Below, piece by piece: positions 1-64,000 of a DNA stretch of 64,000 nucleotides. The notes beneath the pieces are model-generated. The model had not been told where the DNA came from and searched no databases. It saw nothing but the letters and a program-made list of their open reading frames with translations. Numbering within the stretch: position 1 is the first letter of the stretch; every line of letters begins with the position of its first letter. Location of the stretch: the NCBI GenBank assembly GCA_021798985.1, contig JAJZBI010000019.1, forward strand, positions 1 to 64,000. The letters run 5' to 3'. Source of the DNA: Actinomycetes bacterium (lineage in GTDB: Bacteria > Actinomycetota > Acidimicrobiia > Acidimicrobiales > Bog-793). The position numbers were made by a program, and so were the translations under genes.

Positions 1-149
1 TCCTGCCGAGGTCGGTCGTCATCGTTGCCCCGACGTCGCGAAGCGCTCGTCCAGCATCGTTCCGACCAGAGGCTGAGATCGCCGGCGAGACCACTCGCGT
101 CCTGGTCGAGCAGATCGGTGCCGTCGAGATCTTTCGCATGCTGATATAG
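1..149 (+). CDS. C-terminal fragment of MazF/PemK-family toxin (partial)
   Basis: The reading frame is open from the left edge and reads IVAPTSRSARPASFRPE followed by TTRVLVEQIGAVE, which is the conserved second half of actinobacterial MazF/PemK ribonuclease toxins. The family cleaves mRNA and is held inactive by a small antitoxin normally encoded just upstream, here outside the window. After AVE the frame diverges and stops at 147-149, so the usual last 15-25 residues (AVD.xRL..) are missing. This suggests a frameshifted or truncated toxin next to decayed DNA. Family assignment is by recognition of the motif; whether the protein is active cannot be judged without the N-terminus. Confidence 0.5.
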   Translation, partial: LPRSVVIVAPTSRSARPASFRPEAEIAGETTRVLVEQIGAVEIFRMLI

Positions 150-153
150 GGCC

Positions 154-211
154 GGGGCATGGGCACCTCTCGATCGTCTTGGCGGACTGTCGAGTCAGGG
201 TGCCCTGCCCC
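154..211. repeat. Inverted repeat (stem-loop) after the toxin fragment
   Basis: GGGGCATGGGCACC at 154-167 pairs with GGTGCCCTGCCCC at 199-211, with one bulged base and a loop of about 31 bases. It lies just past the toxin stop and could be a terminator or the footprint of a mobile element end. There is no T-tract. Confidence 0.4.
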
Positions 212-289
212 ACTACCTCACGCCAGCGCTGCAGCTCCTTCTCCCTCGCGTCCGGGGTGTACGAAAACCCAGGAACCGGTGTACGGAAT

Positions 290-485
290 GGCTCGCGCGA
301 TAACTACGCAGGCACAAGATGTAGTTCCTGACGGTATCCGTGTCGTATTCGGGTTTCCTGACTTTCGCCGAGGAGGCGGTGGGACGAAAGCCACGAAACC
401 AAAGGAATCCAGCCATCCCCGCGGCCAAGCATCCTGCGGCGCATCGGACACCAGATGTTGTGCCCGGTTAGTTATCGCGCGAGCC
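290..485. repeat. MITE-like element with 17-bp perfect terminal inverted repeats
   Basis: GGCTCGCGCGATAACTA at 290-306 is repeated in perfect inversion at 469-485, and weaker pairing (GGCACAA.AT.T) extends each arm to about 36 bases. The 196-bp interval has no convincing gene. Similar but shifted motifs (TGTACGGA, GTGYRCGAAAACC) lie just outside both ends at 258-289 and 490-525, so the boundaries may be wider than given. The layout fits a non-autonomous IS derivative. I do not recognise the parent family and see no clean target-site duplication. Confidence 0.5.
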
Positions 486-588
486 CTTGTGTACGGATTC
501 AACCGGACTGGGTGTGCGAAAACCACCGGAGCCGTCAGTTTGGCGACGCCCTGGCCCTCCGAAGCCGCCCCGGCGCCGAGGCCTGACA

Positions 589-1800
589 TCACCGCGTCAC
601 GGGGCGGGGTCTGAGCGAGCCGGCAACGGCGAAGGCTGCCAAGAAGAGCGCCGCGACCAACCAGAGCGCAGTGAGCAGCCCGGCGCGCTCTGCCAGGGCG
701 CCGATCACCGGCGGACCGGCGAGCCCGGCGAAATAGCCGATTGACCCAACCACACTGACTCGCGCCGCGGGATCTGGGCCGCTCTCGGCCGCGGCCGACA
801 TACCAAGGGGAAAGCCCATCGACACGCCGACGGACCAGAGCAAGGTGCCGACAAGGACGACCCATCGGCTATCGGCCTGGATGAACAAGATCATCCCGAT
901 AACCCCGAGCGTCGTGGTCACCCGGATCGCCCGCACGCGACCAAGCCGGTCGACAATCGGTCCGCCGAAGACCCTGCTGAGTGCCTCACCGGCAGCGAAG
1001 GCCGTGAAAAAGAGCGCCGCTACCGCGGCGCTCTGGCCGTGGTCTTCGCGCACCGCAAGCGTGAGCCAGCTATTCGCGGAGCCCTCGCCAAGTTCGACTC
1101 CGAGCATCACGACGCCGATGAGCAAGAGCCGCCAGTCCAGCCAGCCGCGCAACCACTGACGGACCTTGGCGCCGCGATCCCCCGCCGCCGGCTGATCGCT
1201 GCTCGGAGCCTCGGTGCGGGGCACGCCCGGTGCGATCAATGTGGCTGCCAGCACGATCGCTCCGGCTTCTCCGAAGAACTGCTGGGCTGGTGTGATCCCA
1301 AGGGCGGCGCATACTGCTCCGATCCCTGAGCCCGCGGCCGCCCCAATCGACCATGCACCATGCATCCTCGGCATCAGCGTTCGGCCGGCGCGGCGTTCGA
1401 TCGCCGCGCCCTCGACGTTGATCAACACATCGAGGGTGCCGATCGCCACGCCAATAACCAAGAAGCCGACGGTGAGCAGTGGAACCGAGCCGAGCGCAAG
1501 CGCCGCGCCGAGCACGCCCATCGCCGTCGCGATGGCCACCGTCGCACTCGCGACCGCACGGCGACTGCCCAAGCGATGGAGAATCGGATTGGACAAGAGG
1601 AGCCCGACGATGCCGCCCACCGTCACCCCGGCGAGCAGCAGACCGATCGTCGCGGTACTTATGCCGAGCTGTGACTTGATGGCAGGCAACCGAGGGCCCC
1701 ACGCCGCCACCGTAACGCCCCCGATGCCAAATGACGCCGTGATCGACCACCGCCAGCGGTCAAGCCCCCGTGGCGGCGACGCCACACGTAACTCACTCAC
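589..1800 (-). CDS. MFS transporter, YbjJ/fucose-permease-like
   Basis: A 403-residue integral membrane protein with about 12 hydrophobic segments, the normal length of a major facilitator permease. The N-terminal half carries GPRLPAIKSQLGIS and a loop 2-3 segment NPILHRLGSRRAV; the second half repeats the pattern with GGPIVDRLGRVRAI. The GPR.P..K..LGIS opening resembles the YbjJ-type MFS branch, whose substrates are poorly known (sugars or drugs are both possible). It is the only intact gene in the decayed first 4.2 kb. The ATG start at 1800 gives the complete first helix. It is single, with no partner regulator visible. Family is sure, substrate unknown. Confidence 0.85.
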   Translation of the reverse strand: MSELRVASPPRGLDRWRWSITASFGIGGVTVAAWGPRLPAIKSQLGISTATIGLLLAGVTVGGIVGLLLSNPILHRLGSRRAVASATVAIATAMGVLGAALALGSVPLLTVGFLVIGVAIGTLDVLINVEGAAIERRAGRTLMPRMHGAWSIGAAAGSGIGAVCAALGITPAQQFFGEAGAIVLAATLIAPGVPRTEAPSSDQPAAGDRGAKVRQWLRGWLDWRLLLIGVVMLGVELGEGSANSWLTLAVREDHGQSAAVAALFFTAFAAGEALSRVFGGPIVDRLGRVRAIRVTTTLGVIGMILFIQADSRWVVLVGTLLWSVGVSMGFPLGMSAAAESGPDPAARVSVVGSIGYFAGLAGPPVIGALAERAGLLTALWLVAALFLAAFAVAGSLRPRPVTR

Positions 1801-2099
1801 GCGAACGCGCGCGCCGAGTGCGGGGCGATCGCGTTAGCTGGCCGCGCTCGCCCGGCCGGCACGCCTGAGATCTGCCACGCCCGATGAGGGCCCGCCAACC
1901 ACGCGGTCGGCTCCATCCGACATGGCGAGCTCAACGGCATTGGCGACCAGGAACGAGCGCTCGGTGCGTCGCCGTCGTCATCTCCCCCGTCACCGTCGTC
2001 ATGGTAGAGGACGAGGTCGCCGGCGCGCTCTGGCAACGCGCAGCGTTTGGCACGATCGTGCGATAATCAGGCGAGCGGCAGGAGGTGTGCGCGCCCGAG
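1801..2099. other. No recognisable gene
   Basis: Short open frames exist on both strands but none resembles a known protein or carries a plausible ribosome binding site. It probably holds the 5' region of the adjoining MFS genes or eroded sequence. Confidence 0.5.
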
Positions 2100-3500
2100 T
2101 CCCGTCTCGGCCTCACCGCGCCTCGCGCGCACCGCCAACTTCCTCCTGCTCTCGGTTGCCAGTCCCTCTCGGGCATCGGCACAAACGCCGTGAACGTTCG
2201 CGTATCCGCTTCTCGTGCTCGGCCTCACCGGGTCTGCGGTGCTCACTGGCGCTGATGCCCTCGCTTGCTGCCCAGGCGTTTTCCAGTTGCCCCGGCTCTA
2301 TGATGGCGGGGCACGCTGCGAGCGATGCGGGGCTGCAGATTACGTTGCCGACCTCATCGATCGTGGCGATGGCGAGCAGGAAGATCCAATCGACCGCGTG
2401 GAGCGCGGCGAGGAGCGCCAGCACGACCATCCGCAGGGCGTCGCACACGATCATGGCGTGGCGGCGATCGACGCGGTCGGCAAGCGCGCCGGCCGGGAGC
2501 CGGAGGGCAAAGCTTGCCACGGCTCCCACCGTCCCCACCTGCGAATCCCGTGGGGCTGTCGCACTCATCGGCTCGAGAACCAGCACCTGTGAACAGTGAA
2601 GAAGCCACGGATGGCCTTCTGCGAAGATTGTCAACCCGTTGGGCTGGGGTTAGGAGCCGACGGCGCCCCACCCCGGTGGGAGCCGAAGCGATCCGGCAAC
2701 GAATGTATGCCGCTGGCCTGATCGGCCCGGCACTCGGTGGCGTGCTCTTCGGTGCCGGTCGCGCGATTCCCTTCATCGCCGACGCCGCTTCCTACCCCAC
2801 GTCCGTCGCCACCGTTGCCCAGCTTCGGGGAAGCTTCGCGATCCACGAGCGACGCGAGCGCCGTGGGCTGTGGCGAGAAACCCTCGAGGGCATGCAGCTC
2901 CTCTGGTCTCAGCCGCTGCTTCGCGCCGCGGTGATCCCGGCGCCGCCCATCAACTTCGCGTTCAGCGGTGTGATCTTCACCGTCATGATCGCGCGACGCG
3001 AGAGCGGCTCGAGCGCCACCGTGATCGGGCTCGCGCAGGCCGGGATCGCCTGCAGTGGCCTGCTCGGAGCCTTGCTCGCGCCCCGATTGCGTGCCCGGAT
3101 GAAGATCTCCGAGACACTGCTGGTCTTGAGCGCGAGCGCCGTCGTTGCCTTCGTCGCGGCCGCCGTTGCGCTGCCCTCGCCGTTCGTCGCAGTCGTCATC
3201 GGCGCGAGCGCGCTGTTCTCGCCGGCAACCAATGCCACAATGATCGCGGCAATGTTGCGAGCGACTCCGAAGGAGCTGCGCGGACGGGTCGGCAATACCG
3301 TGCTCAGCGCCGCGAGCGGCCTTGCTCGCTCGCTCCCCTCATGGCTGGCATGCTCGTCGTGCATCTGTCGGGGCCCGGCGCGATGGGCCTCTTCGCAGGG
3401 GTGGTGCTCGTCGCTCCTGGTCGCCTGCTCCCCGGACCGCGCAACGCCGAGGCGATCCTCGAAGCACGCGGTCCTGCTTCGAGCGAACCAGCATCCCCCC
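2100..3500 (+). pseudogene. MFS transporter (EntS/MFS_3-like) pseudogene with internal inversion
   Basis: The pieces of one MFS_3-type exporter are present in the right order but not on one strand. Plus strand 2120-2253 encodes the first helix (NFLLLSVA, then FAYPLLVLGLTGSAVLTGA in another frame). The minus strand of about 2254-2560 encodes the next part (VGTVGAVASFALRLPAGALA, DRVDRRHAM, ending ENAWAASEG). Plus strand from about 2683 resumes with EAIRQRMYAAGLIGPALGG and continues to about 3320, then shifts frame (LMAGMLVVHLSGPGAMGLFA). Re-inverting the middle block would rejoin TGA to VGTVGA and AASE to AIRQRMYAAGL. Frameshifts and in-frame stops at about 2160, 2190 and 3320 show it is dead. 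Family assignment rests on the loop motif RLPAGALADRVDRR and the IGPALGG helix. Confidence 0.7.
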
Positions 3501-3587
3501 ATTCACCGTCGCCGGCGCGCGCCGAGCCGGCCCCGGGGGTGGTCGCCTTCATGCTGAACGACAGCGGCAGCGACGATCCTCGCGCCC

Positions 3588-3800
3588 CTAGAGCTCGTCG
3601 GCGTGCATCGACAGGTGTGCCTTGTCGTTGAGGTGCCAGGCGACGAAGGGGTGCTCGTGAAGGAACTCGAGACGCAAGCCGGCCGTCACGACGGCGATGA
3701 CGATCTCTCCGAGCCCGTGGCTCCACCGCCAGGACTCTGGATGCGCGAAGACCGCGTCGTCGTCGCTGCAGTCGCCTGGTTCCTGATCGAAATCCGCGGT
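3588..3800 (-). pseudogene. Remnant of a SAM-dependent methyltransferase C-terminus
   Basis: The minus strand reads ESWRWSHGLGEIVIAVVTAG then LRLEFLHEHPFVAW before stopping at 3588. The W.H.LGEIV.A...AGLRLEFLHE.PF pattern is the typical C-terminal end of a class I methyltransferase family common in Actinobacteria. No SAM-binding (Motif I) region is found upstream on this strand; the preceding codons are low-complexity. The usual closing segment after HEHPF is also altered. I read it as a leftover C-terminal piece of a deleted gene. Confidence 0.5.
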
Positions 3801-3904
3801 GGCCCCCGTGGTGCCAGCCGGCTCGGCGCCCTCGAGCCGGTGGATCCGGCGAGCGTCGACCGCCTCTACGGTGCGATGGCGCGCCCGCGCGCCAGACGCC
3901 GAGC

Positions 3905-4133
3905 ACCCTCCCCACACCCTCGAGGCGATCGTCGAGCTCCTGGCGCGGACCGACGCCGAGCTCTCGGCGAGCGAAGTCGCCGAGAGCTCGGCGTCAGCCG
4001 GGCGACGGCCTAGGGCTACCTCGTCCCGGCGGAGGCCGCGGGGCGCATCACGATGTCGTTGCGCTACGGCTCGGCCGGCCGCCCCGAGCACCGCTACAGC
4101 CACCGCGGCGGCGAGGCACTCCCCAGCCACTGA
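3905..4133 (+). pseudogene. Remnant of a DcuR/CitB-type response regulator (C-terminal HTH)
   Basis: Two plus-strand frames together spell the DNA-binding end of a CitB/DcuR-family response regulator: TLEAIVELLARTDAELSASE, then GVSRATA, an in-frame TAG at 4011-4013, then GYLVPAEAAGRITMSLRYG and SAGRPEHRYS ending at TGA 4131-4133. The family normally has L..S..EVAE..GVSR.TARRYLE.L...G......YG..GRPE.RYR. At least one frameshift (near 3990) and the TAG stop make it non-functional. No receiver domain is found upstream, so only the last third of the gene survives. Confidence 0.6.
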
Positions 4134-4349
4134 ACCCGGACCGGAGCGTGCCAAGCCGCACGCCCGCCGTGTTCGAGGCAAGATCCAAGCCGAGATGCCG
4201 GCACGCCAGCCAACTGCCCCCGCCCCCGTCCGGCGATTCCCTACACTCTCGGGCGGCCGTCCGGCGCGACGAAGCGCCAGCAGGTGGCCGAGCGCGGCGA
4301 GGAAGATCTCGAGCAGACCACCGCGTCCCACGGGAGGGCAGGCGAGCAG

Positions 4350-5531
4350 ATGACCAGTCGATCCGCGCATGACCCCGACATGCGCCGCGCATCCCGCCCG
4401 GCCAGTCCGTCACGAAGCGCTCCGTCGCGCCGGCCGGCGGCACCGCCACAACGGGTGCGGCGGACCAGCCGGCGCCCGAGCCCGCGCGTCTTGCTGCGAC
4501 GCTGGGCCGTACTCGTCGGCGTAATCCTCCTCGCCGTCATCAGCTTGAACGCGGCGTTCGCGAGCTCGCCGGCGCACAAGGGCGCGCCGGTCGCCGGCCA
4601 GACGGCCAGCGTGGTGACCACGAGCACCCACCTCGTGGTCAGCACCGAGCCGTGGCACCTGCAAGCGCCCGTTTCTCGTGCCGTGGTCGTCCCCGATGGC
4701 GCGAGCTTTCTGATCCTCGGCGGCCTTGCCACCGGCGACACGTCGACCGGCGCGATCTGGAAGGTCGACCCGGCGACCGGCAGCGCCGTCTCTTTCGGCT
4801 CGCTCGCCACGCCCGTGCACGACGCCGCCGGCGCGATGCTCGACCACAGCGCCTACGTCTTCGGGGGCGGGTCGTACTCGACGGTGGCCACCGTCCAGGC
4901 GCTCCGCCCGCACGCGGCGGTCGCCGGCACGGTCGGCTCGCTGCCGTCCGGGCGCTCGGACCTGTCGAGCGTGACGATCGGCGGCCGCGCGTACATCCTC
5001 GGCGGCTACAGCGGCTCGGCGCTCGAGCCGCAGATCCTCGCCACCACCACCGGCACGAGCTTCGCTCCCGCCGGCGAGCTCGCCCAGCCCGTGCGCTACG
5101 GCGCCGTCGCCGCGCTCGACCATGCGATCTACGTCGTCGGCGGGGTCGTCGGCACGACCGAGAGCGCCGCCGAAGAAACCGGCGACATCCAGCGTTTCGA
5201 TCCGGCGACGGGCAAGACGGCGGTGATCGGCCATCTCCCCGTCCCGCTCGCGCACGCCGCGGCGGTCGCGCTCGGTGGGCGGCTGTACGTCCTCGGCGGC
5301 CGGACGGGCTCGAGCCTGTCGAGCCGGATCTGGCAGATCAACCTCCGCTCGGGCAAGCCGAGCGTCGTTGGCACCATGGCCTCGGCGCGAAGCGACGCCG
5401 GGGTCGTGGTGCTCGGCCAGCGCGCCTACCTCGTCGGCGGCGAGACCACCGGCCCGTTGGCGCCGCTGGCAAGCGTGGTGTCGGTGCGCCTCGTCACGAC
5501 CCGCACCACCCAGCGCCGTCCGATCCGCTAG
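4350..5531 (+). CDS. Membrane-anchored Kelch-repeat beta-propeller protein
   Basis: About 393 residues from this start. The N-terminus is a basic, Pro/Arg-rich cytoplasmic stretch followed by a single hydrophobic helix (WAVLVGVILLAVISLNAAFA), so the rest is likely outside the membrane. The exported part repeats the Kelch signature of a GG pair after beta strands five or six times (LILGGL, VFGGG, ILGGY, VVGGV, VLGGR, LVGGE), enough for one propeller. Such domains bind ligands or partners; no catalytic motif is visible. The ATG at 4350 follows GGGAGGG by about 12 bases; ATG 4284 and ATG 4380 are alternatives in the same frame. A strong hairpin follows the stop. Confidence 0.75.
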   Translation: MTSRSAHDPDMRRASRPASPSRSAPSRRPAAPPQRVRRTSRRPSPRVLLRRWAVLVGVILLAVISLNAAFASSPAHKGAPVAGQTASVVTTSTHLVVSTEPWHLQAPVSRAVVVPDGASFLILGGLATGDTSTGAIWKVDPATGSAVSFGSLATPVHDAAGAMLDHSAYVFGGGSYSTVATVQALRPHAAVAGTVGSLPSGRSDLSSVTIGGRAYILGGYSGSALEPQILATTTGTSFAPAGELAQPVRYGAVAALDHAIYVVGGVVGTTESAAEETGDIQRFDPATGKTAVIGHLPVPLAHAAAVALGGRLYVLGGRTGSSLSSRIWQINLRSGKPSVVGTMASARSDAGVVVLGQRAYLVGGETTGPLAPLASVVSVRLVTTRTTQRRPIR

Positions 5532-5546
5532 CGCCGGGCGCGGCCC

Positions 5547-5575
5547 GGGCGCCGGCCCACGAGGAGCCGGCGCCC
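5547..5575. terminator. GC-rich hairpin between convergent genes
   Basis: GGGCGCCGGC at 5547-5556 pairs perfectly with GCCGGCGCCC at 5566-5575 around a 9-base loop. It lies between the stops of the converging Kelch and MFS genes, so it may end transcription from both sides. It lacks a T-run, as is common in high-GC bacteria. Confidence 0.6.
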
Positions 5576-5585
5576 GTTCGGGGCG

Positions 5586-7073
5586 CTACATGCTGCCGAA
5601 CGCCTCGACCGCTGCCACCTCGTCACGCCGGGCGTGGATGAGGCCGACCGCCGCCACGATCGCGAGGGCGATGATCACCGCGCTGTAGGTGAACGCCGTG
5701 GTATAGCCGTGCACAAGGCCCGCTGCTGCCGCCGCGGGAGAGCGGTGAGAGAGGTAGGTGGCGGTCGCCGAGGCGGCGATTGTGTTCAACAGCGCCGTGC
5801 CGAGCGCGCCGCCCACCTGCTGGGTCGTGTTGACGAGCGCGCTCGCCACGCCGGCGTCGCGATGCTCGATGCCGATCAGCGCCGTGCTCGAGAAGGGCAC
5901 GAAGGCGAGGCCCATGCCGATGCTCACGATCACCTCGGCAGGCAGCACGTGGAGGGCATAGGAGCTGTGCACGCCGAGTCGGGTGAACCAGATGAGCCCG
6001 ATCGCCCCGAGGCTGAGGCCGACGCCGCTCAAGGCGCGCGGCCCGACGCGGGGCAGCAGCTGGCTCGCCAGCGTGGCCGCGACGATGATGCCGCCCGAGA
6101 AGGGAAGGAAAGCGAAGCCGCTCTTCAGCGCCGAGTAATGCAGCGTCCCTTGGAGGTAGTAGGTGAGGAACAAGAAGACGCCGAAGAGCGCGATGCCAAC
6201 GAGGAGGGAGGCGAGGAAGGCGCCGCCGCGGCTGCGATCGGTGACGACGCGCAGCGGGAGCAGGGCGTCGGCGGTGCGGGACTCGATGAGCACGAACGCC
6301 CCGAGCGCCACGACCGCGCCGGCGAGCAGTCCCAAGGTGATCGGCGCGCCCCAGCCGTCGGTCTGGGCGCGGGTGAAGCCGTAGACCAAGAGCACCAGCC
6401 CGACCGTCGAGCTCACGGCGCCCGGCAGGTCGTAGCGGGCGCGCTGGTCCGAGCGGCTCTCGCGGACCTCGCGTGTTGCCATCACCGCCGTGAGCACGGC
6501 GATCGGCGCGTTGATGAGCAAGGTCCAGCGCCAGCTCGCGTACTGGGTGAGCAGACCACCGAGCACGAGGCCGATCGCTGCACCGCCGCCGGCGATCGCG
6601 CCGTAGACGCCAAAGGCGCGCGCCCGTTCCTTCGGCTCGGTGAAGGTCACCGTGATGAGGGAGAGCGCGGCCGGGGCCATCAAGGCGGCGAAGGCGCCCT
6701 GCAGGGCGCGGGCACCAAAGAGCATGGCGGCGTTCTGCGCCAGGCCGCCGAGCGCGGAGGAGGCGGCGAAGCCGAGCAGGCTCACGATGAAGACGCGCTT
6801 GCGCCCGAGGTAGTCGGCGATCCGGCCCCCCAGCAGCAACAGGCCGCCGAAGGCGAGCGTGTACGCGGTGATGACCCACTGGCGGTTGGCAACCGAGATG
6901 TGCAGCGCCCGTTGGGCCGACGGCAGCGCGATCGTCACCACCGAGGCATCGAGGACGATCATCAGCTGCGCGATGGCGATGACCGCCAGCGCGCGGAAAC
7001 GGCGCGGGTCGGTGCCCGGTGCCGCTGTAGTGCTCGCCGGCTCGGCGAGCGAGACAGATGACGCAGGGGGCAT
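5586..7073 (-). CDS. DHA2-family (EmrB/QacA) MFS drug exporter
   Basis: A 495-residue protein with about 14 hydrophobic helices, the length and layout of DHA2 proton-driven multidrug exporters. Near the N-terminus IAQLMIVLDASVVTIALPSA is the family's helix 1 motif (LD.TIVN-type), followed by QWVITAYTLAFGGLLLLGGR, ADYLGRKRVF and motif C (GAIAGGGAAIGLVLGGLL). The chosen ATG at 7071-7073 is preceded by AAGGAG with a 4-base gap; codons upstream of it look non-coding. A TetR gene is divergent with palindromic operator sites in the space between, so the exporter is probably repressed by that TetR until an inducer binds. The substrate cannot be read from sequence. Confidence 0.9.
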   Translation of the reverse strand: MPPASSVSLAEPASTTAAPGTDPRRFRALAVIAIAQLMIVLDASVVTIALPSAQRALHISVANRQWVITAYTLAFGGLLLLGGRIADYLGRKRVFIVSLLGFAASSALGGLAQNAAMLFGARALQGAFAALMAPAALSLITVTFTEPKERARAFGVYGAIAGGGAAIGLVLGGLLTQYASWRWTLLINAPIAVLTAVMATREVRESRSDQRARYDLPGAVSSTVGLVLLVYGFTRAQTDGWGAPITLGLLAGAVVALGAFVLIESRTADALLPLRVVTDRSRGGAFLASLLVGIALFGVFLFLTYYLQGTLHYSALKSGFAFLPFSGGIIVAATLASQLLPRVGPRALSGVGLSLGAIGLIWFTRLGVHSSYALHVLPAEVIVSIGMGLAFVPFSSTALIGIEHRDAGVASALVNTTQQVGGALGTALLNTIAASATATYLSHRSPAAAAAGLVHGYTTAFTYSAVIIALAIVAAVGLIHARRDEVAAVEAFGSM

Positions 7074-7121
7074 GCAGCTCCTTTGGGCTGAGGAAGACGG
7101 GGGAATCTCCACGACGCTAAA

Positions 7122-7787
7122 GTGAGAGCCGTGGTTCCGGATGAAGAATACGGAACGTCGGTTCCGGTTGTCAACCGGAACGATGCTTCCGGGTCCAAGC
7201 CGAAGGCGCAGCGCGCCGATGCCCGGCGCAACCGCGAGGCGATCGTGCGCGCCGCCGACGAGGCCTTCGCCTCGGGCGGGCCCACGGTGTCCATGGACGA
7301 GATCGCCGGTGCCGCCGGGGTGGGCGTCGGCACCTTGTACCGCCACTTCCCCACCAAAGAGGCGCTGTTCGTGGCGGTCGTCAGCCACCACCTCAGCCTC
7401 TTGTGCGACGAGGTTGAGACGCTGCGCGACGCGAGCGACCCCGGGGCAGCCTTCTATGACCTGCTGGACCGCATGGTGCAAGAGGCCACCGACAAGCGCG
7501 ACCTCATCGATGCGCTCAGCCGGGCTGGCATCGACCCCTCCGACGGTGTCGGAGAGGTCAAAGAGCGCCTCCACGCAGCGGTCGGAGCGCTCTTTGCGCG
7601 CGCCAAGCAGACCGGCGCGGTTCGCGACGACCTCGGTGTGGACGAGCTGTTGTCCTTATTGATGGGCACCTGCACCGCGATGTGCCAGGTCGACGCCGAC
7701 CAGGCGGCGCGAGCGCGGATGATGGCCGTCATCTTCGACGGCCTCCGCCCCCCCACCGCCCCCCGCCACAGCGCCTCCCGCCGCTGA
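7122..7787 (+). CDS. TetR-family transcriptional repressor
   Basis: A 221-residue regulator with an N-terminal TetR helix-turn-helix at about residues 30-75 (ADARRNREAIVRAADEAFA, then EIAGAAGVGVGTLYRHFPTK), followed by a variable helical ligand domain. It is divergent from the DHA2 exporter and probably represses it and itself. The GTG at 7122 (or GTG 7131) is the only start in frame before the HTH. This places the best palindromic operator inside the first 20 codons, which is unusual and could mean a self-blocking site or a later non-standard start. The first 25 residues have no homology expected of TetR proteins. Confidence 0.85.
   Translation: MRAVVPDEEYGTSVPVVNRNDASGSKPKAQRADARRNREAIVRAADEAFASGGPTVSMDEIAGAAGVGVGTLYRHFPTKEALFVAVVSHHLSLLCDEVETLRDASDPGAAFYDLLDRMVQEATDKRDLIDALSRAGIDPSDGVGEVKERLHAAVGALFARAKQTGAVRDDLGVDELLSLLMGTCTAMCQVDADQAARARMMAVIFDGLRPPTAPRHSASRR
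7134..7181. promoter_or_regulatory. Palindromic operator cluster for the TetR regulator
   Basis: GTTCCGGTTG (7161-7170) and CAACCGGAAC (7172-7181) form a perfect inverted repeat around one base. A second looser pair, GTTCCG at 7134-7139 and CGGAAC at 7151-7156, uses the same half-site. The cluster lies between the exporter start (7073) and the HTH coding region of the TetR gene, the expected place for a TetR operator. Confidence 0.65.
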
Positions 7788-7875
7788 CCGCCCAGCGGAC
7801 GGTCCCAGCCGACGTACGGGCGCGGGCCGACGCGGTCGCTGGCACGTGGAGTCGTCCGTGCCGTCGCCCTCGCTC

Positions 7876-7920
7876 AGCGCAGTCGCGTGGTGCGCAGTCG
7901 CGTAGTGCGCAGTCGCAACT
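7876..7920. repeat. Three tandem 15-bp repeats between convergent genes
   Basis: Units of the form TGCGCAGTCGCGTAG occur at 7876-7890, 7891-7905 and 7906-7920 with few mismatches. The last unit, with GCGCGGCGCAC just after it, can fold into a hairpin, so the block may act as a terminator between tetR and menB. No coding role is seen. Confidence 0.55.
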
Positions 7921-7941
7921 GCGCGGCGCACCTTGGGGCCG

Positions 7942-8829
7942 TCAGAATTGCCACGGGAAGGGAGACCAGTCCGGGGGGCGCTTTTCCAAGAACGCGTCCC
8001 TTCCCTCGCTCGCCTCCTCGGTGCCATACGCGAGGCGCGTGGCCTCGCCGGCAAAGAGCTGCTGGCCGACCAGGCCGTCGTCGATCAGGTTGAAGGCGTA
8101 CTTGAGCATCCTGATCGCGGTCGGGCTCTTGGCATTGATCGCCCGCGCCCATTCGAGCGCCACCCGCTCGAGCTCGGCGTGGGGGACGACCGCGTTGACG
8201 GCACCCATCTGGTAGGCCTCGAGCGCGCTGTAGCTGCGCCCGAGGAAGAAGATCTCGCGGGCGAACTTCTGGCCGACCTGGCGCGCGAGGTAGGCCGAGC
8301 CGAAGCCGCCGTCGAAGCTCGCGACATCGGCGTCGGTCTGCTTGAAGCGAGCGTGCTCGGCGCTCGCCAGCGTGAGGTCGCAGACGACGTGCAGGCTGTG
8401 GCCCCCGCCCACTGCCCAGCCCGGCACGACACAGATCACGACCTTTCCCATGAAGCGGATCAGCCGCTGCACCTCAAGGATGTGCAGCCGGCCCCCGCTT
8501 GGCGCGCCAGGCCTGGCGTCCTCGTAGCGGTAGCCGTCCGCGCCGCGGACACGCTGGTCTCCGCCAGAGCAAAAGGCCCAGCCGCCGTCTTTTGGCGACG
8601 GGCCGTTCCCGGTGAGCAGCACGCAGCCCACGTCGGTGCTCTGGCGGGCGTGGTCGAGGGCCTGGCTCAGCTCGTCGACCGTCTGTGGCCGGAAGGCGTT
8701 GCGCACCTCGGGGCGGTCGATCGCCACGCGCACCGTTCCCTGATCGACGGCGCGGTGGTAGGTGATGTCGCCGAAGGCGAAGCCCGGGACCTCCTGCCAC
8801 GCGTCGGGGTCGAAGAGCTCGGAGATCAT
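7942..8829 (-). CDS. menB: 1,4-dihydroxy-2-naphthoyl-CoA synthase (menaquinone pathway)
   Basis: A 295-residue crotonase-fold enzyme that closes the second ring of the naphthoquinone by a Dieckmann-type condensation of o-succinylbenzoyl-CoA. MenB-specific features are visible: IDRPEVRNAFRPQTVDEL near the start, FCSGGDQRVRG (oxyanion loop), VVPGWAVGGGHSLHVVCDL, KQTDADVASFDGGFGSAYLA and the C-terminal signature FLEKRPPDWSPFPWQF. The C-terminal residues are those of classic MenB rather than a generic enoyl-CoA hydratase. It stands alone here, without other men genes, and converges on the tetR gene. Function is close to certain. Confidence 0.96.
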   Translation of the reverse strand: MISELFDPDAWQEVPGFAFGDITYHRAVDQGTVRVAIDRPEVRNAFRPQTVDELSQALDHARQSTDVGCVLLTGNGPSPKDGGWAFCSGGDQRVRGADGYRYEDARPGAPSGGRLHILEVQRLIRFMGKVVICVVPGWAVGGGHSLHVVCDLTLASAEHARFKQTDADVASFDGGFGSAYLARQVGQKFAREIFFLGRSYSALEAYQMGAVNAVVPHAELERVALEWARAINAKSPTAIRMLKYAFNLIDDGLVGQQLFAGEATRLAYGTEEASEGRDAFLEKRPPDWSPFPWQF

Positions 8830-8993
8830 CGAGCGAGCCTACGCCGCTCGTCGGCGCACCCACGGCCCCGCGACGAGCGGTCGCGATGCCCGCCGCGGTC
8901 CGCGCCCGGCACCGCCGACGTCGCTCCCGGGCCGGGCGCGCCGCTCTTTGGCCCGCCCGAACGCGCGCTCGCGCACCGCTCGCCGCGATCGGA

Positions 8994-10235
8994 TCACGGC
9001 TCGGCGTCGGGACGCACCAACGAGCCCCGCGTGCGACCGGCGTTCACGCGCTCGTAGAGCGCGACGGTCTTGTCGGCGACCGCCGACCAGGAGAAGTGCT
9101 CCTCCACGCGACGGCGTGCCGCCCGACCCATCGCCGCCACGCGGGCCGGGTCGCGCACCAAGGCGTTGATCGCCTCGGCAAGAGCGGCGGCAAAGCCGAC
9201 CGGGTCGGTCGGCTGGCCGTCCTCGCGGAGCGACAGCTCGACCAAGAGGCCGGTCTCGCCATCAAGCACGATCTCGGGGATGCCGCCGATCGCGCTCGCG
9301 ACCACCGGCGCACCGCACGCCATCGCCTCGACGTTGACCAGCCCGAATGGCTCGTAAATCGAGGGGCAGACGAAGGCCGCCGCCCGGCTGTGCAGCTGCG
9401 CGACCTCCTCGGGCGACAGCATCGCCTGGATCCACACCACCCCACCCGGGCGGCCGTCGAGCTCGGCGATGCGCCGCTTTGTCTCGGCCGCCAGCGCCGC
9501 GGTGTCCGCGGCACCGGTGCAGAGCACGAGCTGGGCGGCGGGATCGATCAGCGGCGCGGCGTCGAGGAGGTAGGCGAGACCCTTTTGGCGGGTGATGCGC
9601 CCGACGAAGGTGACGAGCGGACGGCTTGCATCGACGCCGTAGCGCTCGAGCACGTCGCTCCCGCGATTCGGCTGCCAGCGCCGAGCATCGACGCCGTTGT
9701 GGATCACCTCGACGCGCTCGGGCGCGACCTTCGGATAGCACGCCAACAGGTCGTCGGCCATCGCCTGGGACACGGCGATCACGGCATCGGCGTGCTCAAG
9801 GGCGATCTGTTCGCACCAGCGCGACAGCTGGTAGCCGCCGCCGAGCTGCTCGGCCTTCCAGGGCCGCAGTGGCTCGAGGGAGTGCACCGTGGCGACATGG
9901 GAGACGCCCCGTGCGACCTTGGCGAGGTGCCCGGCGAGGTTGGCGTACCACGTGTGGGAGTGGGCGACGTCGACCGCGCCGATCCCGGCCACCATCGCCA
10001 GGTCGACCGCCATCACCTCGAGCGCCGAGCCGAGCGGGTCGGTGCCAGCGCGCGCCGAGATCTCGCCCCAGGGTTCATAGTTGCCCGCCACGAGCGGCGA
10101 GGGGCGCGGGCCGCCAAAGCAGTGGACGGCGACCTCCACCCGGCCGGCGAGCGCGTCGGCGAGCTCGCCGACGTGGACGCCCGCACCGCCGTAGACCTCG
10201 GGAGGGAACTCCCGGGTCAGCAGCGCCACTCTCAC
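8994..10235 (-). CDS. glgM: Glycogen synthase, GT4 family (GlgM/GlgA type)
   Basis: A 413-residue GT-B glycosyltransferase of family GT4. The N-terminal domain opens with [20 protein letters not shown], the donor-binding motif of actinobacterial glycogen synthases. The C-terminal domain has [10 protein letters not shown] and the E-x7-E region in [20 protein letters not shown]. In this actinobacterial clade the enzyme uses ADP-glucose to make alpha-maltose-1-phosphate (GlgM) or extend alpha-glucan. The GTG start overlaps the glgC stop by four bases (GTGA), so the two are one operon and translationally coupled, with the substrate supplied by GlgC. Whether it acts as GlgM or as classic GlgA cannot be fixed from sequence alone. 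Confidence 0.92.
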
Positions 10236-11467
10236 CGCGGCACCGCCTGGCGCTTGGGCAGCACCACCACGCCCGCCGGCGAGCAGGAAAAGCGCGCCGC
10301 GTCCTGCGCCGCATCCACGCCGATCGTCGCTCCGGGCGGCACGACGACCTGCTTGTCGATGATGCAGTGGCGAACGATGGCGCCCTCGCCGATCACCACG
10401 TCGTCGAGCAGGACCGCCCCCTCGACGAGCGCCCCCGCCTCCACGCGCACCCCCGGCGAGAGCACCGACTTGCGCACCGTGCCGCCCGAGACGATCACGC
10501 CGTTGCTCACCATCGAGTCGAGCGCCATGCCGCGGCGCCCCTCATCGTCGAAGACGAACTTGGCGGGCGGAAGGGAGGGCTGCCAGGAGTAGATCGGCCA
10601 CTGGCTGTTGTAGAGGCTGAAGATCGGGTGCACCGAGACGAGGTCCATGTGCGCGTCGTAGTACGCGTCGATGGTGCCCACGTCCCGCCAGTACCCGCGC
10701 TCGCGGGCACTGACGCCGGGCACCTCGTTGCTCACGAAGTCATAGACCCGAAGCGCCCCCTTGGCGACGAGGCGCGGGATCAAGTCGCCGCCGATGTCGT
10801 GGTTCGAGGACTCATCGGCGGCGTCCTCGGCGAGCGCCTCGAGCAGGTCGGCCGTGCGGAACGCGTAGTTGCCCATCGAGGCGAGCGTCATCTCGGGCGC
10901 GTCGGGGAGCCCGGGGGGATCGGCGGGCTTTTCGAGAAAGCGCGCCACCGCACCGGACGCGTCGGCGTCGATGACCCCGAGCGCGCTCGCCTCGGCGCGC
11001 GGCACGCGGATGCCCGCGACCGTCGCGGAGGCCCCGCCTTCGATGTGGGCGGCGAGGAACTGGCGCGGGTCCATCCGGTAGATGTGGTCGGCGCCGAAGA
11101 CGAGGACGTGCTCGGGCGACTCGTCGTGGATCAGGTTGAGGTTCTGGTAGATGGCGTCCGCCGAGCCAGCGAACCAGCGCGGCCCGAGGCGCATCTGGGC
11201 CGGGACGGCGGCGACGTAGTTGCCGAGCTCGGGGGTGAGCCGCCACGTCCGGCTGATGTGGCGGTCGAGGCTGTGGCTCTTGTACTGGGTGAGCACGACG
11301 ATCTTGCGAAACTCGCCATTCACGAGGTTGGAGAGCGCGAAGTCGATCAGGCGGTAGCACCCCCCGAAGGGGACCGCCGGCTTGGCGCGGTCCGACGTCA
11401 GCGGCTCGAGCCGCCGCCCCCGCCCACCGGCGAGGACGATGGCGAGTACCGACGTGCGAGTTGGCAC
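10232..11467 (-). CDS. glgC: Glucose-1-phosphate adenylyltransferase
   Basis: A 411-residue nucleotidyltransferase that makes ADP-glucose from ATP and glucose-1-phosphate. The N-terminal catalytic domain shows [52 protein letters not shown] and the substrate loop [26 protein letters not shown] follows, and the C-terminal third is a left-handed beta helix with hexapeptide-like repeats ([20 protein letters not shown]). Length and motif order are those of GlgC. It is the first gene of a glgC-glgM operon. The GTG start gives the conserved N-terminus. Confidence 0.96.
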
Positions 11468-11622
11468 GCGCGAACCCTAGCCAACGCCTCGTCGCCGTGC
11501 CCGACCGGCGCCGGTGGGGACGGTCGTGACGGTCGTGACGGTCGTGGTGCAGGTATTGAGTACTGGTATGCATGCTCGCGGGGTAAGAACCTTGGGTTGA
11601 AGCGACCAAGGAGGTCAGGCGA

Positions 11623-12111
11623 GTGAGGATGCGGCGCAGTGCACCGGCGGCGGCGTTGTGCGCGCTCGCGCTCGGGGCAGCCGCGTGTGGCGGCTCGAGC
11701 AGCGCGAGCGGGCCCAAGCACCATGACACGAGCGGTGCCAAGGCGGCGATCGAGCACGCCTTCAAGGGCTTTTTCGACGGCTCGACCTCGGCTGGCACGA
11801 AAGAGTCGCTGGTCGAGCACGCCTATTTGTTCCGCAACCTCGTCAAGTCCGAATCGACCTCGGCGCTCGCGAAGTCGATCCGCGTGCAGGTCGAGCAGGT
11901 GAGCGACATCACCGCGAAGCACGCCAAGGTCACCTACCGCCTCGAGGCGGACCACAAGGCGCTACTCCCCCACGCCGAGCACGGCGGTGCGATCAAGATC
12001 CAGGGGACCTGGAAGGTGTCGGCGGCAACCGTCTGCGCCCTCGTCAAGCTCGAGGGGGCGCGCACGATCGCCTGCCCCGCCGGCTCGGCGGCTGGCTCGG
12101 GCAAGAGCTGA
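11623..12111 (+). CDS. Small secreted lipoprotein of unknown function
   Basis: A 162-residue protein with a short basic N-terminus, hydrophobic helix and lipobox LGAAAC, so Cys22 or so should be lipid-modified and the protein held on the outer face of the membrane. A Ser/Gly-rich linker follows. The rest (ESLVEHAYLFRNLVKSESTS, then ITAKHAKVTYRLEADHKALL) has the alternating pattern of low-molecular-weight antigen or NTF2-like exported proteins of Actinobacteria, but I cannot name the family. AAGGAGGT at 11608-11615 lies seven bases before GTG 11623 and decides the start. A perfect hairpin overlaps its stop. Confidence 0.75.
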   Translation: MRMRRSAPAAALCALALGAAACGGSSSASGPKHHDTSGAKAAIEHAFKGFFDGSTSAGTKESLVEHAYLFRNLVKSESTSALAKSIRVQVEQVSDITAKHAKVTYRLEADHKALLPHAEHGGAIKIQGTWKVSAATVCALVKLEGARTIACPAGSAAGSGKS

Positions 12112-12126
12112 GCCGAACGGCTCAGC
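12107..12126. terminator. Bidirectional hairpin shared by converging stops
   Basis: GCTGAGCC at 12107-12114 and GGCTCAGC at 12119-12126 form a perfect stem with a GAAC tetraloop. It overlaps the stop codons of the lipoprotein (plus) and of the PhoU-like gene (minus). Confidence 0.6.
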
Positions 12127-12745
12127 CGCCGCCGGCGGCCAGGGTCTCGATGCGCCTGGCGAGGTTCACCGCGTGGTCGCCAAGGCGCTCGTAAAAGCGC
12201 GCCAGCAAGGTGACCTGGGCACCGATCGCCGCTGGCATCGCCTCGGTGGCGACCTCGCCGGTAAGGCGGCGGTGCAAGATGTCGAGCTCCTCGTCGGCCT
12301 CGGCCAGCCAGGCCGCCTGCGCCGAGCGCTCGGCGTACGCGTCGGCCACGGCGCGCCACATCTCGAGGGCCACCTCCGACATGCGTTGGACGATGCCGCG
12401 GCTGACCGGGGTCATCTCGGGCCCGACGTTGCTGACCGCCCGTTGGGCGATGTGCTCGGCGAGGTCAGCGCTGCGCTCGAGCTCGGGGAGGATCAGCAAG
12501 ATCCCGACCAGGGAGCGCAGCGTCGCCCCGTCGTGGCTGCCGGCGTCCAAGCGCTCCCAGATCAGCTGGTCGAGCCCTGCGGTCGCCTCGTCGATCGCCT
12601 GGTCGGCCTCGACGATGGTCTGACCCGTCGCCGGCTCGCCGCCGAGCAGGGCCGCCGTCGCCCCCGAGAGGGCCTCGCCGACTGAGGAGATCAGCTGCTG
12701 GACGCGCCGGTCAAGCTGCGCGAGCTCTTCACGGGGCGTGGTCAC
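12122..12745 (-). CDS. PhoU-family phosphate regulator
   Basis: A 207-residue all-helical protein with two PhoU repeats, each with the E/D-x3-D metal-binding style helices: QTIVEADQAIDEATAGLDQL in the first and LARFYERLGDHAVNLARRIE in the second. PhoU proteins link phosphate transporters to the PhoR kinase and lower uptake when phosphate is plentiful. Here it is divergent from a phosphate permease across a PHO box rather than next to pstSCAB, so it may regulate that permease or be an accessory copy. The ATG start at 12745 fits the family N-terminus (REELAQLDRRVQQL). Confidence 0.88.
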   Translation of the reverse strand: MTTPREELAQLDRRVQQLISSVGEALSGATAALLGGEPATGQTIVEADQAIDEATAGLDQLIWERLDAGSHDGATLRSLVGILLILPELERSADLAEHIAQRAVSNVGPEMTPVSRGIVQRMSEVALEMWRAVADAYAERSAQAAWLAEADEELDILHRRLTGEVATEAMPAAIGAQVTLLARFYERLGDHAVNLARRIETLAAGGG

Positions 12746-12800
12746 GGCCAGCGACCCTACCCGGCTGGCACGGTGGCGACACGGACCGAATTCGCGCTCC

Positions 12801-12822
12801 GTTTACCTCTCGTACACCTTGT
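12801..12822. promoter_or_regulatory. Putative PHO box (two 11-bp direct repeat units)
   Basis: GTTTACCTCTC at 12801-12811 is followed by GTACACCTTGT at 12812-12822, matching the 11-base direct-repeat units (GTTCACCTCT-like) bound by PhoP in Streptomyces. A weaker third unit may lie just before (12790-12800). It sits between the divergent PhoU-like gene and the phosphate permease, so both may be induced by phosphate starvation. Confidence 0.6.
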
Positions 12823-12885
12823 GCTCGCCTGGCGGTCATCTGTTGTCGCGAGAGTGGGGACATCGCAGAACAGCGACACAGGCCG

Positions 12886-14349
12886 ATGGGATCGACGAAC
12901 GGAGGTCAGGTGGCAGCCGTAGCTACGGTCAGCGCACTGTTGGACGAGGCGCCGACGAGCCGCTTCCACCGCCGGGCGGTCGTGGTCTCTGGGGTTGGCT
13001 TTTTCACCGACGCCTACGACCTGTTCGTCATCAGCACCGTTGCCACCCTGGTCGCCGCCAAGTGGCACCTGTCGACCATCGAGACGAGCTGGGTCTCGGG
13101 CTCGGCGATCCTCGCCGCCTTCTTCGGCGCCATCATCTTCGGGCGCATCGCTGACGTGCTCGGGCGAAAGCGCGTCTATTCCATCGTGGCGGCGATCATG
13201 ATCCTCGGCGCCGTCGGCTCCGCCGTCGCCCCGAGCTTCATCTGGCTCGTCGTCGCCCGCTTCGTCCTCGGCCTCGGTATCGGCGGCGATTACCCGGTCT
13301 CTGCGGTGTTGATGAGCGAGTACTCAAACCGCAACGACCGCGGCAAGCTCGTCGGCCTCGTCTTCTCGATGCAGGCGCTCGGCCTGATCGTCGGGCCGGT
13401 CGTGGCGATCGCCCTGCTCGCCTCGGGCATCGGCAACGACGCCACGTGGCGCCTGTTGCTCGGCCTCGGCGCGCTGCCGGCGGCTGGGGTGATCTACCTG
13501 CGCTCGCGCATGCCCGAGTCCCCGCGCTTTTCTGCCCGCGTCCTCGGCGCCACCGATCGGGCGCTCGCAGATGCCACCAGCTTCTCCGGCGGCGTGGTCG
13601 CCGCCGATCGCCCGGCGGCCGATGCCACGAACAAGCTGACGCTGCGGGCCTTCCTCACGAGCCGGTCGATGCTGCGGCTCGTCCTTGCGACCGCAGGCAG
13701 CTGGTTCCTGTTCGACTACGCCTACTACGGCAACACGCTGTCGATGCCCCAGATCCTGAAAGACGTCAGTCCGAACGCCAGCTTGATCGTCAAGCTCGCC
13801 TGGACGCTCGGCATCTTCGTGGTCTTCGCCTTGCCCGGCTACGCGTTGGCGGTGTGGAAGATGGACCGCATCGGCCACCGCCGCCTCCAGCAGCTGAGCT
13901 TCGCGGTCTTGGCGGTGACCTTCATCCTGCTCGGCGCCATCCCCCAGCTCACCACGAGCGTCGGCCCGTTCCTGCCGGTGTTCGGCCTGAGCTACTTCTT
14001 CGTCGAGTTCGGGCCCAACACGACCACCTTCGTGCTCCCCTCGGAGGTCTTCCCGGTCTCGATGCGCACCACCGGCCACGGCCTCGCGGCAGGGATCGGC
14101 AAGCTCGGCGCCTTCGCCGGCGTCTTCCTCGTGCCCACCTTGCAGAACCACCTCGGCCTGCGCGGCATGCTCGTCGTCGCCGGCCTGTTCGCCGCCGGTG
14201 GCTTCGCCCTCACGGCGCTGCTCCCCGAGCCGGCGCGGCGCTCGCTCGAGGAGGTCTCGGGCGAGGAGCTGGCGATCGCCGACACCCTCGAGGGCCTCGA
14301 GGACGCCCCTGCCCTCGTCGGCAGCGGCTCGGCTCGCCACACCGGCTGA
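12886..14349 (+). CDS. MFS phosphate permease (PHS family)
   Basis: A 487-residue, 12-helix permease. The first helix region GVGFFTDAYDLFVISTV and later GLGIGGDYPVSAVLMSEYSN are hallmarks of the PHS family (Pho84-like phosphate:H+ symporters), as is the large central loop between helices 6 and 7 and LFDYAYYGNTLSMPQIL at helix 7. FVEFGPNTTTFVLPSEVFP in the second half also matches. Divergence from a PhoU-like gene and a PHO box in between support phosphate as substrate. ATG 12886 is used; GTG 12910, just after GGAGGT, is a possible alternative although the gap is short. A related sugar or organic-phosphate substrate is less likely. Confidence 0.85.
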   Translation: MGSTNGGQVAAVATVSALLDEAPTSRFHRRAVVVSGVGFFTDAYDLFVISTVATLVAAKWHLSTIETSWVSGSAILAAFFGAIIFGRIADVLGRKRVYSIVAAIMILGAVGSAVAPSFIWLVVARFVLGLGIGGDYPVSAVLMSEYSNRNDRGKLVGLVFSMQALGLIVGPVVAIALLASGIGNDATWRLLLGLGALPAAGVIYLRSRMPESPRFSARVLGATDRALADATSFSGGVVAADRPAADATNKLTLRAFLTSRSMLRLVLATAGSWFLFDYAYYGNTLSMPQILKDVSPNASLIVKLAWTLGIFVVFALPGYALAVWKMDRIGHRRLQQLSFAVLAVTFILLGAIPQLTTSVGPFLPVFGLSYFFVEFGPNTTTFVLPSEVFPVSMRTTGHGLAAGIGKLGAFAGVFLVPTLQNHLGLRGMLVVAGLFAAGGFALTALLPEPARRSLEEVSGEELAIADTLEGLEDAPALVGSGSARHTG

Positions 14350-14420
14350 GCGCGGCGCTCGCGGCCGACTGCGGCCCGCGCCTGGCGGGCGCCGCCCGCA
14401 AAGCGCGCGACCATGAGGCG

Positions 14421-15206
14421 ATGGCGGTCCCCCAGCACCACCAAAAGCACGACGGTCGCGCCTATGTGACCCCCCATGCCCTGCTGGCCTACCGCGCCGA
14501 GCTCGGCATCGCCACAGATCCTGCGCCCGCGGCGGTCATCTGCTGCTGGCAGGCCTCGCTGTTCGCCCAGGTCCGCTCCGAGCGGACCCATCGGCGCCTA
14601 CACGGCCCAGGCGAGGTTTTACTCGGACTCGCCGGCAGTGCCGGTGAGCTCATCGAGCTCGACAGCGGGGTCGGCGTGTGCCTGCTGCCGATCGGCGCGC
14701 CCGCCGCCGCGATCGTCCTCGAGGAGCTCGCCGCGCTCGGGACCACGCAGGTCATCGGCGTGGGCGCCGCCGGCGGCCTCTCGCCCGAGCTCTCCCCCGG
14801 CGACGCCGTGGTCTGCACCGCCGCGCTTCGGGACGAGGGCACCTCGCACCACTACCTCGCCCCGGCGCGCTTCGCTCAGCCTGACCCGACCCTGCGCGAG
14901 GCGCTCAGCGACACGGCCAAGGGCGCCGCCCGCGGGCCGACGTGGAGCACCGATGCCCCCTACCGCGAGACGCTCGAGGAGATCGCCGCCTACCGCGACG
15001 AGGGCATCTTGACGGTCGACATGGAGGCCGCCGCGCTCTTCGCCGTCGCCGAGCGCCTCGAGGTGCGTGCCGCCTCGCTGTTTTGCGTGAGCGACGTGCT
15101 CTCTGGCGAGCACTGGGCCCCGCACTTTGGCGCACGCGACGTTGACGCGGCGCTGCGTCAGTGCTTCGGCGCCGCCGAAGCCGCGATCGCCGCGACGGCG
15201 CGCTGA
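14421..15206 (+). CDS. Nucleoside phosphorylase (PNP/UDP family)
   Basis: A 261-residue member of the PNP_UDP_1 family, which splits nucleosides with phosphate to base and ribose-1-phosphate. Conserved parts are visible: GVGAAGGLSPELSPGDAVV (phosphate and base pocket), DEGTSHHYLAP, TDAPYRET and ILTVDMEAAALFAVAE, where the Met-Glu pair contacts ribose. The overall pattern is nearest to uridine-phosphorylase-like proteins of Actinobacteria, but purine nucleosides cannot be excluded. It follows the phosphate permease by about 70 bases on the same strand and consumes phosphate, although a functional link is only inference. A GC hairpin follows the stop. Confidence 0.85.
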   Translation: MAVPQHHQKHDGRAYVTPHALLAYRAELGIATDPAPAAVICCWQASLFAQVRSERTHRRLHGPGEVLLGLAGSAGELIELDSGVGVCLLPIGAPAAAIVLEELAALGTTQVIGVGAAGGLSPELSPGDAVVCTAALRDEGTSHHYLAPARFAQPDPTLREALSDTAKGAARGPTWSTDAPYRETLEEIAAYRDEGILTVDMEAAALFAVAERLEVRAASLFCVSDVLSGEHWAPHFGARDVDAALRQCFGAAEAAIAATAR

Positions 15207-15207
15207 G

Positions 15208-15223
15208 CCCGCCGGCAGGCGGG
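15208..15223 (+). terminator. Hairpin after the nucleoside phosphorylase gene
   Basis: CCCGCC at 15208-15213 and GGCGGG at 15218-15223 pair around GGCA two bases after the stop codon. There is no T-tract. Confidence 0.45.
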
Positions 15224-15345
15224 ACGGTCCCGAGCGCGCCGGAGTCGACCAGCGGGGGCCGATCCGAGGCGGTTGGCGTCGCCCCACTCGGAGCGGTCCA
15301 CCGCCGGCCAAGGGCGAGCCCGCGCCGCGCCAGCGGTGTTCGGCC

Positions 15346-17439
15346 TCAGTGGCTCGTCGCGCCCTCGTGCGGTCCGCCGGCGAGCATCGCCAGGCAGTCC
15401 TCGGCGGCGAGCGCGGGCGAGAAGTAGAAGCCCTGGGCGTGCTGGCAGCCGAGCGCCGCGAGCGCCTCGGCCTGCGCCGCCGTCTCGACCCCCTCCGCGG
15501 TCACCGGCAGGCGGAGCGAGTGGCCGATCGCCAGCACGGCGGCGACGATTGCCTCGCTGAACTCGTCCGAGCCGAGCCCCCGCACGAAGGAGCGGTCGAT
15601 CTTCAGCTCGTCGACCGGCAGGTTCTTTAAGTAGGCGAGCGAGGAGTACTTCGTGCCGAAGTCGTCGATCGCGAGCCGCACGCCGAGCTGGCGCACGCCG
15701 GCGAGCACGGCGGCCGCCGCCTCGCTGTCGACGAGCAGCGACTCGGTGAGCTCGAGGTGGACCATCGACGCCGGCACCCCGGCGCGCTCGAGCGCCTTGG
15801 CGACCGTGTCGACAAAGCCGGGCGAGTTGAGCTGTGCCGCCGAGACGTTGAAGGCGACGAAGAAGTCCTCCGCCTCGCCGAGCGCGGCGCGCCAGGCGGC
15901 GAGCTGCTCGACGGCGCGGGTCAGCACGACGTCGCCGAGCTCGGCGATCAGGCCGCCCTCCTCGGCGATCGGGATGAACTGCTCGGGATCGATCGAGCCC
16001 CAGCGGGGGTGGCGCCAGCGCACGAGCGCCTCGACGCCGACCACCGCGCGGTCGGCGAGGCGCACGACGGGCTGGAAGACGAGCGAGAGCTCGTCCGCGC
16101 CGAGCGCCTTGCGCAGCCCCGCCTCGAGGCGGGCGTGCTGCTCGGCCTCCTCGCGCAAAGTCGCCGTGTACAGCTCGGCGCGATTGCGCCCCGCCTCCTT
16201 CGAGCGGTACATCGCCAGCACGGCGTCGTGCACGACGACGTCGGGCTCAGCCCCGGCCTGGGCCAGCGCGACGCCGACGCTGGCGGTGACGAAGGCGTCG
16301 CCGTCGCTCAGGTGGAAGGGCTGGCGCAGCGCGTCGAGGAGGCGCTCGGCGCGATCGAGCACCGACGCGCCGCGGCGCACGTCCTCGAGGACCACCACGA
16401 ACTCGTCGTCGTTGAAGCGGGCGACCGAGTCCGTCGAGGCGGTGTGCTCGCGCAGGCGCAGCGCCACGGCGCACAGCAGCTCGTCGCCGCGCTCGTGCCC
16501 GCGGTGGTCGTTGAAGCGCTCGAAGCGGTCGAGGTCGACGAAGCACACCCCGACCTGGCCGTCGCTGCTCGCGGCGCGCAGCAGGGCCCGCTCGAGCCGG
16601 TCGATCAGCAGCGTCCGGTTCGGCAGCCCGGTCAGCGGGTCGTGCAAGAGGTCGGCGGGCGCCTTGGACTCGGCGAGCTTTCGCGAGGTGATGTCGCGCA
16701 GCACGCCCCACAGCCCGCTCACCTCGCCGAGCTCGTCGAGCACCCGATCGGCGGTGATCAAGAACCAGCGCAACGACCCGTCCTCGCGAAGCACCCGGAC
16801 CTCGATCTCGGCCGGGATGCCCTCGAGGCGGGCGCGCATCAGCGACTTCAAGAACAGGTCGCGGTCCTCGGCCACCACGCGCTGGAAGAAGTCGACGTTG
16901 CGCAGCGACTGTCCGGCGTCCAGGCCCAACAGCCGCGCCGCCTCGTCGCTCAGCGTCACGGCGTTGTCCGGCCCGATGGTCGTCTTCCAGCTGCCGACGT
17001 GGACGAGGTCGTCGCTGCCGGCCACCTCGCCGCCGAGCGGGTCGTGCTCGGCGGGGCCCTCGCGCTCGATGAGCGACGCGCCCACCACCTCATGGCGCGC
17101 CCCGAAGACCGGCGCCAGCTCGCCCGAGGCGAAGAACCACGAGCCGTCCCCCCGCCGTCGCGCCCCGCCGAGCGGCTGAGGCACGCCCGTCGCCGCGAGG
17201 CGCTCGAGCGCCGTGGCGAGGCGTGCCGCGAAGGCACCGCCCAAGATGGCGGCGGGGCGGCCGACGACCGCGTCGGCGCCGTAGCCGTACAGGGCGGCCG
17301 CCGCGCGGTTCCACGACAGCACCCGCCCGTCGAGCGAGAGCGAGGCGATCGCCGCGCCGGCCCCCTCGACGATCCCCGCGTACCACTGCTCGCCCTCGCC
17401 TTGACGGCCCTCGCGCCCCGGCGGCGCCACCGTGCTCAT
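15346..17439 (-). CDS. PAS-PAS-GGDEF(degenerate)-EAL c-di-GMP phosphodiesterase
   Basis: A 697-residue soluble signalling protein. Two PAS sensor domains (about residues 20-125 and 150-260) precede a GGDEF-like domain (about 275-430) and an EAL domain (about 445-690). In the cyclase domain the signature reads FNDDEF instead of GGDEF (near residue 341), so diguanylate cyclase activity is probably lost, though substrate binding may allow allosteric control. The EAL domain keeps its catalytic set: VEALVRWRHP, FNVSAAQL, LELTES, AIDDFGTKYSSL, LKIDRSFV, AEGVET and QGFYFSPAL. It should therefore hydrolyse c-di-GMP to pGpG. No membrane segment. No operon partner is seen; the small zinc-ribbon gene lies upstream on the same strand. 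Confidence 0.92.
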   Translation of the reverse strand: MSTVAPPGREGRQGEGEQWYAGIVEGAGAAIASLSLDGRVLSWNRAAAALYGYGADAVVGRPAAILGGAFAARLATALERLAATGVPQPLGGARRRGDGSWFFASGELAPVFGARHEVVGASLIEREGPAEHDPLGGEVAGSDDLVHVGSWKTTIGPDNAVTLSDEAARLLGLDAGQSLRNVDFFQRVVAEDRDLFLKSLMRARLEGIPAEIEVRVLREDGSLRWFLITADRVLDELGEVSGLWGVLRDITSRKLAESKAPADLLHDPLTGLPNRTLLIDRLERALLRAASSDGQVGVCFVDLDRFERFNDHRGHERGDELLCAVALRLREHTASTDSVARFNDDEFVVVLEDVRRGASVLDRAERLLDALRQPFHLSDGDAFVTASVGVALAQAGAEPDVVVHDAVLAMYRSKEAGRNRAELYTATLREEAEQHARLEAGLRKALGADELSLVFQPVVRLADRAVVGVEALVRWRHPRWGSIDPEQFIPIAEEGGLIAELGDVVLTRAVEQLAAWRAALGEAEDFFVAFNVSAAQLNSPGFVDTVAKALERAGVPASMVHLELTESLLVDSEAAAAVLAGVRQLGVRLAIDDFGTKYSSLAYLKNLPVDELKIDRSFVRGLGSDEFSEAIVAAVLAIGHSLRLPVTAEGVETAAQAEALAALGCQHAQGFYFSPALAAEDCLAMLAGGPHEGATSH

Positions 17440-17475
17440 GCGCCGGCCGCGGACGCTGTCGGCATGTCCTGCCCG

Positions 17476-17616
17476 CTAGGGGCCATCGCGCCGCGCCTCG
17501 CAGGCGCGGCCGCATCGGCTGCACCAGGCGACCGGTGTCTCCTCGTGCGCGGGATGGACCAACGCGCCACAGCGCGAGCACCGCCAGATCGTCGGAGACT
17601 GAGGAGAGGCGGCCAT
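17476..17616 (-). CDS. 46-residue double-CxxC zinc-ribbon protein
   Basis: A very short gene: MAASPQSPTIWRCSRCG, a linker with HPAHEETPVAW, then CSRCGRACEARR and a stop. The two CxxC pairs spaced by about 17 residues form a typical zinc ribbon. The ATG (17614-17616) is preceded on the minus strand by GGGGG, a possible weak ribosome binding site. Codon use fits the neighbours and the same GC-rich style, supporting a real gene. It lies 36 bases upstream of the PAS/EAL gene on the same strand and could be its leader cistron. Function unknown; small ribbons of this kind often bind nucleic acid or a protein partner. Confidence 0.6.
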   Translation of the reverse strand: MAASPQSPTIWRCSRCGALVHPAHEETPVAWCSRCGRACEARRDGP

Positions 17617-17703
17617 CCCCCGGAGGGTAGCAATGCGGCGGCCGCTCGGCGAGTGCCCGGCCCCTCGCCGGCCGACGCGCCGAGCGCTGCCTAGCATGAC
17701 CCG

Positions 17704-18465
17704 ATGGCCGTCGAGCTCACCGTGGGCCACGAGGTGCTCCTCGGCCTCGCCGGCCTGGGCGCCGGGATCGTGAACGGGGTCGCCGGCGGCGGCTCGCTCG
17801 TCTCCTTCCCCGCCCTGTTGGCGGTCGGCTTCCCGGCGCTCAGCGCCAATGTCACCTCCACGGTGGGCATCTGGCCCGGCTACCTCGGCGGTGCCGCGGG
17901 ATTCGCTCGCGAGCTGTCCGGCCAGCGCCGGCGATTCCTCGGCCTGCTCCCGGCGCTGCTGGTGGGCAGCATCGGCGGCGGGGTGCTCCTGCTCACCACG
18001 CCGAGCAGCGACTTCGCCCACGCCGCGCCCTATCTCGTGCTGTTCGCCTGTGCCCTGTTCGCCCTCCAGCCGCGCCTCGCGCGCAGCCTCGGCGACGCCG
18101 GGCCGACGCGGTCCCGGCGGGTGGTGCTGCAGATCGCCACGGCGCTGTCGGCCGCCTACGGCGCCTACTTCGGCGCGGGGCTGGGGGTAATCCTGCTCGG
18201 GGTGCTGGCGAGCTGCATCCCCGATCGCCTCGTGCGGATCAACGGCCTGCGCAGCGTGCTGTCGCTCGCGATCAACACCGTGGCGGCGCTGATCTTCGCG
18301 GCCGACGCCCCGGTGTCGTGGGTCGCGGCCGGCACCCTCGCCCTCGGGGCGCTTTGCGGCGGCTACAGCGGCGCGCGCCTCGCCCGGCGGCTCCCGGCGA
18401 TCTGGCTGCGCGCCGTCGTCATCGCGCTCGGCCTGGCAACGGCCGCCAAACTGCTCGCTGGTTGA
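17704..18465 (+). CDS. TauE/SafE-family anion exporter
   Basis: A 253-residue integral membrane protein with about eight helices, the usual length of the TauE/SafE (DUF81) family. The family repeat is visible twice: GLGAGIVNGVAGGGSLVSFP near the N-terminus and AYGAYFGAGLGVILLGVLA in the second half, plus RINGLRSVLSLAINTVAALI. Members export sulfite, sulfoacetate or related organic anions. Nothing in the context (DinB-like gene next, zinc ribbon before) points to sulfur metabolism. The substrate is therefore open. Confidence 0.9.
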   Translation: MAVELTVGHEVLLGLAGLGAGIVNGVAGGGSLVSFPALLAVGFPALSANVTSTVGIWPGYLGGAAGFARELSGQRRRFLGLLPALLVGSIGGGVLLLTTPSSDFAHAAPYLVLFACALFALQPRLARSLGDAGPTRSRRVVLQIATALSAAYGAYFGAGLGVILLGVLASCIPDRLVRINGLRSVLSLAINTVAALIFAADAPVSWVAAGTLALGALCGGYSGARLARRLPAIWLRAVVIALGLATAAKLLAG

Positions 18466-18494
18466 GCGCCGGCAAGGCCAAAGGAGCACCGTCG

Positions 18495-18974
18495 ATGCCT
18501 GACTCCCCCGAGCGCTCGGTTCCCGCTGACCAAGAGGACCTGCGCGAGCTGTTGCTGTCCTGGCTGGGTTTTCTGCGCGGCGCCGTCGTCGCCAAGGCGA
18601 GCGGCCTCAGCGAGCAGGCCGCCCACTGGCGACCGCACGGGCGGCTGATCACGCCCATCGGCATTTTGAACCACCTGACACGGGTGGAGTGGCGCTGGAT
18701 GGACGGCGGCTTCCTCAACGCCGCCGTCGAGCGCGACGAGGCCGAGTTCAACCCCGGACCCGCACACCACCTTGCCGATGCCCTCGACGCCTACGCCGCG
18801 CGCGCTGCGGCCACCGACGCCTTGGTGCGCCGGCTCGACCTGATGACGCCGTGCGCCCTGTGGCCGAACACGACGCTGCGCTGGGTCCTGGTGCACCTGA
18901 TCAACGAGACCGCCCGCCACGCCGGCCACGCCGATGCGGTGCGCGAGCTGATCGACGGCACCGTCGGCCAGTAG
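18495..18974 (+). CDS. DinB/DUF664-family protein
   Basis: A 159-residue four-helix protein of the DinB-like DUF664 group common in Actinobacteria. It reads LLSWLGFLRGAVVAKASGLS at the start, GILNHLTRVEWRWMDG in the second helix and WVLVHLINETARHAGHADAV near the end. The three metal-ligand histidines (NHL, HLINE, RHAGHAD) are present. Some members are mycothiol-dependent transferases, but the role of this one is unknown. AAAGGAG about nine bases before ATG 18495 fixes the start, and it follows tauE by 29 bases, probably in one transcript. Confidence 0.85.
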   Translation: MPDSPERSVPADQEDLRELLLSWLGFLRGAVVAKASGLSEQAAHWRPHGRLITPIGILNHLTRVEWRWMDGGFLNAAVERDEAEFNPGPAHHLADALDAYAARAAATDALVRRLDLMTPCALWPNTTLRWVLVHLINETARHAGHADAVRELIDGTVGQ

Positions 18975-18980
18975 GCCAGC

Positions 18981-19014
18981 GAGCGGGCTCGGCAGCGCGC
19001 GGCCGAGGGCGCTC
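18981..19014. terminator. Long imperfect hairpin between convergent genes
   Basis: GAGCGGGCTCGGC at 18981-18993 pairs with GCCGAGGGCGCTC at 19002-19014 apart from two internal mismatches. It follows the DinB-like stop and faces the dnaE2 stop about 120 bases away. The rest of the interval has no gene. Confidence 0.5.
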
Positions 19015-19132
19015 GGGACGCGGAGCGGACCCCGGCGGAGCAGGTCAGCGGAGGTGCCGGCCGATCCGGTCCCACTCGCCGCGAGGTCGTCGCGGCGCGG
19101 GCATCGATCGACCAGGACAGCGGGCCGTGAGC

Positions 19133-22100
19133 TCAATGGAAGTCCCGCGAGCGGCCGACGGCGAGGGACAGGGCGAGCGGGTCGACCCGCTCGGCGACGA
19201 GGGCGACCACGCCCTGAAGGCGCTCGATCCGCCCCCGGACGATCACGGCCGCGGCGGTCGCCACCTGGCGGCGGTAGCGGGCCCAACAGCCCGCCGAGCA
19301 GATGACGTTCAAGACCCCGGTCTCGTCCTCCAAGTTGAGAAAGACCGTGCCCTTTGCCGTCCCTGGCCGCTGGCGGTGCGTGACGAGCCCGGCGACGCGC
19401 GCCCGCTCGCCCTGGGAGGGTCCCGCCGGTGGCTCGGCAAGGAGCTGGGCGACGCTGGCGAGGCCATCGGCCAAAAGGCCGGCACGCAGATGCGCGAAGG
19501 GGTGCCGCTCGGTCGTGACCCCGGTCGCCCACAGGTCGGCGGCCGCCTCTTCGAGCTCGTCCATCAACGGCAGCGGCGGCGGATCGCCTCCGAGCACCAT
19601 CCCCGGCAGCTGCGCTGCGGTGGCCTCGGCGAAGGCTCCGGCCGCCCACAGGGCGGCTCGGCGATCCCCAGCACCGCCGGAGCGGGCACGCTCGGCTTGC
19701 GCCGGGCCCCCGGTCGACCCGCTCCGGCGGCAGCTGTTGGTCTCTTTCCCCTTCGGGCGAAGCTCCCCAAACCTCTCCGTGGCGAACGTGGGCTGAAGCG
19801 ACGCCAACGCCCCGGCGGTCGCCAGCGCCTCCAGCTGCGCACGGCTCGGCCGACAGCGCCGGACGAGGTCCTCGAGATCTCGGTAGGGGGCGCCGGCGGC
19901 GATCGCCTGGGCGATGGGGCCGCCGAGCGAGCGGACCGAGTCCAGCCCGAGGCGGACCCCTACCTGCGCGCGGCTCGCCTCGTGGGCGACGAGGTGCGCG
20001 CCGGGCACCGGGGCGTTCACGCTCGGGCGCTCGACAACGACCCCGTGGCGCCGGGCGTCGGCCACCAGGCTCTGGGGGGACCAAAAGCCCATCGGCTGGG
20101 AGTTGAGCAGGCCGGCGAGGAAGGCCGCTGGGTAGGTGAACTTGAACCACGCCGAGGCGTAGACGAGGTAGGCGAACGAGATCGAGTGCGACTCGGGGAA
20201 GCCGAAGCTCGCGAAGGCTGACAGCTGCTGGTAGATCGCCGCGGCGCTCTCAGGAGGGATCCCCCGTGCCGCCATACCTTCCTCGAGGCGGTCCTTCAGC
20301 CGGCCCATCCGCTCCATCGAGCGCTTGGCGCCCATCGCCTGGCGCAGCTGGTCCGCCTCTGTCGCGCTGAGGCCGGCGGCATCGATCGCCATCCGCATCA
20401 GCTGCTCTTGGAACAGCGGCACGCCGAGCGTCTTGCGCAGCGCTGGCTCGAGGAGGGGATGGAGGTAGGTCACCTCCTCCTCGCCGTTGCGCCGGCGGAG
20501 GTAGGGGTGGACCGAGCCGCCCTGGATCGGGCCGGGACGGATCAGCGCCACCTCGACGACGAGGTCCTCGAAGCAGCGCGGGCGCAGCCGCGGCAAGGTC
20601 GCCATCTGCGCCCGGCTCTCGACCTGGAAGACGCCCATCGAGTCTGCCGCGCACAACATGTCGTAGACCCCGGGCTCTTGGGGGAGATCGGCGAGATCGA
20701 TGGCGACCTGGTGGAATTCGGCGACGAGGTCCACCATGTCGTGGATCGCTTCGAGCATGCCGAGCCCCAACAAGTCGAACTTGACGAGGCCGACCGCGGC
20801 GCAGTCGTCCTTGTCCCACTGCAGCACCGAGCGACCCTCGCGCCGCGCCCACTCCACCGGGCAGACCTCGACGACGGGGCGGTCGCAGATCACGACGCCG
20901 CCGGGATGGATGCCGAGGTGGCGCGGGAAGCCCTCGAGCTCGCTGGCGAGCGCCAGCACGTCCTCGGGCAGGTCATGGTCGACCAACCGCCCGGTCTCTT
21001 TGCCCGAGCGAGGCGAAAAGGCCGGCATCGGCTCGCGCGGGTCGCGCTCGGGGAGCGTGGCGAAGGCCCCGATCCGCTTCGACCAGGCATCGAGTGCCCC
21101 GGGCGGGTAGCCGAGCGCCCGTCCAGCGTCGCGCACCGCCGAACGGGCGCGGTAGGTGATCACGTTCGCCACCTGGGCGGCGTGCATACGGCCGTAGCGC
21201 TCATAGACGTACGCGATGACCTCGTCGCGGCGCGAGGACTCGATGTCGAGATCGATGTCGGGCGGCCCGTCGCGCGCCGGCGACAAGAAGCGCTCGAAGA
21301 GCAGATCGAAGCGCACGGCGTCGACCTTGGTGATCCCGAGCGCGTAGCAGACCGCCGAGTTGGCGGCCGAGCCGCGCCCTTGGCAGTAGATGTTCGAGCG
21401 CCGGCAGAACTCGACGATGTCGTGCACGACAAGGAAGTAGCCGGGGAAGTTCAGCGCTTCGATCACCTCGAGCTCGCGCTCGATCACCGCCCAGGCGCCC
21501 GGGACCTTTTCGGCTTGCTTCGTCCCATAGCGCGCCTTGCCCTTCACGGCGACGAGGTGGCGGAGGTAGCTGGCCTCGTCGAAGCCGGGCGGCACAGGGA
21601 AGGGCGGCAGCCCCGGGGCGACGAGGCGGAGGTCGAAAGCGAGCGCCGCCCCGAGCGCGGCCGCCTGCTCGACGGCCCCGGGATAGCGGGCAAAGCGGCG
21701 AGCCTGCTCGGCGCCCGAACGCAGGCTCGCACCGCCCCACGGTGGCAGCCACCCCTCGACCTCTTCCAGGGAGGCCCGCGCCCGGATCGCCGCCAGGGCA
21801 CCCGAGAGCGGGTAGGCGCGGGGCTGGGCGTAGTGGGCGTTCGCCGTCGCCACGATCGACACTCCGGCCCGGGCGGCCAGGGCGGCCAGGGCGTCGTTGC
21901 GTGCCCGATCGAGCGGGTCGGCGCGTTCGGACAGTTCGACCACGACGCCGTCGCGCCCGAAGCCCTCGATCAGCCGGGAGAGCTCGCGCCCGGCCGCCGC
22001 GGGGCCTTCGCGCTCGAGCGCGGCAGGAACCGCCCCGTGGCGGCAACCGGTGAGGACGACCCACTCGCCGCCGTGGACCGCCGCGAGCTCCTCGAGGCGA

Positions 22101-22480
22101 AAGGCCGGCCGGCCCTTGGCTCCCCCGGCGAGCTGGGCCGTGCTGATCGCGCGGGCGAGGCGCGCGTAGCCCTGCGGCGAGCGAGCGAGCACGACGAGGT
22201 GGCTCGCCGCCGGGTCGATCGCCCCGGCCCGCTCTGCTGCTCGGTGCTCGCGGCCGAGCGGCAGGCTGAGCTCGGCACCGAACACGGTCGCCAAGCCGAC
22301 CCCGGCTGCCGCCTCGGCAAAGCGCACGATGCCGTAGCAGCCGTTGTGGTCAGTGAGGGCGAGCGCATCCAGGCCAAGGCGCGCCGCCTCGACGGCGAGC
22401 TCTTCTGGTGAGGAGGCGCCGTCTAAGAAGCTGAAGTTCGAGTGTGCGTGGAGCTCGGCATAGGAGACGGTGCTGACCAC
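19133..22480 (-). CDS. dnaE2: Error-prone DNA polymerase III alpha subunit
   Basis: A 1115-residue C-family polymerase. It begins with a PHP domain (ELHAHSNFSFLDGASSPEEL, ALTDHNGCYG), then the palm with catalytic aspartates in PDIDLDIESSRRDEVI and KFDLLGLGMLEAIHD, the fingers, a helix-hairpin-helix region and an OB fold near the C-terminus (VAGLVTHRQRPGTAKGTVFL, NLEDETGVLNVI). It ends shortly after VDPLALSLAVGRSRDFH, the typical DnaE2 end, and is shorter than replicative DnaE1 (about 1180). DnaE2 works with ImuA' and ImuB in DNA-damage-induced translesion synthesis; both are encoded at 46.5-48.9 kb. The GTG start lies 13 bases past a perfect SOS box, so LexA control is very likely. A lineage-specific low-complexity insert (about residues 920-945) interrupts the region before the OB fold. 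Confidence 0.96.
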   Translation of the reverse strand: MVSTVSYAELHAHSNFSFLDGASSPEELAVEAARLGLDALALTDHNGCYGIVRFAEAAAGVGLATVFGAELSLPLGREHRAAERAGAIDPAASHLVVLARSPQGYARLARAISTAQLAGGAKGRPAFRLEELAAVHGGEWVVLTGCRHGAVPAALEREGPAAAGRELSRLIEGFGRDGVVVELSERADPLDRARNDALAALAARAGVSIVATANAHYAQPRAYPLSGALAAIRARASLEEVEGWLPPWGGASLRSGAEQARRFARYPGAVEQAAALGAALAFDLRLVAPGLPPFPVPPGFDEASYLRHLVAVKGKARYGTKQAEKVPGAWAVIERELEVIEALNFPGYFLVVHDIVEFCRRSNIYCQGRGSAANSAVCYALGITKVDAVRFDLLFERFLSPARDGPPDIDLDIESSRRDEVIAYVYERYGRMHAAQVANVITYRARSAVRDAGRALGYPPGALDAWSKRIGAFATLPERDPREPMPAFSPRSGKETGRLVDHDLPEDVLALASELEGFPRHLGIHPGGVVICDRPVVEVCPVEWARREGRSVLQWDKDDCAAVGLVKFDLLGLGMLEAIHDMVDLVAEFHQVAIDLADLPQEPGVYDMLCAADSMGVFQVESRAQMATLPRLRPRCFEDLVVEVALIRPGPIQGGSVHPYLRRRNGEEEVTYLHPLLEPALRKTLGVPLFQEQLMRMAIDAAGLSATEADQLRQAMGAKRSMERMGRLKDRLEEGMAARGIPPESAAAIYQQLSAFASFGFPESHSISFAYLVYASAWFKFTYPAAFLAGLLNSQPMGFWSPQSLVADARRHGVVVERPSVNAPVPGAHLVAHEASRAQVGVRLGLDSVRSLGGPIAQAIAAGAPYRDLEDLVRRCRPSRAQLEALATAGALASLQPTFATERFGELRPKGKETNSCRRSGSTGGPAQAERARSGGAGDRRAALWAAGAFAEATAAQLPGMVLGGDPPPLPLMDELEEAAADLWATGVTTERHPFAHLRAGLLADGLASVAQLLAEPPAGPSQGERARVAGLVTHRQRPGTAKGTVFLNLEDETGVLNVICSAGCWARYRRQVATAAAVIVRGRIERLQGVVALVAERVDPLALSLAVGRSRDFH

Positions 22481-22493
22481 TTCTCGAGGCTAT

Positions 22494-22507
22494 CGAACAT
22501 ATGTTCG
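22494..22507. promoter_or_regulatory. SOS box (LexA operator) of dnaE2
   Basis: CGAACATATGTTCG is a perfect 14-base palindrome and matches the Gram-positive/actinobacterial LexA site (CGAAC-N4-GTTCG). It ends 13 bases before the dnaE2 GTG start, so the promoter must overlap it and the transcript leader is very short or absent. The same core recurs before imuA'. Confidence 0.9.
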
Positions 22508-22811
22508 CTGCGCGCCGGCATGGGCCGCGGGGCGGCGCCTCGCGCGATACGGCCTGAGCCCGAGCCATCCGGTCGCCGTCCTTCGCGCGGAGCGCCCGCG
22601 GCGGCCCACGAGCGGACAACCGCGGCGCGCAGCTGCCCGGTGCGGGCTCGCCAGGGGCACGCGGCGCGCACCGCCAACCAACGCGTCCGGCGCCGGCGCG
22701 CGCTGACAGCACCCGGTCCGCCCTCGAGGCGCTCCCGCGCGCGACACCGGTGCCCTTGGAGACCGAGCGCGCTGCGCCCCGGTCCGCTCCGCCACGCGCG
22801 TCTTGGCCTCC
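22508..22811. other. Non-coding stretch, nothing recognised
   Basis: It lies between the dnaE2 SOS box and the end of the next MFS gene. It is extremely GC-rich, with long spurious frames but no family similarity, repeat or strong hairpin that I can defend. Confidence 0.5.
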
Positions 22812-24047
22812 TCAGATGGCCTCCCGCGTCGCCGGCGGTGGCGCCCCGGGCCGACGGCGGGCCGCCGCGGCGGCGGCGAACAGGGCGGCGAGGGCGACCA
22901 GGCCGCCCAGCAAGGCCGTGGAGCGAGGGCCATAGCCGTGCAGGACGAGCCCGCCGGCGAGCGAGCCCCCGGCGATGCCGACGTTGAAGGACGCCGAGGC
23001 CCACGCCGACGCGATGTCGGTGCTCGCGGGGGCGACTTCGAGCACCCGGTTCTGGTTGCTCACGTCGTACGCGCCAAGCGCCACGCACGCCGATGCCACG
23101 AGCGCGATGGCGGCGGGCAGGGTGCGGCCAAGAAGGTAGAGGGCGAGCAGGGACGGCGCCATCACCACCACAGGCACGAGCGGGGCGATCACCGGGTGGC
23201 GGCGGGAGATGATCGAGCCGGCGACGACGCCCCCGACGGTCGCGGCGCCAGTCAACAGGAGCACCCCGGCGACGTCACGCAGGGCGAGCCCGGCCACCTT
23301 GGTGAGGAACGGACTCACATAGGTGTAGGTGCAAAAGAACCCACCGACCGCCAAGGCGGTCGTCACCATGGCCAGCCGGTAGCGGCGGCGGTCCGGTGCC
23401 GAGCCCGTGCCGGCGTGGGTCTCCGCCGGGTGGTAGCTCGGGAGCGCCATCGCGATCGGGAGCGCGAGGAGCGCCCCGAGGCCCGCGACGCCGATGAAGG
23501 CCGCTCGCCAGCCCGCTTGCTGCCCGAGCCAGGTGCCGGCGGGCACCCCGAGGACGACCGCCAGCGACGCGCCACCAAGGACCCACCCAACGGCGCGACC
23601 GCTCATGGAGCGGGGAAAGAGGCTGGCGGCGGTGGGGATGACGAGCGACCAGAAGATCGCCTGGGCGAGCGCCGTCACCACCCGGATGGCCATCAGCCAC
23701 CCATAGCTCGGCGCCGCGGCCGCGGCGAGCGACGTCACCACCAAAGCAGCCAGCAGGGCGACGATCGTCGCCTTGCGCGGCAGGCCCTTCGTCAGGTGCG
23801 CGAGCGGAGCGGACAGGACGACGTTGATTGCTGCGTACACGGTCACCAACCGACCCGTGGCCACGAGCGAGGAGTGCAGGCCCTGCGAGATCGGCTGGAG
23901 CAAGCCGACGGGCAAGCTCTCGGTCGTGACGTACGCGAAGGCCGCGGCGCTCAGCGCCGCGAGCGCCGCCGTCGCTGCGGCGGCGTTGTGCCGATGCAGC
24001 ACGCCGTCGGACTCGTCGCGGCCCGCCGCCGATTCCTTCCCGGTCAC
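22812..24047 (-). CDS. MFS transporter, DHA1/AraJ-type
   Basis: A 411-residue, 12-helix permease. The first part reads AAFAYVTTESLPVGLLQPIS followed by VTVYAAINVVLSAPLAHLTK and GLPRKATIV, the pattern of AraJ/YdhP-like DHA1 exporters (sugar or drug efflux). The helix 4-5 region has RVVTALAQAIFWSLVIPTAA and motif C-like GWVLGGASLAVVLGVPAG. The second half is a normal MFS repeat, ending in a basic tail. There is no adjacent regulator and the substrate is unknown. The ATG at 24047 fits; codons further upstream are low-complexity. Confidence 0.88.
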   Translation of the reverse strand: MTGKESAAGRDESDGVLHRHNAAAATAALAALSAAAFAYVTTESLPVGLLQPISQGLHSSLVATGRLVTVYAAINVVLSAPLAHLTKGLPRKATIVALLAALVVTSLAAAAAPSYGWLMAIRVVTALAQAIFWSLVIPTAASLFPRSMSGRAVGWVLGGASLAVVLGVPAGTWLGQQAGWRAAFIGVAGLGALLALPIAMALPSYHPAETHAGTGSAPDRRRYRLAMVTTALAVGGFFCTYTYVSPFLTKVAGLALRDVAGVLLLTGAATVGGVVAGSIISRRHPVIAPLVPVVVMAPSLLALYLLGRTLPAAIALVASACVALGAYDVSNQNRVLEVAPASTDIASAWASASFNVGIAGGSLAGGLVLHGYGPRSTALLGGLVALAALFAAAAAARRRPGAPPPATREAI

Positions 24048-24498
24048 CGGTGGTGCGCGCCGTCATGGCGCCGGCGGCTCGGCCGAAGGTACGCGGCGGC
24101 ATCCACCGACCGGCGACGGTCGGGCGGGCCTGGCCGAGGCGAGCACCCCGCGGCGAGCACCGCCACGGAACCCTGCGGGTCGCCACCGCACGCGCGGCGC
24201 TCTGTCGGTGCTCTGGACACATCCGAAGATGGAAGGCATCGCACACTTCGGCCGCCTCCCACGCCTCTCAGTCTTCCACGTCGCAAATGGCGGCCGTCCG
24301 CTGAGGGATGCCGGCGGCGTCTGCGCCTCGACGGCGAGCGAGCCCACCAGCACGCCGGCACCCACCGACGCCGCTCACGAGCGCGCGACGCGGACCCGAG
24401 CGGGCGCTCAATAGCGCCATCGCCCCGCACGCCGCGCCCGGCCGTGTCGCCTTCTCCGACGGCGACACGGGGCGGCCGGGAGCCGAGCCCACGCTTCG
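24048..24498. other. Intergenic region without supported gene
   Basis: About 450 bases between divergent genes. Open frames on both strands are Arg/Pro-rich and match nothing known. A promoter for each neighbour must lie here, but I see no clear -35/-10 pair or palindrome. Confidence 0.45.
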
Positions 24499-25779
24499 GT
24501 GCGGCGACCGGCTCGGGCGGCCGCGCCCGTCAATCGTTATCATCCCGCTATCTCTCAAGACGACGAGCATTTCGATCTCGGGGCGCTGCTGGCCGCCGTC
24601 GAGCAGGCCTTCCCCGTGGACGTCGTCGACGTGCTCGGCCGCGAGTTGGCCCGCACGGTTCGAGCGCGCCACGTGGCGCTGCTGATCGCCAACTTCTCCG
24701 GCAGCGCGTTGGTGCGCCTCTCACACGTCGAGGCCACGAGCCGAGCACGCGACGGTCGCAACGAGCGGGCCGATCCGGTCCCGCTGGCGGGAACCCTCCA
24801 CGAGCACGTGCTGTTCACCCAGACGCCGCGGGTGCTCGAGCACCAAGACGCGTGGCTGGCGCTGGTGCCCGTCACCGAGCGCGGCGACGCCATCGGCATC
24901 TTGGAGGTGTCGTTTGCCAACGAGCCGACGGCGGGGCTGCTCAGCTACCTCATCGCCTCGGCACACGCGCTGGCCTACGTGCTCATCGCCGCCCGCCGCC
25001 ACACGGACCTGTTCGAGTGGGCACAGCGCGACGTGCCCTTCTCGGTGGCGGCGGAGATCCAGCGGCGACTGCTGCCGTCCGCCTACAGCCTGGAGGCCGG
25101 GCCGCTCAGCCTGGCGGGGTGGCTCGAGCCATCCAATGACGCCGGCGGTGACACCTTCGACTACTCGCTCGACCGGGAGCACGCGTATCTCTCGCTGACC
25201 GACGCCATGGGCCACGCGCTCGACGCCGCGCTGCTCGCTACCTTGACCGTCGGGACCTTGCGGAACTCGCGCCGGGCGCTCGCCACCCCCGCCGAGCAGG
25301 CCGACGCAGCGAACGCGCGCCTGCGGGCCCACGCGCAGCCCCACCAGTTCGTCACGGGGCTCCTCATGCGGATCCGCCTCGCCGACGGCAACGTGGAGGT
25401 GGTCGATGCCGGGCACCCCGCCCCGTTCTTGGTGCGCGAGGGCCAGATCGTGCACCTCGACCTCAACATCCAGCCCCCCTTGGGGGTCGACGGGGCGACG
25501 TACTCGGCCGACCACGTCAGCCTTCGCGTCGGCGATCGGTTGCTTTTGATCACCGACGGCTATCTCGACCGCAACGCTCGGCGGGTCGACGTCGAGGGCA
25601 TCCTCGCCGCGACGCGGGACCGTCATCCGCGCCAGATGATCCAAGAGCTCGCCCACAACCTCCTCGAGGTGACCGGCGGGAGCCTCCAAGACGACGCCAG
25701 CGCCCTGTGCCTCGACTGGTACGGCGGCGGCGTCCGCGCCGCCATCGGAGGTGCCAGCCAAGCCCGCACCAGCAGCTGA
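24499..25779 (+). CDS. PP2C-type phosphatase with GAF-like domain (RsbU/SpoIIE family)
   Basis: A 426-residue soluble protein. Residues about 25-180 look like a GAF-type sensor (VDVLGRELARTVRARHVALL, then WLALVPVTERGDAIGILEVS). Residues about 190-410 are a SpoIIE/PP2C phosphatase: EIQRRLLPSAY, NDAGGDTFDYSLD (metal-binding Asp/Gly), LTDAMGHALDAALLATL, VDAGHPAPFLV, LLLITDGYLDR and a final QDDASALCLDW. Such proteins dephosphorylate anti-anti-sigma factors and thereby switch stress sigma factors. No anti-sigma or STAS gene is next to it, so the partner is elsewhere. The GTG start at 24499 is the best in frame, but the first 20 residues are weakly supported. Confidence 0.88.
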   Translation: MRRPARAAAPVNRYHPAISQDDEHFDLGALLAAVEQAFPVDVVDVLGRELARTVRARHVALLIANFSGSALVRLSHVEATSRARDGRNERADPVPLAGTLHEHVLFTQTPRVLEHQDAWLALVPVTERGDAIGILEVSFANEPTAGLLSYLIASAHALAYVLIAARRHTDLFEWAQRDVPFSVAAEIQRRLLPSAYSLEAGPLSLAGWLEPSNDAGGDTFDYSLDREHAYLSLTDAMGHALDAALLATLTVGTLRNSRRALATPAEQADAANARLRAHAQPHQFVTGLLMRIRLADGNVEVVDAGHPAPFLVREGQIVHLDLNIQPPLGVDGATYSADHVSLRVGDRLLLITDGYLDRNARRVDVEGILAATRDRHPRQMIQELAHNLLEVTGGSLQDDASALCLDWYGGGVRAAIGGASQARTSS

Positions 25780-25999
25780 TCCGAACGGCCCGTCGAGGGG
25801 GCGAGAGGAGGCAGAACGCCGCATCTCGGCATCGGTGGCGCCGGGCCGGCGGGCGCTGACCGATCACCTCCTGGCGTGCAACGGCGCGCCGAGGGGCGAT
25901 GGCCGAGGACCGCCGCGGTCCCAGTCGGGGCCTTGGCCCCTGGACAACGGGGAGGGCGCGGCGCATCATGGCGCGAGCTGGTTCAAGAGGAGGCCCGCC

Positions 26000-26632
26000 G
26001 TGGAACTTGGCGTGGGCCTGGTCATCGTTGTCGCGGTGCTGGTAGTCCTCACGCTGGTTCGGCACCACGAGTATGCCCAGCGCGCCCGCTTGTTCCGCCG
26101 CATCGGGTTCGCGCTGACGGCCGTGGTTGCCGGCTTGTTCGGGAGCTTCCTCGTCGGTGAGACGCTGTCGGATCCCGGAGGCTGGAAGGCCATCGGCCTG
26201 CTGGCGCTGTGGGGCGTCCCGCTCGGCGTGTTGTGCCTCCTCGTCTGGTTCCGCCCGGCGGTGGCGCCATGGGCCCTGGTCCCCCTCGTGGTCGCGATGA
26301 CGAGCCTGAGCATCTGGTTCGCCGTCGATCCCGGCGCGTGGCGCGCGTTCGAGAACCGCAACGGCCCGGTCCGGGCCGTGGGCCTGTTCGCGCTCGCCCT
26401 GGCGCTCGCGCTGTGGGGCCTTCACCGAACCTTGGCGGCCGGCGTGTTGCTGGTGGTGATCGGCGTCGTCCCGATCGCGCTCTCGAGCATCGGCCACGAC
26501 GGGATGGCCTCGCTCGCCGCGGCGAGCGCCGCACCGGTGATCACCGGTCTCTGCTACCTCGCATCGGCCGCTGCCCAGCACCGTCCACCTCGGGCGAACG
26601 CTCCCCCCTCGGCGCATCCGAAGGCGGCCTGA
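26000..26632 (+). CDS. Multi-pass membrane protein of unknown function
   Basis: A 210-residue protein with six or seven hydrophobic segments (LGVGLVIVVAVLVVLTLV, GFALTAVVAGLFGSFLVG, LLALWGVPLGVLCLLVWF, ALVPLVVAMTSLSIWF, VGLFALALALALWGLH and others) separated by short basic loops, ending in a Pro/Ala-rich tail. No family is recognised. AGGAGG at about 25988-25993 lies six bases before GTG 26000 and is the best start signal; the long upstream extension of the same frame is Arg/Gly-rich and looks non-coding. It is about 220 bases downstream of the PP2C gene on the same strand. The IS607 element begins 30 bases after its stop. Confidence 0.65.
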   Translation: MELGVGLVIVVAVLVVLTLVRHHEYAQRARLFRRIGFALTAVVAGLFGSFLVGETLSDPGGWKAIGLLALWGVPLGVLCLLVWFRPAVAPWALVPLVVAMTSLSIWFAVDPGAWRAFENRNGPVRAVGLFALALALALWGLHRTLAAGVLLVVIGVVPIALSSIGHDGMASLAAASAAPVITGLCYLASAAAQHRPPRANAPPSAHPKAA

Positions 26633-26697
26633 ACCAGGCGCGCGCGCTCAGAACGGCGCGGCGGGTTGGGAACTGCTCGCCCCGTAGTTGGTCATCG

Positions 26698-26729
26698 TTG
26701 TGCGTCGAACGCACGTGCGACGCTATAAT
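26698..26729 (+). promoter_or_regulatory. Likely tnpA promoter and operator
   Basis: A perfect TATAAT lies at 26724-26729, only eight bases before the tnpA ATG, so the mRNA would be leaderless or nearly so. A weak TTGTGC at 26698-26703 could be the -35, although a 20-base spacer is long. An inverted repeat GCGTCG (26702-26707) and CGACGC (26718-26723) lies between them and could bind TnpA. Confidence 0.5.
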
Positions 26730-26737
26730 GCCTCCTG

Positions 26738-27394
26738 ATGGACGACCAGATGGTGACATTTCGGCACGCGCGCCAGCTGACGGGTCTGTCGGGGGCGACC
26801 CTGCGTCGTTGGACGAGAGAGGGTCGCCTGCCTGATCGCCGGTCGGCTGGTGGCCAGCGAGTGTTCGTGCTGAGTGAGCTCGAGGCCGCAGCCGGCGCGC
26901 CGCTGAAGTCTCGGCCCGAACCCTCGGTGTCGACGGTCGTCGCCTATGCGCGCGTATCCTCTCGCCGACAGGCAGCCGAGGGAGATCTCGAGCGCCAGAT
27001 CGAGCGCCTTCGGGGCTGGGCGGAGACAGAGCGCCCGGGGAGCGAACTGGTCGTCTTCTCCGATGTCGGCTCCGGACTCTCGGACAACCGCAGCGGACTC
27101 CGTCGTGTTCTCGCTCGGGTTCAGCGTGACGACGTCAGCGAGATCGTCGTCACGCACAGGGAGCGTCTGGCGCGCTTTGGGACAAAGAGCATGGAACTCC
27201 TCCTGTCCGGCTTTGGCGTCAAGGTGACGGCGATCGGCGAGGATGAGGACCTCTCTTTGTCGCAGGAGTCCGAGCTCGTACGCGACATGCTGGCCATCGT
27301 CACGTCGTTCTCGGGCCGTCTCTACGGGCAGCGATCCGCCAAGGCGCGAGCAATTGCCGCCTGCGTGAAGAAGGGGACGACGGCAGCGCAATGA
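26738..27394 (+). CDS. tnpA: IS607-family serine recombinase TnpA
   Basis: A 218-residue site-specific recombinase. Residues about 5-50 are a MerR-like helix-turn-helix (ARQLTGLSGATLRRWTREGR, GGQRVFVLSELEA), the DNA-binding domain placed N-terminally in IS607 enzymes, unlike classic resolvases. Residues about 65-200 are the serine catalytic domain: VVAYARVSSRRQ with the nucleophile at about Ser74, DVGSGLSDNRSGLRRVLARV, and IVVTHRERLARFG. IS607 TnpA catalyses excision and insertion with little target specificity. Its stop overlaps the tnpB start (ATGA), so the two are coupled. No damage is seen, so the element may still move. Confidence 0.95.
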   Translation: MDDQMVTFRHARQLTGLSGATLRRWTREGRLPDRRSAGGQRVFVLSELEAAAGAPLKSRPEPSVSTVVAYARVSSRRQAAEGDLERQIERLRGWAETERPGSELVVFSDVGSGLSDNRSGLRRVLARVQRDDVSEIVVTHRERLARFGTKSMELLLSGFGVKVTAIGEDEDLSLSQESELVRDMLAIVTSFSGRLYGQRSAKARAIAACVKKGTTAAQ

Positions 27395-29238
27395 CCACGC
27401 GCCGCCGCTCCTCTTCTCGAGCCAATGACGCTCCTCCCGTCGGCTCGGCCGCCAAGGTGGCCGACGAGGGAGCTGTCGCGCTGCTCGAAGCGTACGGCGC
27501 CGCCTTCCAGTCCGCCGTCCGCGAGGTCTACCGTCGCTGCGTGCTCCACGGCGAGCCGTGGTTCGTTGCCGGAGGCAACCGCACTCGCGTCGGCGGACTG
27601 CGCAGCGAGCTGATCGCGCGGGGCTGGTCACAGCGCGAAGCGACTTCGATCCACACGACGGCGACAGCCACCCAGGCCTCAGCCGTCGAATCGACGAAGC
27701 TGGCGCTGCAGCGAGCGTGCCAGGATCTCGAAGTCATCCAGAGCCGTCTGCAGGCGGCAAAGCGGCGACCCAGCGAGATCGGCAAGCGCCACGGCCTTGC
27801 ACGCCGGCGGGACCGTCTCGCCGCTCGTTGCGAACGACTCACACGCCGCCTTGAGGACGACGACGTGCGCGTCGTCTTCGGCGGTAAGAAGCTGGTGCTC
27901 GCGGGCAACGACCCGCTTGCTCATGGGTATGAGAGCAAAGAGCAGTGGCGAGCCCGCTTTGATCGTGCACGGAGTAGCAACTTCGTCCTCTACGGCGACG
28001 CGGAGTCATCCGGCGGCAACTACTCGGCGCGCATCGTGCTCTCGGACGAGAGGACCGACGACGCCGTCGTCCTCCGGGTCCCGGCGTTCTTGCGGCATCT
28101 CGCTGACGGGAAGGCGACCGTGCGCATCGCCGTCCGCGGCTTCGCGAACAATCGGGAGACCCTTTCGTGGGCGATGGCTCCGGACTTCGCCGGTCACAGA
28201 GAGCGGGTGCAATCGCGCGAGCGCCAGAGCGCCATCTACGCGGCACAGACTGCCGCTCTTGCTGGCGGGCAGCAAGTCCCGGTGCCGAAGTCGCCGACGA
28301 AGACCGCCCCCGCCCTTCGCTGCAACTCGCCGGTCAGTGTTCGCTTCCACGTCGATGAGCGTCTCGGCGGCTGGTATGTGCAGGCGACGCTCAATCGACC
28401 GGCGAGGATGCCGAAACCGAAGCCCACCCTCGTCCTTGGTGCCGACCTCAACCCCGACCACATCGCCTGGTCCCTCGTGAAGGTCGACGGCAATCCCATC
28501 TCGTTCGGCCGGATCGACTTCGATCTCTCGGGAACGGCTGAGCAGAATCGCAACGCGCTCGGCGTCGCCGTCGCTGAGCTCGCCCGCATCACCCGCCGTC
28601 ACGGTGCAGTGATCGCCGTCGAGACGCTCGACTTCACGCGGGCACGGGCTCAGCTCCGCTACTCCTCGCGGCGCCTCAAGCGACTGCTTTCGAGCTTTGC
28701 CTACAACAAGTTCTTCGAGATCCTCTCGAGCCGGTGCGCTCGCGAGGACCTCGACGTCATCTCCGTCAACCCGGCGTGGTCGTCTGCCCTCGGACAGGCG
28801 AACTACGCCGGGGTGTGCGGAGTATCGGTGGACCAGGGCGCGGCGGCTGTGCTCGCACGGCGAGCCCTGGGCCTTCGCGAGCGGGTTCGTCCCGCCGTCG
28901 CCCGGCGGCTGCCCAGGAGCGCAGCCGAGGGGCAGACGCAGCGCCTCCGGATGCTGGCGAAGGCGCTCCCGAGAAGGAGAGCCACCTGGGAACCACGCGG
29001 GTTCTGCTCACGTGCTGAGCAGTCGGCTGCTGAGAACCAGCGGCCTCAAGGCAAGGACGCGCCCTTCGTGGCTGTACCTGCCCCGTGCTCGCAATCCGGC
29101 CCGACTCGAGGTTCGCTTCGGGGCAAGCCGGTCCCATGCGACGACACCGTTGCCGTCGCGACCGTCCTGGCTGGACAGCCGTCCCGGGGCGAGAGATCAA
29201 CGCTGTCCGAGGTCAACGTCGGACAGGGTTGGGAGTAA
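27391..29238 (+). CDS. tnpB: TnpB-family RNA-guided nuclease, large, lacking the zinc finger
   Basis: A 615-residue TnpB-type protein, well above the 370-450 of canonical TnpB. The first 350 residues are an extended basic, helical region. The RuvC nuclease core follows: LGADLNPDHIAWSLV (Asp352), IAVETLDF (Glu411), then RRLKRLLSSFAYNKFFEIL, and VSVDQGAAAVLARRALG (Asp481). The four-cysteine zinc finger that normally lies just before the last Asp is absent; only single cysteines occur there. The final 130 residues are low-complexity and run into the transposon right end, where the guide (omega) RNA is expected to be encoded. TnpB proteins cut DNA next to a TAM under RNA guidance and help keep the element in place. 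The catalytic triad is intact, so activity is plausible. Confidence 0.88.
   Translation: MTTRRRSSSRANDAPPVGSAAKVADEGAVALLEAYGAAFQSAVREVYRRCVLHGEPWFVAGGNRTRVGGLRSELIARGWSQREATSIHTTATATQASAVESTKLALQRACQDLEVIQSRLQAAKRRPSEIGKRHGLARRRDRLAARCERLTRRLEDDDVRVVFGGKKLVLAGNDPLAHGYESKEQWRARFDRARSSNFVLYGDAESSGGNYSARIVLSDERTDDAVVLRVPAFLRHLADGKATVRIAVRGFANNRETLSWAMAPDFAGHRERVQSRERQSAIYAAQTAALAGGQQVPVPKSPTKTAPALRCNSPVSVRFHVDERLGGWYVQATLNRPARMPKPKPTLVLGADLNPDHIAWSLVKVDGNPISFGRIDFDLSGTAEQNRNALGVAVAELARITRRHGAVIAVETLDFTRARAQLRYSSRRLKRLLSSFAYNKFFEILSSRCAREDLDVISVNPAWSSALGQANYAGVCGVSVDQGAAAVLARRALGLRERVRPAVARRLPRSAAEGQTQRLRMLAKALPRRRATWEPRGFCSRAEQSAAENQRPQGKDAPFVAVPAPCSQSGPTRGSLRGKPVPCDDTVAVATVLAGQPSRGERSTLSEVNVGQGWE
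29203..29226 (+). ncRNA. Candidate omega-RNA terminal hairpin at the transposon right end
   Basis: CTGTCCGA (29203-29210) and TCGGACAG (29219-29226) form a perfect 8-bp stem with loop GGTCAACG, ending exactly at the right-end repeat. TnpB omega RNAs overlap the 3' end of tnpB and finish with structured sequence at the element boundary, after which flanking DNA supplies the guide. By that rule the guide would start at about 29235. The RNA's 5' end is not visible to me. Confidence 0.4.
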
Positions 29239-29386
29239 CGGTTCGTGCACCCTGGCGCGAGAACCGCGGTAGTGCGTCGCCCAGGACCACGCGCTCGGCC
29301 AAAGCGCCGTGGCGCCGGCGGCCGGTCCGGCGCGCCGAACCTAGGCTGGCGGCCATGTCGCACCGCCGCTGGCGCTTCGCGCGGCG

Positions 29387-30010
29387 ATGAGCCGCGCCGC
29401 GAGGCTCTTCACCGTCCTCGCCGCCAACCTGGCGCTCGTCGGCGCGCTCGTCGGCATCGGCGCGGCCGCCCACTCGCTCGGCCTGTGGGCAGAGGGTATC
29501 GACGACCTGGCGGACGCTGCGGCGATCGGTGTCGCCCTCTTGGCGATGCGCCTCCAGCGCGCGAGCACCCGCCGCCCGAACGGCGTTTCCAAGGCGACGC
29601 GCTACGCGGCCCTCGTCAACGCGGGCTGGCTCTTGGTCCTCACGGCCCTCGTGGCCGCCGGCGCGCTCGACCGGCTCGTGAGCGGGGCGCACCGGGTCCG
29701 GGGGCTCCCGGTGCTCATCGCGAGCGCCGTGGCGGCGCTGACGATGGGCGCCGGCGCGCTGGTGCTCGGCGGGGATCTCGACGACGAGGACGACGAGGAC
29801 GCCGGCGGCAAGCTCAGCATGCGGGCGGTCCTGTTGGACACCGTCGGCGACGCGGCAGCCGCCGCCGGCGTCGCTGGCGCCGGCGGGGTCATCGTCGCGA
29901 CCGGGGGCCAGTACTGGCTCGACCCCGCCGTCGCGCTCTTGATCAGCGTCGTCGTCGGCTACCACGCGCTCCGCCTGCTCGGCAAGGTCCGCTCGGCGCT
30001 TCGCACCTGA
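29387..30010 (+). CDS. Cation diffusion facilitator-like transporter
   Basis: A 207-residue protein with five or six helices and a short acidic loop. The order HSLGLWAEGIDDLADAAAIG (helix 2 with metal-site Asp residues), a central stretch DDEDDEDAGG and MRAVLLDTVGDAAAAAGVAG (helix 5 site) follows CDF/ZitB transporters, which exchange Zn2+, Fe2+ or Mn2+ for protons. The C-terminal cytoplasmic dimer domain is missing, as in some short CDF members. The usual first His of the metal sites is replaced (LLDTVGD instead of ...H..GD), so specificity or even transport is uncertain. ATG 29387 is the only sensible start. It is about 150 bases beyond the IS607 end. Confidence 0.7.
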   Translation: MSRAARLFTVLAANLALVGALVGIGAAAHSLGLWAEGIDDLADAAAIGVALLAMRLQRASTRRPNGVSKATRYAALVNAGWLLVLTALVAAGALDRLVSGAHRVRGLPVLIASAVAALTMGAGALVLGGDLDDEDDEDAGGKLSMRAVLLDTVGDAAAAAGVAGAGGVIVATGGQYWLDPAVALLISVVVGYHALRLLGKVRSALRT

Positions 30011-30119
30011 GCGATCGGGGGGCGACGCGCTTCGCAGCGGCGCGACGCGGACTGCGGGCCAACGCGAGCCATCAGCGCGCTTCGTTTCGATGGTCAGCGG
30101 CTCCTGCCGGTGCGACAGC

Positions 30120-30420
30120 TCGTGGAGGCCGGCGACGTGCGCGTCCATGACCGGGCGTGGACGACGAGCCGCCGTGCCGCCACCTCGCCGGCATTGACGC
30201 AGTTGCGCGCGCTTTCGAGGGACGAGGACGAACTGCTCAGCCTCAAGAATCAGCTCCTCGCCCTCGGTCATCACGACCACGGGGCCCTCGAGGACGAAAT
30301 GGGCCTCGGAGCAGTTGGTGTGCCGATGCGCCGGCTGGCGGCCTCCGGGGACAAGGTCTGCTCCATCACCGAGCGGTCACCGTGGTCCCGGCCGGCCAGG
30401 GCCTTGAACCACATAGCGCT
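30120..30420 (-). pseudogene. Frameshifted cupin-domain gene
   Basis: Reading the minus strand from about 30415, one frame gives DRSVMEQTLSPEAAS, the next frame gives PAHRHTNCSEAHFVLEGPVV then TEGEELILEAEQFVLVP, and a third gives ARNCVNAGEVAARRLVV. Together these form a single cupin_2 domain (the metal-binding motif normally H.H..EE.F.VLEG). Two frameshifts, at about 30335 and 30215, break it. No intact copy is nearby. It is a dead small metal-binding or dioxygenase-like protein; its original role is unknown. Confidence 0.65.
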
Positions 30421-30655
30421 GCCTCGGCCGAGAACGCCCGTGCCGCCTCGTTGGCACAAAGGACCGCCGGGGGCCCGCCTCGCTCGGCCGCCTGGGGTGC
30501 GCGGGAGCGGGACCCGAGTTCACCACGATGGCGCAGCGTCGTGGCCCGGTGCGCAAGTTCCTCGAGCAGAGCGAGGTCCCGACCAGGCGGCACGCGAGCC
30601 GAGCTGGCGGGCCACGGCGGCTGCGGCGGCGCGAGACTCGGCGCGAGGAGGTGCC

Positions 30656-31021
30656 ATGGCAAAGAACGTCCTCGGTGGCGAGCTCCAAGCGTGCTCGAAC
30701 GCGCCGCTCACCGGCTTTTTCCGCGACGGCTGCTGCAACACCGGAGCCGACGACGTCGGGGTCCACACGGTCTGCGCGGTGATGACCCGGGAGTTCCTCG
30801 CCTACTCGAGTGCGGTCGGCAACGACCTCGTCACCCCGAACGAGCAGTTCGGCTTCCCCGGCCTCAAGCCCGGTGACCGCTGGTGCGTCTGCGCGCCGCG
30901 CTGGCAGGAGGCCTTCGACGCCGGCGCGGCGCCGCCCGTCGTGCTCGAAGCGACCCACCTCGCCACCTTGGAATGGATCGCCCTCGCCGACTTGAAGACG
31001 CACGCGCGCGAGCAGGAGTGA
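30656..31021 (+). CDS. DUF2237 family protein
   Basis: A 121-residue protein with the complete DUF2237 signature: KNVLGGELQACSNAPLTGFF, RDGCCNTGADDVGVHTVCAV, TPNEQFGFPGLKPGDRWCVC and APPVVLEATHLATLEWI. The family is widespread and conserved but has no proven function; the conserved Cys residues (at CS, GCCNTG, VCAV, WCVC) suggest a metal or redox site. GAGGAGG about five bases before ATG 30656 fixes the start. It converges with the diguanylate cyclase gene, only 12 bases apart at their stops. Confidence 0.92.
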   Translation: MAKNVLGGELQACSNAPLTGFFRDGCCNTGADDVGVHTVCAVMTREFLAYSSAVGNDLVTPNEQFGFPGLKPGDRWCVCAPRWQEAFDAGAAPPVVLEATHLATLEWIALADLKTHAREQE

Positions 31022-31033
31022 CCCCGCCGGGTC

Positions 31034-32566
31034 TCAGGCGGGCGGGCTCCCGCCCGAATCGGCGGTGACGAGGCGACCCCGGCCCTCGCGCTTCGCGCGA
31101 TACAGGGCGTGGTCGGCGGCGCTCACGAGCTCGAGCGCCGAGCGGTCGGGGTGCGCGTCGTCGAGGTAGGCGACGCCGATGCTGAGCGACAGCCCGCTTG
31201 GGACCTCGCCACCCTGGCGGTTGCCCAGCGCCGCGATCAGCCGCCGCCCGATCGCCGCGGCGACCCGCGGGCTGCTCAGCCGCTCGCACAGCCCTAAGAA
31301 CTCGTCGCCTCCGATCCGGAACAAGACGTCGCCGTCGCGAAGCGCCGTCCGCAGGCGCTGGCCCACGAGCGAGAGCACGTGATCCCCGGCCACGTGGCCC
31401 CGCGTGTCGTTCACCGCCTTGAACCCGTCGAGGTCGCAGAACAGCACCGCCACGACCTCGCCGGGCCGGCGGCGCTCGATCGCCGCGGCGATGCGCTCGA
31501 GGGCGGCCCGGCGGTTCGGCAGGCCGGTGAGCGCGTCGTGGCGCGCCAGCTCTTCGAGCTCGGCCACGAGCTCGCGCTCGGCGGTGACGTCCTCGCTCTG
31601 GATGATCGCCCGGTCGCCGGCGACGATGCCGCGCACGGCGGTAACCCGCGAGCGGATGAAGCGCCGCGCGCCGCCGTGGCGCACGAGTGGGTGCTCGACC
31701 GTGGTCGGCCCGCTCGAGCCGGACAAGAGCGAGTGGCAGCACTCGATGAGCAGAGCGGCGTCCGCCGCACCGAGCGCGTCGGCGAGCGTCTGGCCGATCA
31801 GGCGGGTGCGCCGTTCGCCGACGAGCCATGAGAACGCCTGGTTGACATCGATCAGGCGCGACTGCTCGTCGAGGATCGCCACCCCGAGCGGCATCAGCTC
31901 GAAGGCGCGGCGGTACAGGGCCTCGGCGTCGATCAGGCCGACGCGCCGGGAGTGCTCCTCGATCGCCCGCGCCCCTTCGGCCGCAAAGAGCTCGAGCATC
32001 AGCCGCTGGACGGCATTCGGGCGCCGCCCGCTCTCTGGGCGGTCCACCGACAAGATGCCGAGCAGTTCCCCGGTGCTGCCGTGCATCGGCGCGAAGAGCG
32101 AGTCGAGGGGATGCCACGACTCCGGCGCCGGCGCGCCCGGAACGTCCTCGCTGTAGGTGGGCAGCGCGGCGAACTGGCCGTGATCGAGCCGGTGGTCAAA
32201 AAAGCGCAGTGAGCCCCAAGGCTCAGCGCACGCCAGCAGCTCGTCGAACAGCGCGCGCGGGGCGCGCTCGTCGCGCATCTGCTCGACGCCAATCGGGCCG
32301 GCCACGGCGACGACGCGCAGGTCGCCGTCGGCCTCGACGAGGTTGATCGCCGCCATCTCGAAGCCGAGCACCTCGACCACCGAGGTGGCGATGCGCTGGA
32401 GGAGATCGGGCAGGTCGCTCGAGGCCCCGAGGTGGCGCACGACGGCGAGGAGGCGGGCGATGCCCTCCCGGTCGAGTGCCCCGTCAGGAGAGGGCGAGGG
32501 CGCGGGCGAGACGAATGGGCCAGCGGCGCGTCGCGCTCGCCAGCGCCTCGTTGCATTCGACGGCAT
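31034..32566 (-). CDS. GAF-PAS-GGDEF diguanylate cyclase
   Basis: A 510-residue soluble protein. A GAF domain (about residues 45-215, RIATSVVEVLGFEMAAINLV ... GELLGILSVDRPES) is followed by a PAS domain (about 220-340, ELMPLGVAILDEQSRLIDVN) and a GGDEF domain (about 345-500). The cyclase signature is intact (FRIGGDEF, near residue 418), with the inhibitory I-site RDGD five residues before it, and HDALTGLPNRRAALERI at the domain start. It should make c-di-GMP from two GTP, with product feedback. ATG 32564-32566 has GAAGGGG upstream. The EAL proteins at 15.3 and 50.2 kb would be counterparts. Confidence 0.93.
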   Translation of the reverse strand: MPSNATRRWRARRAAGPFVSPAPSPSPDGALDREGIARLLAVVRHLGASSDLPDLLQRIATSVVEVLGFEMAAINLVEADGDLRVVAVAGPIGVEQMRDERAPRALFDELLACAEPWGSLRFFDHRLDHGQFAALPTYSEDVPGAPAPESWHPLDSLFAPMHGSTGELLGILSVDRPESGRRPNAVQRLMLELFAAEGARAIEEHSRRVGLIDAEALYRRAFELMPLGVAILDEQSRLIDVNQAFSWLVGERRTRLIGQTLADALGAADAALLIECCHSLLSGSSGPTTVEHPLVRHGGARRFIRSRVTAVRGIVAGDRAIIQSEDVTAERELVAELEELARHDALTGLPNRRAALERIAAAIERRRPGEVVAVLFCDLDGFKAVNDTRGHVAGDHVLSLVGQRLRTALRDGDVLFRIGGDEFLGLCERLSSPRVAAAIGRRLIAALGNRQGGEVPSGLSLSIGVAYLDDAHPDRSALELVSAADHALYRAKREGRGRLVTADSGGSPPA

Positions 32567-32636
32567 CACCGCCCCTTCCCATGGCTCACCAGGACTATCG
32601 GCACCCCATGAGCAGGCTGAAGGACCGTTCGAGCAC

Positions 32637-33575
32637 TCAAGGGCTCGCGTCGGCTCGAGCCGCCCCGGCGATCGTGCCGAGCAGCTCCAGCAGCTCCTCG
32701 CGCCCGGTCTCGCCGAGGTGGCTCGCGAAGCGGTCCGACGCCGCCTCGAGGACGGGCCGGGCGTGGCGGAGCGAGGATTCACCGCGCTCGGTGAGCTCGA
32801 CGCGGCATTGCCGGCGATCCTCGGTGCTGCGAACCCGCCGCGCCAGCCCGGCGTGTTCGAGCTGATCAACGAGCTCGACCGTCGCGGCCGGCCCGATCGC
32901 CATTGCGGCGCCGAGGTCGGACTGCGCCGCGCAGGCGCCGGCCACGAGCGCCAGGGCCACGAACGAGCGCGTCGTCAACCCGAGGGGGGCGAGCGCTTGG
33001 TCGGCGAACTCCTCGAAGTCGTGGTCGAGCGCCGTCACCAGCCACAACAGCGCGGTGCCGAGCGGCGGCGGGAGCGGCGGGCGATGCGCCGAGCTCAGCG
33101 CGCCGAGCAGCTCGACCAGGCGGACCCGTCCGCTCGGCGTGAGCGGGGCGAGGATCGCCGATTCGACCGCGTGCGCCCACTCAACCAGCGCCGCCGCGCG
33201 CGTCGCTCCATCAGCGGTGATCGTGACGGCATGGCGCCGGCGGTCGTGGAGGTCCTCGGCGCGGCGCGCGAGGCCGTTCCGCTCGAGCTCGTCGATGACC
33301 TTCACCATCATCGAGCGGTTGATGGCGAGCCGATCGGCGAGCTCTTGCTGGGAGGCAGGGCCGCCCTGGCCGAGCAGCAAGAGCACCGCCATCTCCTTCA
33401 GGCGGGCGCGGTCGCCGAGGCCGTCGCCAGTCGGTGCCGCGCCGCTCGCCGCGAAGCGCTGCGCCGCGAGCACCCGGATCGCGCGCAGCAGGTAGCCGAG
33501 GTAGCTCGCGACCTCGCTGCGGGTACGCACCCGGTGCGGCGCGCGAGCCGTCAGGTGCCCGCTGTCGCTGACCAT
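32637..33575 (-). CDS. Tandem double-domain MarR-family regulator
   Basis: A 312-residue protein holding two MarR-like winged-helix units in one chain. The first (about residues 20-155) has ASQQELADRLAINRSMMVKV, IDELERNGLARRAEDLHDRR and THE wing RHAVTITADG. The second (about 165-305) has SDLGAAMAIGPAATVELVDQ, LEHAGLARRVRSTEDRRQCR and VELTERGESSLRHA. Ordinary MarR proteins are 140-180 residues and dimerise; this fusion may act as a single-chain pseudo-dimer. It is divergent from the DHA2 exporter at 33703 with a palindrome between, and probably represses it. Both domains keep the DRR wing motif, so both can in principle bind DNA. Confidence 0.88.
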   Translation of the reverse strand: MVSDSGHLTARAPHRVRTRSEVASYLGYLLRAIRVLAAQRFAASGAAPTGDGLGDRARLKEMAVLLLLGQGGPASQQELADRLAINRSMMVKVIDELERNGLARRAEDLHDRRRHAVTITADGATRAAALVEWAHAVESAILAPLTPSGRVRLVELLGALSSAHRPPLPPPLGTALLWLVTALDHDFEEFADQALAPLGLTTRSFVALALVAGACAAQSDLGAAMAIGPAATVELVDQLEHAGLARRVRSTEDRRQCRVELTERGESSLRHARPVLEAASDRFASHLGETGREELLELLGTIAGAARADASP

Positions 33576-33619
33576 CGATCTCTAGCCTACCTATCGTTCA
33601 CTGGTATGATCATCAACTC

Positions 33620-33634
33620 ACCGAATCATTCGGT
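33620..33634. promoter_or_regulatory. Palindromic operator between marR and the DHA2 exporter
   Basis: ACCGAA (33620-33625) and TTCGGT (33629-33634) form a perfect inverted repeat around TCA. A second small palindrome ATGATCAT lies at 33606-33613. The stretch 33590-33640 is AT-rich compared with its surroundings, as expected for a promoter with a MarR site. Confidence 0.6.
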
Positions 33635-33702
33635 AGGGTGACGGAAGTGGTCCCCGCACGCCGCCGACGCCTGCTGGCGCGCCATGCATCGAGGAGGACG
33701 CG

Positions 33703-35262
33703 ATGAACCGCAAGTGGTGGACGCTCGGCGCCGTCTGCGTCGGGATCTTCATGCTCCTGCTCGACCTCACGATCGTGAACGTGGCGCTCCCGGACATCGC
33801 GCACGACTTCCACGCCTCGATCGCCGACCTGCAATGGGTGATCGACGCCTACGCGCTCTCGCTGGCCGCGCTGCTGCTCACCGCAGGATCACTCGCCGAC
33901 CTGCTCGGTCGGCGGGCGATGTTCCTCGTCGGCATCGTCGTCTTCACCGCCGGCTCCGCGCTGTGCGGGCTGTCGACCGGGCCGCTGTTCATCATCTTGG
34001 CGCGGGCCTTCCAAGGGGTCGGCGGGGCGATCATGTTCGCCACCTCCCTCGCGCTGCTCGCGAACGCCTTCCACGGCAAAGAGCGCGGGACCGCGTTTGG
34101 CATCTACGGCGCAGTCACCGGGATCGCCGTTGCCGTCGGCCCGGTGCTCGGTGGCGTGCTCACGAGCGGGATCTCCTGGCGCTGGATCTTCTACGTGAAC
34201 ATCCCGATCGGCGTCGTCGCCTTGGTCATGACGCTGACGCGCGTGGACGAGTCGCGCAACCCCAACGCCCACCGGCCGGACTGGATCGGCTTCATCACCT
34301 TCTCGGGCGCGCTCGGCGCCCTCGTCTACGGCCTGATCGAGAGCTCGATCGATGGCTGGTCCGCCATGGCCGTCGTCGCCCCGCTCATCGCGGCGGCGGT
34401 GCTGCTCGGCGCCTTCATCGTCGCCGAGCGCCTCCAGGCCTCCCCGATGCTGGACTTCTCACTGCTCAAAAAGCCCACCTTTACCGGCGGGCTGATCGCC
34501 GCCTTCGGCATCAACGGGTCGATCTTCGCCCTCATCACCTACATCGTCTTGTACCTCCAGGACTCCCTCGGCCTCTCGGCGGTGGCGACCGGCGTGCGCT
34601 TTTTGCTGATGACCGGGGCAACCTTCCTCACCGCGGCGATCGCCGGACGGCTCACCGCGCACATGCCGGTGAAGTGGCTCATCGCGCCGGGCTTTGTGCT
34701 GTCGGGGATCGGGATCGTGCTGATGACCGGCCTCGATCCCGCCTCGACCTGGACGCACCTCATCCCCGGCCTCGTGGTCTCTGGCGTCGGCATCGGGATG
34801 GTGAACGTCCCGCTCGCCTCGACCGCGGTCGGCGTCGTCGAGCCGGCGCGCTCGGGCATGGCCTCGGGCATCAACTCGACGCTGCGCCAGGTCGGCACGG
34901 CGACCGGGATCGCCGCGCTGGGGACGATCTTCTCGGCCAAGGTGCGCGCCACCGTCGTGTCCTCGCTCGCCACGACCCCGCTGCGCCACGACGCGTCCCA
35001 GATCGCCTCGGCCATCACCAACGGCAGCGGGCTCGTCGGCGGGAGCCACGCCGGCGCGCACGCTGCGCTCGTCGCCGCGGCGGCCCGCGCCGGCTTCGTC
35101 CACGGCCTGAACGACATCTTGTGGGTCGGTGCGGTGGTCGCCTTCGCGAGCGCCATCTTCTGCCTCTTCTTGATCCGCCAGCGCGACTTCGCCGCCTCCC
35201 ATGCCCAGCCCGGCGGCTCGGACCCGCGCCCCTCGAGCGAGCAGCTCGCCGCCGCGCACTGA
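33703..35262 (+). CDS. DHA2-family (EmrB/QacA) MFS drug exporter
   Basis: A 519-residue, 14-helix exporter. It has the DHA2 helix 1 motif MLLLDLTIVNVALPDIAHDF, then DLQWVIDAYALSLAALLLTA, ADLLGRRAMFLVG, and motif C in GIYGAVTGIAVAVGPVLGGV. The long loop before the last two helices carries a Ser/His/Ala-rich segment. GAGGAGG six bases before ATG 33703 is a strong ribosome binding site. The gene is divergent from the double-MarR regulator and likely derepressed by its ligand. The inducing compound is not evident. A hairpin follows the stop. Confidence 0.93.
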   Translation: MNRKWWTLGAVCVGIFMLLLDLTIVNVALPDIAHDFHASIADLQWVIDAYALSLAALLLTAGSLADLLGRRAMFLVGIVVFTAGSALCGLSTGPLFIILARAFQGVGGAIMFATSLALLANAFHGKERGTAFGIYGAVTGIAVAVGPVLGGVLTSGISWRWIFYVNIPIGVVALVMTLTRVDESRNPNAHRPDWIGFITFSGALGALVYGLIESSIDGWSAMAVVAPLIAAAVLLGAFIVAERLQASPMLDFSLLKKPTFTGGLIAAFGINGSIFALITYIVLYLQDSLGLSAVATGVRFLLMTGATFLTAAIAGRLTAHMPVKWLIAPGFVLSGIGIVLMTGLDPASTWTHLIPGLVVSGVGIGMVNVPLASTAVGVVEPARSGMASGINSTLRQVGTATGIAALGTIFSAKVRATVVSSLATTPLRHDASQIASAITNGSGLVGGSHAGAHAALVAAAARAGFVHGLNDILWVGAVVAFASAIFCLFLIRQRDFAASHAQPGGSDPRPSSEQLAAAH

Positions 35263-35263
35263 G

Positions 35264-35279
35264 CCGGCGAGGTCGCCGG
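35264..35279 (+). terminator. Hairpin just after the DHA2 exporter stop
   Basis: CCGGCGA (35264-35270) and TCGCCGG (35273-35279) pair perfectly across two bases. It separates the exporter from the kdp operon. Confidence 0.45.
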
Positions 35280-35375
35280 GCGGCCGAGGGCGGCAAGCGC
35301 CGTCGTTGACGAAGAATTGATGCCGCGGCTCGTGCGTTGATCTCCTGTTGAGGCGGGCGGCGAGACGATCGCTGC

Positions 35376-35459
35376 ATGGGAGATTTCCTCGTGGTGATCG
35401 GGATCATCGCCTTCGCCGCGGCGATGCTGGCGATGATCGCCGGGCTGGAGCGCGTATGA
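35376..35459 (+). CDS. 27-residue single-helix membrane peptide heading the kdp operon
   Basis: ATG at 35376 opens MGDFLVVIGIIAFAAAML followed by AMIAGLERV and a TGA stop that overlaps the kdpF ATG by four bases (ATGA). The peptide is one hydrophobic helix with a charged end. It differs from KdpF, which is the next gene. From memory, similar unnamed peptides ending in a C/L-x-R-L/V motif precede kdpF in several phyla, which would argue that it is translated. Overlap with kdpF implies translational coupling. A role in assembly or stability of the KdpFABC complex is only a guess. Confidence 0.6.
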   Translation: MGDFLVVIGIIAFAAAMLAMIAGLERV

Positions 35460-35545
35460 CACCGGTCCAAGGACTCTTGCTCGCGCTGTCGATCCTCGTC
35501 TTTTGCTACCTCGGCGTAGCGATGTTCAAGCCGGAGAAGTTCTGA
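35456..35545 (+). CDS. kdpF: K+-transporting ATPase subunit F
   Basis: A 29-residue peptide, MTPVQGLLLALSILVFCYLG followed by VAMFKPEKF, the exact length of KdpF and ending in the typical PEKF. It is a single transmembrane helix that stabilises the KdpABC complex in the membrane. Its stop overlaps the kdpA start (TGATG) and its start overlaps the stop of the preceding peptide, so the three small cistrons are translationally coupled. Confidence 0.88.
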   Translation: MTPVQGLLLALSILVFCYLGVAMFKPEKF

Positions 35546-37233
35546 TGGGCTTCTTTTGGACGATCGTCGCCCTCGTCGTGGTGCTCGGGCTCAGCTGGCG
35601 CTACCTCGGCAGCTACCTCGCAGCGGTCTTCGACGGCCGCGTGCACTTCCTCGGGCCGATCGAGCGCGGCATCTACCGCGTCGTCGGCGTCGACCCCGAC
35701 CGCGAGCAGTCCTGGCAGCGCTATGCCGCTTCGCTCGTCGTCTTCTCGGCGATCTCGATCGCGCTCACCTACCTCATCTTCCGGATCCAGGGCTCGCTTC
35801 CGCTCAACCCCCAGCACCTCGGCGCCGTCCCCCCCGCGCTCAGCTTCAACACGGCGAGCTCGTTCGTCACCAACACGAACTGGCAGAACTACGCGGGCGA
35901 GACGACCATGTCGTACTTCTCCCAGATCGCCGCGCTCACGACCCAGCAGTTCGTGACCCCGGCGGTCGGCATCGCCGTGGCGATCGCGCTGGTGCGCGGC
36001 TTCTCGCGCCACGGGGCGAGCACGATCGGGAACTTCTGGGTCGACATCACGCGCTGTTTGCTCTACGTCTTGATCCCGATCGCCTTCTGCTTCGGCATCA
36101 TCTTCGTGGCCCAGGGTGGCGTGCAGACCCTCGCCGGCCCCGTCACCATCCACGACCACCTGAACGGCGTCAGCCAGACCATCCCGCGCGGCCCGATCGC
36201 GTTCATGGAGGCGATCAAGCAGCTCGGGACCAACGGTGGCGGCTTTTTGAACGCGAACTCGGCCGCACCTTTTGAGAACCCGACCGGCCTCACGAACTTC
36301 TTGTCGATCTATCTCGTCTTGGTGCTGCCCTTCTCGCTCACCTACACCTTCGGCAAGATGGTCAACAGCGTGCGTCACGGTGCCGCCTTGCTCGCCGCGA
36401 TGGTCATCATCTTCGGCTGCTGGGTCGGATACACGAGCTATGCCGAGCATCAGGGGAACCCGGCGGTCGCCGCTGCGGGGGTGCACCAGAGCACCGGCAA
36501 CACCGAGGGCAAGGAGGTCCGCTTCGGCGACACGAGCTCCGCCCTGTTCGGCGTCGCCTCGACGAGCACCTCGACCGGCTCGGCGGACGCGTCCTATGAC
36601 TCGTTCACGCCGATCGGCGGCATGGGCCTGATGAGCGGGATGATGCTCGGCGAGGTCACCCCGGGAGGTGACGGCAGTGGGCTGTACACGATCCTCGTCT
36701 TCGCCATCGTCGCCGTGTTCATCGGCGGCTTGATGATCGGAAGGACCCCAGAGTTCCTCGGCAAGAAGATCCAAGCCAGAGAGATCAAGCTCGCCGGCCT
36801 CGCCTCGCTCGTCATGCCGCTCACCGTCTTGGTGCTCACCGCCATCGCGGTGTCGCTCCACGCCGGCCGGGCCGGTCCCTTGAACGCCGGGCCGCACGGC
36901 TTCAGCGAGATCCTCTACGCGCTCACCTCCCAGGGCAACAACAACGGCTCGGCCTTTGGCGGGCTGTCGGGAAACACCGCCTTCTACAACATCGTCGGGG
37001 CGATCGACATGTTGGTCGGCCGGTTCGCGATCATCATCCCCGCCCTCGCGCTCGGTGGGGCGCTCGCGCAAAAGCAGCCCGTCCCCGCCTCGGTCGGCAC
37101 CTTCCGGACCGACACGCCGATGTTCGTCGGCCTCACCATCGGCGTGATCTTGATCATCGGCGGCCTGACCTTCTTCCCCGCCGTCTCGCTCGGCCCGATC
37201 GTCGAGCAGCTCAGCCACCACCGCTTCTTTTGA
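35545..37233 (+). CDS. kdpA: K+-transporting ATPase, channel-like subunit A
   Basis: A 562-residue protein of about ten helices belonging to the SKT superfamily of potassium channels. It selects K+ and passes it to KdpB. The four selectivity-loop repeats are visible: [39 protein letters not shown], a [20 protein letters not shown] region and [19 protein letters not shown]. Length and motif order are complete. The start is set by the TGATG overlap with kdpF. Confidence 0.97.
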
Positions 37234-37250
37234 CCGGAGCATTGCGCGAC

Positions 37251-39341
37251 ATGACCGACACCCAAGCCCGCGACCCCCAGCCGCCGTCGACGGAGCTGAG
37301 CCAGCCGATCGCCCGGGAGCCCCGCGGCGTCGCCCAGGCACGCAGCCTCTTCGACCGAGCGATCCTGCGCCAGGCGATCATCGAGGCGTTCAAGAAGTTC
37401 GACCCGCGCGTCCAGATCAAAAACCCCGTGATGTTCGTCGTCTTGATCGGGACGGTCGTCAGCCTGATCGAGGCGATCGTGCACCCTGGCCTGTTCGCCT
37501 GGTCGATCACCGCCTGGCTGTTCGGCACGGTGGTCTTTGCCAACTTCGCTGAGGCCATGGCCGAAGGACGCGGCAAGGCCCAGGCGGACACGCTGCGCAA
37601 GATGCGCGCCGAGACCGAAGCCCGCCGTCTCGATCCACAGGGAACAGAAGAGCGGGTCCCCGCCTCTTCGTTGACCAAGGGCGACCTCGTCGTCTGCGAG
37701 GCCGGCGACCTCATCCCCTCTGACGGCGACATCATCGAGGGGATCGCCTCGGTCGACGAGTCGGCGATCACCGGTGAGTCCGCGCCGGTCATCCGCGAGT
37801 CCGGAGGTGACCGCTCGGCGGTCACGGGCGGCACCAAGGTCCTCTCGGACCGCATCGTGGTCAAGATCACGGCCGAGCGGGGCAACACCTTCATCGACCG
37901 GATGATCAGCCTCGTCGAGGGCGCCAGCCGCCAGAAGACGCCGAACGAGATCGCCCTCACGATCCTGCTCGCCGTCCTCACGATCGTGTTCCTCCCCGTC
38001 GTCGTCGTGCTCGAGCCCTTCGGCCACTACGCCGGTGCCGGCGTCTCCGTCGTCGTCCTCGTGGCGCTGCTCGTCTGCCTCATCCCCACCACGATCGGCG
38101 CCTTGTTGTCGGCGATCGGCATCGCCGGCATGGACCGCCTCGTCCAGCGCAACGTGCTCGCCATGTCCGGGCGCGCCGTGGAGGCGGCCGGTGACGTCCA
38201 GACGCTGTTGTTGGACAAGACCGGGACGATCACCCTCGGCAACCGGATGGCCTCGGCCTTCTACCCCGTCGGCGGCCACAGCGAGGAGGAGCTTGCCGCG
38301 GCGGCCCAGCTCTCCTCGCTCGCCGACGAGACCCCCGAGGGCCGGTCGATCGTCGTGCTCGCCAAGGAGCGCTTCAACATCCGCGAGCGCGACCTCGGAC
38401 CCGACCACACCTTCGTGCCCTTCACCGCCCAGACGCGCATGTCTGGCCTCGATGTCGATCACCGCCAGATCCGAAAGGGCGCCGCCGAGGCGGTGAAGCG
38501 CTGGGTCGCCGAGCAGGGCGGCACGCCCCCCAGCGAGCTCGACGCCATCGTCGAGCGCGTGGCACGGGCGGGTTCCACCCCGCTCGCGGTCGCCGAGGGC
38601 GGCGACGTGCTCGGGGTCGTCGAGCTGAAGGACGTCGTCAAGCAGGGCATCCGGGAGCGCTTCGACGCGATGCGCCAGATGGGGATCCGCACGGTGATGA
38701 TCACCGGCGACAACCCGCTCACCGCCGCGGCGATCGCCGAGGAGGCGGGCGTGGACGACTACCTCGCCGAGGCCACCCCCGAGGCCAAGATGGCCCTCAT
38801 CCGCTCCGAGCAAGAGGGCGGCAAGCTCGTCGCGATGACCGGGGACGGGACCAACGACGCCCCCGCCCTCGCCCAGGCCGACGTCGGCGTGGCGATGAAC
38901 ACCGGCACGACCGCCGCCAAAGAGGCCGGGAACATGGTCGACCTCGACTCGAACCCGACCAAGCTCATCGACATCGTCGAGATCGGCAAGCAGCTGTTGA
39001 TCACCCGCGGCGCCCTCACGACCTTCTCGATCTCCAACGACGTGGCGAAGTACTTCGCCATCATCCCGGCGCTCTTTGTCACCACCTATCCCCAACTGCA
39101 CGCCCTCAACATCATGCGGCTGCACAGCCCCCAGAGCGCAGTGCTGTCGGCGGTGATCTTCAACGCGTTGGTGATCATCGCCTTGATCCCACTGGCCCTT
39201 CGCGGCGTGCGCTTCAAGGCCGCCTCGTCTTCGGCGATCCTGCGCCGCAACGTCTTGATCTACGGGATCGGCGGGCTGATCACGCCGTTCATCTTCATCA
39301 AGGCGATCGACCTGATCCTCGTCGCGCTGCACTGGTACTGA
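37251..39341 (+). CDS. kdpB: K+-transporting P-type ATPase, catalytic subunit B
   Basis: A 696-residue P-type ATPase that powers K+ uptake. The phosphorylation motif is [14 protein letters not shown], the actuator loop [11 protein letters not shown], the hinge [20 protein letters not shown], and the membrane aspartate helix [14 protein letters not shown]. The T-G-E-S loop contains the serine by which KdpB can be inhibited in E. coli. ATG 37251 is preferred; TTG 37230 in the same frame would add seven residues and overlap the kdpA stop, which coupled genes sometimes do. Confidence 0.97.
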
Positions 39342-39350
39342 GAGGTCACG

Positions 39351-39950
39351 ATGCTCATCTTGCTCCGCCGCTCTGTGGTCTTCGCCGTCGTGATGATGGC
39401 GGGCACGCTCGTGTACGCGTTCATTGGCACGGGGGTGGCTCAATTGTTCTTCAAGAACCAGGCCAACGGGTCGATCACCGCCAACGGATCGACCCTGATC
39501 GGCCAGAACTGGAAGAGCCCCGCCTTCTTCCACGGCCGCCCAGACGATGCCGGGCCGTATGCGACGAATCTCGCCAAGCACATCCCGGGCGGTGACAACC
39601 CGCTCGTCGCGAACGGCGTCCCCGGAGCCTCTGGGGGGACCAACCTCGGCCCGCGCTCCAAGGTGTTGTTGGACAACACCAAGGCGCTCGTCGCCTACTG
39701 GCACGCCATGGGCGTCAACCCGACCCCGGACCTCGTGACGACCTCGGCGAGCGGCTATGACCCCGACATCTCGCCGGCGGACGCGACCGCCGAGATCCCG
39801 ATGGTCGCCAAGGCGACGGGGATCGCACCAGCCACCTTGGCCTCGCTGATCAACAAGGAGACGCACGGGCCCGAGCTCGGCTTCCTCGGCGCGAGCTACA
39901 TCGACGTGCTGCAGCTGAACGAGGCGCTCGTGGCGCTCGAGCACCGCTGA
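39351..39950 (+). CDS. kdpC: K+-transporting ATPase subunit C
   Basis: A 199-residue protein with one N-terminal membrane helix (RRSVVFAVVMMAGTLVYAFI) and an extracytoplasmic domain. Conserved parts are SPAFFHGRPDDA, GASGGTNLGPRSK, TTSASGYDPDISPADA and LNEALVAL at the end. KdpC stabilises and assists KdpB. It follows kdpB by nine bases and has GAGAGGT upstream of its ATG. Confidence 0.96.
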   Translation: MLILLRRSVVFAVVMMAGTLVYAFIGTGVAQLFFKNQANGSITANGSTLIGQNWKSPAFFHGRPDDAGPYATNLAKHIPGGDNPLVANGVPGASGGTNLGPRSKVLLDNTKALVAYWHAMGVNPTPDLVTTSASGYDPDISPADATAEIPMVAKATGIAPATLASLINKETHGPELGFLGASYIDVLQLNEALVALEHR

Positions 39951-39960
39951 GGAAAGCGAG

Positions 39961-40281
39961 ATGGGACCGATCGATCCATGGGGCGTGCGCCGTGACGGCA
40001 TCGAGCGCTGGCCCGATCCCCAGCCGCTCGGGACCATCCTCGAGCGAAGGCGCTGTTGTGCCGAGGCGACGGTCGTCGCGCTAAGGAGCAGCCCGCGCCC
40101 GCCATGCTTCACCGCGACGGTGGCCGAGGACGGCGCCCGGGTCGACCTTGTCTTTCTCGGCAGGACCCAGGTGCCGGGCATCGCGGTCGGTGCCCGGTTG
40201 CGCTTCGCCGGCACGGCGGGGCGATCCAACGGCCGGCTGTCGGTCTTGAACCCGCGCTACTGCTTCCTCGAGGAGACCTGA
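39961..40281 (+). CDS. Small OB-fold protein linked to the kdp operon
   Basis: A 106-residue protein. Residues about 25-105 have the alternating beta pattern of an OB fold: LGTILERRRCCAEATVVALR, FTATVAEDGARVDLVFLGRT, VPGIAVGARLRFAGTAGRSN and LSVLNPRYCFLEE. From memory, OB-fold proteins of this type lie next to trk-type potassium genes in mycobacteria (around Rv2694c), so association with K+ uptake genes may be general. It follows kdpC by ten bases and is in the same operon. Biochemical role unknown; nucleic acid or nucleotide binding would fit the fold. Confidence 0.65.
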   Translation: MGPIDPWGVRRDGIERWPDPQPLGTILERRRCCAEATVVALRSSPRPPCFTATVAEDGARVDLVFLGRTQVPGIAVGARLRFAGTAGRSNGRLSVLNPRYCFLEET

Positions 40282-40293
40282 GTGCGCGAGGCC

Positions 40294-40980
40294 TCACTCG
40301 GCGACGAGCTGGTAGCCGATGCCGGGGTGCGTGCGCAGCATCGTGCCGTCCCAGTCGCCGAGCTTGCGACGCAGGCGATGGGAATAGACGCGCAGGTAGT
40401 GCGTCTCTTGTTGATACTGCGGGCCCCAGACGTGCTGCAAGATGAGGTGGTGGGTGCAGACCTTGCCGGCGTTCTTCGCGAGGTAGGCGAGCAGGTCGAA
40501 CTCTCGTGCAGTGAGCTCGAGGCTGCGGCCGTTGTGGCTCGCCTCGTGGTGGACGAGGTCGATCACGAGCGAGCCCACGACGAGGCGCTGGGCCTCCTCG
40601 GCGCGCCCGGGCTGCTGCGCCTCGGCGTGGCGGAGCGCCACGCGAAGGCGCGCCTCGAGCTCGGGCATGGAGAACGGCTTGGTGACGTAGTCGTCGGCTC
40701 CACTGTCGAGCGCCTGGATCTTGCGCTGCTCCTCACCGCTCGCCGACAGCACGATGATCGGGGCGCCAGAGAACGAGCGAATGCGTCGGCAGACCTCGAT
40801 CCCGTCCACGTCGGGCAGGCCGAGATCGAGCACCACCACGTCGGGCTGGGAGAGGGCGGCCTGGACGACCCCGTCCTCGCCGTTGCCGGTCGCGACGAGC
40901 GCGTAGCCACGGGCCTGGAGGCCGATCGAGAGCGCCTTGCGCAAGGAAGGGTCGTCGTCGACGACGAGGATCTTGGCCAT
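40294..40980 (-). CDS. kdpE: Response regulator KdpE
   Basis: A 228-residue OmpR-type regulator. The receiver domain reads MAKILVVDDDPSLRKALSIG, with phospho-acceptor Asp in VVVLDLGLPDVDG, and Lys in DDYVTKPFSMPELEAR. The winged-helix domain has LTAREFDLLAYLAKNAGKVC, LQHVWGPQYQQETHYLRVYS and LRRKLGDWDGTMLRTHPGIG, the KdpE-specific pattern. It should activate kdpFABC when K+ is low. It is nine bases downstream of the kinase gene on the minus strand and converges with the kdpFABC operon. Confidence 0.95.
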   Translation of the reverse strand: MAKILVVDDDPSLRKALSIGLQARGYALVATGNGEDGVVQAALSQPDVVVLDLGLPDVDGIEVCRRIRSFSGAPIIVLSASGEEQRKIQALDSGADDYVTKPFSMPELEARLRVALRHAEAQQPGRAEEAQRLVVGSLVIDLVHHEASHNGRSLELTAREFDLLAYLAKNAGKVCTHHLILQHVWGPQYQQETHYLRVYSHRLRRKLGDWDGTMLRTHPGIGYQLVAE

Positions 40981-40989
40981 CGCCCGCCC

Positions 40990-42591
40990 TCAGCCCGCCC
41001 GCCGCGGCGAGACGACCCCGCGCGCCTCGCCGGGCTCGTCGAGCGCGCTGGGCTCGGCCAGCTTCAAGGAGAAGACGAAGCGTGCCCCGCCACCGGAGCG
41101 ATCCTCGAGGCGGACGCGCTCGCCGTGGGCCTCGACGAAGGCCTTCACGATCGCGAGACCGAGCCCGGCGCGCCCGGCCCCGCTGGTCTTGGAGTACATC
41201 GAAAAGACGCGTTCCCGATCGGCCGGCGCGACGCCCGGGCCGCGGTCGGCGACCGAGATCTCGACGCGCCCGCCCACCTGGCGCGAGGACACCTCGATCG
41301 CGCCGGCCTCGGGGGCGTGCAGCGCCGCGTTGTCGAGCAGGTTGGTCAGCACCTGGACGACGAGCGCGTGGTCGGCGAGCACGAGCGCCTCGGGCTCTTC
41401 GAGCTCGACGACGAGCCGTCCGGGGACCTCGGTGCGAACGAGCGCCTGCACCGCCTCCTCGACCAGCTCGGCGAGCACGGCGGGCTCGGGCCGCGCCGCC
41501 AGGGCGCCGCTTTGGATGCGGGTCATGTCGAGCAGGCTGGTCACCAGCCGGGCGAGGCGGTCGGACTGGGACTCGATCAGGCCGAGGAGCTCGTCGCGGT
41601 CTCTCGCCAGCAGCGACGCGCCGAGCTCACGCAGATCCGACACCGCCGCGGTGATCGTCGCGAGCGGCGTGCGCAGGTCGTGGGAGACCGCGCCCATCAG
41701 CGCCCGCTGCCACCGCTCGGCCTCGGCGAGCACCTCGGACTCGATCACCTGGGCGCGCAGCCGTGCCCGCTCGAGGGCGAGCGCCGCCTGGTTGGCATAG
41801 GTGGACAGCAGCTGGCGCTCATCAGCCCGCAGTGCCCGGCCGACGACCACGAGCGCCCCCACCGCCTCGCCCATCGCCACGAGCGGGACCGTCACGCGCT
41901 GGCGCCCGGGCAGCCGGCCGCCGAGGCGCACCGGCGGGCTGACGCGCACCAAGCTGGCCGGGGTGCCGAGCGTGCTGCCGAGGAGCGAGAGCGCCGTGGC
42001 GTCGATCGCCTCGCCGACCGCAGCACCGACCCGCAGGCCCGCGCCCTGGCCGTGGGCGAGCAGCAGCGCCACCCCGTCGAATCCGAAGGCGCCCTGCAGT
42101 GTCGAGGCGATGACGTGGGACAGCTGGTCGAGCGGGCGCTCGGTGATCAGCACGTCGGAGAGTTCAAAGAGCCGGCGTGCCGAGTCCGCGCGCTGGGCCG
42201 CCTCGGCGCGCACCGCCTGGAGGCGGGCGACGATGCGGGCGACCGCCACCATGACGGCGAGGTAGACGGCGAGCGCGAGGTAGTTCTGCCGGCTGCCCAC
42301 GCTCAAGGTGCCATAGGGCGGGATGAAGAAGTAGTCGTAGGCGAGAAATCCTCCCGCCACCGCCACGAGACCGGCCTGGAACCCGCCGATCCCCACGCCG
42401 ATCACGACCGGGACGACGAGCACGAGCGCGCAGGTGGCCTCGGCGAGATGGGCACGGAACGGGACGAGGATCGCCACCACCACCGCGATGCCGGCGAGCG
42501 CGGCGAGCGAGCCCCACAGCGCCTGGATGCGGCGCATCGGTGGCTTGGCGCGCTGCTCGAGGCGCCACCACTTCAGCCGGCGCAGGTCCAC
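40990..42591 (-). CDS. kdpD: KdpD-like sensor kinase, membrane/kinase half only
   Basis: A 533-residue protein that starts where the second half of normal KdpD (about 900 residues) starts. Four closely packed helices of the DUF4118 type (ALWGSLAALAGIAVVVAILV ... FLAYDYFFIPPYGTL ... LALAVYLAVMVAVARIVARL) are followed by a GAF-like domain, HisKA with phospho-His in GAVSHDLRTPLATITAAVSD, and HATPase_c with NLLDNAALHAP, DRGPGVAPADRERVF and GRAGLGLAIVKAFVEAHG. The N-terminal KdpD ATP-binding and USP domains are missing here but are encoded as a separate divergent gene 26 bases away. The GTG at 42591 or ATG at 42537 may be the start. It is in an operon with kdpE. Confidence 0.92.
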   Translation of the reverse strand: MDLRRLKWWRLEQRAKPPMRRIQALWGSLAALAGIAVVVAILVPFRAHLAEATCALVLVVPVVIGVGIGGFQAGLVAVAGGFLAYDYFFIPPYGTLSVGSRQNYLALAVYLAVMVAVARIVARLQAVRAEAAQRADSARRLFELSDVLITERPLDQLSHVIASTLQGAFGFDGVALLLAHGQGAGLRVGAAVGEAIDATALSLLGSTLGTPASLVRVSPPVRLGGRLPGRQRVTVPLVAMGEAVGALVVVGRALRADERQLLSTYANQAALALERARLRAQVIESEVLAEAERWQRALMGAVSHDLRTPLATITAAVSDLRELGASLLARDRDELLGLIESQSDRLARLVTSLLDMTRIQSGALAARPEPAVLAELVEEAVQALVRTEVPGRLVVELEEPEALVLADHALVVQVLTNLLDNAALHAPEAGAIEVSSRQVGGRVEISVADRGPGVAPADRERVFSMYSKTSGAGRAGLGLAIVKAFVEAHGERVRLEDRSGGGARFVFSLKLAEPSALDEPGEARGVVSPRRAG

Positions 42592-42617
42592 GCGATCGAT
42601 CCTAGGGCGGGCATCTG

Positions 42618-43805
42618 GTGAGCCAGGGTGCAGATCCTCGCGCCGCGCACCTCGACGAGGACACCGCCGACACCGTCGCCGCGGCGGGAAAGTTCCGGCT
42701 GTACATGGGTGCGGTGGCTGGCGTCGGAAAGACGTGGGCCATGCTCGACGAGGGCTGGAGGCGCCACCAGCGCGGCCGCGACGTCGTTGTGGGCTTCGTC
42801 GAGACCCACGGCCGTCTCCACACGGCCGAGCAGCTGCGCGACCTCGAGCTCGTCCCCCGCAAGGTCGTCGAGTACCGCGGGGCTCGCTTTGAGGAGATGG
42901 ACCTCGACGCCGTCCTCGCGCGCAAGCCCGAGGTCGCGCTGATCGACGAGCTCGCGCACACCAACGTCCCGGGATCGGGCCGGCACGCCAAGCGCTACGA
43001 GGACGTCTTGGAGCTCCTCGCCGCCGGCATCTCGGTGATCTCGACCGTCAACGTGCAACATCTCGAGAGCATCGCCGATGCCGTGGAGACGATCACCGGC
43101 GTGGCGGTGCGCGAGCGCGTTCCCGACTGGGTCGTGCGCAACGCCGACCAGCTCGAGCTCGTCGACTCCTCCCCCGAGCAGCTGCGGCGGCGGATGCTGC
43201 ACGGCAACATCTACCCAAACGAGAAGGTTCCCCAGGCGCTCAACGGCTTCTTCCGCCAGGAGAACTTGACGGCACTGCGCGAGCTCGCGCTGCGCTTTGT
43301 CGCCGATGAGACCGAAGAGGACCTGCTCGCTTTCCTCGCCCGGCACCACCAAGCGGCCGTGTGGGAGACGGCCGAGCGCATCATGGTGGCGGTCACCGGC
43401 GCGCCGGGCATCGACGCGGTGGTGCGGCGCGCGGCGCGCATCGCAGCGCGCGCCAAGGCCGAGCTGCACGCCGTCCACGTGCACGACGACGAGGCGCCGC
43501 GCGCCAAGGAGGCGCTCGCGGAGGCCCGCACGGTCGCGAGCGACGTGGGGGCGCACTGGCACGACGTCCAGGCGAGCGATCCCGCGCTCGGCCTGGTGCG
43601 CTTCGCCGGCGAGCACCAGATCACCCAGATCGTCCTCGGCTCGTCGCGCCGCAGCCGCTGGCACGAGCTGACGAGCGGCTCGGTCGTCCGCCGCGTGCTG
43701 CGCTTTGCCGCCGATGCGGGGATCGACGTGCACGTGATCGCCCGCCGTGACCACCGCGGGGACGCCGAGGGGACGGCGGCGCCCGAGGAGCGGGACGAGG
43801 ACTGA
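42618..43805 (+). CDS. KdpD N-terminal sensor half (ATP-binding + USP domain) as a separate protein
   Basis: A 395-residue soluble protein equal to the cytoplasmic N-terminus of KdpD. Residues about 20-235 are the KdpD domain: FRLYMGAVAGVGKTWAMLDE (Walker A), VVGFVETHGRL, ALIDELAHTNVPGSGRHAKR (Walker B region), and LRRRMLHGNIYPNEKVPQAL. Residues about 250-380 are a universal-stress-protein domain (RIMVAVTGAPGIDAVVRRAA ... QIVLGSSRRSRWHELTSGSV). It ends in an acidic tail without membrane helices or kinase core. It is divergent from the kinase half with only 26 bases between the starts. It must act in trans to control that kinase, or in another pathway. Confidence 0.93.
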   Translation: MSQGADPRAAHLDEDTADTVAAAGKFRLYMGAVAGVGKTWAMLDEGWRRHQRGRDVVVGFVETHGRLHTAEQLRDLELVPRKVVEYRGARFEEMDLDAVLARKPEVALIDELAHTNVPGSGRHAKRYEDVLELLAAGISVISTVNVQHLESIADAVETITGVAVRERVPDWVVRNADQLELVDSSPEQLRRRMLHGNIYPNEKVPQALNGFFRQENLTALRELALRFVADETEEDLLAFLARHHQAAVWETAERIMVAVTGAPGIDAVVRRAARIAARAKAELHAVHVHDDEAPRAKEALAEARTVASDVGAHWHDVQASDPALGLVRFAGEHQITQIVLGSSRRSRWHELTSGSVVRRVLRFAADAGIDVHVIARRDHRGDAEGTAAPEERDED

Positions 43806-43888
43806 GCCACGGCGCTGGCGGACCGGTAAGGTCGAAGCGTTCCTCGCCCGGGCGCGTCGCGCCGCGGGCCGATGCGGAAAGGAGCGCT

Positions 43889-44464
43889 GTGGCCTGGCTG
43901 CTGTGTGACTACGGCAACGTGATCTCGCTCCCCCAACCACGCGAGGTGCAGGCAACCTTGGCCGGGCTGTGCGGGATGACGCCGGAGGACTTCCACGACG
44001 CCTACTGGCGCGAGCGGCTCGCGTATGACCGCGGCGACACCGACGTGTCCGCCTACTTCCAGGCGGTGGCCGGACGCCCGCTCGAGCCCGCCCTCATCGA
44101 CCAGCTCTCGGCGATCGACGTCGAGGGATGGTGCCGCGCCAACGAGCACGTGCTCGGCGCCATCGAGGAGGCCCGCGGCCGGCGCGGCTACGACCTCGCG
44201 CTGTTGTCGAACGCGCCGGTCGAGATCGCCCGCGCCCTTGACCGCGAGCCCTGGATGGCGCGGTTCGCACCCCGGCTGTTCAGCTGCGACCTTCATGCGA
44301 CCAAGCCCGACGCCGCATGCTTCAAGGCGGCGCTCGATGCGCTCTCGGCCGATCCCGACGAGGTCATCTTCATCGACGACAGTGCGGCCAACATCGAAGG
44401 AGCGGTGGCCGTCGGGATCCGGGCGCTCCACTACGCCGGGCCGGAGACCTTCGCGCAGCTCTGA
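43889..44464 (+). CDS. HAD-superfamily hydrolase (subfamily IA)
   Basis: A 191-residue haloacid-dehalogenase-fold enzyme. Motif I is WLLCDYGNVIS, with the nucleophilic Asp followed by YGN as in many putative phosphatases of this branch. Motif II is LALLSNAP, motif III lies in LHATKPDAACFKAAL and motif IV is VIFIDDSAANIEGAVAVGIR. A helical cap lies between motifs I and II. The substrate is unknown; small phosphosugars or nucleotides are typical. AAAGGAG about six bases before GTG 43889 marks the start. It is 83 bases downstream of the KdpD N-terminal gene, perhaps co-transcribed. Confidence 0.88.
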   Translation: MAWLLCDYGNVISLPQPREVQATLAGLCGMTPEDFHDAYWRERLAYDRGDTDVSAYFQAVAGRPLEPALIDQLSAIDVEGWCRANEHVLGAIEEARGRRGYDLALLSNAPVEIARALDREPWMARFAPRLFSCDLHATKPDAACFKAALDALSADPDEVIFIDDSAANIEGAVAVGIRALHYAGPETFAQL

Positions 44465-44544
44465 GCGCCGTCGCGGGGCGTTCGTTGTCGCCCGCACGCC
44501 GAGCCGGCGCCGCGCCCGTCGGGCCGAGCGGTACCGTTGTGCCG

Positions 44545-45363
44545 CTAGATCTCGTTGGTGGTCCCGAGCTGGCGGAGCGTCTTCACGACGCCCGCCGTCA
44601 GCTTCACGGGATCGGTGCTGTAGTCGGGCACGCCGCGGGCCTTCAGCCAAGCGATCCGCTCGGCACCGATCACCTCGTAGCTGGCGCCATCGGTGAGGAT
44701 GATGTCACCGTTCGGCATCTTGTCGATCCATCGCATCCGGTCAGCCTCCGTCGGTGTTGGGAGCTCGGGCGGGTTGAAGAACGCCGCGAGCTCTGCGGGA
44801 GTCCCGTAGAACCAGCTCGCGTCGCAGGGGCCGATGCCTGCGACGTCGTAATTGTCGCTCCACTGCCACATCTGGCACGGCCGCGGTGGGGTCGTGTCGC
44901 TCGCCACATAGCCGCCGGGGTAGTTCGGGTACCAAAGCGGCTCGCCCCACGGCGCCCCTGCCATGTTGTCCAAGAAGGTGTTGCCGGCATACAGGCCCGT
45001 CGCGGCAAACGCCTTGATGCCATCCATCGTCCCCTTCGTCGCGGCCACCTCCGCGCTCCAGGTCTTGGCCGCCGTCTCGCTGTCGACGAAGATGCGGCCC
45101 ACGCCGTCGGCATGCGCCTTGATCAAGGCCACCTGCTCGGACACCGGGATGCTCGGTTCCTCGAAGTGATAGGCGCCGGGCTGGAAGCCAGCCGCCCGGG
45201 CGGCGGCGATCGCGGCCTGCGCATCGGGGTTCACATAGGCGCTCTTGCCGCCGCCTTGGGTGATCTTCACGATCACATTGGCGACTCCGGCGGCCTTTGC
45301 GGCGCTGAAGTCCAGCGGCCAGCCGTTGTTCGAGCTGACGTCAACGACGAGGAGCGCGCTCAT
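44545..45363 (-). CDS. GH25-family lysozyme (muramidase), phage-lysin-like
   Basis: A 272-residue protein. Residues 1-190 are a glycoside hydrolase 25 domain: LLVVDVSSNNGWPLDF (catalytic Asp region), NVIVKITQGGGKSAYVNPDA, GFQPGAYHFEEP, GRIFVDSETA and PCQMWQWSDNYDVAG. GH25 enzymes cut the beta-1,4 bond of peptidoglycan. The C-terminal 70 residues (DRMRWIDKMPNGDIILTDGA) may bind the wall. No signal peptide is present, so export would need a holin or lysis, as with phage endolysins. No other phage gene is in the window, making this an isolated, possibly domesticated lysin. Confidence 0.85.
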   Translation of the reverse strand: MSALLVVDVSSNNGWPLDFSAAKAAGVANVIVKITQGGGKSAYVNPDAQAAIAAARAAGFQPGAYHFEEPSIPVSEQVALIKAHADGVGRIFVDSETAAKTWSAEVAATKGTMDGIKAFAATGLYAGNTFLDNMAGAPWGEPLWYPNYPGGYVASDTTPPRPCQMWQWSDNYDVAGIGPCDASWFYGTPAELAAFFNPPELPTPTEADRMRWIDKMPNGDIILTDGASYEVIGAERIAWLKARGVPDYSTDPVKLTAGVVKTLRQLGTTNEI

Positions 45364-45601
45364 GCGCCAAGCCTAGGGGCGCCGTGCCGCCAGGCTGCCG
45401 CTCGAAGGCGCCCGAGCCCGAGCGCGTCGACTGGTCGGGCTGAGCGCGCCACGACCCAACGCCGGCGGGCGCTGCTCGTCAAGCGATGGCTCGCGAGCTC
45501 AAGGGTCGCGGGGCAAGACTGCCGTCGCTGCCCGTTCGCCCGAGCTTCAGGGTCGGCGCTGTGGCGCCGTCATCTGGGGGCGGCGGACTCGGCTCTGCCA
45601 G

Positions 45602-45805
45602 AGGAGGGGCGACCGTTGTGCTCTCGTCGGCTCCGGCAAGGCGCTGCGCGAGCTCTACCACCGGGTGTCGTCCCGCGACACCTTCGAGCCAGGGTTGCTG
45701 ACCGAGGCCTCGGCGCACGCCCTCGTGCAAGGGGTCCTCAAGCACTTTGGCGAATCAGGAGGAAGCGAGCAAGAAGAAGCGCCCGAGTACGCCAGCGCAC
45801 GCTGA
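45602..45805 (+). other. Possible coding remnant, family unknown
   Basis: One plus-strand frame gives a plausible protein-like segment, SGKALRELYHRVSSRDTFEP then LLTEASAHALVQGVLKHFGE, ending at TGA 45803-45805, but no start codon or ribosome site precedes it. It could be the end of a broken gene. The interval 45364-45866 holds nothing else I can name. Confidence 0.25.
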
Positions 45806-45866
45806 TCGGCGCTCGCGCACAGACGACTTGGTGCGTCGCGCTTCGCCAGTGGGTCGCGCCGAGGGG

Positions 45867-46388
45867 TCAGGAAACCCCACGCAGATCACGGCGATAGCGC
45901 AGCTCGCGGACGATCTTGCCGCCGATCTCGGCGCGCTTTTGCGCGCCGTCAGCTCGCCAGCCCGCGGCGCCATAGAAGCGCTCGGCCCGCGCGTTGCCCT
46001 CAAGCACCCACAAGGTCGCCTCCTCATAGCCAGCGGCGCGCAGGCGCTCGACGGCGTCGGTGATGAGCGCTCGCCCGACTCCCGTCCCCCAGGCGCGCGG
46101 GTGGCAGTAGATGGCCATCAGCTCGCCGACCCCGGTGCCAGCGCCTTCGTCGCGCGACGCCCCGGTCACCGCGAAGCCGACGATCGCCCCATCGCGCTCG
46201 GCGACCACGGTGCTTTGCGCCACCTCGCCAGCGAGCAGTCGGTCGTGCCAGGCCCGCACGCGCTGGGCGACGTCCAAGCTGGCGAGGAAGTCCGCGGGCA
46301 ACAGCGCGCGATAGGCGGCCTGCCAGGTCTCGACGTGCACCGCGGCGATCTGGGGCGCGTCCTTCGTGCTCGCCTCGCGCAGCTCCAT
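45867..46388 (-). CDS. GNAT-family N-acetyltransferase
   Basis: A 173-residue protein with the GNAT fold: MELREASTKDAPQIAAVHVE at the start, VVAERDGAIVGFAVTGASRD in the middle, the acetyl-CoA-binding segment IYCHPRAWGTGVGRALITDA (R/Q-x-x-G-x-G/A pattern), and ATLWVLEGNARAERFYGAAG. This is close to the RimI/MnaT-like branch. The acceptor substrate is unknown. It lies 120 bases downstream of imuB on the same strand without obvious functional link. Confidence 0.9.
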   Translation of the reverse strand: MELREASTKDAPQIAAVHVETWQAAYRALLPADFLASLDVAQRVRAWHDRLLAGEVAQSTVVAERDGAIVGFAVTGASRDEGAGTGVGELMAIYCHPRAWGTGVGRALITDAVERLRAAGYEEATLWVLEGNARAERFYGAAGWRADGAQKRAEIGGKIVRELRYRRDLRGVS

Positions 46389-46508
46389 CGAGCGAGCCTA
46401 GAAGCGCACGATCGCGCCAAGGGCGCCAAGGGCGAGGACCCGCACGATCAGCGAGGACGTCGCGTCCCTCAGCGGCAGCTGGCGGGTCGGTCGCGGTGGA
46501 CCAGGGAC

Positions 46509-48056
46509 TCAGTCATAACGACCCTCGAGACGGTATTCGCCGCGCTCGACCAGGAGCAGGTAGCCCTCTCCTGTCTCGGTGAGGACCTGGAAGCGCGCCC
46601 GACGCCGTCGGCGTCGGCGGTCCCAGAACCGCTCGTCGACCGGGAACGGCCCCGCGACGGCACGCACGGCCTCGATCGCCCCGCCCGCCACCTGCACGCT
46701 GGCGGGCGGCGCGCTCGGTCGCCCGCGCCCGTCGACCACGACGAGCGCGCCCGACTGATCGCACAGCCGCGCCGGCAGCGGTGGGTCGGGGACGGCGGCC
46801 GGGGCGGGGGCAGGCAGGCGGCCGGGCCAGGGCGCCTCCGGCGCCCCGGGCAGCCTCGGGGTGGGGTCGCCGACCGGAACGAGGAGGATCTGCTCGCCAG
46901 GTCCCCGCCCGCCGCGGCGGATTGGGCGCAGCACCGACTCCTCGCCGAGCATCCCCTGGACGCGAGCGACGACCCGAGCCGCGCGCGCCTCGGCCTCGAC
47001 GCGCTCCACCGACCGGCCCCACAGGGAAAGCTGACGCCCGCTCGCCGGGACCGCCTCGAGGGGCACGAGGCGCACGGCGGCGATGCCGCCGCCCCCTCCA
47101 GCCCCGCCGAGCGCAAGCCACGCCTCAAGCTGCCAGCGAAGCCGCTCGGCGATGAGTCCGGGCGTCCAGCCCCCCTCGTCGCTCCAGCAGCGCCGCGCCA
47201 GCTCGCCCGTGGCCGTCTCGGCCTCGACGGCGAGCAAGGTGCAGGCGAGGCCACGACGAGCGAGCACCACCGCCAGCTCCTCTGCGAGGGCGCGGGCGAC
47301 GAGCACCACCGCCTCGACGCGCTCGGCGGGAGGATCGAGCACGCGCCCCACGCCCAGCTCGACCGCGACCGGGCGGGGAGGGCCCGCCGTCGCCTCGAGG
47401 CCCTTGGCGCGGCACTGTGCCGACGCGCCGGCGACGCCGAAGCGGGCGAGCACCACCCCCTCGGGCAGCCTGGCGAGGTCACCGAGCCGCACGATGCCGA
47501 GCCGGCGCAGCAGATCGGCGAGCTCGGGGTCCCCGACCCGCTCGATAGCGAACGGGGCGAGGAAGGCTGCCGAAGCGCCCGGCGGCACGATCGTTCCCGC
47601 CTCGGCGGCAAGGCTCGCCGCGAACGCGCCGTCGGCGATCCCGAGCTGCCAGGAGGGCCCGAGCGAGGCGATGCGCTCGAGCACGGCGCTGCGCAGCCCG
47701 GCCTCCCCGCCGAGGCGGCGTGCCGGGCCGCGGGTGGGCAGGGCCGCCCAGCCCGGGCTGCGCACCGTGACGGGGACGCCGAAGGATTCGAGCGCGCGCG
47801 CCACCGGCTCGAAGGCGCGCACTTCCGCCCCCTCGTCGCGGACGACAAAGGAGAGCTCAGGACAGTGCGCCTCGGCCTCTCGGCGCCGTTGGCCGGCGCG
47901 CACCCCGGCCGCCTGCGCCGTCGGAGAGGTCGCCACCACCCGGTGCTGCTCGAGCACCGCAACCGGCACGCGGCCCGCCGCGGGCGGCCCGAAGGCGTGC
48001 GGCGCAACGGCGTAGGCGGCCCAGTCCGCGCAGCACACCACCAAGGTCCGCGGCAC
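46509..48056 (-). CDS. imuB: ImuB, inactive Y-family polymerase adaptor of the SOS mutasome
   Basis: A 515-residue Y-family polymerase homologue that bridges DnaE2, ImuA' and the beta clamp rather than copying DNA. Visible parts: PRTLVVCCADWAAYAVAPHA at the N-terminus, AVLEQHRVVATSPTAQAAGV, RAGQRRREAEAHCPEL, FEPVARALESFGVPVTVRSP, LGIADGAFAASLAAEAGTIV and a helix-hairpin-helix segment LRRLGIVRLGDLARLPEGVV. The usual acidic S-x-D-E catalytic pair of active enzymes is not seen after SFGVPVTV. A clamp-binding-like QLSLWG occurs at about residue 355. GTG 48056 starts at the family N-terminus; the same frame is open further upstream but reads as shadow. It is 44 bases downstream of imuA'. Confidence 0.9.
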   Translation of the reverse strand: MPRTLVVCCADWAAYAVAPHAFGPPAAGRVPVAVLEQHRVVATSPTAQAAGVRAGQRRREAEAHCPELSFVVRDEGAEVRAFEPVARALESFGVPVTVRSPGWAALPTRGPARRLGGEAGLRSAVLERIASLGPSWQLGIADGAFAASLAAEAGTIVPPGASAAFLAPFAIERVGDPELADLLRRLGIVRLGDLARLPEGVVLARFGVAGASAQCRAKGLEATAGPPRPVAVELGVGRVLDPPAERVEAVVLVARALAEELAVVLARRGLACTLLAVEAETATGELARRCWSDEGGWTPGLIAERLRWQLEAWLALGGAGGGGGIAAVRLVPLEAVPASGRQLSLWGRSVERVEAEARAARVVARVQGMLGEESVLRPIRRGGRGPGEQILLVPVGDPTPRLPGAPEAPWPGRLPAPAPAAVPDPPLPARLCDQSGALVVVDGRGRPSAPPASVQVAGGAIEAVRAVAGPFPVDERFWDRRRRRRRARFQVLTETGEGYLLLVERGEYRLEGRYD

Positions 48057-48100
48057 ACTCGGCGGCCGCGACCGCCCCGGGGTGGGACGGGCCACCACGG

Positions 48101-48931
48101 CTAGGCCCGCCTCGCTCGGGGCGCCCGGATGGCATCGGGCGCCGGCGCCACCCCGACCCACCAGTCGTCCGGTCGGGCCGCGCCCTCGAGCGCGGGGAGG
48201 AGGAGGCGCTGGCGGACCTCCTCGGGCGCCGCCCGTCGCCGGCGAGCCACCACCTCGACCTCGCGGCCGGCGAACAGGCCGAGCAGTGGTGCGCCAGATG
48301 GCGAATCGGGCGCCGTGTACCAGGTGGAGGCGACAGCCACGAGGCGCGCCTCGGGCGCTTCGCCCCAGGGCTGGGCGGGACCGCTGGCCGACGGGGCGCC
48401 GACCCCGCGCCCCGCCACGATCAGGACGCTCCGACGCTCTTTCGCCCGCGCCGAGAGCCGTCTCGCCGTCGCGGTGGGCAGCCCCGCAGGAAAGCCGGCC
48501 AGGACGACGTCGAAGCCCTCGAGGAGCGCGGCGACCGCTGCCGCCGAGCGCTGGCCGGGGTCGGGGACGACGACGAGCCGCTCGAGCGCCACGCCGAGCT
48601 CGGCCGCCGCCAGCAGGCCGAGCCCAGGAAGGCCGACGACGGCACAGGTTGCTCCTTCTGCCGCGGGCCCGGCCAGCAGGCAAAGGGCCAGCGAGCTCGC
48701 TCCAGAGACTCCCGGCGCCGCCTCGACCACGAGCGTGCTCCCCCGGCGCAGCCCGGGGGTCCCGATGAGCTCAGCCAATGGCCGAGCCAGCCCGAACAGC
48801 TCCTCGCGGGCGAGCGCCGTCGGCCGCAGGCGCTGCGCGAGCAGGGAGAGGGCGGCGCGCTCGTCTCCTCGTTTGGGCGGGACGGCGCCCTTTGTGTCTC
48901 GAAGCGACTCGGCGAGGGGCGGGACGACCAT
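48101..48931 (-). CDS. imuA': ImuA' (RecA-fold SOS mutasome accessory protein)
   Basis: A 276-residue protein of the mycobacterial ImuA' type, needed with ImuB for DnaE2-dependent mutagenesis. Residues about 50-180 resemble a RecA core: LRRGSTLVVEAAPGVSGASS (degenerate P-loop without the Lys), CAVVGLPGLGLLAAAELGVA, LERLVVVPDPGQRSAAAVAA, and FDVVLAGFPAGLPTATARRL. The lost Walker lysine suggests it does not hydrolyse ATP in the usual way. ATG 48931 is chosen; a TTG six bases upstream is in frame. An SOS box lies 35 bases before the start, and the gene is the first of the imuA'-imuB operon. Confidence 0.85.
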   Translation of the reverse strand: MVVPPLAESLRDTKGAVPPKRGDERAALSLLAQRLRPTALAREELFGLARPLAELIGTPGLRRGSTLVVEAAPGVSGASSLALCLLAGPAAEGATCAVVGLPGLGLLAAAELGVALERLVVVPDPGQRSAAAVAALLEGFDVVLAGFPAGLPTATARRLSARAKERRSVLIVAGRGVGAPSASGPAQPWGEAPEARLVAVASTWYTAPDSPSGAPLLGLFAGREVEVVARRRRAAPEEVRQRLLLPALEGAARPDDWWVGVAPAPDAIRAPRARRA

Positions 48932-48966
48932 GGGCAACCACGTTAATGGACGGGGCGGGTGTCAAT

Positions 48967-48980
48967 CGAACATATGTTCC
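48967..48980. promoter_or_regulatory. SOS box (LexA operator) of imuA'-imuB
   Basis: CGAACATATGTTCC shares 13 of 14 bases with the dnaE2 box and has the perfect inner palindrome GAACATATGTTC. Just downstream on the minus strand TTGACA (about 48959-48964) could be the -35 element, so LexA would block the promoter. Position, 35 bases before imuA', is as expected. Confidence 0.88.
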
Positions 48981-49270
48981 CCATCCTTTCCGTGGATCAG
49001 CGACTCGGAGGCTCCACCAAGCGAGTCACGGCTCGACGTCCAGCTTGGACATCGAGGGCCTCGTCGCCGTCGACGGGCGAGGTTTGCCTGCGTCAATCGA
49101 ACGGCACCGGCGAGGTCCGCGTCGCGCCGTCCTGGTCCCACCGCGGCGGGCGCCACGCGCGGCGCTTCGGTGCACGATCGTCACGTCGCGGCAATTGCTG
49201 GCCGAAACCAGGAGATCTGGCGCCGCGGCATCCATTCGGCGCTGGCGGTATCCACTACCATCTGGCGCTC
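48981..49270. other. Intergenic, no supported gene
   Basis: Between the imuA' SOS box and the COG4705 membrane protein. The downstream gene's frame stays open here, but the codons are Arg/Ser-rich without similarity, and I see no clear promoter. Confidence 0.45.
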
Positions 49271-50119
49271 GTGGGGCCGCTTGGACGTACGGCAAAGAAG
49301 GTGCCGGAGATCACCGCCATCTTCTGGGTGATCAAGCTCTTCACCACCGCGATGGGCGAGGCGACCTCGGACTACTCGGTGCACGCGATCAACCCCGTCC
49401 TCGCCGTCGTGGCCGGCTTTCTCGCCTTCGTCGTCGCCCTGGCCATCCAGCTCCGCACCGACCGCTACGTGCCCTGGCGCTACTGGCTGGCCGTCGTGAT
49501 GGTGGCGGTCTTTGGCACCATGGCCGCCGACGTGCTCCACGTCCGCTTCTCGGTCCCCTACGCCGACTCGGCGGCGCTGTACGGCGCGGTGCTCGCGATC
49601 GTGCTGGTGGCCTGGTACCTCACCGAGCGGACCTTGTCGATCCACTCGATCACGACCCTGCGGCGCGAGCTCTTCTACTGGGCGACGGTGAGCGCGACCT
49701 TCGCGGTCGGCACGGCGGCCGGCGACATGACGGCCACGACCTTGCATTTCGGCTACCTCGCCTCAGCCTTCCTCTTCCTCGGCCTGATCGCCCTGGCGGC
49801 CTTCGGCTACTTCGTCGCCCACCTCAACGAGGTCGCCACCTTCTGGTTCGCCTACATCTTGACGAGACCCCTCGGCGCCTCGGTGGCCGACTGGCTCGGC
49901 TTTCCCCACCAGGTCGGCGGCGAAGGGGTCGGCCACGGCGTCGTCGCCCTGGTGACCTCGGCGGTCATCGTCCTCCTCGTCACCGGCGTGTCGATCCGCT
50001 CGCGGCGCGCGGACGACTCGGTGCCGCTCGCAACGGCGCCGCCCCTTGGCTTTCGCCAGCACGCAGCCAGCCACCCCGTCAGCCACGTGCAGCCCCTCGG
50101 GCAGCTCGAGTCCAACTGA
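49271..50119 (+). CDS. COG4705 multi-pass membrane protein
   Basis: About 282 residues with eight hydrophobic segments. The N-terminal signature VPEITAIFWVIKLFTTAMGE followed by ATSDYSVHAINPVLAVVAGF is that of the COG4705 family of uncharacterised membrane-anchored proteins. The pattern recurs in the second half: RRELFYWATVSATFAVGTAA, GDMTATTLHFGYLASAFLFL and FWFAYILTRPLGASVADWLG. The duplicated K/R-x-x-T-T-x-x-GE/GD units suggest an internal repeat, perhaps a transporter. GTG 49271 and GTG 49301 are both possible starts; the latter begins exactly at VPEIT. The C-terminal 35 residues are His/Pro-rich and cytoplasmic. Function unknown. Confidence 0.82.
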   Translation: MGPLGRTAKKVPEITAIFWVIKLFTTAMGEATSDYSVHAINPVLAVVAGFLAFVVALAIQLRTDRYVPWRYWLAVVMVAVFGTMAADVLHVRFSVPYADSAALYGAVLAIVLVAWYLTERTLSIHSITTLRRELFYWATVSATFAVGTAAGDMTATTLHFGYLASAFLFLGLIALAAFGYFVAHLNEVATFWFAYILTRPLGASVADWLGFPHQVGGEGVGHGVVALVTSAVIVLLVTGVSIRSRRADDSVPLATAPPLGFRQHAASHPVSHVQPLGQLESN

Positions 50120-50186
50120 CGCACGGATCACCGGCGCACCGTCCTGCCCGGCGGATCTTGGGGACCGGGCCATGTGCCAGGTGGCG

Positions 50187-51575
50187 CTAGCCCGCCACCC
50201 CGGCCGGCTCAACGGGGGCGCAGCCGCAGCGACCGAGGTAGTGGACGAGCTGGCTGCGCTCGAGGGGCATGCTGAAGTGCCAGCCTTGGCCGATCGTCGC
50301 GCCCACGCCCACGAGCGCATCGCGTTGCGCGGCGTTCTCCACCCCCTCGCAGCTGACCTCGAGGCCGATCTGCTCGGCCATCACGAGGCTCGAGCGCACC
50401 ACCGCCCGGCTGCGCGCCGACTGCGCGACCGCGGCGGTCAGGCTCCGGTCCAGCTTGAGCGCGGTCACCGGCAGCTCGAGGATCTTGTTCGCCGTGGCGT
50501 TGCCCGCCCCGTAGTCGTCGAGCGCGATGCCGACGCCGAGCGCGCGCAGCGCGGCGAGCTCCGCAGCCGCACACCCCCGCTCGAGCGGCACCGACTCGGT
50601 GACCTCGATGCACAGCGCCCGAGCAGGCAGGTCCCGTGCGGCGAGCGCGTCGGCGACCGTGTCGGCGAGCCCCGGCGTCTCGAGCTGGGTGCCCGACACG
50701 TTGACCGCCACCTTGGGGACCGCCTGGCGCTCATCGGCGGCACCGAGCTCGGCGGCGAGGTCGAGGGCGGCGTGAAGGACGCTGCGGCCGAGGGCGTGCA
50801 TGAGGCCGGTGCGCTCCATCGCCGGCAGGAACAATGCCGGTGGGATCACCCCGAGGCTCGGGTGACGCCAGCGCACGAGCGCCTCGAAGGCGCGCGCCGC
50901 TCCGGAGTCGAGGCGCACGATCGGCTGGAAGTGGCAGGTGAACTCGTCCTCGTCGACCGCCTGGCGAAGCCGCACGGGATCGAGGGCATCGGCCATCAGC
51001 GCGTCGGGATCCCGTCCCATGGCCCGGTCGACGCGGCGGAGCTCGAGGCGGGTGACCACGCTGTCGGCAAGCGCTGCCAGGTTCTCGAGCTGGGCGCGCG
51101 TGAAGGCCCGCGGCTTCCAGTCGAGCACGCACAAGGTGCCAAGCGGAAGGCCGTCGCGACCGACGAGCGGCACGCCCGCAAAGGCGCGGATCTTTGGCCC
51201 GGGAAGGGCCAAGAGGGCGTCCGCGTAGCGCTCATCGCTCGCCACGTCCTCGATGACGAGCGTCGACTCGAGCGCGACGGTGTCCGAGCACGGGGAGTTC
51301 GCGCGCGGCGGACCCGGTGCCACGCGCAGGCCGTAGCCGGCCTTGACCCACAGGTGCTCGCGTCCGACAAGGCACACCATCGCCGCCGGTGCCGCGCACG
51401 CCAGGGCCGCAAGGCGCGCCGCGGCCTCATCGGCGGGCTCGCTCGGCGTGCCGAAGACGCGGTAGCTGGCGAGGGAGGCGAGGCGATCCGCCTCCCGGCG
51501 GTGCAGCCACATGCCCGAGCCGTCCCCGGCGCCGCGGCGCCGCAGGCCGGCGCAGCGGGACGCAGGGGTGCTCAT
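50187..51575 (-). CDS. GAF-EAL c-di-GMP phosphodiesterase
   Basis: A 462-residue soluble protein. The GAF domain (about residues 25-180) reads AAPAAMVCLVGREHLWVKAG, CSDTVALESTLVIEDVASDE and GLPLGTLCVLDWKPRAF. The EAL domain (about 200-450) keeps its catalytic set: FEALVRWRHPSLG, VAVNVSGTQL, CIEVTESVP, ALDDYGAGN, LKLDRSL, SCEGVEN and GQGWHFSMPLE. There is no GGDEF domain. It should degrade c-di-GMP under control of a ligand or redox state sensed by GAF. ATG 51573-51575 gives the start; codons upstream in the frame look non-coding. It converges with the COG4705 gene. Confidence 0.92.
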   Translation of the reverse strand: MSTPASRCAGLRRRGAGDGSGMWLHRREADRLASLASYRVFGTPSEPADEAAARLAALACAAPAAMVCLVGREHLWVKAGYGLRVAPGPPRANSPCSDTVALESTLVIEDVASDERYADALLALPGPKIRAFAGVPLVGRDGLPLGTLCVLDWKPRAFTRAQLENLAALADSVVTRLELRRVDRAMGRDPDALMADALDPVRLRQAVDEDEFTCHFQPIVRLDSGAARAFEALVRWRHPSLGVIPPALFLPAMERTGLMHALGRSVLHAALDLAAELGAADERQAVPKVAVNVSGTQLETPGLADTVADALAARDLPARALCIEVTESVPLERGCAAAELAALRALGVGIALDDYGAGNATANKILELPVTALKLDRSLTAAVAQSARSRAVVRSSLVMAEQIGLEVSCEGVENAAQRDALVGVGATIGQGWHFSMPLERSQLVHYLGRCGCAPVEPAGVAG

Positions 51576-51715
51576 CTGATCGATTGAATCGACTTCCGGC
51601 GTCGCGCACCAGATGCCGTCGCACCGTCGCTCCCCGTGCATTCGCGTAGGTCGCGGCGCGATTTGGGTGCAATCGCGTCTAGCGGCCGGCTCGGGACGGC
51701 GCCACGATCTCGTCG

Positions 51716-52126
51716 GTGGCCGATCGCAAGGCGGGGGGCGAGGGCTTCGCGACAGCGGCACTGGCGACCCCGATCCCGCACCACCGAGTGTTCGCGCTCT
51801 TCCGCGCCGCGCCGCGCCAGTGGATGCGCGCCGCGCTGAGCCTCGGCGCGCTCGACTCCCCGTCGCGCCCCTCCGGCCCGCCGAGCTTCGAGCTCGGCAT
51901 GCCCGAGCTCGAGCGCCCCGACCGCCTCGTCGTCCCCCTCTCGTGGTCACCGAACGAGGGGTCCGAGCGCTTCGAGCGCTTCGTCGGCGCCTTCGTGATC
52001 GAACAGGACGGCGACGGGGCACGGATCCGCCTCGAGGGGGCGACCGATGGCGGCAGCCCGGCACCCAACCACGCCCTGCTCGAGGCGGTCCTGCGGCGCG
52101 TGACGAGGGCACTCGACGCGCTGTAG
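51716..52126 (+). CDS. Conserved hypothetical protein, SRPBCC-like
   Basis: A 136-residue protein. HHRVFALFRAAPRQWMRAAL, FELGMPELERPDRLVVPLSW, FERFVGAFVIEQDGDGARIR and LLEAVLRRVTRALDAL follow the beta-strand and final-helix pattern of small START/SRPBCC-like proteins of Actinobacteria, although I would not call this firmly. GTG 51716 is used; no strong ribosome site is seen. It is divergent from the GAF-EAL gene with about 140 bases between. Codon use is typical of the window. Function unknown. Confidence 0.6.
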   Translation: MADRKAGGEGFATAALATPIPHHRVFALFRAAPRQWMRAALSLGALDSPSRPSGPPSFELGMPELERPDRLVVPLSWSPNEGSERFERFVGAFVIEQDGDGARIRLEGATDGGSPAPNHALLEAVLRRVTRALDAL

Positions 52127-52734
52127 CCAAGGGACAACGAGGGGACCTCCGCTCCCGGGCACCGACGCAAAGGGGGCATCATGGCGATCCCGGTGAGCGG
52201 TCACCCGGGGGCCGCGCCTTACCGTCGCCCGCAAGACCACCTCGCTCGCCACCAACGCCCTCCGTCGCTCCGATCGGCTTCTCGCAGGCGGTGCTGATCG
52301 AGCGACCAGCACACCGGCACCGCTTGATGATCCCGACCGCGGGCCCGGGGGTCATCGCAGTCGTTGGTCGCGGCGTTATTCATTGCTCCAGGTCGCCATG
52401 ATGCTCAACCGCACTGGCGCGTACCTCCAATCGAAGCGTGGGCCAGATGGCTCGAGGAGCGACGGTCGTCCACAAGCAGCAGCCGGCGCGGAGCGAGCAG
52501 GCGACGGCTCAGCGTCGCCGACGAGAGTCCCATGTGTTGCCGCCACCAAGACGCACTCCGCGCGTCTGCTTGCGCTCCTCCAGGGCCCCGCCAACAAGAC
52601 AGCGGCTGGGAGCGTCTGAGTTCTTGCCAAGGATTTGGCAGGCTCTCATCGCTTTCTCACGTCGGCATGGTTCCCTTAGGTCCTACATCCGACGGTATCC
52701 AATACTGCCGGTTCGATGAGAACGGGAGGGACAT
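52127..52734. other. Long intergenic region, no supported gene
   Basis: About 600 bases of somewhat lower GC. No open frame has family similarity. A small perfect hairpin TGCCAA-GGAT-TTGGCA lies at 52625-52640. GGGAGGGA just before 52735 is the ribosome site of the next gene. It may hold the promoter of the secreted protein and eroded sequence. Confidence 0.5.
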
Positions 52735-53529
52735 ATGCACCGAACGAGCCAATTTCGCCGGGCCGTCGTGGCCAGCACCCTGGCAGCGACGCTCGCGAGC
52801 CTGGTCCTATTGCCGGGTTATGCCGCGGCGAGCACGACGGGCGGGACGAGCACGACGGGCGGGACGAGCACGACGGGCGGGACGAGCACGACGGGCGGGA
52901 CGAGCACGACGGGCAAGGCTGCCAAGACGTCAGGCTACGAGCAGCGGCTCATGAAGCAGCTGCAGCTCCGGGCGACCCAGTTGGCCAACCTGTCAAAGGA
53001 GGTGTCGGCGGCGACAGCGCTCACTGCGAGCGACCAGGGAGCCCTCGAGCAAAAGCTGGCGTCGGCGACAACGAGCATCAACGGACTGATCCAGGCAGCG
53101 CCGAACGACACACTGCGCGAACTGCGCTCGGCCCGCCACACGATGATCTCCGCCAACCGGGTGTTCGCCGTTTTGACCCCAGAGGTCTACGAGGTGATCG
53201 CCTCGGACACGGTCGCCAGCCAGGCGGCCGCCCTTGCTGGCGAAGAGCCCCAGCTCCAGGCCGAGGTGACGGCAGCTCAAGGACAGGTGGGCGCGCGCAA
53301 CGCCATCGCCCACGACCGGGCCTTTGTGCGCGCCGTCTCGTTCGCGCAAGCCAAGACGGCGAAGGTGTCGAGCGCGCTCGTGGCCGAGACGCCCCAGGAC
53401 TACCCGCGCGGTCGGGGGCTATTCATCGGATCGAACCGTCAGATCCTGGCGGCGTCCGAGGCGCTGGCCCGTGCAAGCTATGACAAGACGATCGTTGCCC
53501 TGGCGACCAACGGCTACACGGGCTCGTGA
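52735..53529 (+). CDS. Secreted alpha-helical protein with STTGGT repeats
   Basis: A 264-residue protein. Residues 1-32 form a signal peptide (RRAVVASTLAATLASLVLLP, likely cut after GYAAA). Residues 33-60 are four complete STTGGT repeats plus a partial fifth, a flexible, possibly glycosylated linker. The rest is predicted helical with many Ala, Gln and Leu (YEQRLMKQLQLRATQLANLS ... LRELRSARHTMISANRVFAV), giving a coiled-coil-like extracellular domain of unknown role. GGGAGGGA about seven bases before ATG 52735 is a clear ribosome site. It is 59 bases upstream of an OmpR/MprB-type two-component system on the same strand and may be the sensed or regulated envelope component. Confidence 0.8.
   Translation: MHRTSQFRRAVVASTLAATLASLVLLPGYAAASTTGGTSTTGGTSTTGGTSTTGGTSTTGKAAKTSGYEQRLMKQLQLRATQLANLSKEVSAATALTASDQGALEQKLASATTSINGLIQAAPNDTLRELRSARHTMISANRVFAVLTPEVYEVIASDTVASQAAALAGEEPQLQAEVTAAQGQVGARNAIAHDRAFVRAVSFAQAKTAKVSSALVAETPQDYPRGRGLFIGSNRQILAASEALARASYDKTIVALATNGYTGS
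52831..52914 (+). repeat. 18-bp in-frame tandem repeat (STTGGT units)
   Basis: AGCACGACGGGCGGGACG is repeated exactly four times from 52831 with a partial fifth copy to 52914. Identity at DNA level, including third codon positions, shows recent expansion by slippage or recombination, so copy number may vary between strains. Confidence 0.9.
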
Positions 53530-53588
53530 GGAAGCGGGCGAGCTAGCCTGCAGACCCGGATCGCCAGAGCCGCCCAGAACGGACGCAG

Positions 53589-54275
53589 ATGGACACGCAA
53601 AAGGCGCGGGTGCTGGTCATCGATGACGACGCCGACTTGCGGCGGGCGCTCGAGCGGGCCCTCGTGTTGCACGGCTATGTCGTCACCACGGCCGGCGACG
53701 GGAGCGAGGCGCTGCGGCTGCTTGCTGGCGAGGCCCCCGACGTCCTGGTCCTCGATGTCGCGATGCCGGAAATCGACGGACTCGAGGTGTGTCGACGGCT
53801 GCGTACCGCCGGCGACCGGACGCCCGTCTTGATGCTGACCGCCCGCGACGGTGTCGAGGACCGGGTCGCCGGCCTCGACACCGGAGCGGACGACTACTTG
53901 GTCAAGCCGTTCGCGCTCGAGGAGCTGCTGGCTCGGATGCGGGCCCTCCTGCGGCGGGCCGGACCCGAAGAGGCCGGGACCGTGCTCCGCTTTGGCGACC
54001 TGTCGCTCGAGCCGGGGTCCCGGCAGGTGCGACGGGGGGAGCGGACGATCGAGCTGACCCGCACCGAGTTCCTGCTGCTCGAGCTATTCCTTCGCCACCC
54101 TGGCCAGGTGCTGACCCGCGCGGTCATCTCAGCAAACGTCTGGGGCTTCGCGGACGAGCCTGCCTCGAACTCGCTCGACGTCTACGTCGGCTATCTGCGA
54201 CGAAAGACGGAGGCGGGCGGCGAATGCCGGCTGCTCCAGACCGTCCGCGGCGTCGGCTACGTGTTGCGGTCGTGA
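53589..54275 (+). CDS. OmpR/MprA-type response regulator
   Basis: A 228-residue regulator. The receiver has [20 protein letters not shown], phospho-Asp in [20 protein letters not shown], and [20 protein letters not shown]. The winged helix reads [60 protein letters not shown] and VRGVGYVLR, the MprA/PrrA-like subgroup of Actinobacteria. The stop overlaps the kinase start (GTGA), so both are one operon, probably responding to envelope stress. Confidence 0.93.
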
Positions 54276-55774
54276 CGACAGGCGTCCTCCGCCCAATGCG
54301 CGGCGGCTGGCGGGCGGGCGGGCGGGGACCAGCACGGATTGAGGTGCGGTCGCGCATCGCTCTCATCACTGCTGGCGCGGTTGCCCTGGCGGTCGTGCTC
54401 GTGGCCGTGAGCGCCTACGTGGCGGTGCGCAACGATCTCTACGGCGGAATCGACCGGTCGCTCAACCGCACGGCCGACCTTCTCGAACACGAGCGGGCCA
54501 CCCACGACGTGGCCATCGCCTACGAGACGATCTCGGTGCCCTCTGCCGCCGCCTCGACCAGCGAAACCAACCCAGTCGCCCAGGTGGTCGGGACAACCGG
54601 GGTGGTGGTGGCCCGCACCCGAGCGGCGAGCGCGTTGCCGGTGTTGGCGGCCGTCCGGGCCCTCGCCGAGGGGCGGGGCCGGGCGCTCCTCATCGACACC
54701 ACGGCCACAGGGGTGCCCCTCCGCCTGCTCGCCCGTCCCTTCGGGTCGGGGCTGGCGCTCGAGCTGGCCGTCCGAATCGGCGGGATCGATGCCGAGCTCG
54801 GCCGGCTGGCCGAGATCCTCCTCCTCGCCGCCGCCGGGGGGATCGCGATCGCCCTCCTCCTCGGCTGGGGCGTCTCCGGCCTGGCACTCCGCCCGGTGCG
54901 GCACCTGACCACCGCCACCGAGGAGGTCGCCGCCAGCCAGGACCTCTCGCGGCGGCTACCGGCCGTTGGTCGCGACGAGCTGAGCCGGCTGGCGAACAGC
55001 GTCAACGCACTGCTCTGGGCGCTCGAGCGGGCCGAGGTGGCTCAGCGCCAGCTGGTGGCCGACGCCTCACACGAGCTGCGCACGCCGCTCGCCAGCCTCC
55101 GGATGAACGTCGAGCTGCTGACGGGGATTGGGGCTGGACAGAGCGAGGGCCTCGACCAGCTCGATGCGACCACCCGACGACAGCTGGCGAGCGACGTGGT
55201 CCGCCAGTTCGACCGGGTGGGGGTCCTCGTGGGCGACCTCGTGGAACTGGCCCGCCAGGACCGGACGCGGGTAGCCCCACCCGAGCTGGTCGAGGTGGAC
55301 CTTTGCCGCCTCGTCGGCGAGGTGGTCGAGCTCCAGGCGCTGCAGCACCCAAAGATCCAGTTCGCAACGGCGCTCGCGCCGACCGTCGTCCGCGGCGTGC
55401 CGGGCGACCTCGAACGGATGGTGGCGAACCTCCTCGACAATGCGGCCAAGTGGAGCCCGGAGGGGACCGAGGTCGAGGTGACCTTGGAGGCGGGGCCGCC
55501 GGCACGGCTGTCGGTACGTGACCACGGCGCGGGCATTGCTCGAGATGACCTCATACGAGTGTTCGATCGTTTCTACCGAGGCCGCAATAGTCAGGCGGTC
55601 CCTGGCTCAGGACTCGGCCTGGCGATCGTCCGCCGGATCGTTGACCTCCATGGCGGCACCGTCGCAATCCACTCGGCGCCCGGGACAGGAACAGCGATCG
55701 AGGTATGCCTGCCCGCCGGCGGCCCGGGTCGCGCGGGACGCGAGCCGTCGAACGATGCCGAACTGGGCCGCTAG
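54272..55774 (+). CDS. MprB-type sensor histidine kinase
   Basis: A 500-residue membrane kinase. A first helix ([20 protein letters not shown]) and a second ([20 protein letters not shown]) flank an extracytoplasmic domain of about 120 residues. HAMP ([20 protein letters not shown]), HisKA with phospho-His in [20 protein letters not shown], and HATPase_c ([58 protein letters not shown]) follow. The GTG at 54272 overlaps the regulator stop by four bases and is the natural coupled start. The extracytoplasmic domain could sense the secreted protein encoded just upstream. Confidence 0.93.
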
Positions 55775-56001
55775 CGGCCGGCCTTGGGGCGCGCGGCGAA
55801 ACGCCGCAGGTGGGCGCGCTGAGTCGCCTCGGGCGCATCGCCTGAGCCTGCGACACGCGCCGCTTGATGGCGCACGTCGGCGATGGACCAAGCCACGCCG
55901 CGCTACAGCTGAACCGCTCGCGTAGGCGGGCATTGGCTTGAAGACGTGGCGAGTTCTCGGCACCCAACCCGCTGGCGATCAGTTAGTGGCACGATAGGGA
56001 C

Positions 56002-56541
56002 ATGGCCGATACCAAGGACTGGACCTGGGTACTCGACCGGGCCTGTGGGGAATGCGACTTCGATTCGCGCACCGTCACGCCCGAACAGGTCGCCTTGTTG
56101 ATCGCTGAGGTGGCACGGGTCTGGGTCGCTCTGGTGGAGTCGACCCCCGAGGCCGCGCTGCGGGAGCGACCGGCGCCGGATCGCTGGTCGACGCTCGAGT
56201 ACGCATGCCACGTCCGCGACGTCTGCAAGGTGATGGACAGCCGCCTCGCCCTCCTGCTCGTCGAAGAAGATCCCGAGTTCGCCAACTGGGACCAGGACGC
56301 CACTGCGGTCGCAGATCGCTACGACGCCCAGGATCCGCGGACCGTCGCAATCGAGCTCGTCGCCGCGGCGGACGCCATCGCCGAGCGCATCGCTGCGGTC
56401 CAACCCGAGCAGTGGTCGCGCACCGGACGGCGAAGCGACGGCGCCCGCTTCAGCGCCGGAAGTCTTATGCGCTATTTCCTGCACGACCCGGTCCATCATC
56501 TCCACGACGTCGGCATCGCCTGGCAGCCCGGTCCTCGCTGA
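56002..56541 (+). CDS. DinB-superfamily protein (DinB_2)
   Basis: A 179-residue helical protein. It reads DWTWVLDRACGECDFDSRTV at the start, RPAPDRWSTLEYACHVRDVC (first metal His), and MRYFLHDPVHHLHDVGIAWQ at the end (His cluster). This is the DinB_2 group, whose members include mycothiol-dependent isomerases and detoxification enzymes. Substrate unknown. ATG 56002 follows GGGA by three bases; no better start exists. It converges on the NarL-type regulator. The preceding 227 bases (55775-56001) hold no gene. Confidence 0.88.
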   Translation: MADTKDWTWVLDRACGECDFDSRTVTPEQVALLIAEVARVWVALVESTPEAALRERPAPDRWSTLEYACHVRDVCKVMDSRLALLLVEEDPEFANWDQDATAVADRYDAQDPRTVAIELVAAADAIAERIAAVQPEQWSRTGRRSDGARFSAGSLMRYFLHDPVHHLHDVGIAWQPGPR

Positions 56542-56643
56542 GGGCGGTCGAGCAGACCCGGACGTGCGCCGCTGACGACCGAGCGCCTTGGCGTGGTGTG
56601 GGCCTTTACGCGCCGTACGCGAGCCCGCCCCGAGGGATCGGGA

Positions 56644-57297
56644 TCACGGGCGTGGGTAGTCGATGATCCCCGCCTTCACGGCGAGCGAGACCGCCTCGAG
56701 CTTGGAGTGCGCGCCAAGCTTGCTTAGGATCGATTGCATGTAGTTGCGCACGGTGTTCACACTGAGGTGCAGCGTCTCGCCGATCGCCCGGTTGGTGAGC
56801 CCCGCAGCGACGTGGGTCAGCAGCTGCCGCTCCCGCTCGGTCAGCCCGGTGCCCGCTGGCGCGGCGCCGTGGGTGAGCTGGGGAAGCAGGCGGGCCAGCA
56901 TCTCTGGCGAGATCAGCGCCTCGCCGTCGGCCACGGCCCCGATCGCGGCGGCGACCTCGCTGGCGGCGCGCTCTTTGGTCAAGAACCCCGAGCAGCCCGC
57001 CTCGATCGCCTCGAGCAGCAGGCGGTCGTCGTTGACGCCGGTCAGCATGATCACCGACACGCCAGGATCGATCGCCTTCAGCCGCCGCGTGATCTCGACG
57101 CCGTCGCTGTCGGGCATCTGGTAATCGACGAGCGCGACCGCCGGGCGCGCGTCGATGGCCGCGGCGTAGGCCTCCGCCGCCGTCGTGGCGGTGGCGAGCA
57201 CCTGCAGGTGGTCGTCGTCCGCCAAGAGCCGCGCCAGGCTCTGGGCGAACATGCGGTGGTCGTCGACGATCAGCACCCCGATCGATTCCTCAGGCAT
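56644..57297 (-). CDS. NarL/LuxR-type response regulator
   Basis: A 217-residue regulator. The receiver has GVLIVDDHRMFAQSLARLLA, phospho-Asp in PAVALVDYQMPDSDG, and GCSGFLTKERAASEVAAAIG. The C-terminal LuxR-type helix-turn-helix reads LTERERQLLTHVAAGLTNRA, IGETLHLSVNTVRNYMQSIL and SKLGAHSKLEAVSLAVKAGI. Its start overlaps the end of the hybrid kinase gene by eight bases, so the two form a coupled pair, and the kinase is its likely phosphate donor. Confidence 0.93.
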   Translation of the reverse strand: MPEESIGVLIVDDHRMFAQSLARLLADDDHLQVLATATTAAEAYAAAIDARPAVALVDYQMPDSDGVEITRRLKAIDPGVSVIMLTGVNDDRLLLEAIEAGCSGFLTKERAASEVAAAIGAVADGEALISPEMLARLLPQLTHGAAPAGTGLTERERQLLTHVAAGLTNRAIGETLHLSVNTVRNYMQSILSKLGAHSKLEAVSLAVKAGIIDYPRP

Positions 57298-59698
57298 CGA
57301 GCTCCTCGCGTAGCGCGCCGAGCAGCTCGTGCTCGGGGACCGGCTTGAACAACAAGCGCTCGGTGCTCGCCACCTTGTCGGCGTCGTGCCCCGTCATCAT
57401 CACGACCTTGACGCCGGGTCGGCGTGCCCGTAGCGCGGCGGCGAGCTCGTCGCCGCGCATCTTCGGCATGATCACGTCGGTCAGCACGATGCCGATGTCC
57501 TCTCGCCGCTCAACAAGCGCGAGCGCCTCCTCCCCGTCCGCGGCGAGCGCGACGTCAAAGCCCGCTGCGGCGATGATGCGCGCCGTCGCCTCGCGCAAGG
57601 TGGCGTCGTCCTCGACGACGAGCACGGACTCGCCTGGGCGCCCCCGGCCCGCTCGCGCCTCGACCGTGCGGGCGGGCGCGCCGACGGCGCGGGTGAGCGG
57701 CAGACGGACCGTCACGGTCGTCCCTGCCCCAGAGCTCGAGGTGAGCAGGACCGTCCCGCCGCTGCGGTTGACGATGCCGTACACCGCGGCCAGGCCGAGC
57801 CCGGTGCCCTCTCCGCGGGGCTTGGTGGTGAAGAACGGCTCGAAGGCGCGCGCCTTGACCTCCTCGCTCATGCCCGCCCCGGTGTCGGTGACGCTCAGCA
57901 CCACCCACTCGGCGTCGCCGGCCGCCGGCTCGCGCTCGAGCGCGCTCGTGATCACGAGGCGGCCACCGCCAGCCATCGCGTCACGGGCGTTGATCATCAA
58001 GTTCACGAGCACCTGGTCGAACTGCTGGCGATCGAGCAGGGCAGTGAGCGGGTGCGGATCGAGCTCCAAGGCGAGCTCGACGCTCGGCCCGAGGGTGCGG
58101 GAGAACATCGAGGCGACGCTGCGAACGGCGTCGTTGACCTCGAGCACCACCGGGTTCGCGGGGTCTCGGCGGGCAAAGGTGAGGAGCTGGCGGGTGAGCT
58201 CGGCGGCACGCGTCGCCGCGGCGCGGATCTCGCTCAGGTCCGCGAGCGCCCGGCGGTCGGACACCTCGCGCTCGAGCAGCGTCGTGTAGTTCAAGACGAC
58301 ACCCAGCAAGTTGTTGAAGTCGTGCGCGATGCCGCCGGCGAGCATGCCGAGGCTGTCGAGGCGGTCGGCCTGCTCACGCTGGGTCTCGAGCGCCCGTTGG
58401 CGGCGCTCGGCCTCGAGCTCGAAGCGCTCGGTGAGATCGCGCACCGAGGCCAGCAGCAGGGCCTGGCCAGGGGCCTCCTCGACCCGGCTGAGCGCCGCCT
58501 CGGCGGGAAAGCTCGACCCGTCGCGCCGGCGCGCCTCGAGCTCGCGGCCCTCGATGAGCTGGGCGTCGCTCGATTCGCCGCCCGCAGGCTCGCCACCGCC
58601 GGGCGCGTGGGGCACGAGGCCGGGGAGGAGATCCGCGACCGGGACACCGACCAGGTCGTCGGCGCGCGCCGCGAAGAGCCGTTCAGCCTGGGAGTTGACG
58701 AGCTCGACGTGGCGGTCGGCGTCGATCCCGATGATGGCGTCGGGGGCCGCCGCCAGCATCGCCCGGAAGCGCTGGCCGCTGCGCCGGGCGACCTCGCTCT
58801 CGCGAAGCGCCGACTCGCGCATGAGGCTCTCCCAGCCGAACGAGACGTTGGCCGCAAGCCGACGCACGAGCGAGATCTCCTCGGTGTCGAAGTAGCCGGG
58901 CTCGGCCGCGTACACCGACAAGATGGCGGCCACCTCCCCGCTCACGACCATTGGGAAGGCGCCAGAAGAGCGATACCCGGCGCGCCCGGCGGCCTCCCGC
59001 CACGGCATCATGTTGTCGTCGAGGCGGATGTCGTTCGAGCACACCACCACGCCCGAGCGCGCCGCCATGCCGGCAGGTCCCATCCCGGCCGGCTCGGGGC
59101 GCGCCGTGACGCGCAGGTCCTCGAGGTACTGCGCGGCGGCCGCGCCCGACGAGGCGATCGGCGTGATCACGCCGCTTCCGGCGTCGATCAGCCCGATCCA
59201 GGACATGACGAAGCCGCCGTCCTCGACAGCAATGCGCACCGCCGCCGCGAACAGCTCGCTCGTCGTCGTCGAGCGGAAGACCGCCTCGTTCGCCTCGGCG
59301 AGCACCTTGGCCAGGCGCTGCTGGCGCCGCGACTGCACGAGCAGCACGTCGAGGGCGCGGTCCGCGGCGTGGTGCGCCGAGGAGTCCTGCAAGTTGACCG
59401 TCAGGCCGTCGCTCGAGGGGAAGACCCGAACGGTGTAGAAGCGGCCAAAGCGCGCGATGAAGTCGTCGAACTCGACGACTTCTTGGCGCTCGAGCGCGTA
59501 GCGGAAGTTCCGGTCGAACACGCTGCCCACGAGGTCGGGCACGATGTCCCAGACCCGGCGGCCGAGCAGCTCGGCGGCGGCGCCGCCGAGCATGCGCGCG
59601 CCCGCCTCGTTCACAAAGACGAAGACCCACTCCCGGTCGACGACGAAGATCCCGTCGCTGACCCGATCAAAGAGGGAGGCGTCAACGAGCGGCGGCAT
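57290..59698 (-). CDS. Hybrid sensor histidine kinase (PAS-GAF-PAS-HisKA-HATPase-REC)
   Basis: An 802-residue soluble protein. PAS1 (about 10-115, VSDGIFVVDREWVFVFVNEA), a GAF domain (about 135-290, VMSWIGLIDAGSGVITPIAS ... AFPMVVSGEVAAILSVYA), PAS2 (about 310-430, APDAIIGIDADRHVELVNSQ), HisKA with His in GMLAGGIAHDFNNLLGVVLN, HATPase_c (LVNLMINARDAMAGGGRLVI, TKPRGEGTGLGLAAVYGIVN), and a C-terminal receiver (VLVVEDDATLREATARII, Asp in IGIVLTDVIMPKMRG). The IAHDFNNLL box is the NtrB-like family typical of soluble hybrids. The output partner is the downstream NarL-type regulator. No membrane helix, so it senses an internal signal. Confidence 0.94.
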   Translation of the reverse strand: MPPLVDASLFDRVSDGIFVVDREWVFVFVNEAGARMLGGAAAELLGRRVWDIVPDLVGSVFDRNFRYALERQEVVEFDDFIARFGRFYTVRVFPSSDGLTVNLQDSSAHHAADRALDVLLVQSRRQQRLAKVLAEANEAVFRSTTTSELFAAAVRIAVEDGGFVMSWIGLIDAGSGVITPIASSGAAAAQYLEDLRVTARPEPAGMGPAGMAARSGVVVCSNDIRLDDNMMPWREAAGRAGYRSSGAFPMVVSGEVAAILSVYAAEPGYFDTEEISLVRRLAANVSFGWESLMRESALRESEVARRSGQRFRAMLAAAPDAIIGIDADRHVELVNSQAERLFAARADDLVGVPVADLLPGLVPHAPGGGEPAGGESSDAQLIEGRELEARRRDGSSFPAEAALSRVEEAPGQALLLASVRDLTERFELEAERRQRALETQREQADRLDSLGMLAGGIAHDFNNLLGVVLNYTTLLEREVSDRRALADLSEIRAAATRAAELTRQLLTFARRDPANPVVLEVNDAVRSVASMFSRTLGPSVELALELDPHPLTALLDRQQFDQVLVNLMINARDAMAGGGRLVITSALEREPAAGDAEWVVLSVTDTGAGMSEEVKARAFEPFFTTKPRGEGTGLGLAAVYGIVNRSGGTVLLTSSSGAGTTVTVRLPLTRAVGAPARTVEARAGRGRPGESVLVVEDDATLREATARIIAAAGFDVALAADGEEALALVERREDIGIVLTDVIMPKMRGDELAAALRARRPGVKVVMMTGHDADKVASTERLLFKPVPEHELLGALREELDA

Positions 59699-59823
59699 CG
59701 CCGGCGGCGCTCCTCGGGACGCAGCGGCCGTCCCTCACGATGTGGCGACGCAATGCCACCGGCACGACCTCCCCCTGGTCCGCGCGCGAGAGAGCCTACA
59801 AGGCCACGACGGCGCGTCGCGGA

Positions 59824-60324
59824 TCATGGGCCGCCGGACGGCTCGGGCTCGCTCGTCCCTGCGGCGCTGGCGGGCGCCCCGGCGGGAAGCGCCGCGCACG
59901 CAGCGCAGCGGCCGACCACGGCGAAGTGCCGGGCGTCCACGACGAAGCCATAGGCCGTGCGCGCGGCGCGCACCAATGCGGCGAAGAGCTCCTCGGGGAC
60001 CTCGAGCGTCGCGCCGCACTGCTCGCAGACGAGGTGGCCGTGCGTCTCGCTCGCCAGGTGATAGGTGGCGGGGCCGTGGCCGAGGTGGGAGTGGACGAGG
60101 ACGCCGAGGCGCTCGAGCTCGTCGAGGTTGCGGTAGACGGTGGACAGGTGCACGTCGGCCAGCTGGGCCTGCACCTCTGCGGCGAGCTCTTCGGCCGTGC
60201 GGTGCGGACCGCCTTCGAACAGGGCGGCGAGCAGCACCCGGCGGGAGCTCGTGACCCGGCCACCGCGCGATCGCAGCAGCTCGAGCACGTCGTCAACCGA
60301 GCGTGGCGCCGGCGTCGCCGCCAT
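59824..60324 (-). CDS. Fur-family metal regulator (candidate nickel regulator)
   Basis: A 166-residue Fur-family repressor. The winged helix (about residues 5-85) includes RGGRVTSSRRVLLAALFEGG and LADVHLSTVYRNLDELERLG. The dimer/metal domain has SHLGHGPATYHLASETHGHL, the VCEQCG zinc-ribbon pair and, at the end, CAAC. A Zur, Nur or PerR role cannot be fixed by sequence, but the divergent nickel transporter and LarA-family enzyme argue for a nickel-responsive Nur-like role. ATG 60322-60324 is the first Met fitting the domain start; upstream codons are Arg-rich and unlikely. Confidence 0.85.
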   Translation of the reverse strand: MAATPAPRSVDDVLELLRSRGGRVTSSRRVLLAALFEGGPHRTAEELAAEVQAQLADVHLSTVYRNLDELERLGVLVHSHLGHGPATYHLASETHGHLVCEQCGATLEVPEELFAALVRAARTAYGFVVDARHFAVVGRCAACAALPAGAPASAAGTSEPEPSGGP

Positions 60325-60388
60325 GGCGCGAACCCTAGCCCCTCGTGGCGAGGGCACGAGAACTGCACCCCGATCGCTGTTGCGGCTC

Positions 60389-60406
60389 ATTCGCATTAAT
60401 GTGGTC
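60389..60406. promoter_or_regulatory. AT-rich near-palindrome between fur-like and nickel transporter genes
   Basis: CGCATTAATGTG at 60392-60403 is palindromic except for one pair, with TCATT just before it, in otherwise GC-rich DNA. Its place between the divergent Fur-family and NiCoT genes is where a Fur-type operator would be. The match to known Nur or Zur consensus is not close. Confidence 0.4.
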
Positions 60407-60437
60407 GGCACCGCAGCCGACGAGCCAAAGGGTGCCC

Positions 60438-61565
60438 ATGGCGATCAGCGCACCACCACGCCCCCAGCCGACCCGGCTCCGGCCGCGGCTCGAGCGCGGC
60501 GAGTGGACGCGGCTCGTCGCCATGGCGGGCGTCGTGCTCGGCCTGTTCGTGATCGGCCTGGTGCTCTTGGCGGCAGCGTCCTCGCACCACTTCCGCATCG
60601 CCAAGGGAGAGGTGTTCGGCCTCGGCACCGGCATGTTGGCGCTCACGCTCGGGATGCGCCACGCCTTTGACGCCGATCACATCTCGGCGATCGACAACAC
60701 CACCCGCAAGTTCATGGCCGAGGGCCGCCGCCCGCTCAGCGTCGGCTTCTTCTTCGCGCTCGGCCACTCGAGCGTCGTCTTCGTCCTCGCCGTGCTCTTG
60801 AACTTCGGTATCCGGGCTCTCGACGCGCAGGTGACCAACGCCCACTCGGGCCTGCACGCGCTGACGAGCATCATCGGCACCTCGGTCTCGGCCTTCTTCC
60901 TCTATGCGATCGCCGCGCTGAACCTCGCTGTGCTCGTCGGGCTGCTGCGCATCTTCTCCGGCATGCGCCAGGGCCGCTTCAACCACGACGAGCTCGACGA
61001 GCAGCTCGATCGCCGCGGCCTGATGAACCGCGTGCTCGGGCCGCTCGCCCGGCGCGTCGACGCACCGTGGAAGATGTATCCCGTCGGCGTGCTCTTCGGC
61101 CTCGGCTTCGACACCGCCACGGAGGTCGCGCTGTTGGTGCTGTCGGGCAGCGCCGTCGCGAGCGGGCTGCCCTTCTACGCGATCTTGTCGCTGCCGATCC
61201 TGTTCGCCGCCGGGATGACGCTGTTTGACCTCGCGGACGGCTGCTTCATGAACTTCGCCTACGGCTGGGCGTTCTTCCGCCCGATCCGCAAGATCTACTA
61301 CAACGTCGCGATCACGGCGCTGTCGGTGCTCGTCGCCGTCGTCATCGGCACGATCGAGCTCCTCGGTCTCTTGCCGGGCGAGCTTGGATGGCACGGAGGC
61401 GCCTGGCGCTTTTTCGCCAACTTCAACTTGAACCGTGCCGGCTTCTTCGTCGTCGGATTGTTCGCGCTCACCTGGATCGTGGCGATGGCGATCTGGCGCC
61501 TGTTCCACATCGAAGCGCGCTTTGAGTCTCGCCTTTCCGAGGTTCCCGAGGCGCCGTCAGCCTGA
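60438..61565 (+). CDS. NiCoT-family nickel/cobalt permease (HoxN/NixA type)
   Basis: A 375-residue membrane protein with eight helices. The family's signature in helix II is MRHAFDADHISAIDNTTRKF (HX4DH), and GFFFALGHSSVVFVLAVL in helix III, then FGLGFDTATEVALLVLSG (helix V-type motif LGFDTATE) and LFAAGMTLFDLADGCFMNFA. All metal-selecting motifs are present. Nickel is favoured because the next gene is a LarA-family protein and a Fur-family regulator is divergent; cobalt is possible. AAAGGG five bases before ATG 60438 fixes the start. Confidence 0.95.
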   Translation: MAISAPPRPQPTRLRPRLERGEWTRLVAMAGVVLGLFVIGLVLLAAASSHHFRIAKGEVFGLGTGMLALTLGMRHAFDADHISAIDNTTRKFMAEGRRPLSVGFFFALGHSSVVFVLAVLLNFGIRALDAQVTNAHSGLHALTSIIGTSVSAFFLYAIAALNLAVLVGLLRIFSGMRQGRFNHDELDEQLDRRGLMNRVLGPLARRVDAPWKMYPVGVLFGLGFDTATEVALLVLSGSAVASGLPFYAILSLPILFAAGMTLFDLADGCFMNFAYGWAFFRPIRKIYYNVAITALSVLVAVVIGTIELLGLLPGELGWHGGAWRFFANFNLNRAGFFVVGLFALTWIVAMAIWRLFHIEARFESRLSEVPEAPSA

Positions 61566-61622
61566 CAGCGCAGGGGATCGGTCGGTAGCCTGCAAGAAGA
61601 GGCGGGCCACGGCCCCCGAGCC

Positions 61623-62972
61623 ATGGAGCGAGCGATGACGCCGGTGATGCGCGCAGGCCTGCAGCTCGGGCCGCTGCCGACCCCCTATGCCGACCGCGGC
61701 AAGCCGCCGCTCCCCCGCGTGATGCCGGTGCGCCAGCGCTTTGCCACCCCCCGCGTCGGCGACGTCGCCGCCGCGGTGCGGGCCGCCCTGGCGCCGCTCG
61801 CCGGCCGGGTACGCCGCGGCGAGAAGGTGGCGCTCACTGCCGGCAGCCGGGGCATCCATGACCTCGTCATCACCCTGCGCACGGCGGGAGCCGTCCTTCG
61901 CGAGCTCGGTGCGGAGCCCTTCGTCGTCCCTGCCATGGGCTCGCACGGCGGGGCCACCGCCGAGGGCCAGATCGCGGTGCTCGCCCACCTCGGGGTGAGC
62001 GAGGAGAGCGTCGCCATGCAGATCCGGGCGACGATGGAGACCGTCGTGGTCGACCAGATCCCCGACGGACCCACCGTCTACCTCGACGCCAACGCCGCGG
62101 CGGCCGACCGGATCTTGGTGGTCAACCGCGTCAAGCCACACACCCAGTTCCACGGCATGGTCGAGAGCGGCATCTCCAAGATGCTGGCGATCGGCCTCGG
62201 CAAGCGCCGCGGCGCCGAGGGCATCCACGCCTACGGCCCGAGCGGCCTTGCCCGCTACATCCCCGAGATCGCGCGCCGCGTCGTGGCGACGAACAAGGTG
62301 CTCGGTGGCCTCGCGCTGGTCGAGAACGCCGTCGACGAGACGGCCCGCGTCGTGCTCCTCGAGCCCGCCGACATCGCCGCAGCACGAGAGAGCGAGCTGC
62401 TGGCGGAGGCTGGCCGCCTCATGGGCCGGCTGCCCTTCGACGACCTCGACGTGGTCGTGGTCGACGAGATGGGCAAGAACTACTCGGGCTCGGGCATGGA
62501 CCCGAACGTCCTCGGTCGCCTGGACCTCGGCCACGGGGCGCCACCCCAGCTCCCCGACATCCGCGTCGTCGCCGTGCTGTCGCTGTCCGAGGTCTCCGAC
62601 GGCAACGGCTGCGGCGTCGGCCAGGCGGACTTCGCCTCGCGCCGCCTCGTCGAGGCGATCGACCTCCAGACGACCTACATCAACATCCTCACCTCCGGGC
62701 TCGGCGGCATCCGTCACGGCGCCATCCCGGTGACCCTCGAGAACGACGAAGAGACGATCGCCGCGGCGATCCATCGCTGCGGGGTGCCGAGCGCCGAGGC
62801 GGCGCGCCTCGTGCGCATCCACGACACGGCACACCTCGAGCAGCTGCTCGTCAGCGAGAGCCTCGCCGAAGAAGCGGCCAAGCACGCCCACCTCGAGGTG
62901 CTCGGCGACCCCGCACCGCTTGGCTTTGACGATCACGGGAACGTGGCGGACTTCGCCGCCGCGTTCTCCTAG
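61623..62972 (+). CDS. LarA-family (nickel-pincer-nucleotide type) racemase/epimerase homologue
   Basis: A 449-residue protein of the lactate racemase LarA superfamily (DUF2088). Visible are KVALTAGSRGIHDLVITLRT, the substrate/cofactor segment FVVPAMGSHGGATAEGQ, ILVVNRVKPHTQFHGMVESG, ISKMLAIGLGKRRGAEGIH, and VVVDEMGKNYSGSGMDPNVL. Classic LarA carries a nickel-pincer cofactor; homologues epimerise various 2-hydroxy acids, including sugar acids. Its place after a nickel permease supports a nickel enzyme. No larB, larC or larE is in the window, so the cofactor would be made elsewhere. The substrate is unknown; the neighbouring TIM-barrel isomerase hints at a sugar acid. Confidence 0.82.
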   Translation: MERAMTPVMRAGLQLGPLPTPYADRGKPPLPRVMPVRQRFATPRVGDVAAAVRAALAPLAGRVRRGEKVALTAGSRGIHDLVITLRTAGAVLRELGAEPFVVPAMGSHGGATAEGQIAVLAHLGVSEESVAMQIRATMETVVVDQIPDGPTVYLDANAAAADRILVVNRVKPHTQFHGMVESGISKMLAIGLGKRRGAEGIHAYGPSGLARYIPEIARRVVATNKVLGGLALVENAVDETARVVLLEPADIAAARESELLAEAGRLMGRLPFDDLDVVVVDEMGKNYSGSGMDPNVLGRLDLGHGAPPQLPDIRVVAVLSLSEVSDGNGCGVGQADFASRRLVEAIDLQTTYINILTSGLGGIRHGAIPVTLENDEETIAAAIHRCGVPSAEAARLVRIHDTAHLEQLLVSESLAEEAAKHAHLEVLGDPAPLGFDDHGNVADFAAAFS

Positions 62973-63011
62973 GACCGGCGCCGGCACCTCGCCGGAGCCG
63001 AGAGGGGGAAG

Positions 63012-63845
63012 ATGCAGACACCGTTGCTTGCCTACAGCACCTTGGCGTTCCCGAACGAGCGCCTGGAAGACGTCGCCGAGCTCGGCCGCAAGACCGGCTA
63101 CGGAGGCATCGAGCTTCGCCTGATCGACGGCGAGCTCATCCCGCCCGACCTCGGCGCGGACGCGATCGCCCGCGTGCGCCGGGCCATCGCCGGCCTCGAG
63201 CTCGTCGCGCTCGACACCTCGATCCGCCTCGCCGAGGACGACGCTGCCGCGCAGATCGCCGCCTACCTTCGCCTCGCGCACGACCTCGGCGCTCCGGTCA
63301 TCCGCGTCTTCGGTGGCGCGCTTGGCACCGACGCCGCCGAGCGCGCGGCGCGCCTTCGCCACGGCGCGGACGTGCTCGGCGAGATCGCGGACGAGGCGCG
63401 CGCGCTCGGGATCGTCGTCGCCGTGGAGACCCACGACGACTTCTCGGCCTCCGCGGACCTCGGCGCCCTGCTGGCGCTCATCGAGCACCCGGCGATCGGC
63501 GCGGTCTGGGACAGCCACCATCCCTGGAGGATGGGCGAGGACCCCGCCACGGTCTTTGCGAACATCGGGGCGCGGGTCACCCTCGCCCAGGTGAAAGATG
63601 CCCGGCGCGACGAGTCCGAGAAGAGCGGCTGGAAGCTCGTGCTCCTCGGCGAGGGCGAGGTCCCCGTTCGCGGGATGCTCGAGGAGCTCGCGCACGGCGG
63701 CTATGGCGGGCCGATCTCGGTCGAGTGGGAGAAGCACTGGCACCGCGAGATCGAGGACGCGTCGGTCGCCATGCCCCAGCACTACGAGCTGCTCACGCGC
63801 TGGATCGCCGAGATCCCCGGCTGGGGGCAGGGCGCGGCGCACTGA
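63012..63845 (+). CDS. Sugar phosphate isomerase/epimerase (TIM barrel, AP-endonuclease 2 family)
   Basis: A 277-residue xylose-isomerase-like TIM barrel. YSTLAFPNERLEDVAELGRK, GYGGIELRLIDGELIP, VIRVFGGALGTDAAERAARL, IVVAVETHDDFSASADLGAL, GAVWDSHHPWRMGEDP and ISVEWEKHWHREIEDA contain the metal-ligand Glu, Asp and His of the family (VETHD, DSHHP, VEWEK). Members isomerise or dehydrate sugars and polyols. It follows the LarA-family gene by 39 bases, with GAGGGGG before ATG 63012, so the two likely act on the same compound. Confidence 0.88.
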   Translation: MQTPLLAYSTLAFPNERLEDVAELGRKTGYGGIELRLIDGELIPPDLGADAIARVRRAIAGLELVALDTSIRLAEDDAAAQIAAYLRLAHDLGAPVIRVFGGALGTDAAERAARLRHGADVLGEIADEARALGIVVAVETHDDFSASADLGALLALIEHPAIGAVWDSHHPWRMGEDPATVFANIGARVTLAQVKDARRDESEKSGWKLVLLGEGEVPVRGMLEELAHGGYGGPISVEWEKHWHREIEDASVAMPQHYELLTRWIAEIPGWGQGAAH

Positions 63846-63869
63846 GCTCTGGGTGCAGGTGCGGCCGAA

Positions 63870-64000
63870 CTAGCTGGCGCGGCGCCCCTCGGCGGCGTGT
63901 GCCTCGGCGCTCGCCGCCGCCAGGATCTGACGGATCTCGGCGATGTGCCGGCGGGCGCCCTCCCGCTCGTTCTCCGGGATCCGCCAGTTCGGCCCCCCGC
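63870..64000 (-). CDS. C-terminal end of an unknown protein (partial)
   Basis: The minus-strand frame enters from the right edge as GPNWRIPENEREGARRHIAE, then IRQILAAASAEAHAAEGRRA and stops at 63870-63872. Only about 42 residues are seen; helical, with charged residues and an Ala-rich tail. No family is recognised. It converges with the TIM-barrel gene across 24 bases. Confidence 0.55.
   Translation of the reverse strand, partial: GGPNWRIPENEREGARRHIAEIRQILAAASAEAHAAEGRRAS

What the first reader, a model, noticed from the sequence alone, without database searches (positions are those of the whole stretch)
40990..43805. KdpD sensor split into two proteins encoded on opposite strands
In most bacteria KdpD is one chain of about 900 residues: ATP-binding KdpD domain, USP domain, four helices, GAF, kinase. 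Here the KdpD-USP half (395 residues, Walker A intact) is a plus-strand gene and the membrane-kinase half (533 residues, all kinase motifs intact) is a minus-strand gene, their starts only 26 bases apart. Both halves look functional, so the split came with inversion or rearrangement rather than decay. The sensor must work in trans, and the halves can be expressed at different ratios from overlapping divergent promoters. Short KdpD N-terminal proteins are known in cyanobacteria, but this divergent pair beside kdpE and kdpFABC is unusual.
Basis: partly seen in the sequence, partly recalled or inferred. Interest (0 to 1): 0.68.

Follow-up and report, generated by a model that had tools for sequence, protein, structure and literature searches.

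The report
Conserved two-gene KdpD potassium sensor
The potassium sensor KdpD, one protein in E. coli, is encoded here as two proteins on opposite strands; this is an old, stable arrangement shared by most KdpD-bearing bacteria of the order, of a kind already described, in which one piece probably switches the potassium pump off directly and the other switches its genes on.

Summary
In detail: a 395-aa KdpD-USP gene (42618-43805, +) and a 533-aa four-helix/GAF/kinase gene (40990-42591, -) face away from each other with 26 nt between their GTG starts, beside kdpE and kdpFABC, and the genome has no other KdpD domain. It is not an oddity or an assembly fault. In a 397-genome sample of the order, 82 of the 137 genomes with a KdpD domain have the short form; 81 of the 82 also have KdpA and about 74 have the matching kinase. 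Both halves form single clades (support 1.0 and 0.97). The divergent pair is the commonest layout (43 loci, including the isolate Acidithrix). Separate KdpD/Usp and TM/GAF/kinase chains were reported in 2024, with the short chain an atypical serine kinase that inhibits KdpB. All catalytic residues of that kinase are intact here. "The sensor must work in trans" is therefore not required: two independent outputs are likelier. One new twist: where diadenylate cyclase is lost, one clade (9 of 9 genomes) carries Asp at the USP position where Ser-to-Asp abolishes c-di-AMP binding in S. aureus. In passing: an unannotated 27-aa membrane peptide overlapping kdpF, conserved across Actinomycetota.

The parts
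42618..43805 (+). KdpD-N: soluble KdpD domain (res 23-231) plus USP domain (253-362), 395 aa; predicted atypical serine kinase for KdpB
   Evidence: Pfam PF02702 5.3e-91, Usp 4.8e-12; GKT, Trp39-, Asp109-Glu110- and Arg190-equivalents all present; no hydrophobic segment; match to solved KdpD domain 2r8r E 6e-62
40990..42591 (-). KdpD-C: membrane (DUF4118), GAF and histidine kinase, 533 aa; predicted KdpE kinase/phosphatase
   Evidence: Pfam DUF4118, GAF_3, HisKA, HATPase_c; kinase motifs and hydrophobic segments
42592..42617 (.). 26-nt space between divergent starts; holds the K -10 and probably overlapping N promoter elements
   Evidence: spacing of about 18-26 nt recurs in other families of the order
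42599..42604 (-). TAGGAT, -10-like hexamer 7 nt upstream of the K GTG (leaderless start)
   Evidence: TANNNT at 6-8 nt before an in-frame K start in 12 of 40 divergent pairs versus a shuffle mean of 1.5, maximum 5 in 500 shuffles
40294..40980 (-). KdpE response regulator, directly downstream of K
   Evidence: Response_reg and Trans_reg_C; best NCBIfam match KdpE, below its cut-off
35456..35545 (+). kdpF, 29 aa (MTPVQGLLLALSILVFCYLGVAMFKPEKF)
   Evidence: frame seen; Pfam KdpF 1.8e-7
35545..37233 (+). kdpA (ATG start inferred at the end of kdpF; the listed ORF begins at TTG 35503)
   Evidence: TIGR00680 2.3e-209
37230..39341 (+). kdpB ORF; TGES at residues 181-184 is the predicted target of KdpD-N
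   Evidence: TIGR01497; motif
39351..39950 (+). kdpC
   Evidence: PF02669 2.2e-43
35376..35459 (+). 27-aa hydrophobic peptide upstream of kdpF, stop overlapping the kdpF start (ATGA)

Best explanation
KdpD works here as two separate enzymes for one pump. The soluble KdpD-USP chain (N) is an atypical serine kinase that phosphorylates the Ser of the KdpB TGES motif and shuts the pump off when K+ (or its messenger) is high. The membrane chain (K) senses K+ through its TM/GAF part and phosphorylates or dephosphorylates KdpE to set kdpFABC transcription. The two are transcribed from overlapping divergent promoters, so their amounts can differ. Shown here: domains, catalytic residues, gene order, monophyly and co-occurrence. 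Inferred from published work on E. coli and D. geothermalis: the serine-kinase reaction, the KdpE reaction and the direction of control. The signal for N is unknown: c-di-AMP is possible in this genome (one diadenylate cyclase), but the Firmicutes c-di-AMP motif is mostly missing.
For: Catalytic residues of the serine kinase (GKT, Asp109, Glu110, Arg190 equivalents) are kept wherever those columns are covered, with one GKS exception; the Trp39 position varies. Isolated KdpD-NTD and the short D. geothermalis KdpD phosphorylate KdpB Ser162, and species with separate ASK and HK chains are reported (PMC11018627). Split N occurs with KdpA in 81 of 82 genomes and with K in 73 by search, plus G098 by inspection. 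N without K occurs with KdpA, as in G151, which fits an independent job for N. Several genomes keep N just downstream of kdpC with K unlinked (G004, G022). N and K are each one clade.
Against: No biochemistry on any member of this order. N-K coevolution (partial r 0.26 given E, A and B) is about as strong as K-E (0.30), which would also fit physical partnership. The Trp that stacks on adenine is replaced by Y, C, V or F in many members, though Trp is kept in the window protein.
Confidence: 0.75

Rival explanations
1. The two chains assemble into one KdpD-like complex: N docks on K in trans and sets its kinase/phosphatase balance, as the N-terminal region does in E. coli.
For: Near one-to-one co-occurrence of N and K across the order, also when unlinked; correlated trees (Mantel N-K 0.82; partial 0.26); tight divergent pairing in 43 loci.
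Against: N also occurs without K (G151 and genus g58). Co-occurrence is equally explained by both serving the same pump. Other phyla pair short KdpD with unrelated kinases lacking DUF4118, so docking on a KdpD-C half is not general.
Confidence: 0.2
2. Artefact: assembly error or recent decay of an ordinary fused kdpD.
For: The window lies in a draft genome of 71 contigs.
Against: Same split in a congener (92% and 86% identity), in dozens of independent assemblies including isolate Acidithrix ferrooxidans PY-F3, with intact motifs and clade support of 1.0 and 0.97.
Confidence: 0.01
3. The short chain is controlled by c-di-AMP in this genome, as in D. geothermalis, so the pump has a second-messenger off switch separate from K+ sensing by K. 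(This refines the best explanation rather than excluding it.)
For: The genome has a DAC-domain protein (C67:159360-159692). Ser/Thr at the S244-equivalent is kept in 57 of 58 split N proteins from cyclase-bearing genomes; the departures fall mostly in cyclase-less lineages (12 of 13 tips, 4 of 5 independent events, event-level P about 0.036). S244D abolishes c-di-AMP binding in S. aureus USP (PMC8214093).
Against: Of the five-residue Firmicutes motif only Ala242 is kept, with Thr in place of Ser244; M. tuberculosis USP, keeping one of five, barely binds. 14 cyclase-less N proteins keep Thr.
Confidence: 0.4

Closest known systems
Split ASK/HK KdpD: KdpD/Usp chain plus TM/GAF/DHpCA chain (Silberberg et al. 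2024, PMC11018627)
   Same: Same two chains with the same domain cut, with KdpE and KdpFABC present
   Different: The paper stresses Acidobacteriota and Chloroflexota; here a whole actinobacterial order, with a close divergent layout rather than ASK downstream of the pump, and members lacking diadenylate cyclase
Deinococcus radiodurans kdpBAC-kdpD-N with opposite-strand SK/RR operon (PMC5716572)
   Same: Short KdpD-N plus a separate kinase/regulator operon in the opposite direction
   Different: There KdpD-N lies downstream of kdpC and the kinase operon diverges from the pump genes; that kinase matches no DUF4118 or GAF model, so it is not a clear KdpD C-half
NCBIfam NF038185 KdpD-like non-kinase potassium sensor
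   Same: Best NCBIfam hit of the N chain over its full length (E 8e-113)
   Different: 377 bits, below the curated cut-off of 550
Fused KdpD of Actinomycetota and Enterobacteria
   Same: All domains, in two pieces
   Different: One chain there; actinobacterial fused KdpDs fall outside the split clade in both trees

Membership tests
Split KdpD (ASK chain plus TM/GAF/HK chain) | Separate chain with KdpD plus Usp domains and no kinase domains | tested here: met
Split KdpD (ASK chain plus TM/GAF/HK chain) | Separate chain with TM, GAF, DHp and CA domains | tested here: met
Split KdpD (ASK chain plus TM/GAF/HK chain) | Walker A and B and adenine-contact residues of the serine kinase | tested here: met
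   GKT, Trp39, Asp109-Glu110 and Arg190 equivalents in the window protein
Split KdpD (ASK chain plus TM/GAF/HK chain) | Substrate KdpB with TGES present in the genome | tested here: met
Split KdpD (ASK chain plus TM/GAF/HK chain) | Phosphorylation of KdpB by the short chain | not testable with these tools
   needs purified proteins
c-di-AMP-binding KdpD-USP | (A/G/C)XSXSX2N...(Y/F) motif | tested here: not met
   VAVTGAPGI: only Ala242 kept, Thr for Ser244, Ala for Ser246, no Asn249 (motif)
c-di-AMP-binding KdpD-USP | Diadenylate cyclase in the genome | tested here: met
NF038185 KdpD_non_kinase | Score over the curated cut-off of 550 bits | tested here: not met
   377.4 bits
Single-chain KdpD | All domains on one polypeptide | tested here: not met

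The most novel reading that the evidence does not exclude
In this order the free KdpD-N serine kinase has changed its input: lineages that lost diadenylate cyclase replaced the c-di-AMP-contacting Ser/Thr of the USP domain by Asp (as in ATP/AMP-binding USPs) and now gate the pump by adenylate level or by the partner membrane chain, a c-di-AMP-independent off switch for KdpFABC.
Probability: 0.25. Interest if true: 0.55.

Novelty: new member of a known kind. Interest (0 to 1): 0.35.

Why it matters
It extends the two-chain KdpD design to a large actinobacterial order where it is the usual form, and gives natural pairs (cyclase-bearing and cyclase-less, linked and unlinked, with and without the kinase half) with which to ask how the free serine kinase that shuts off KdpFABC receives its signal, a question left open by the 2024 work.

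Tried and rejected
One region request was too long and was repeated. A leaderless -10 for N was sought: only 4 of 40 against a shuffle mean of 1.2 (9 of 500 shuffles reach it), weak. Direction of the split (fission or never fused) could not be rooted: no split chains from Acidobacteriota or Chloroflexota were available, and the single Klebsiella outgroup is on a long branch. Coevolution as proof of an N-K complex was dropped: partial correlations are similar to other kdp pairs and no species tree was available as a control. No paper in the library mentions both KdpD and Acidimicrobiia.

Full report
Observation. The window carries an intact 395-aa KdpD-USP gene (42618-43805, +) and an intact 533-aa DUF4118/GAF/HisKA/HATPase gene (40990-42591, -), with 26 nt between GTG starts. 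kdpE (40294-40980, -) follows the kinase gene; kdpF, A, B and C lie on the plus strand from 35456. kdpF is not in the first ORF list but is clear in a finer one and by Pfam. The whole genome has one KdpD domain and no second copy of the kinase half.

Is it an error? No. A congener has both halves at 92% and 86% identity in the same layout, and independent assemblies from many groups, including the isolate Acidithrix ferrooxidans PY-F3, have it too. Named relatives are labelled Acidimicrobiaceae, Acidimicrobiales or simply Actinomycetes, mostly metagenome assemblies.

How common. In 397 genomes of the order, 137 have a KdpD domain at E up to 1e-30; I counted 82 with the short, unfused form, from the loci read and otherwise from open-frame length. 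81 of these also have KdpA and 73 the kinase half by search; G098 was missed by that search but has the kinase, so 74. The exceptions lacking the kinase are mainly genera g58 and g114 and G093, some of which also have a fused KdpD. Gene order varies: divergent N/K pair (43 loci), kinase-kdpE-kdpABC-N in one direction, kdpABC-N with the kinase elsewhere, and N alone. The divergent pair is thus the commonest layout here, not unusual.

History. In a tree of 114 N proteins the split ones form one clade with support 1.0, with two irregularities: a Dormibacterota protein (L083) falls in, and G194, whose N belongs with the fused lineage, falls out. In a tree of 90 kinase halves all 66 split ones form one clade with support 0.97. 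The split state is therefore old and mostly inherited, while gene order has been reshuffled inside it. I could not root the trees well enough to say whether one chain was cut or two were never joined; the 2024 authors favour later fusion.

Mechanism. Silberberg et al. [quoted passage not shown] geothermalis does the same and is stimulated by c-di-AMP, and that some species keep serine-kinase and histidine-kinase chains apart. Residues needed for this reaction (GKT, Asp109, Glu110, Arg190) are kept in the split proteins aligned, apart from truncated entries and one GKS; the window protein also keeps Trp39. KdpB has the TGES target, though TGES is common to P-type ATPases in general, so its presence is a weak test. 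The simplest reading is two enzymes with two outputs: N on KdpB, K on KdpE. A trans complex is possible but not needed. Tree distances of N and K correlate (0.82), but partial correlations given KdpE, A and B are modest (0.26, against 0.30 for K-KdpE), so they do not decide.

Input of N. The window genome has a diadenylate cyclase, but the USP domain keeps little of the Firmicutes c-di-AMP motif. Across 85 split N proteins the S244-equivalent is Ser or Thr in 57 of 58 from cyclase-bearing genomes (one Ala). Asp, Asn or Leu appears only in genomes without a detected cyclase: nine with Asp forming one clade (support 1.0), plus Asn twice and Leu once. In S. aureus USP, S244D abolishes c-di-AMP binding and leaves about half of AMP binding (PMC8214093). 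At the level of independent events this is 4 of 5, P about 0.036, so it is suggestive only. Cyclase absence is judged on draft genomes, but nine of nine missing in the Asp clade is not plausibly incompleteness.

Promoters. The K start has TAGGAT 7 nt upstream in the window genome and its two congeners (TTG start in G001), and a TANNNT at 6-8 nt before an in-frame K start occurs in 12 of 40 divergent pairs, against a shuffle mean of 1.5. Spacing of about 18-26 nt between starts recurs in distant families, and in G178 one near-palindrome, CTAGTATAG, offers a -10 to both genes. Overlapping divergent, partly leaderless promoters are therefore likely; this is from sequence only.

Novelty. Two-chain KdpD of exactly this domain cut is published; this is a new, well-populated member group. 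Deinococcus and cyanobacterial short KdpDs examined here sit beside kinases that lack DUF4118 and GAF matches, so the present pair is closer to the Acidobacteriota/Chloroflexota type described in the paper than to those.

Noticed in passing
window 35376-35459 (+); L233, L229, L108, L095 and others: A 27-aa hydrophobic peptide (MGDFLVVIGIIAFAAAMLAMIAGLERV) whose stop overlaps the kdpF start (ATGA). Same position in 45 of 64 kdpA loci by a strict pattern, with related peptides in Streptomyces, Nocardioides and Rhodococcus; no Pfam or NCBIfam family; substitutions by codon position 1158/817/2267, as for a coding gene. Candidate unannotated small subunit or regulator of the Kdp pump.
   Followed up: partly
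window 39961-40281 (+): A 106-aa ORF between kdpC and kdpE, conserved beside kdpC in many relatives; no significant Pfam match itself, while a homologous ORF in L038 matches an OB-fold domain weakly.
   Followed up: partly
L162 4033-4422 (genome G013, contig C84): Broken remnant of the N gene at the divergent site next to an intact kinase half, while an intact N lies on another contig (C30, L163): relocation or replacement of the N gene.
   Followed up: no
L222 8004-9062 (genome G194): A short KdpD-N whose closest relatives are fused KdpDs, lying beside a kinase half of the split clade: apparent mixing of modules.
   Followed up: no
Acidimicrobiaceae family f1 (20 of 35 genomes): No diadenylate cyclase domain detected in 20 of 35 genomes of the family, including all members of genera g3, g5, g7 and g18, suggesting loss of c-di-AMP signalling.
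   Followed up: partly
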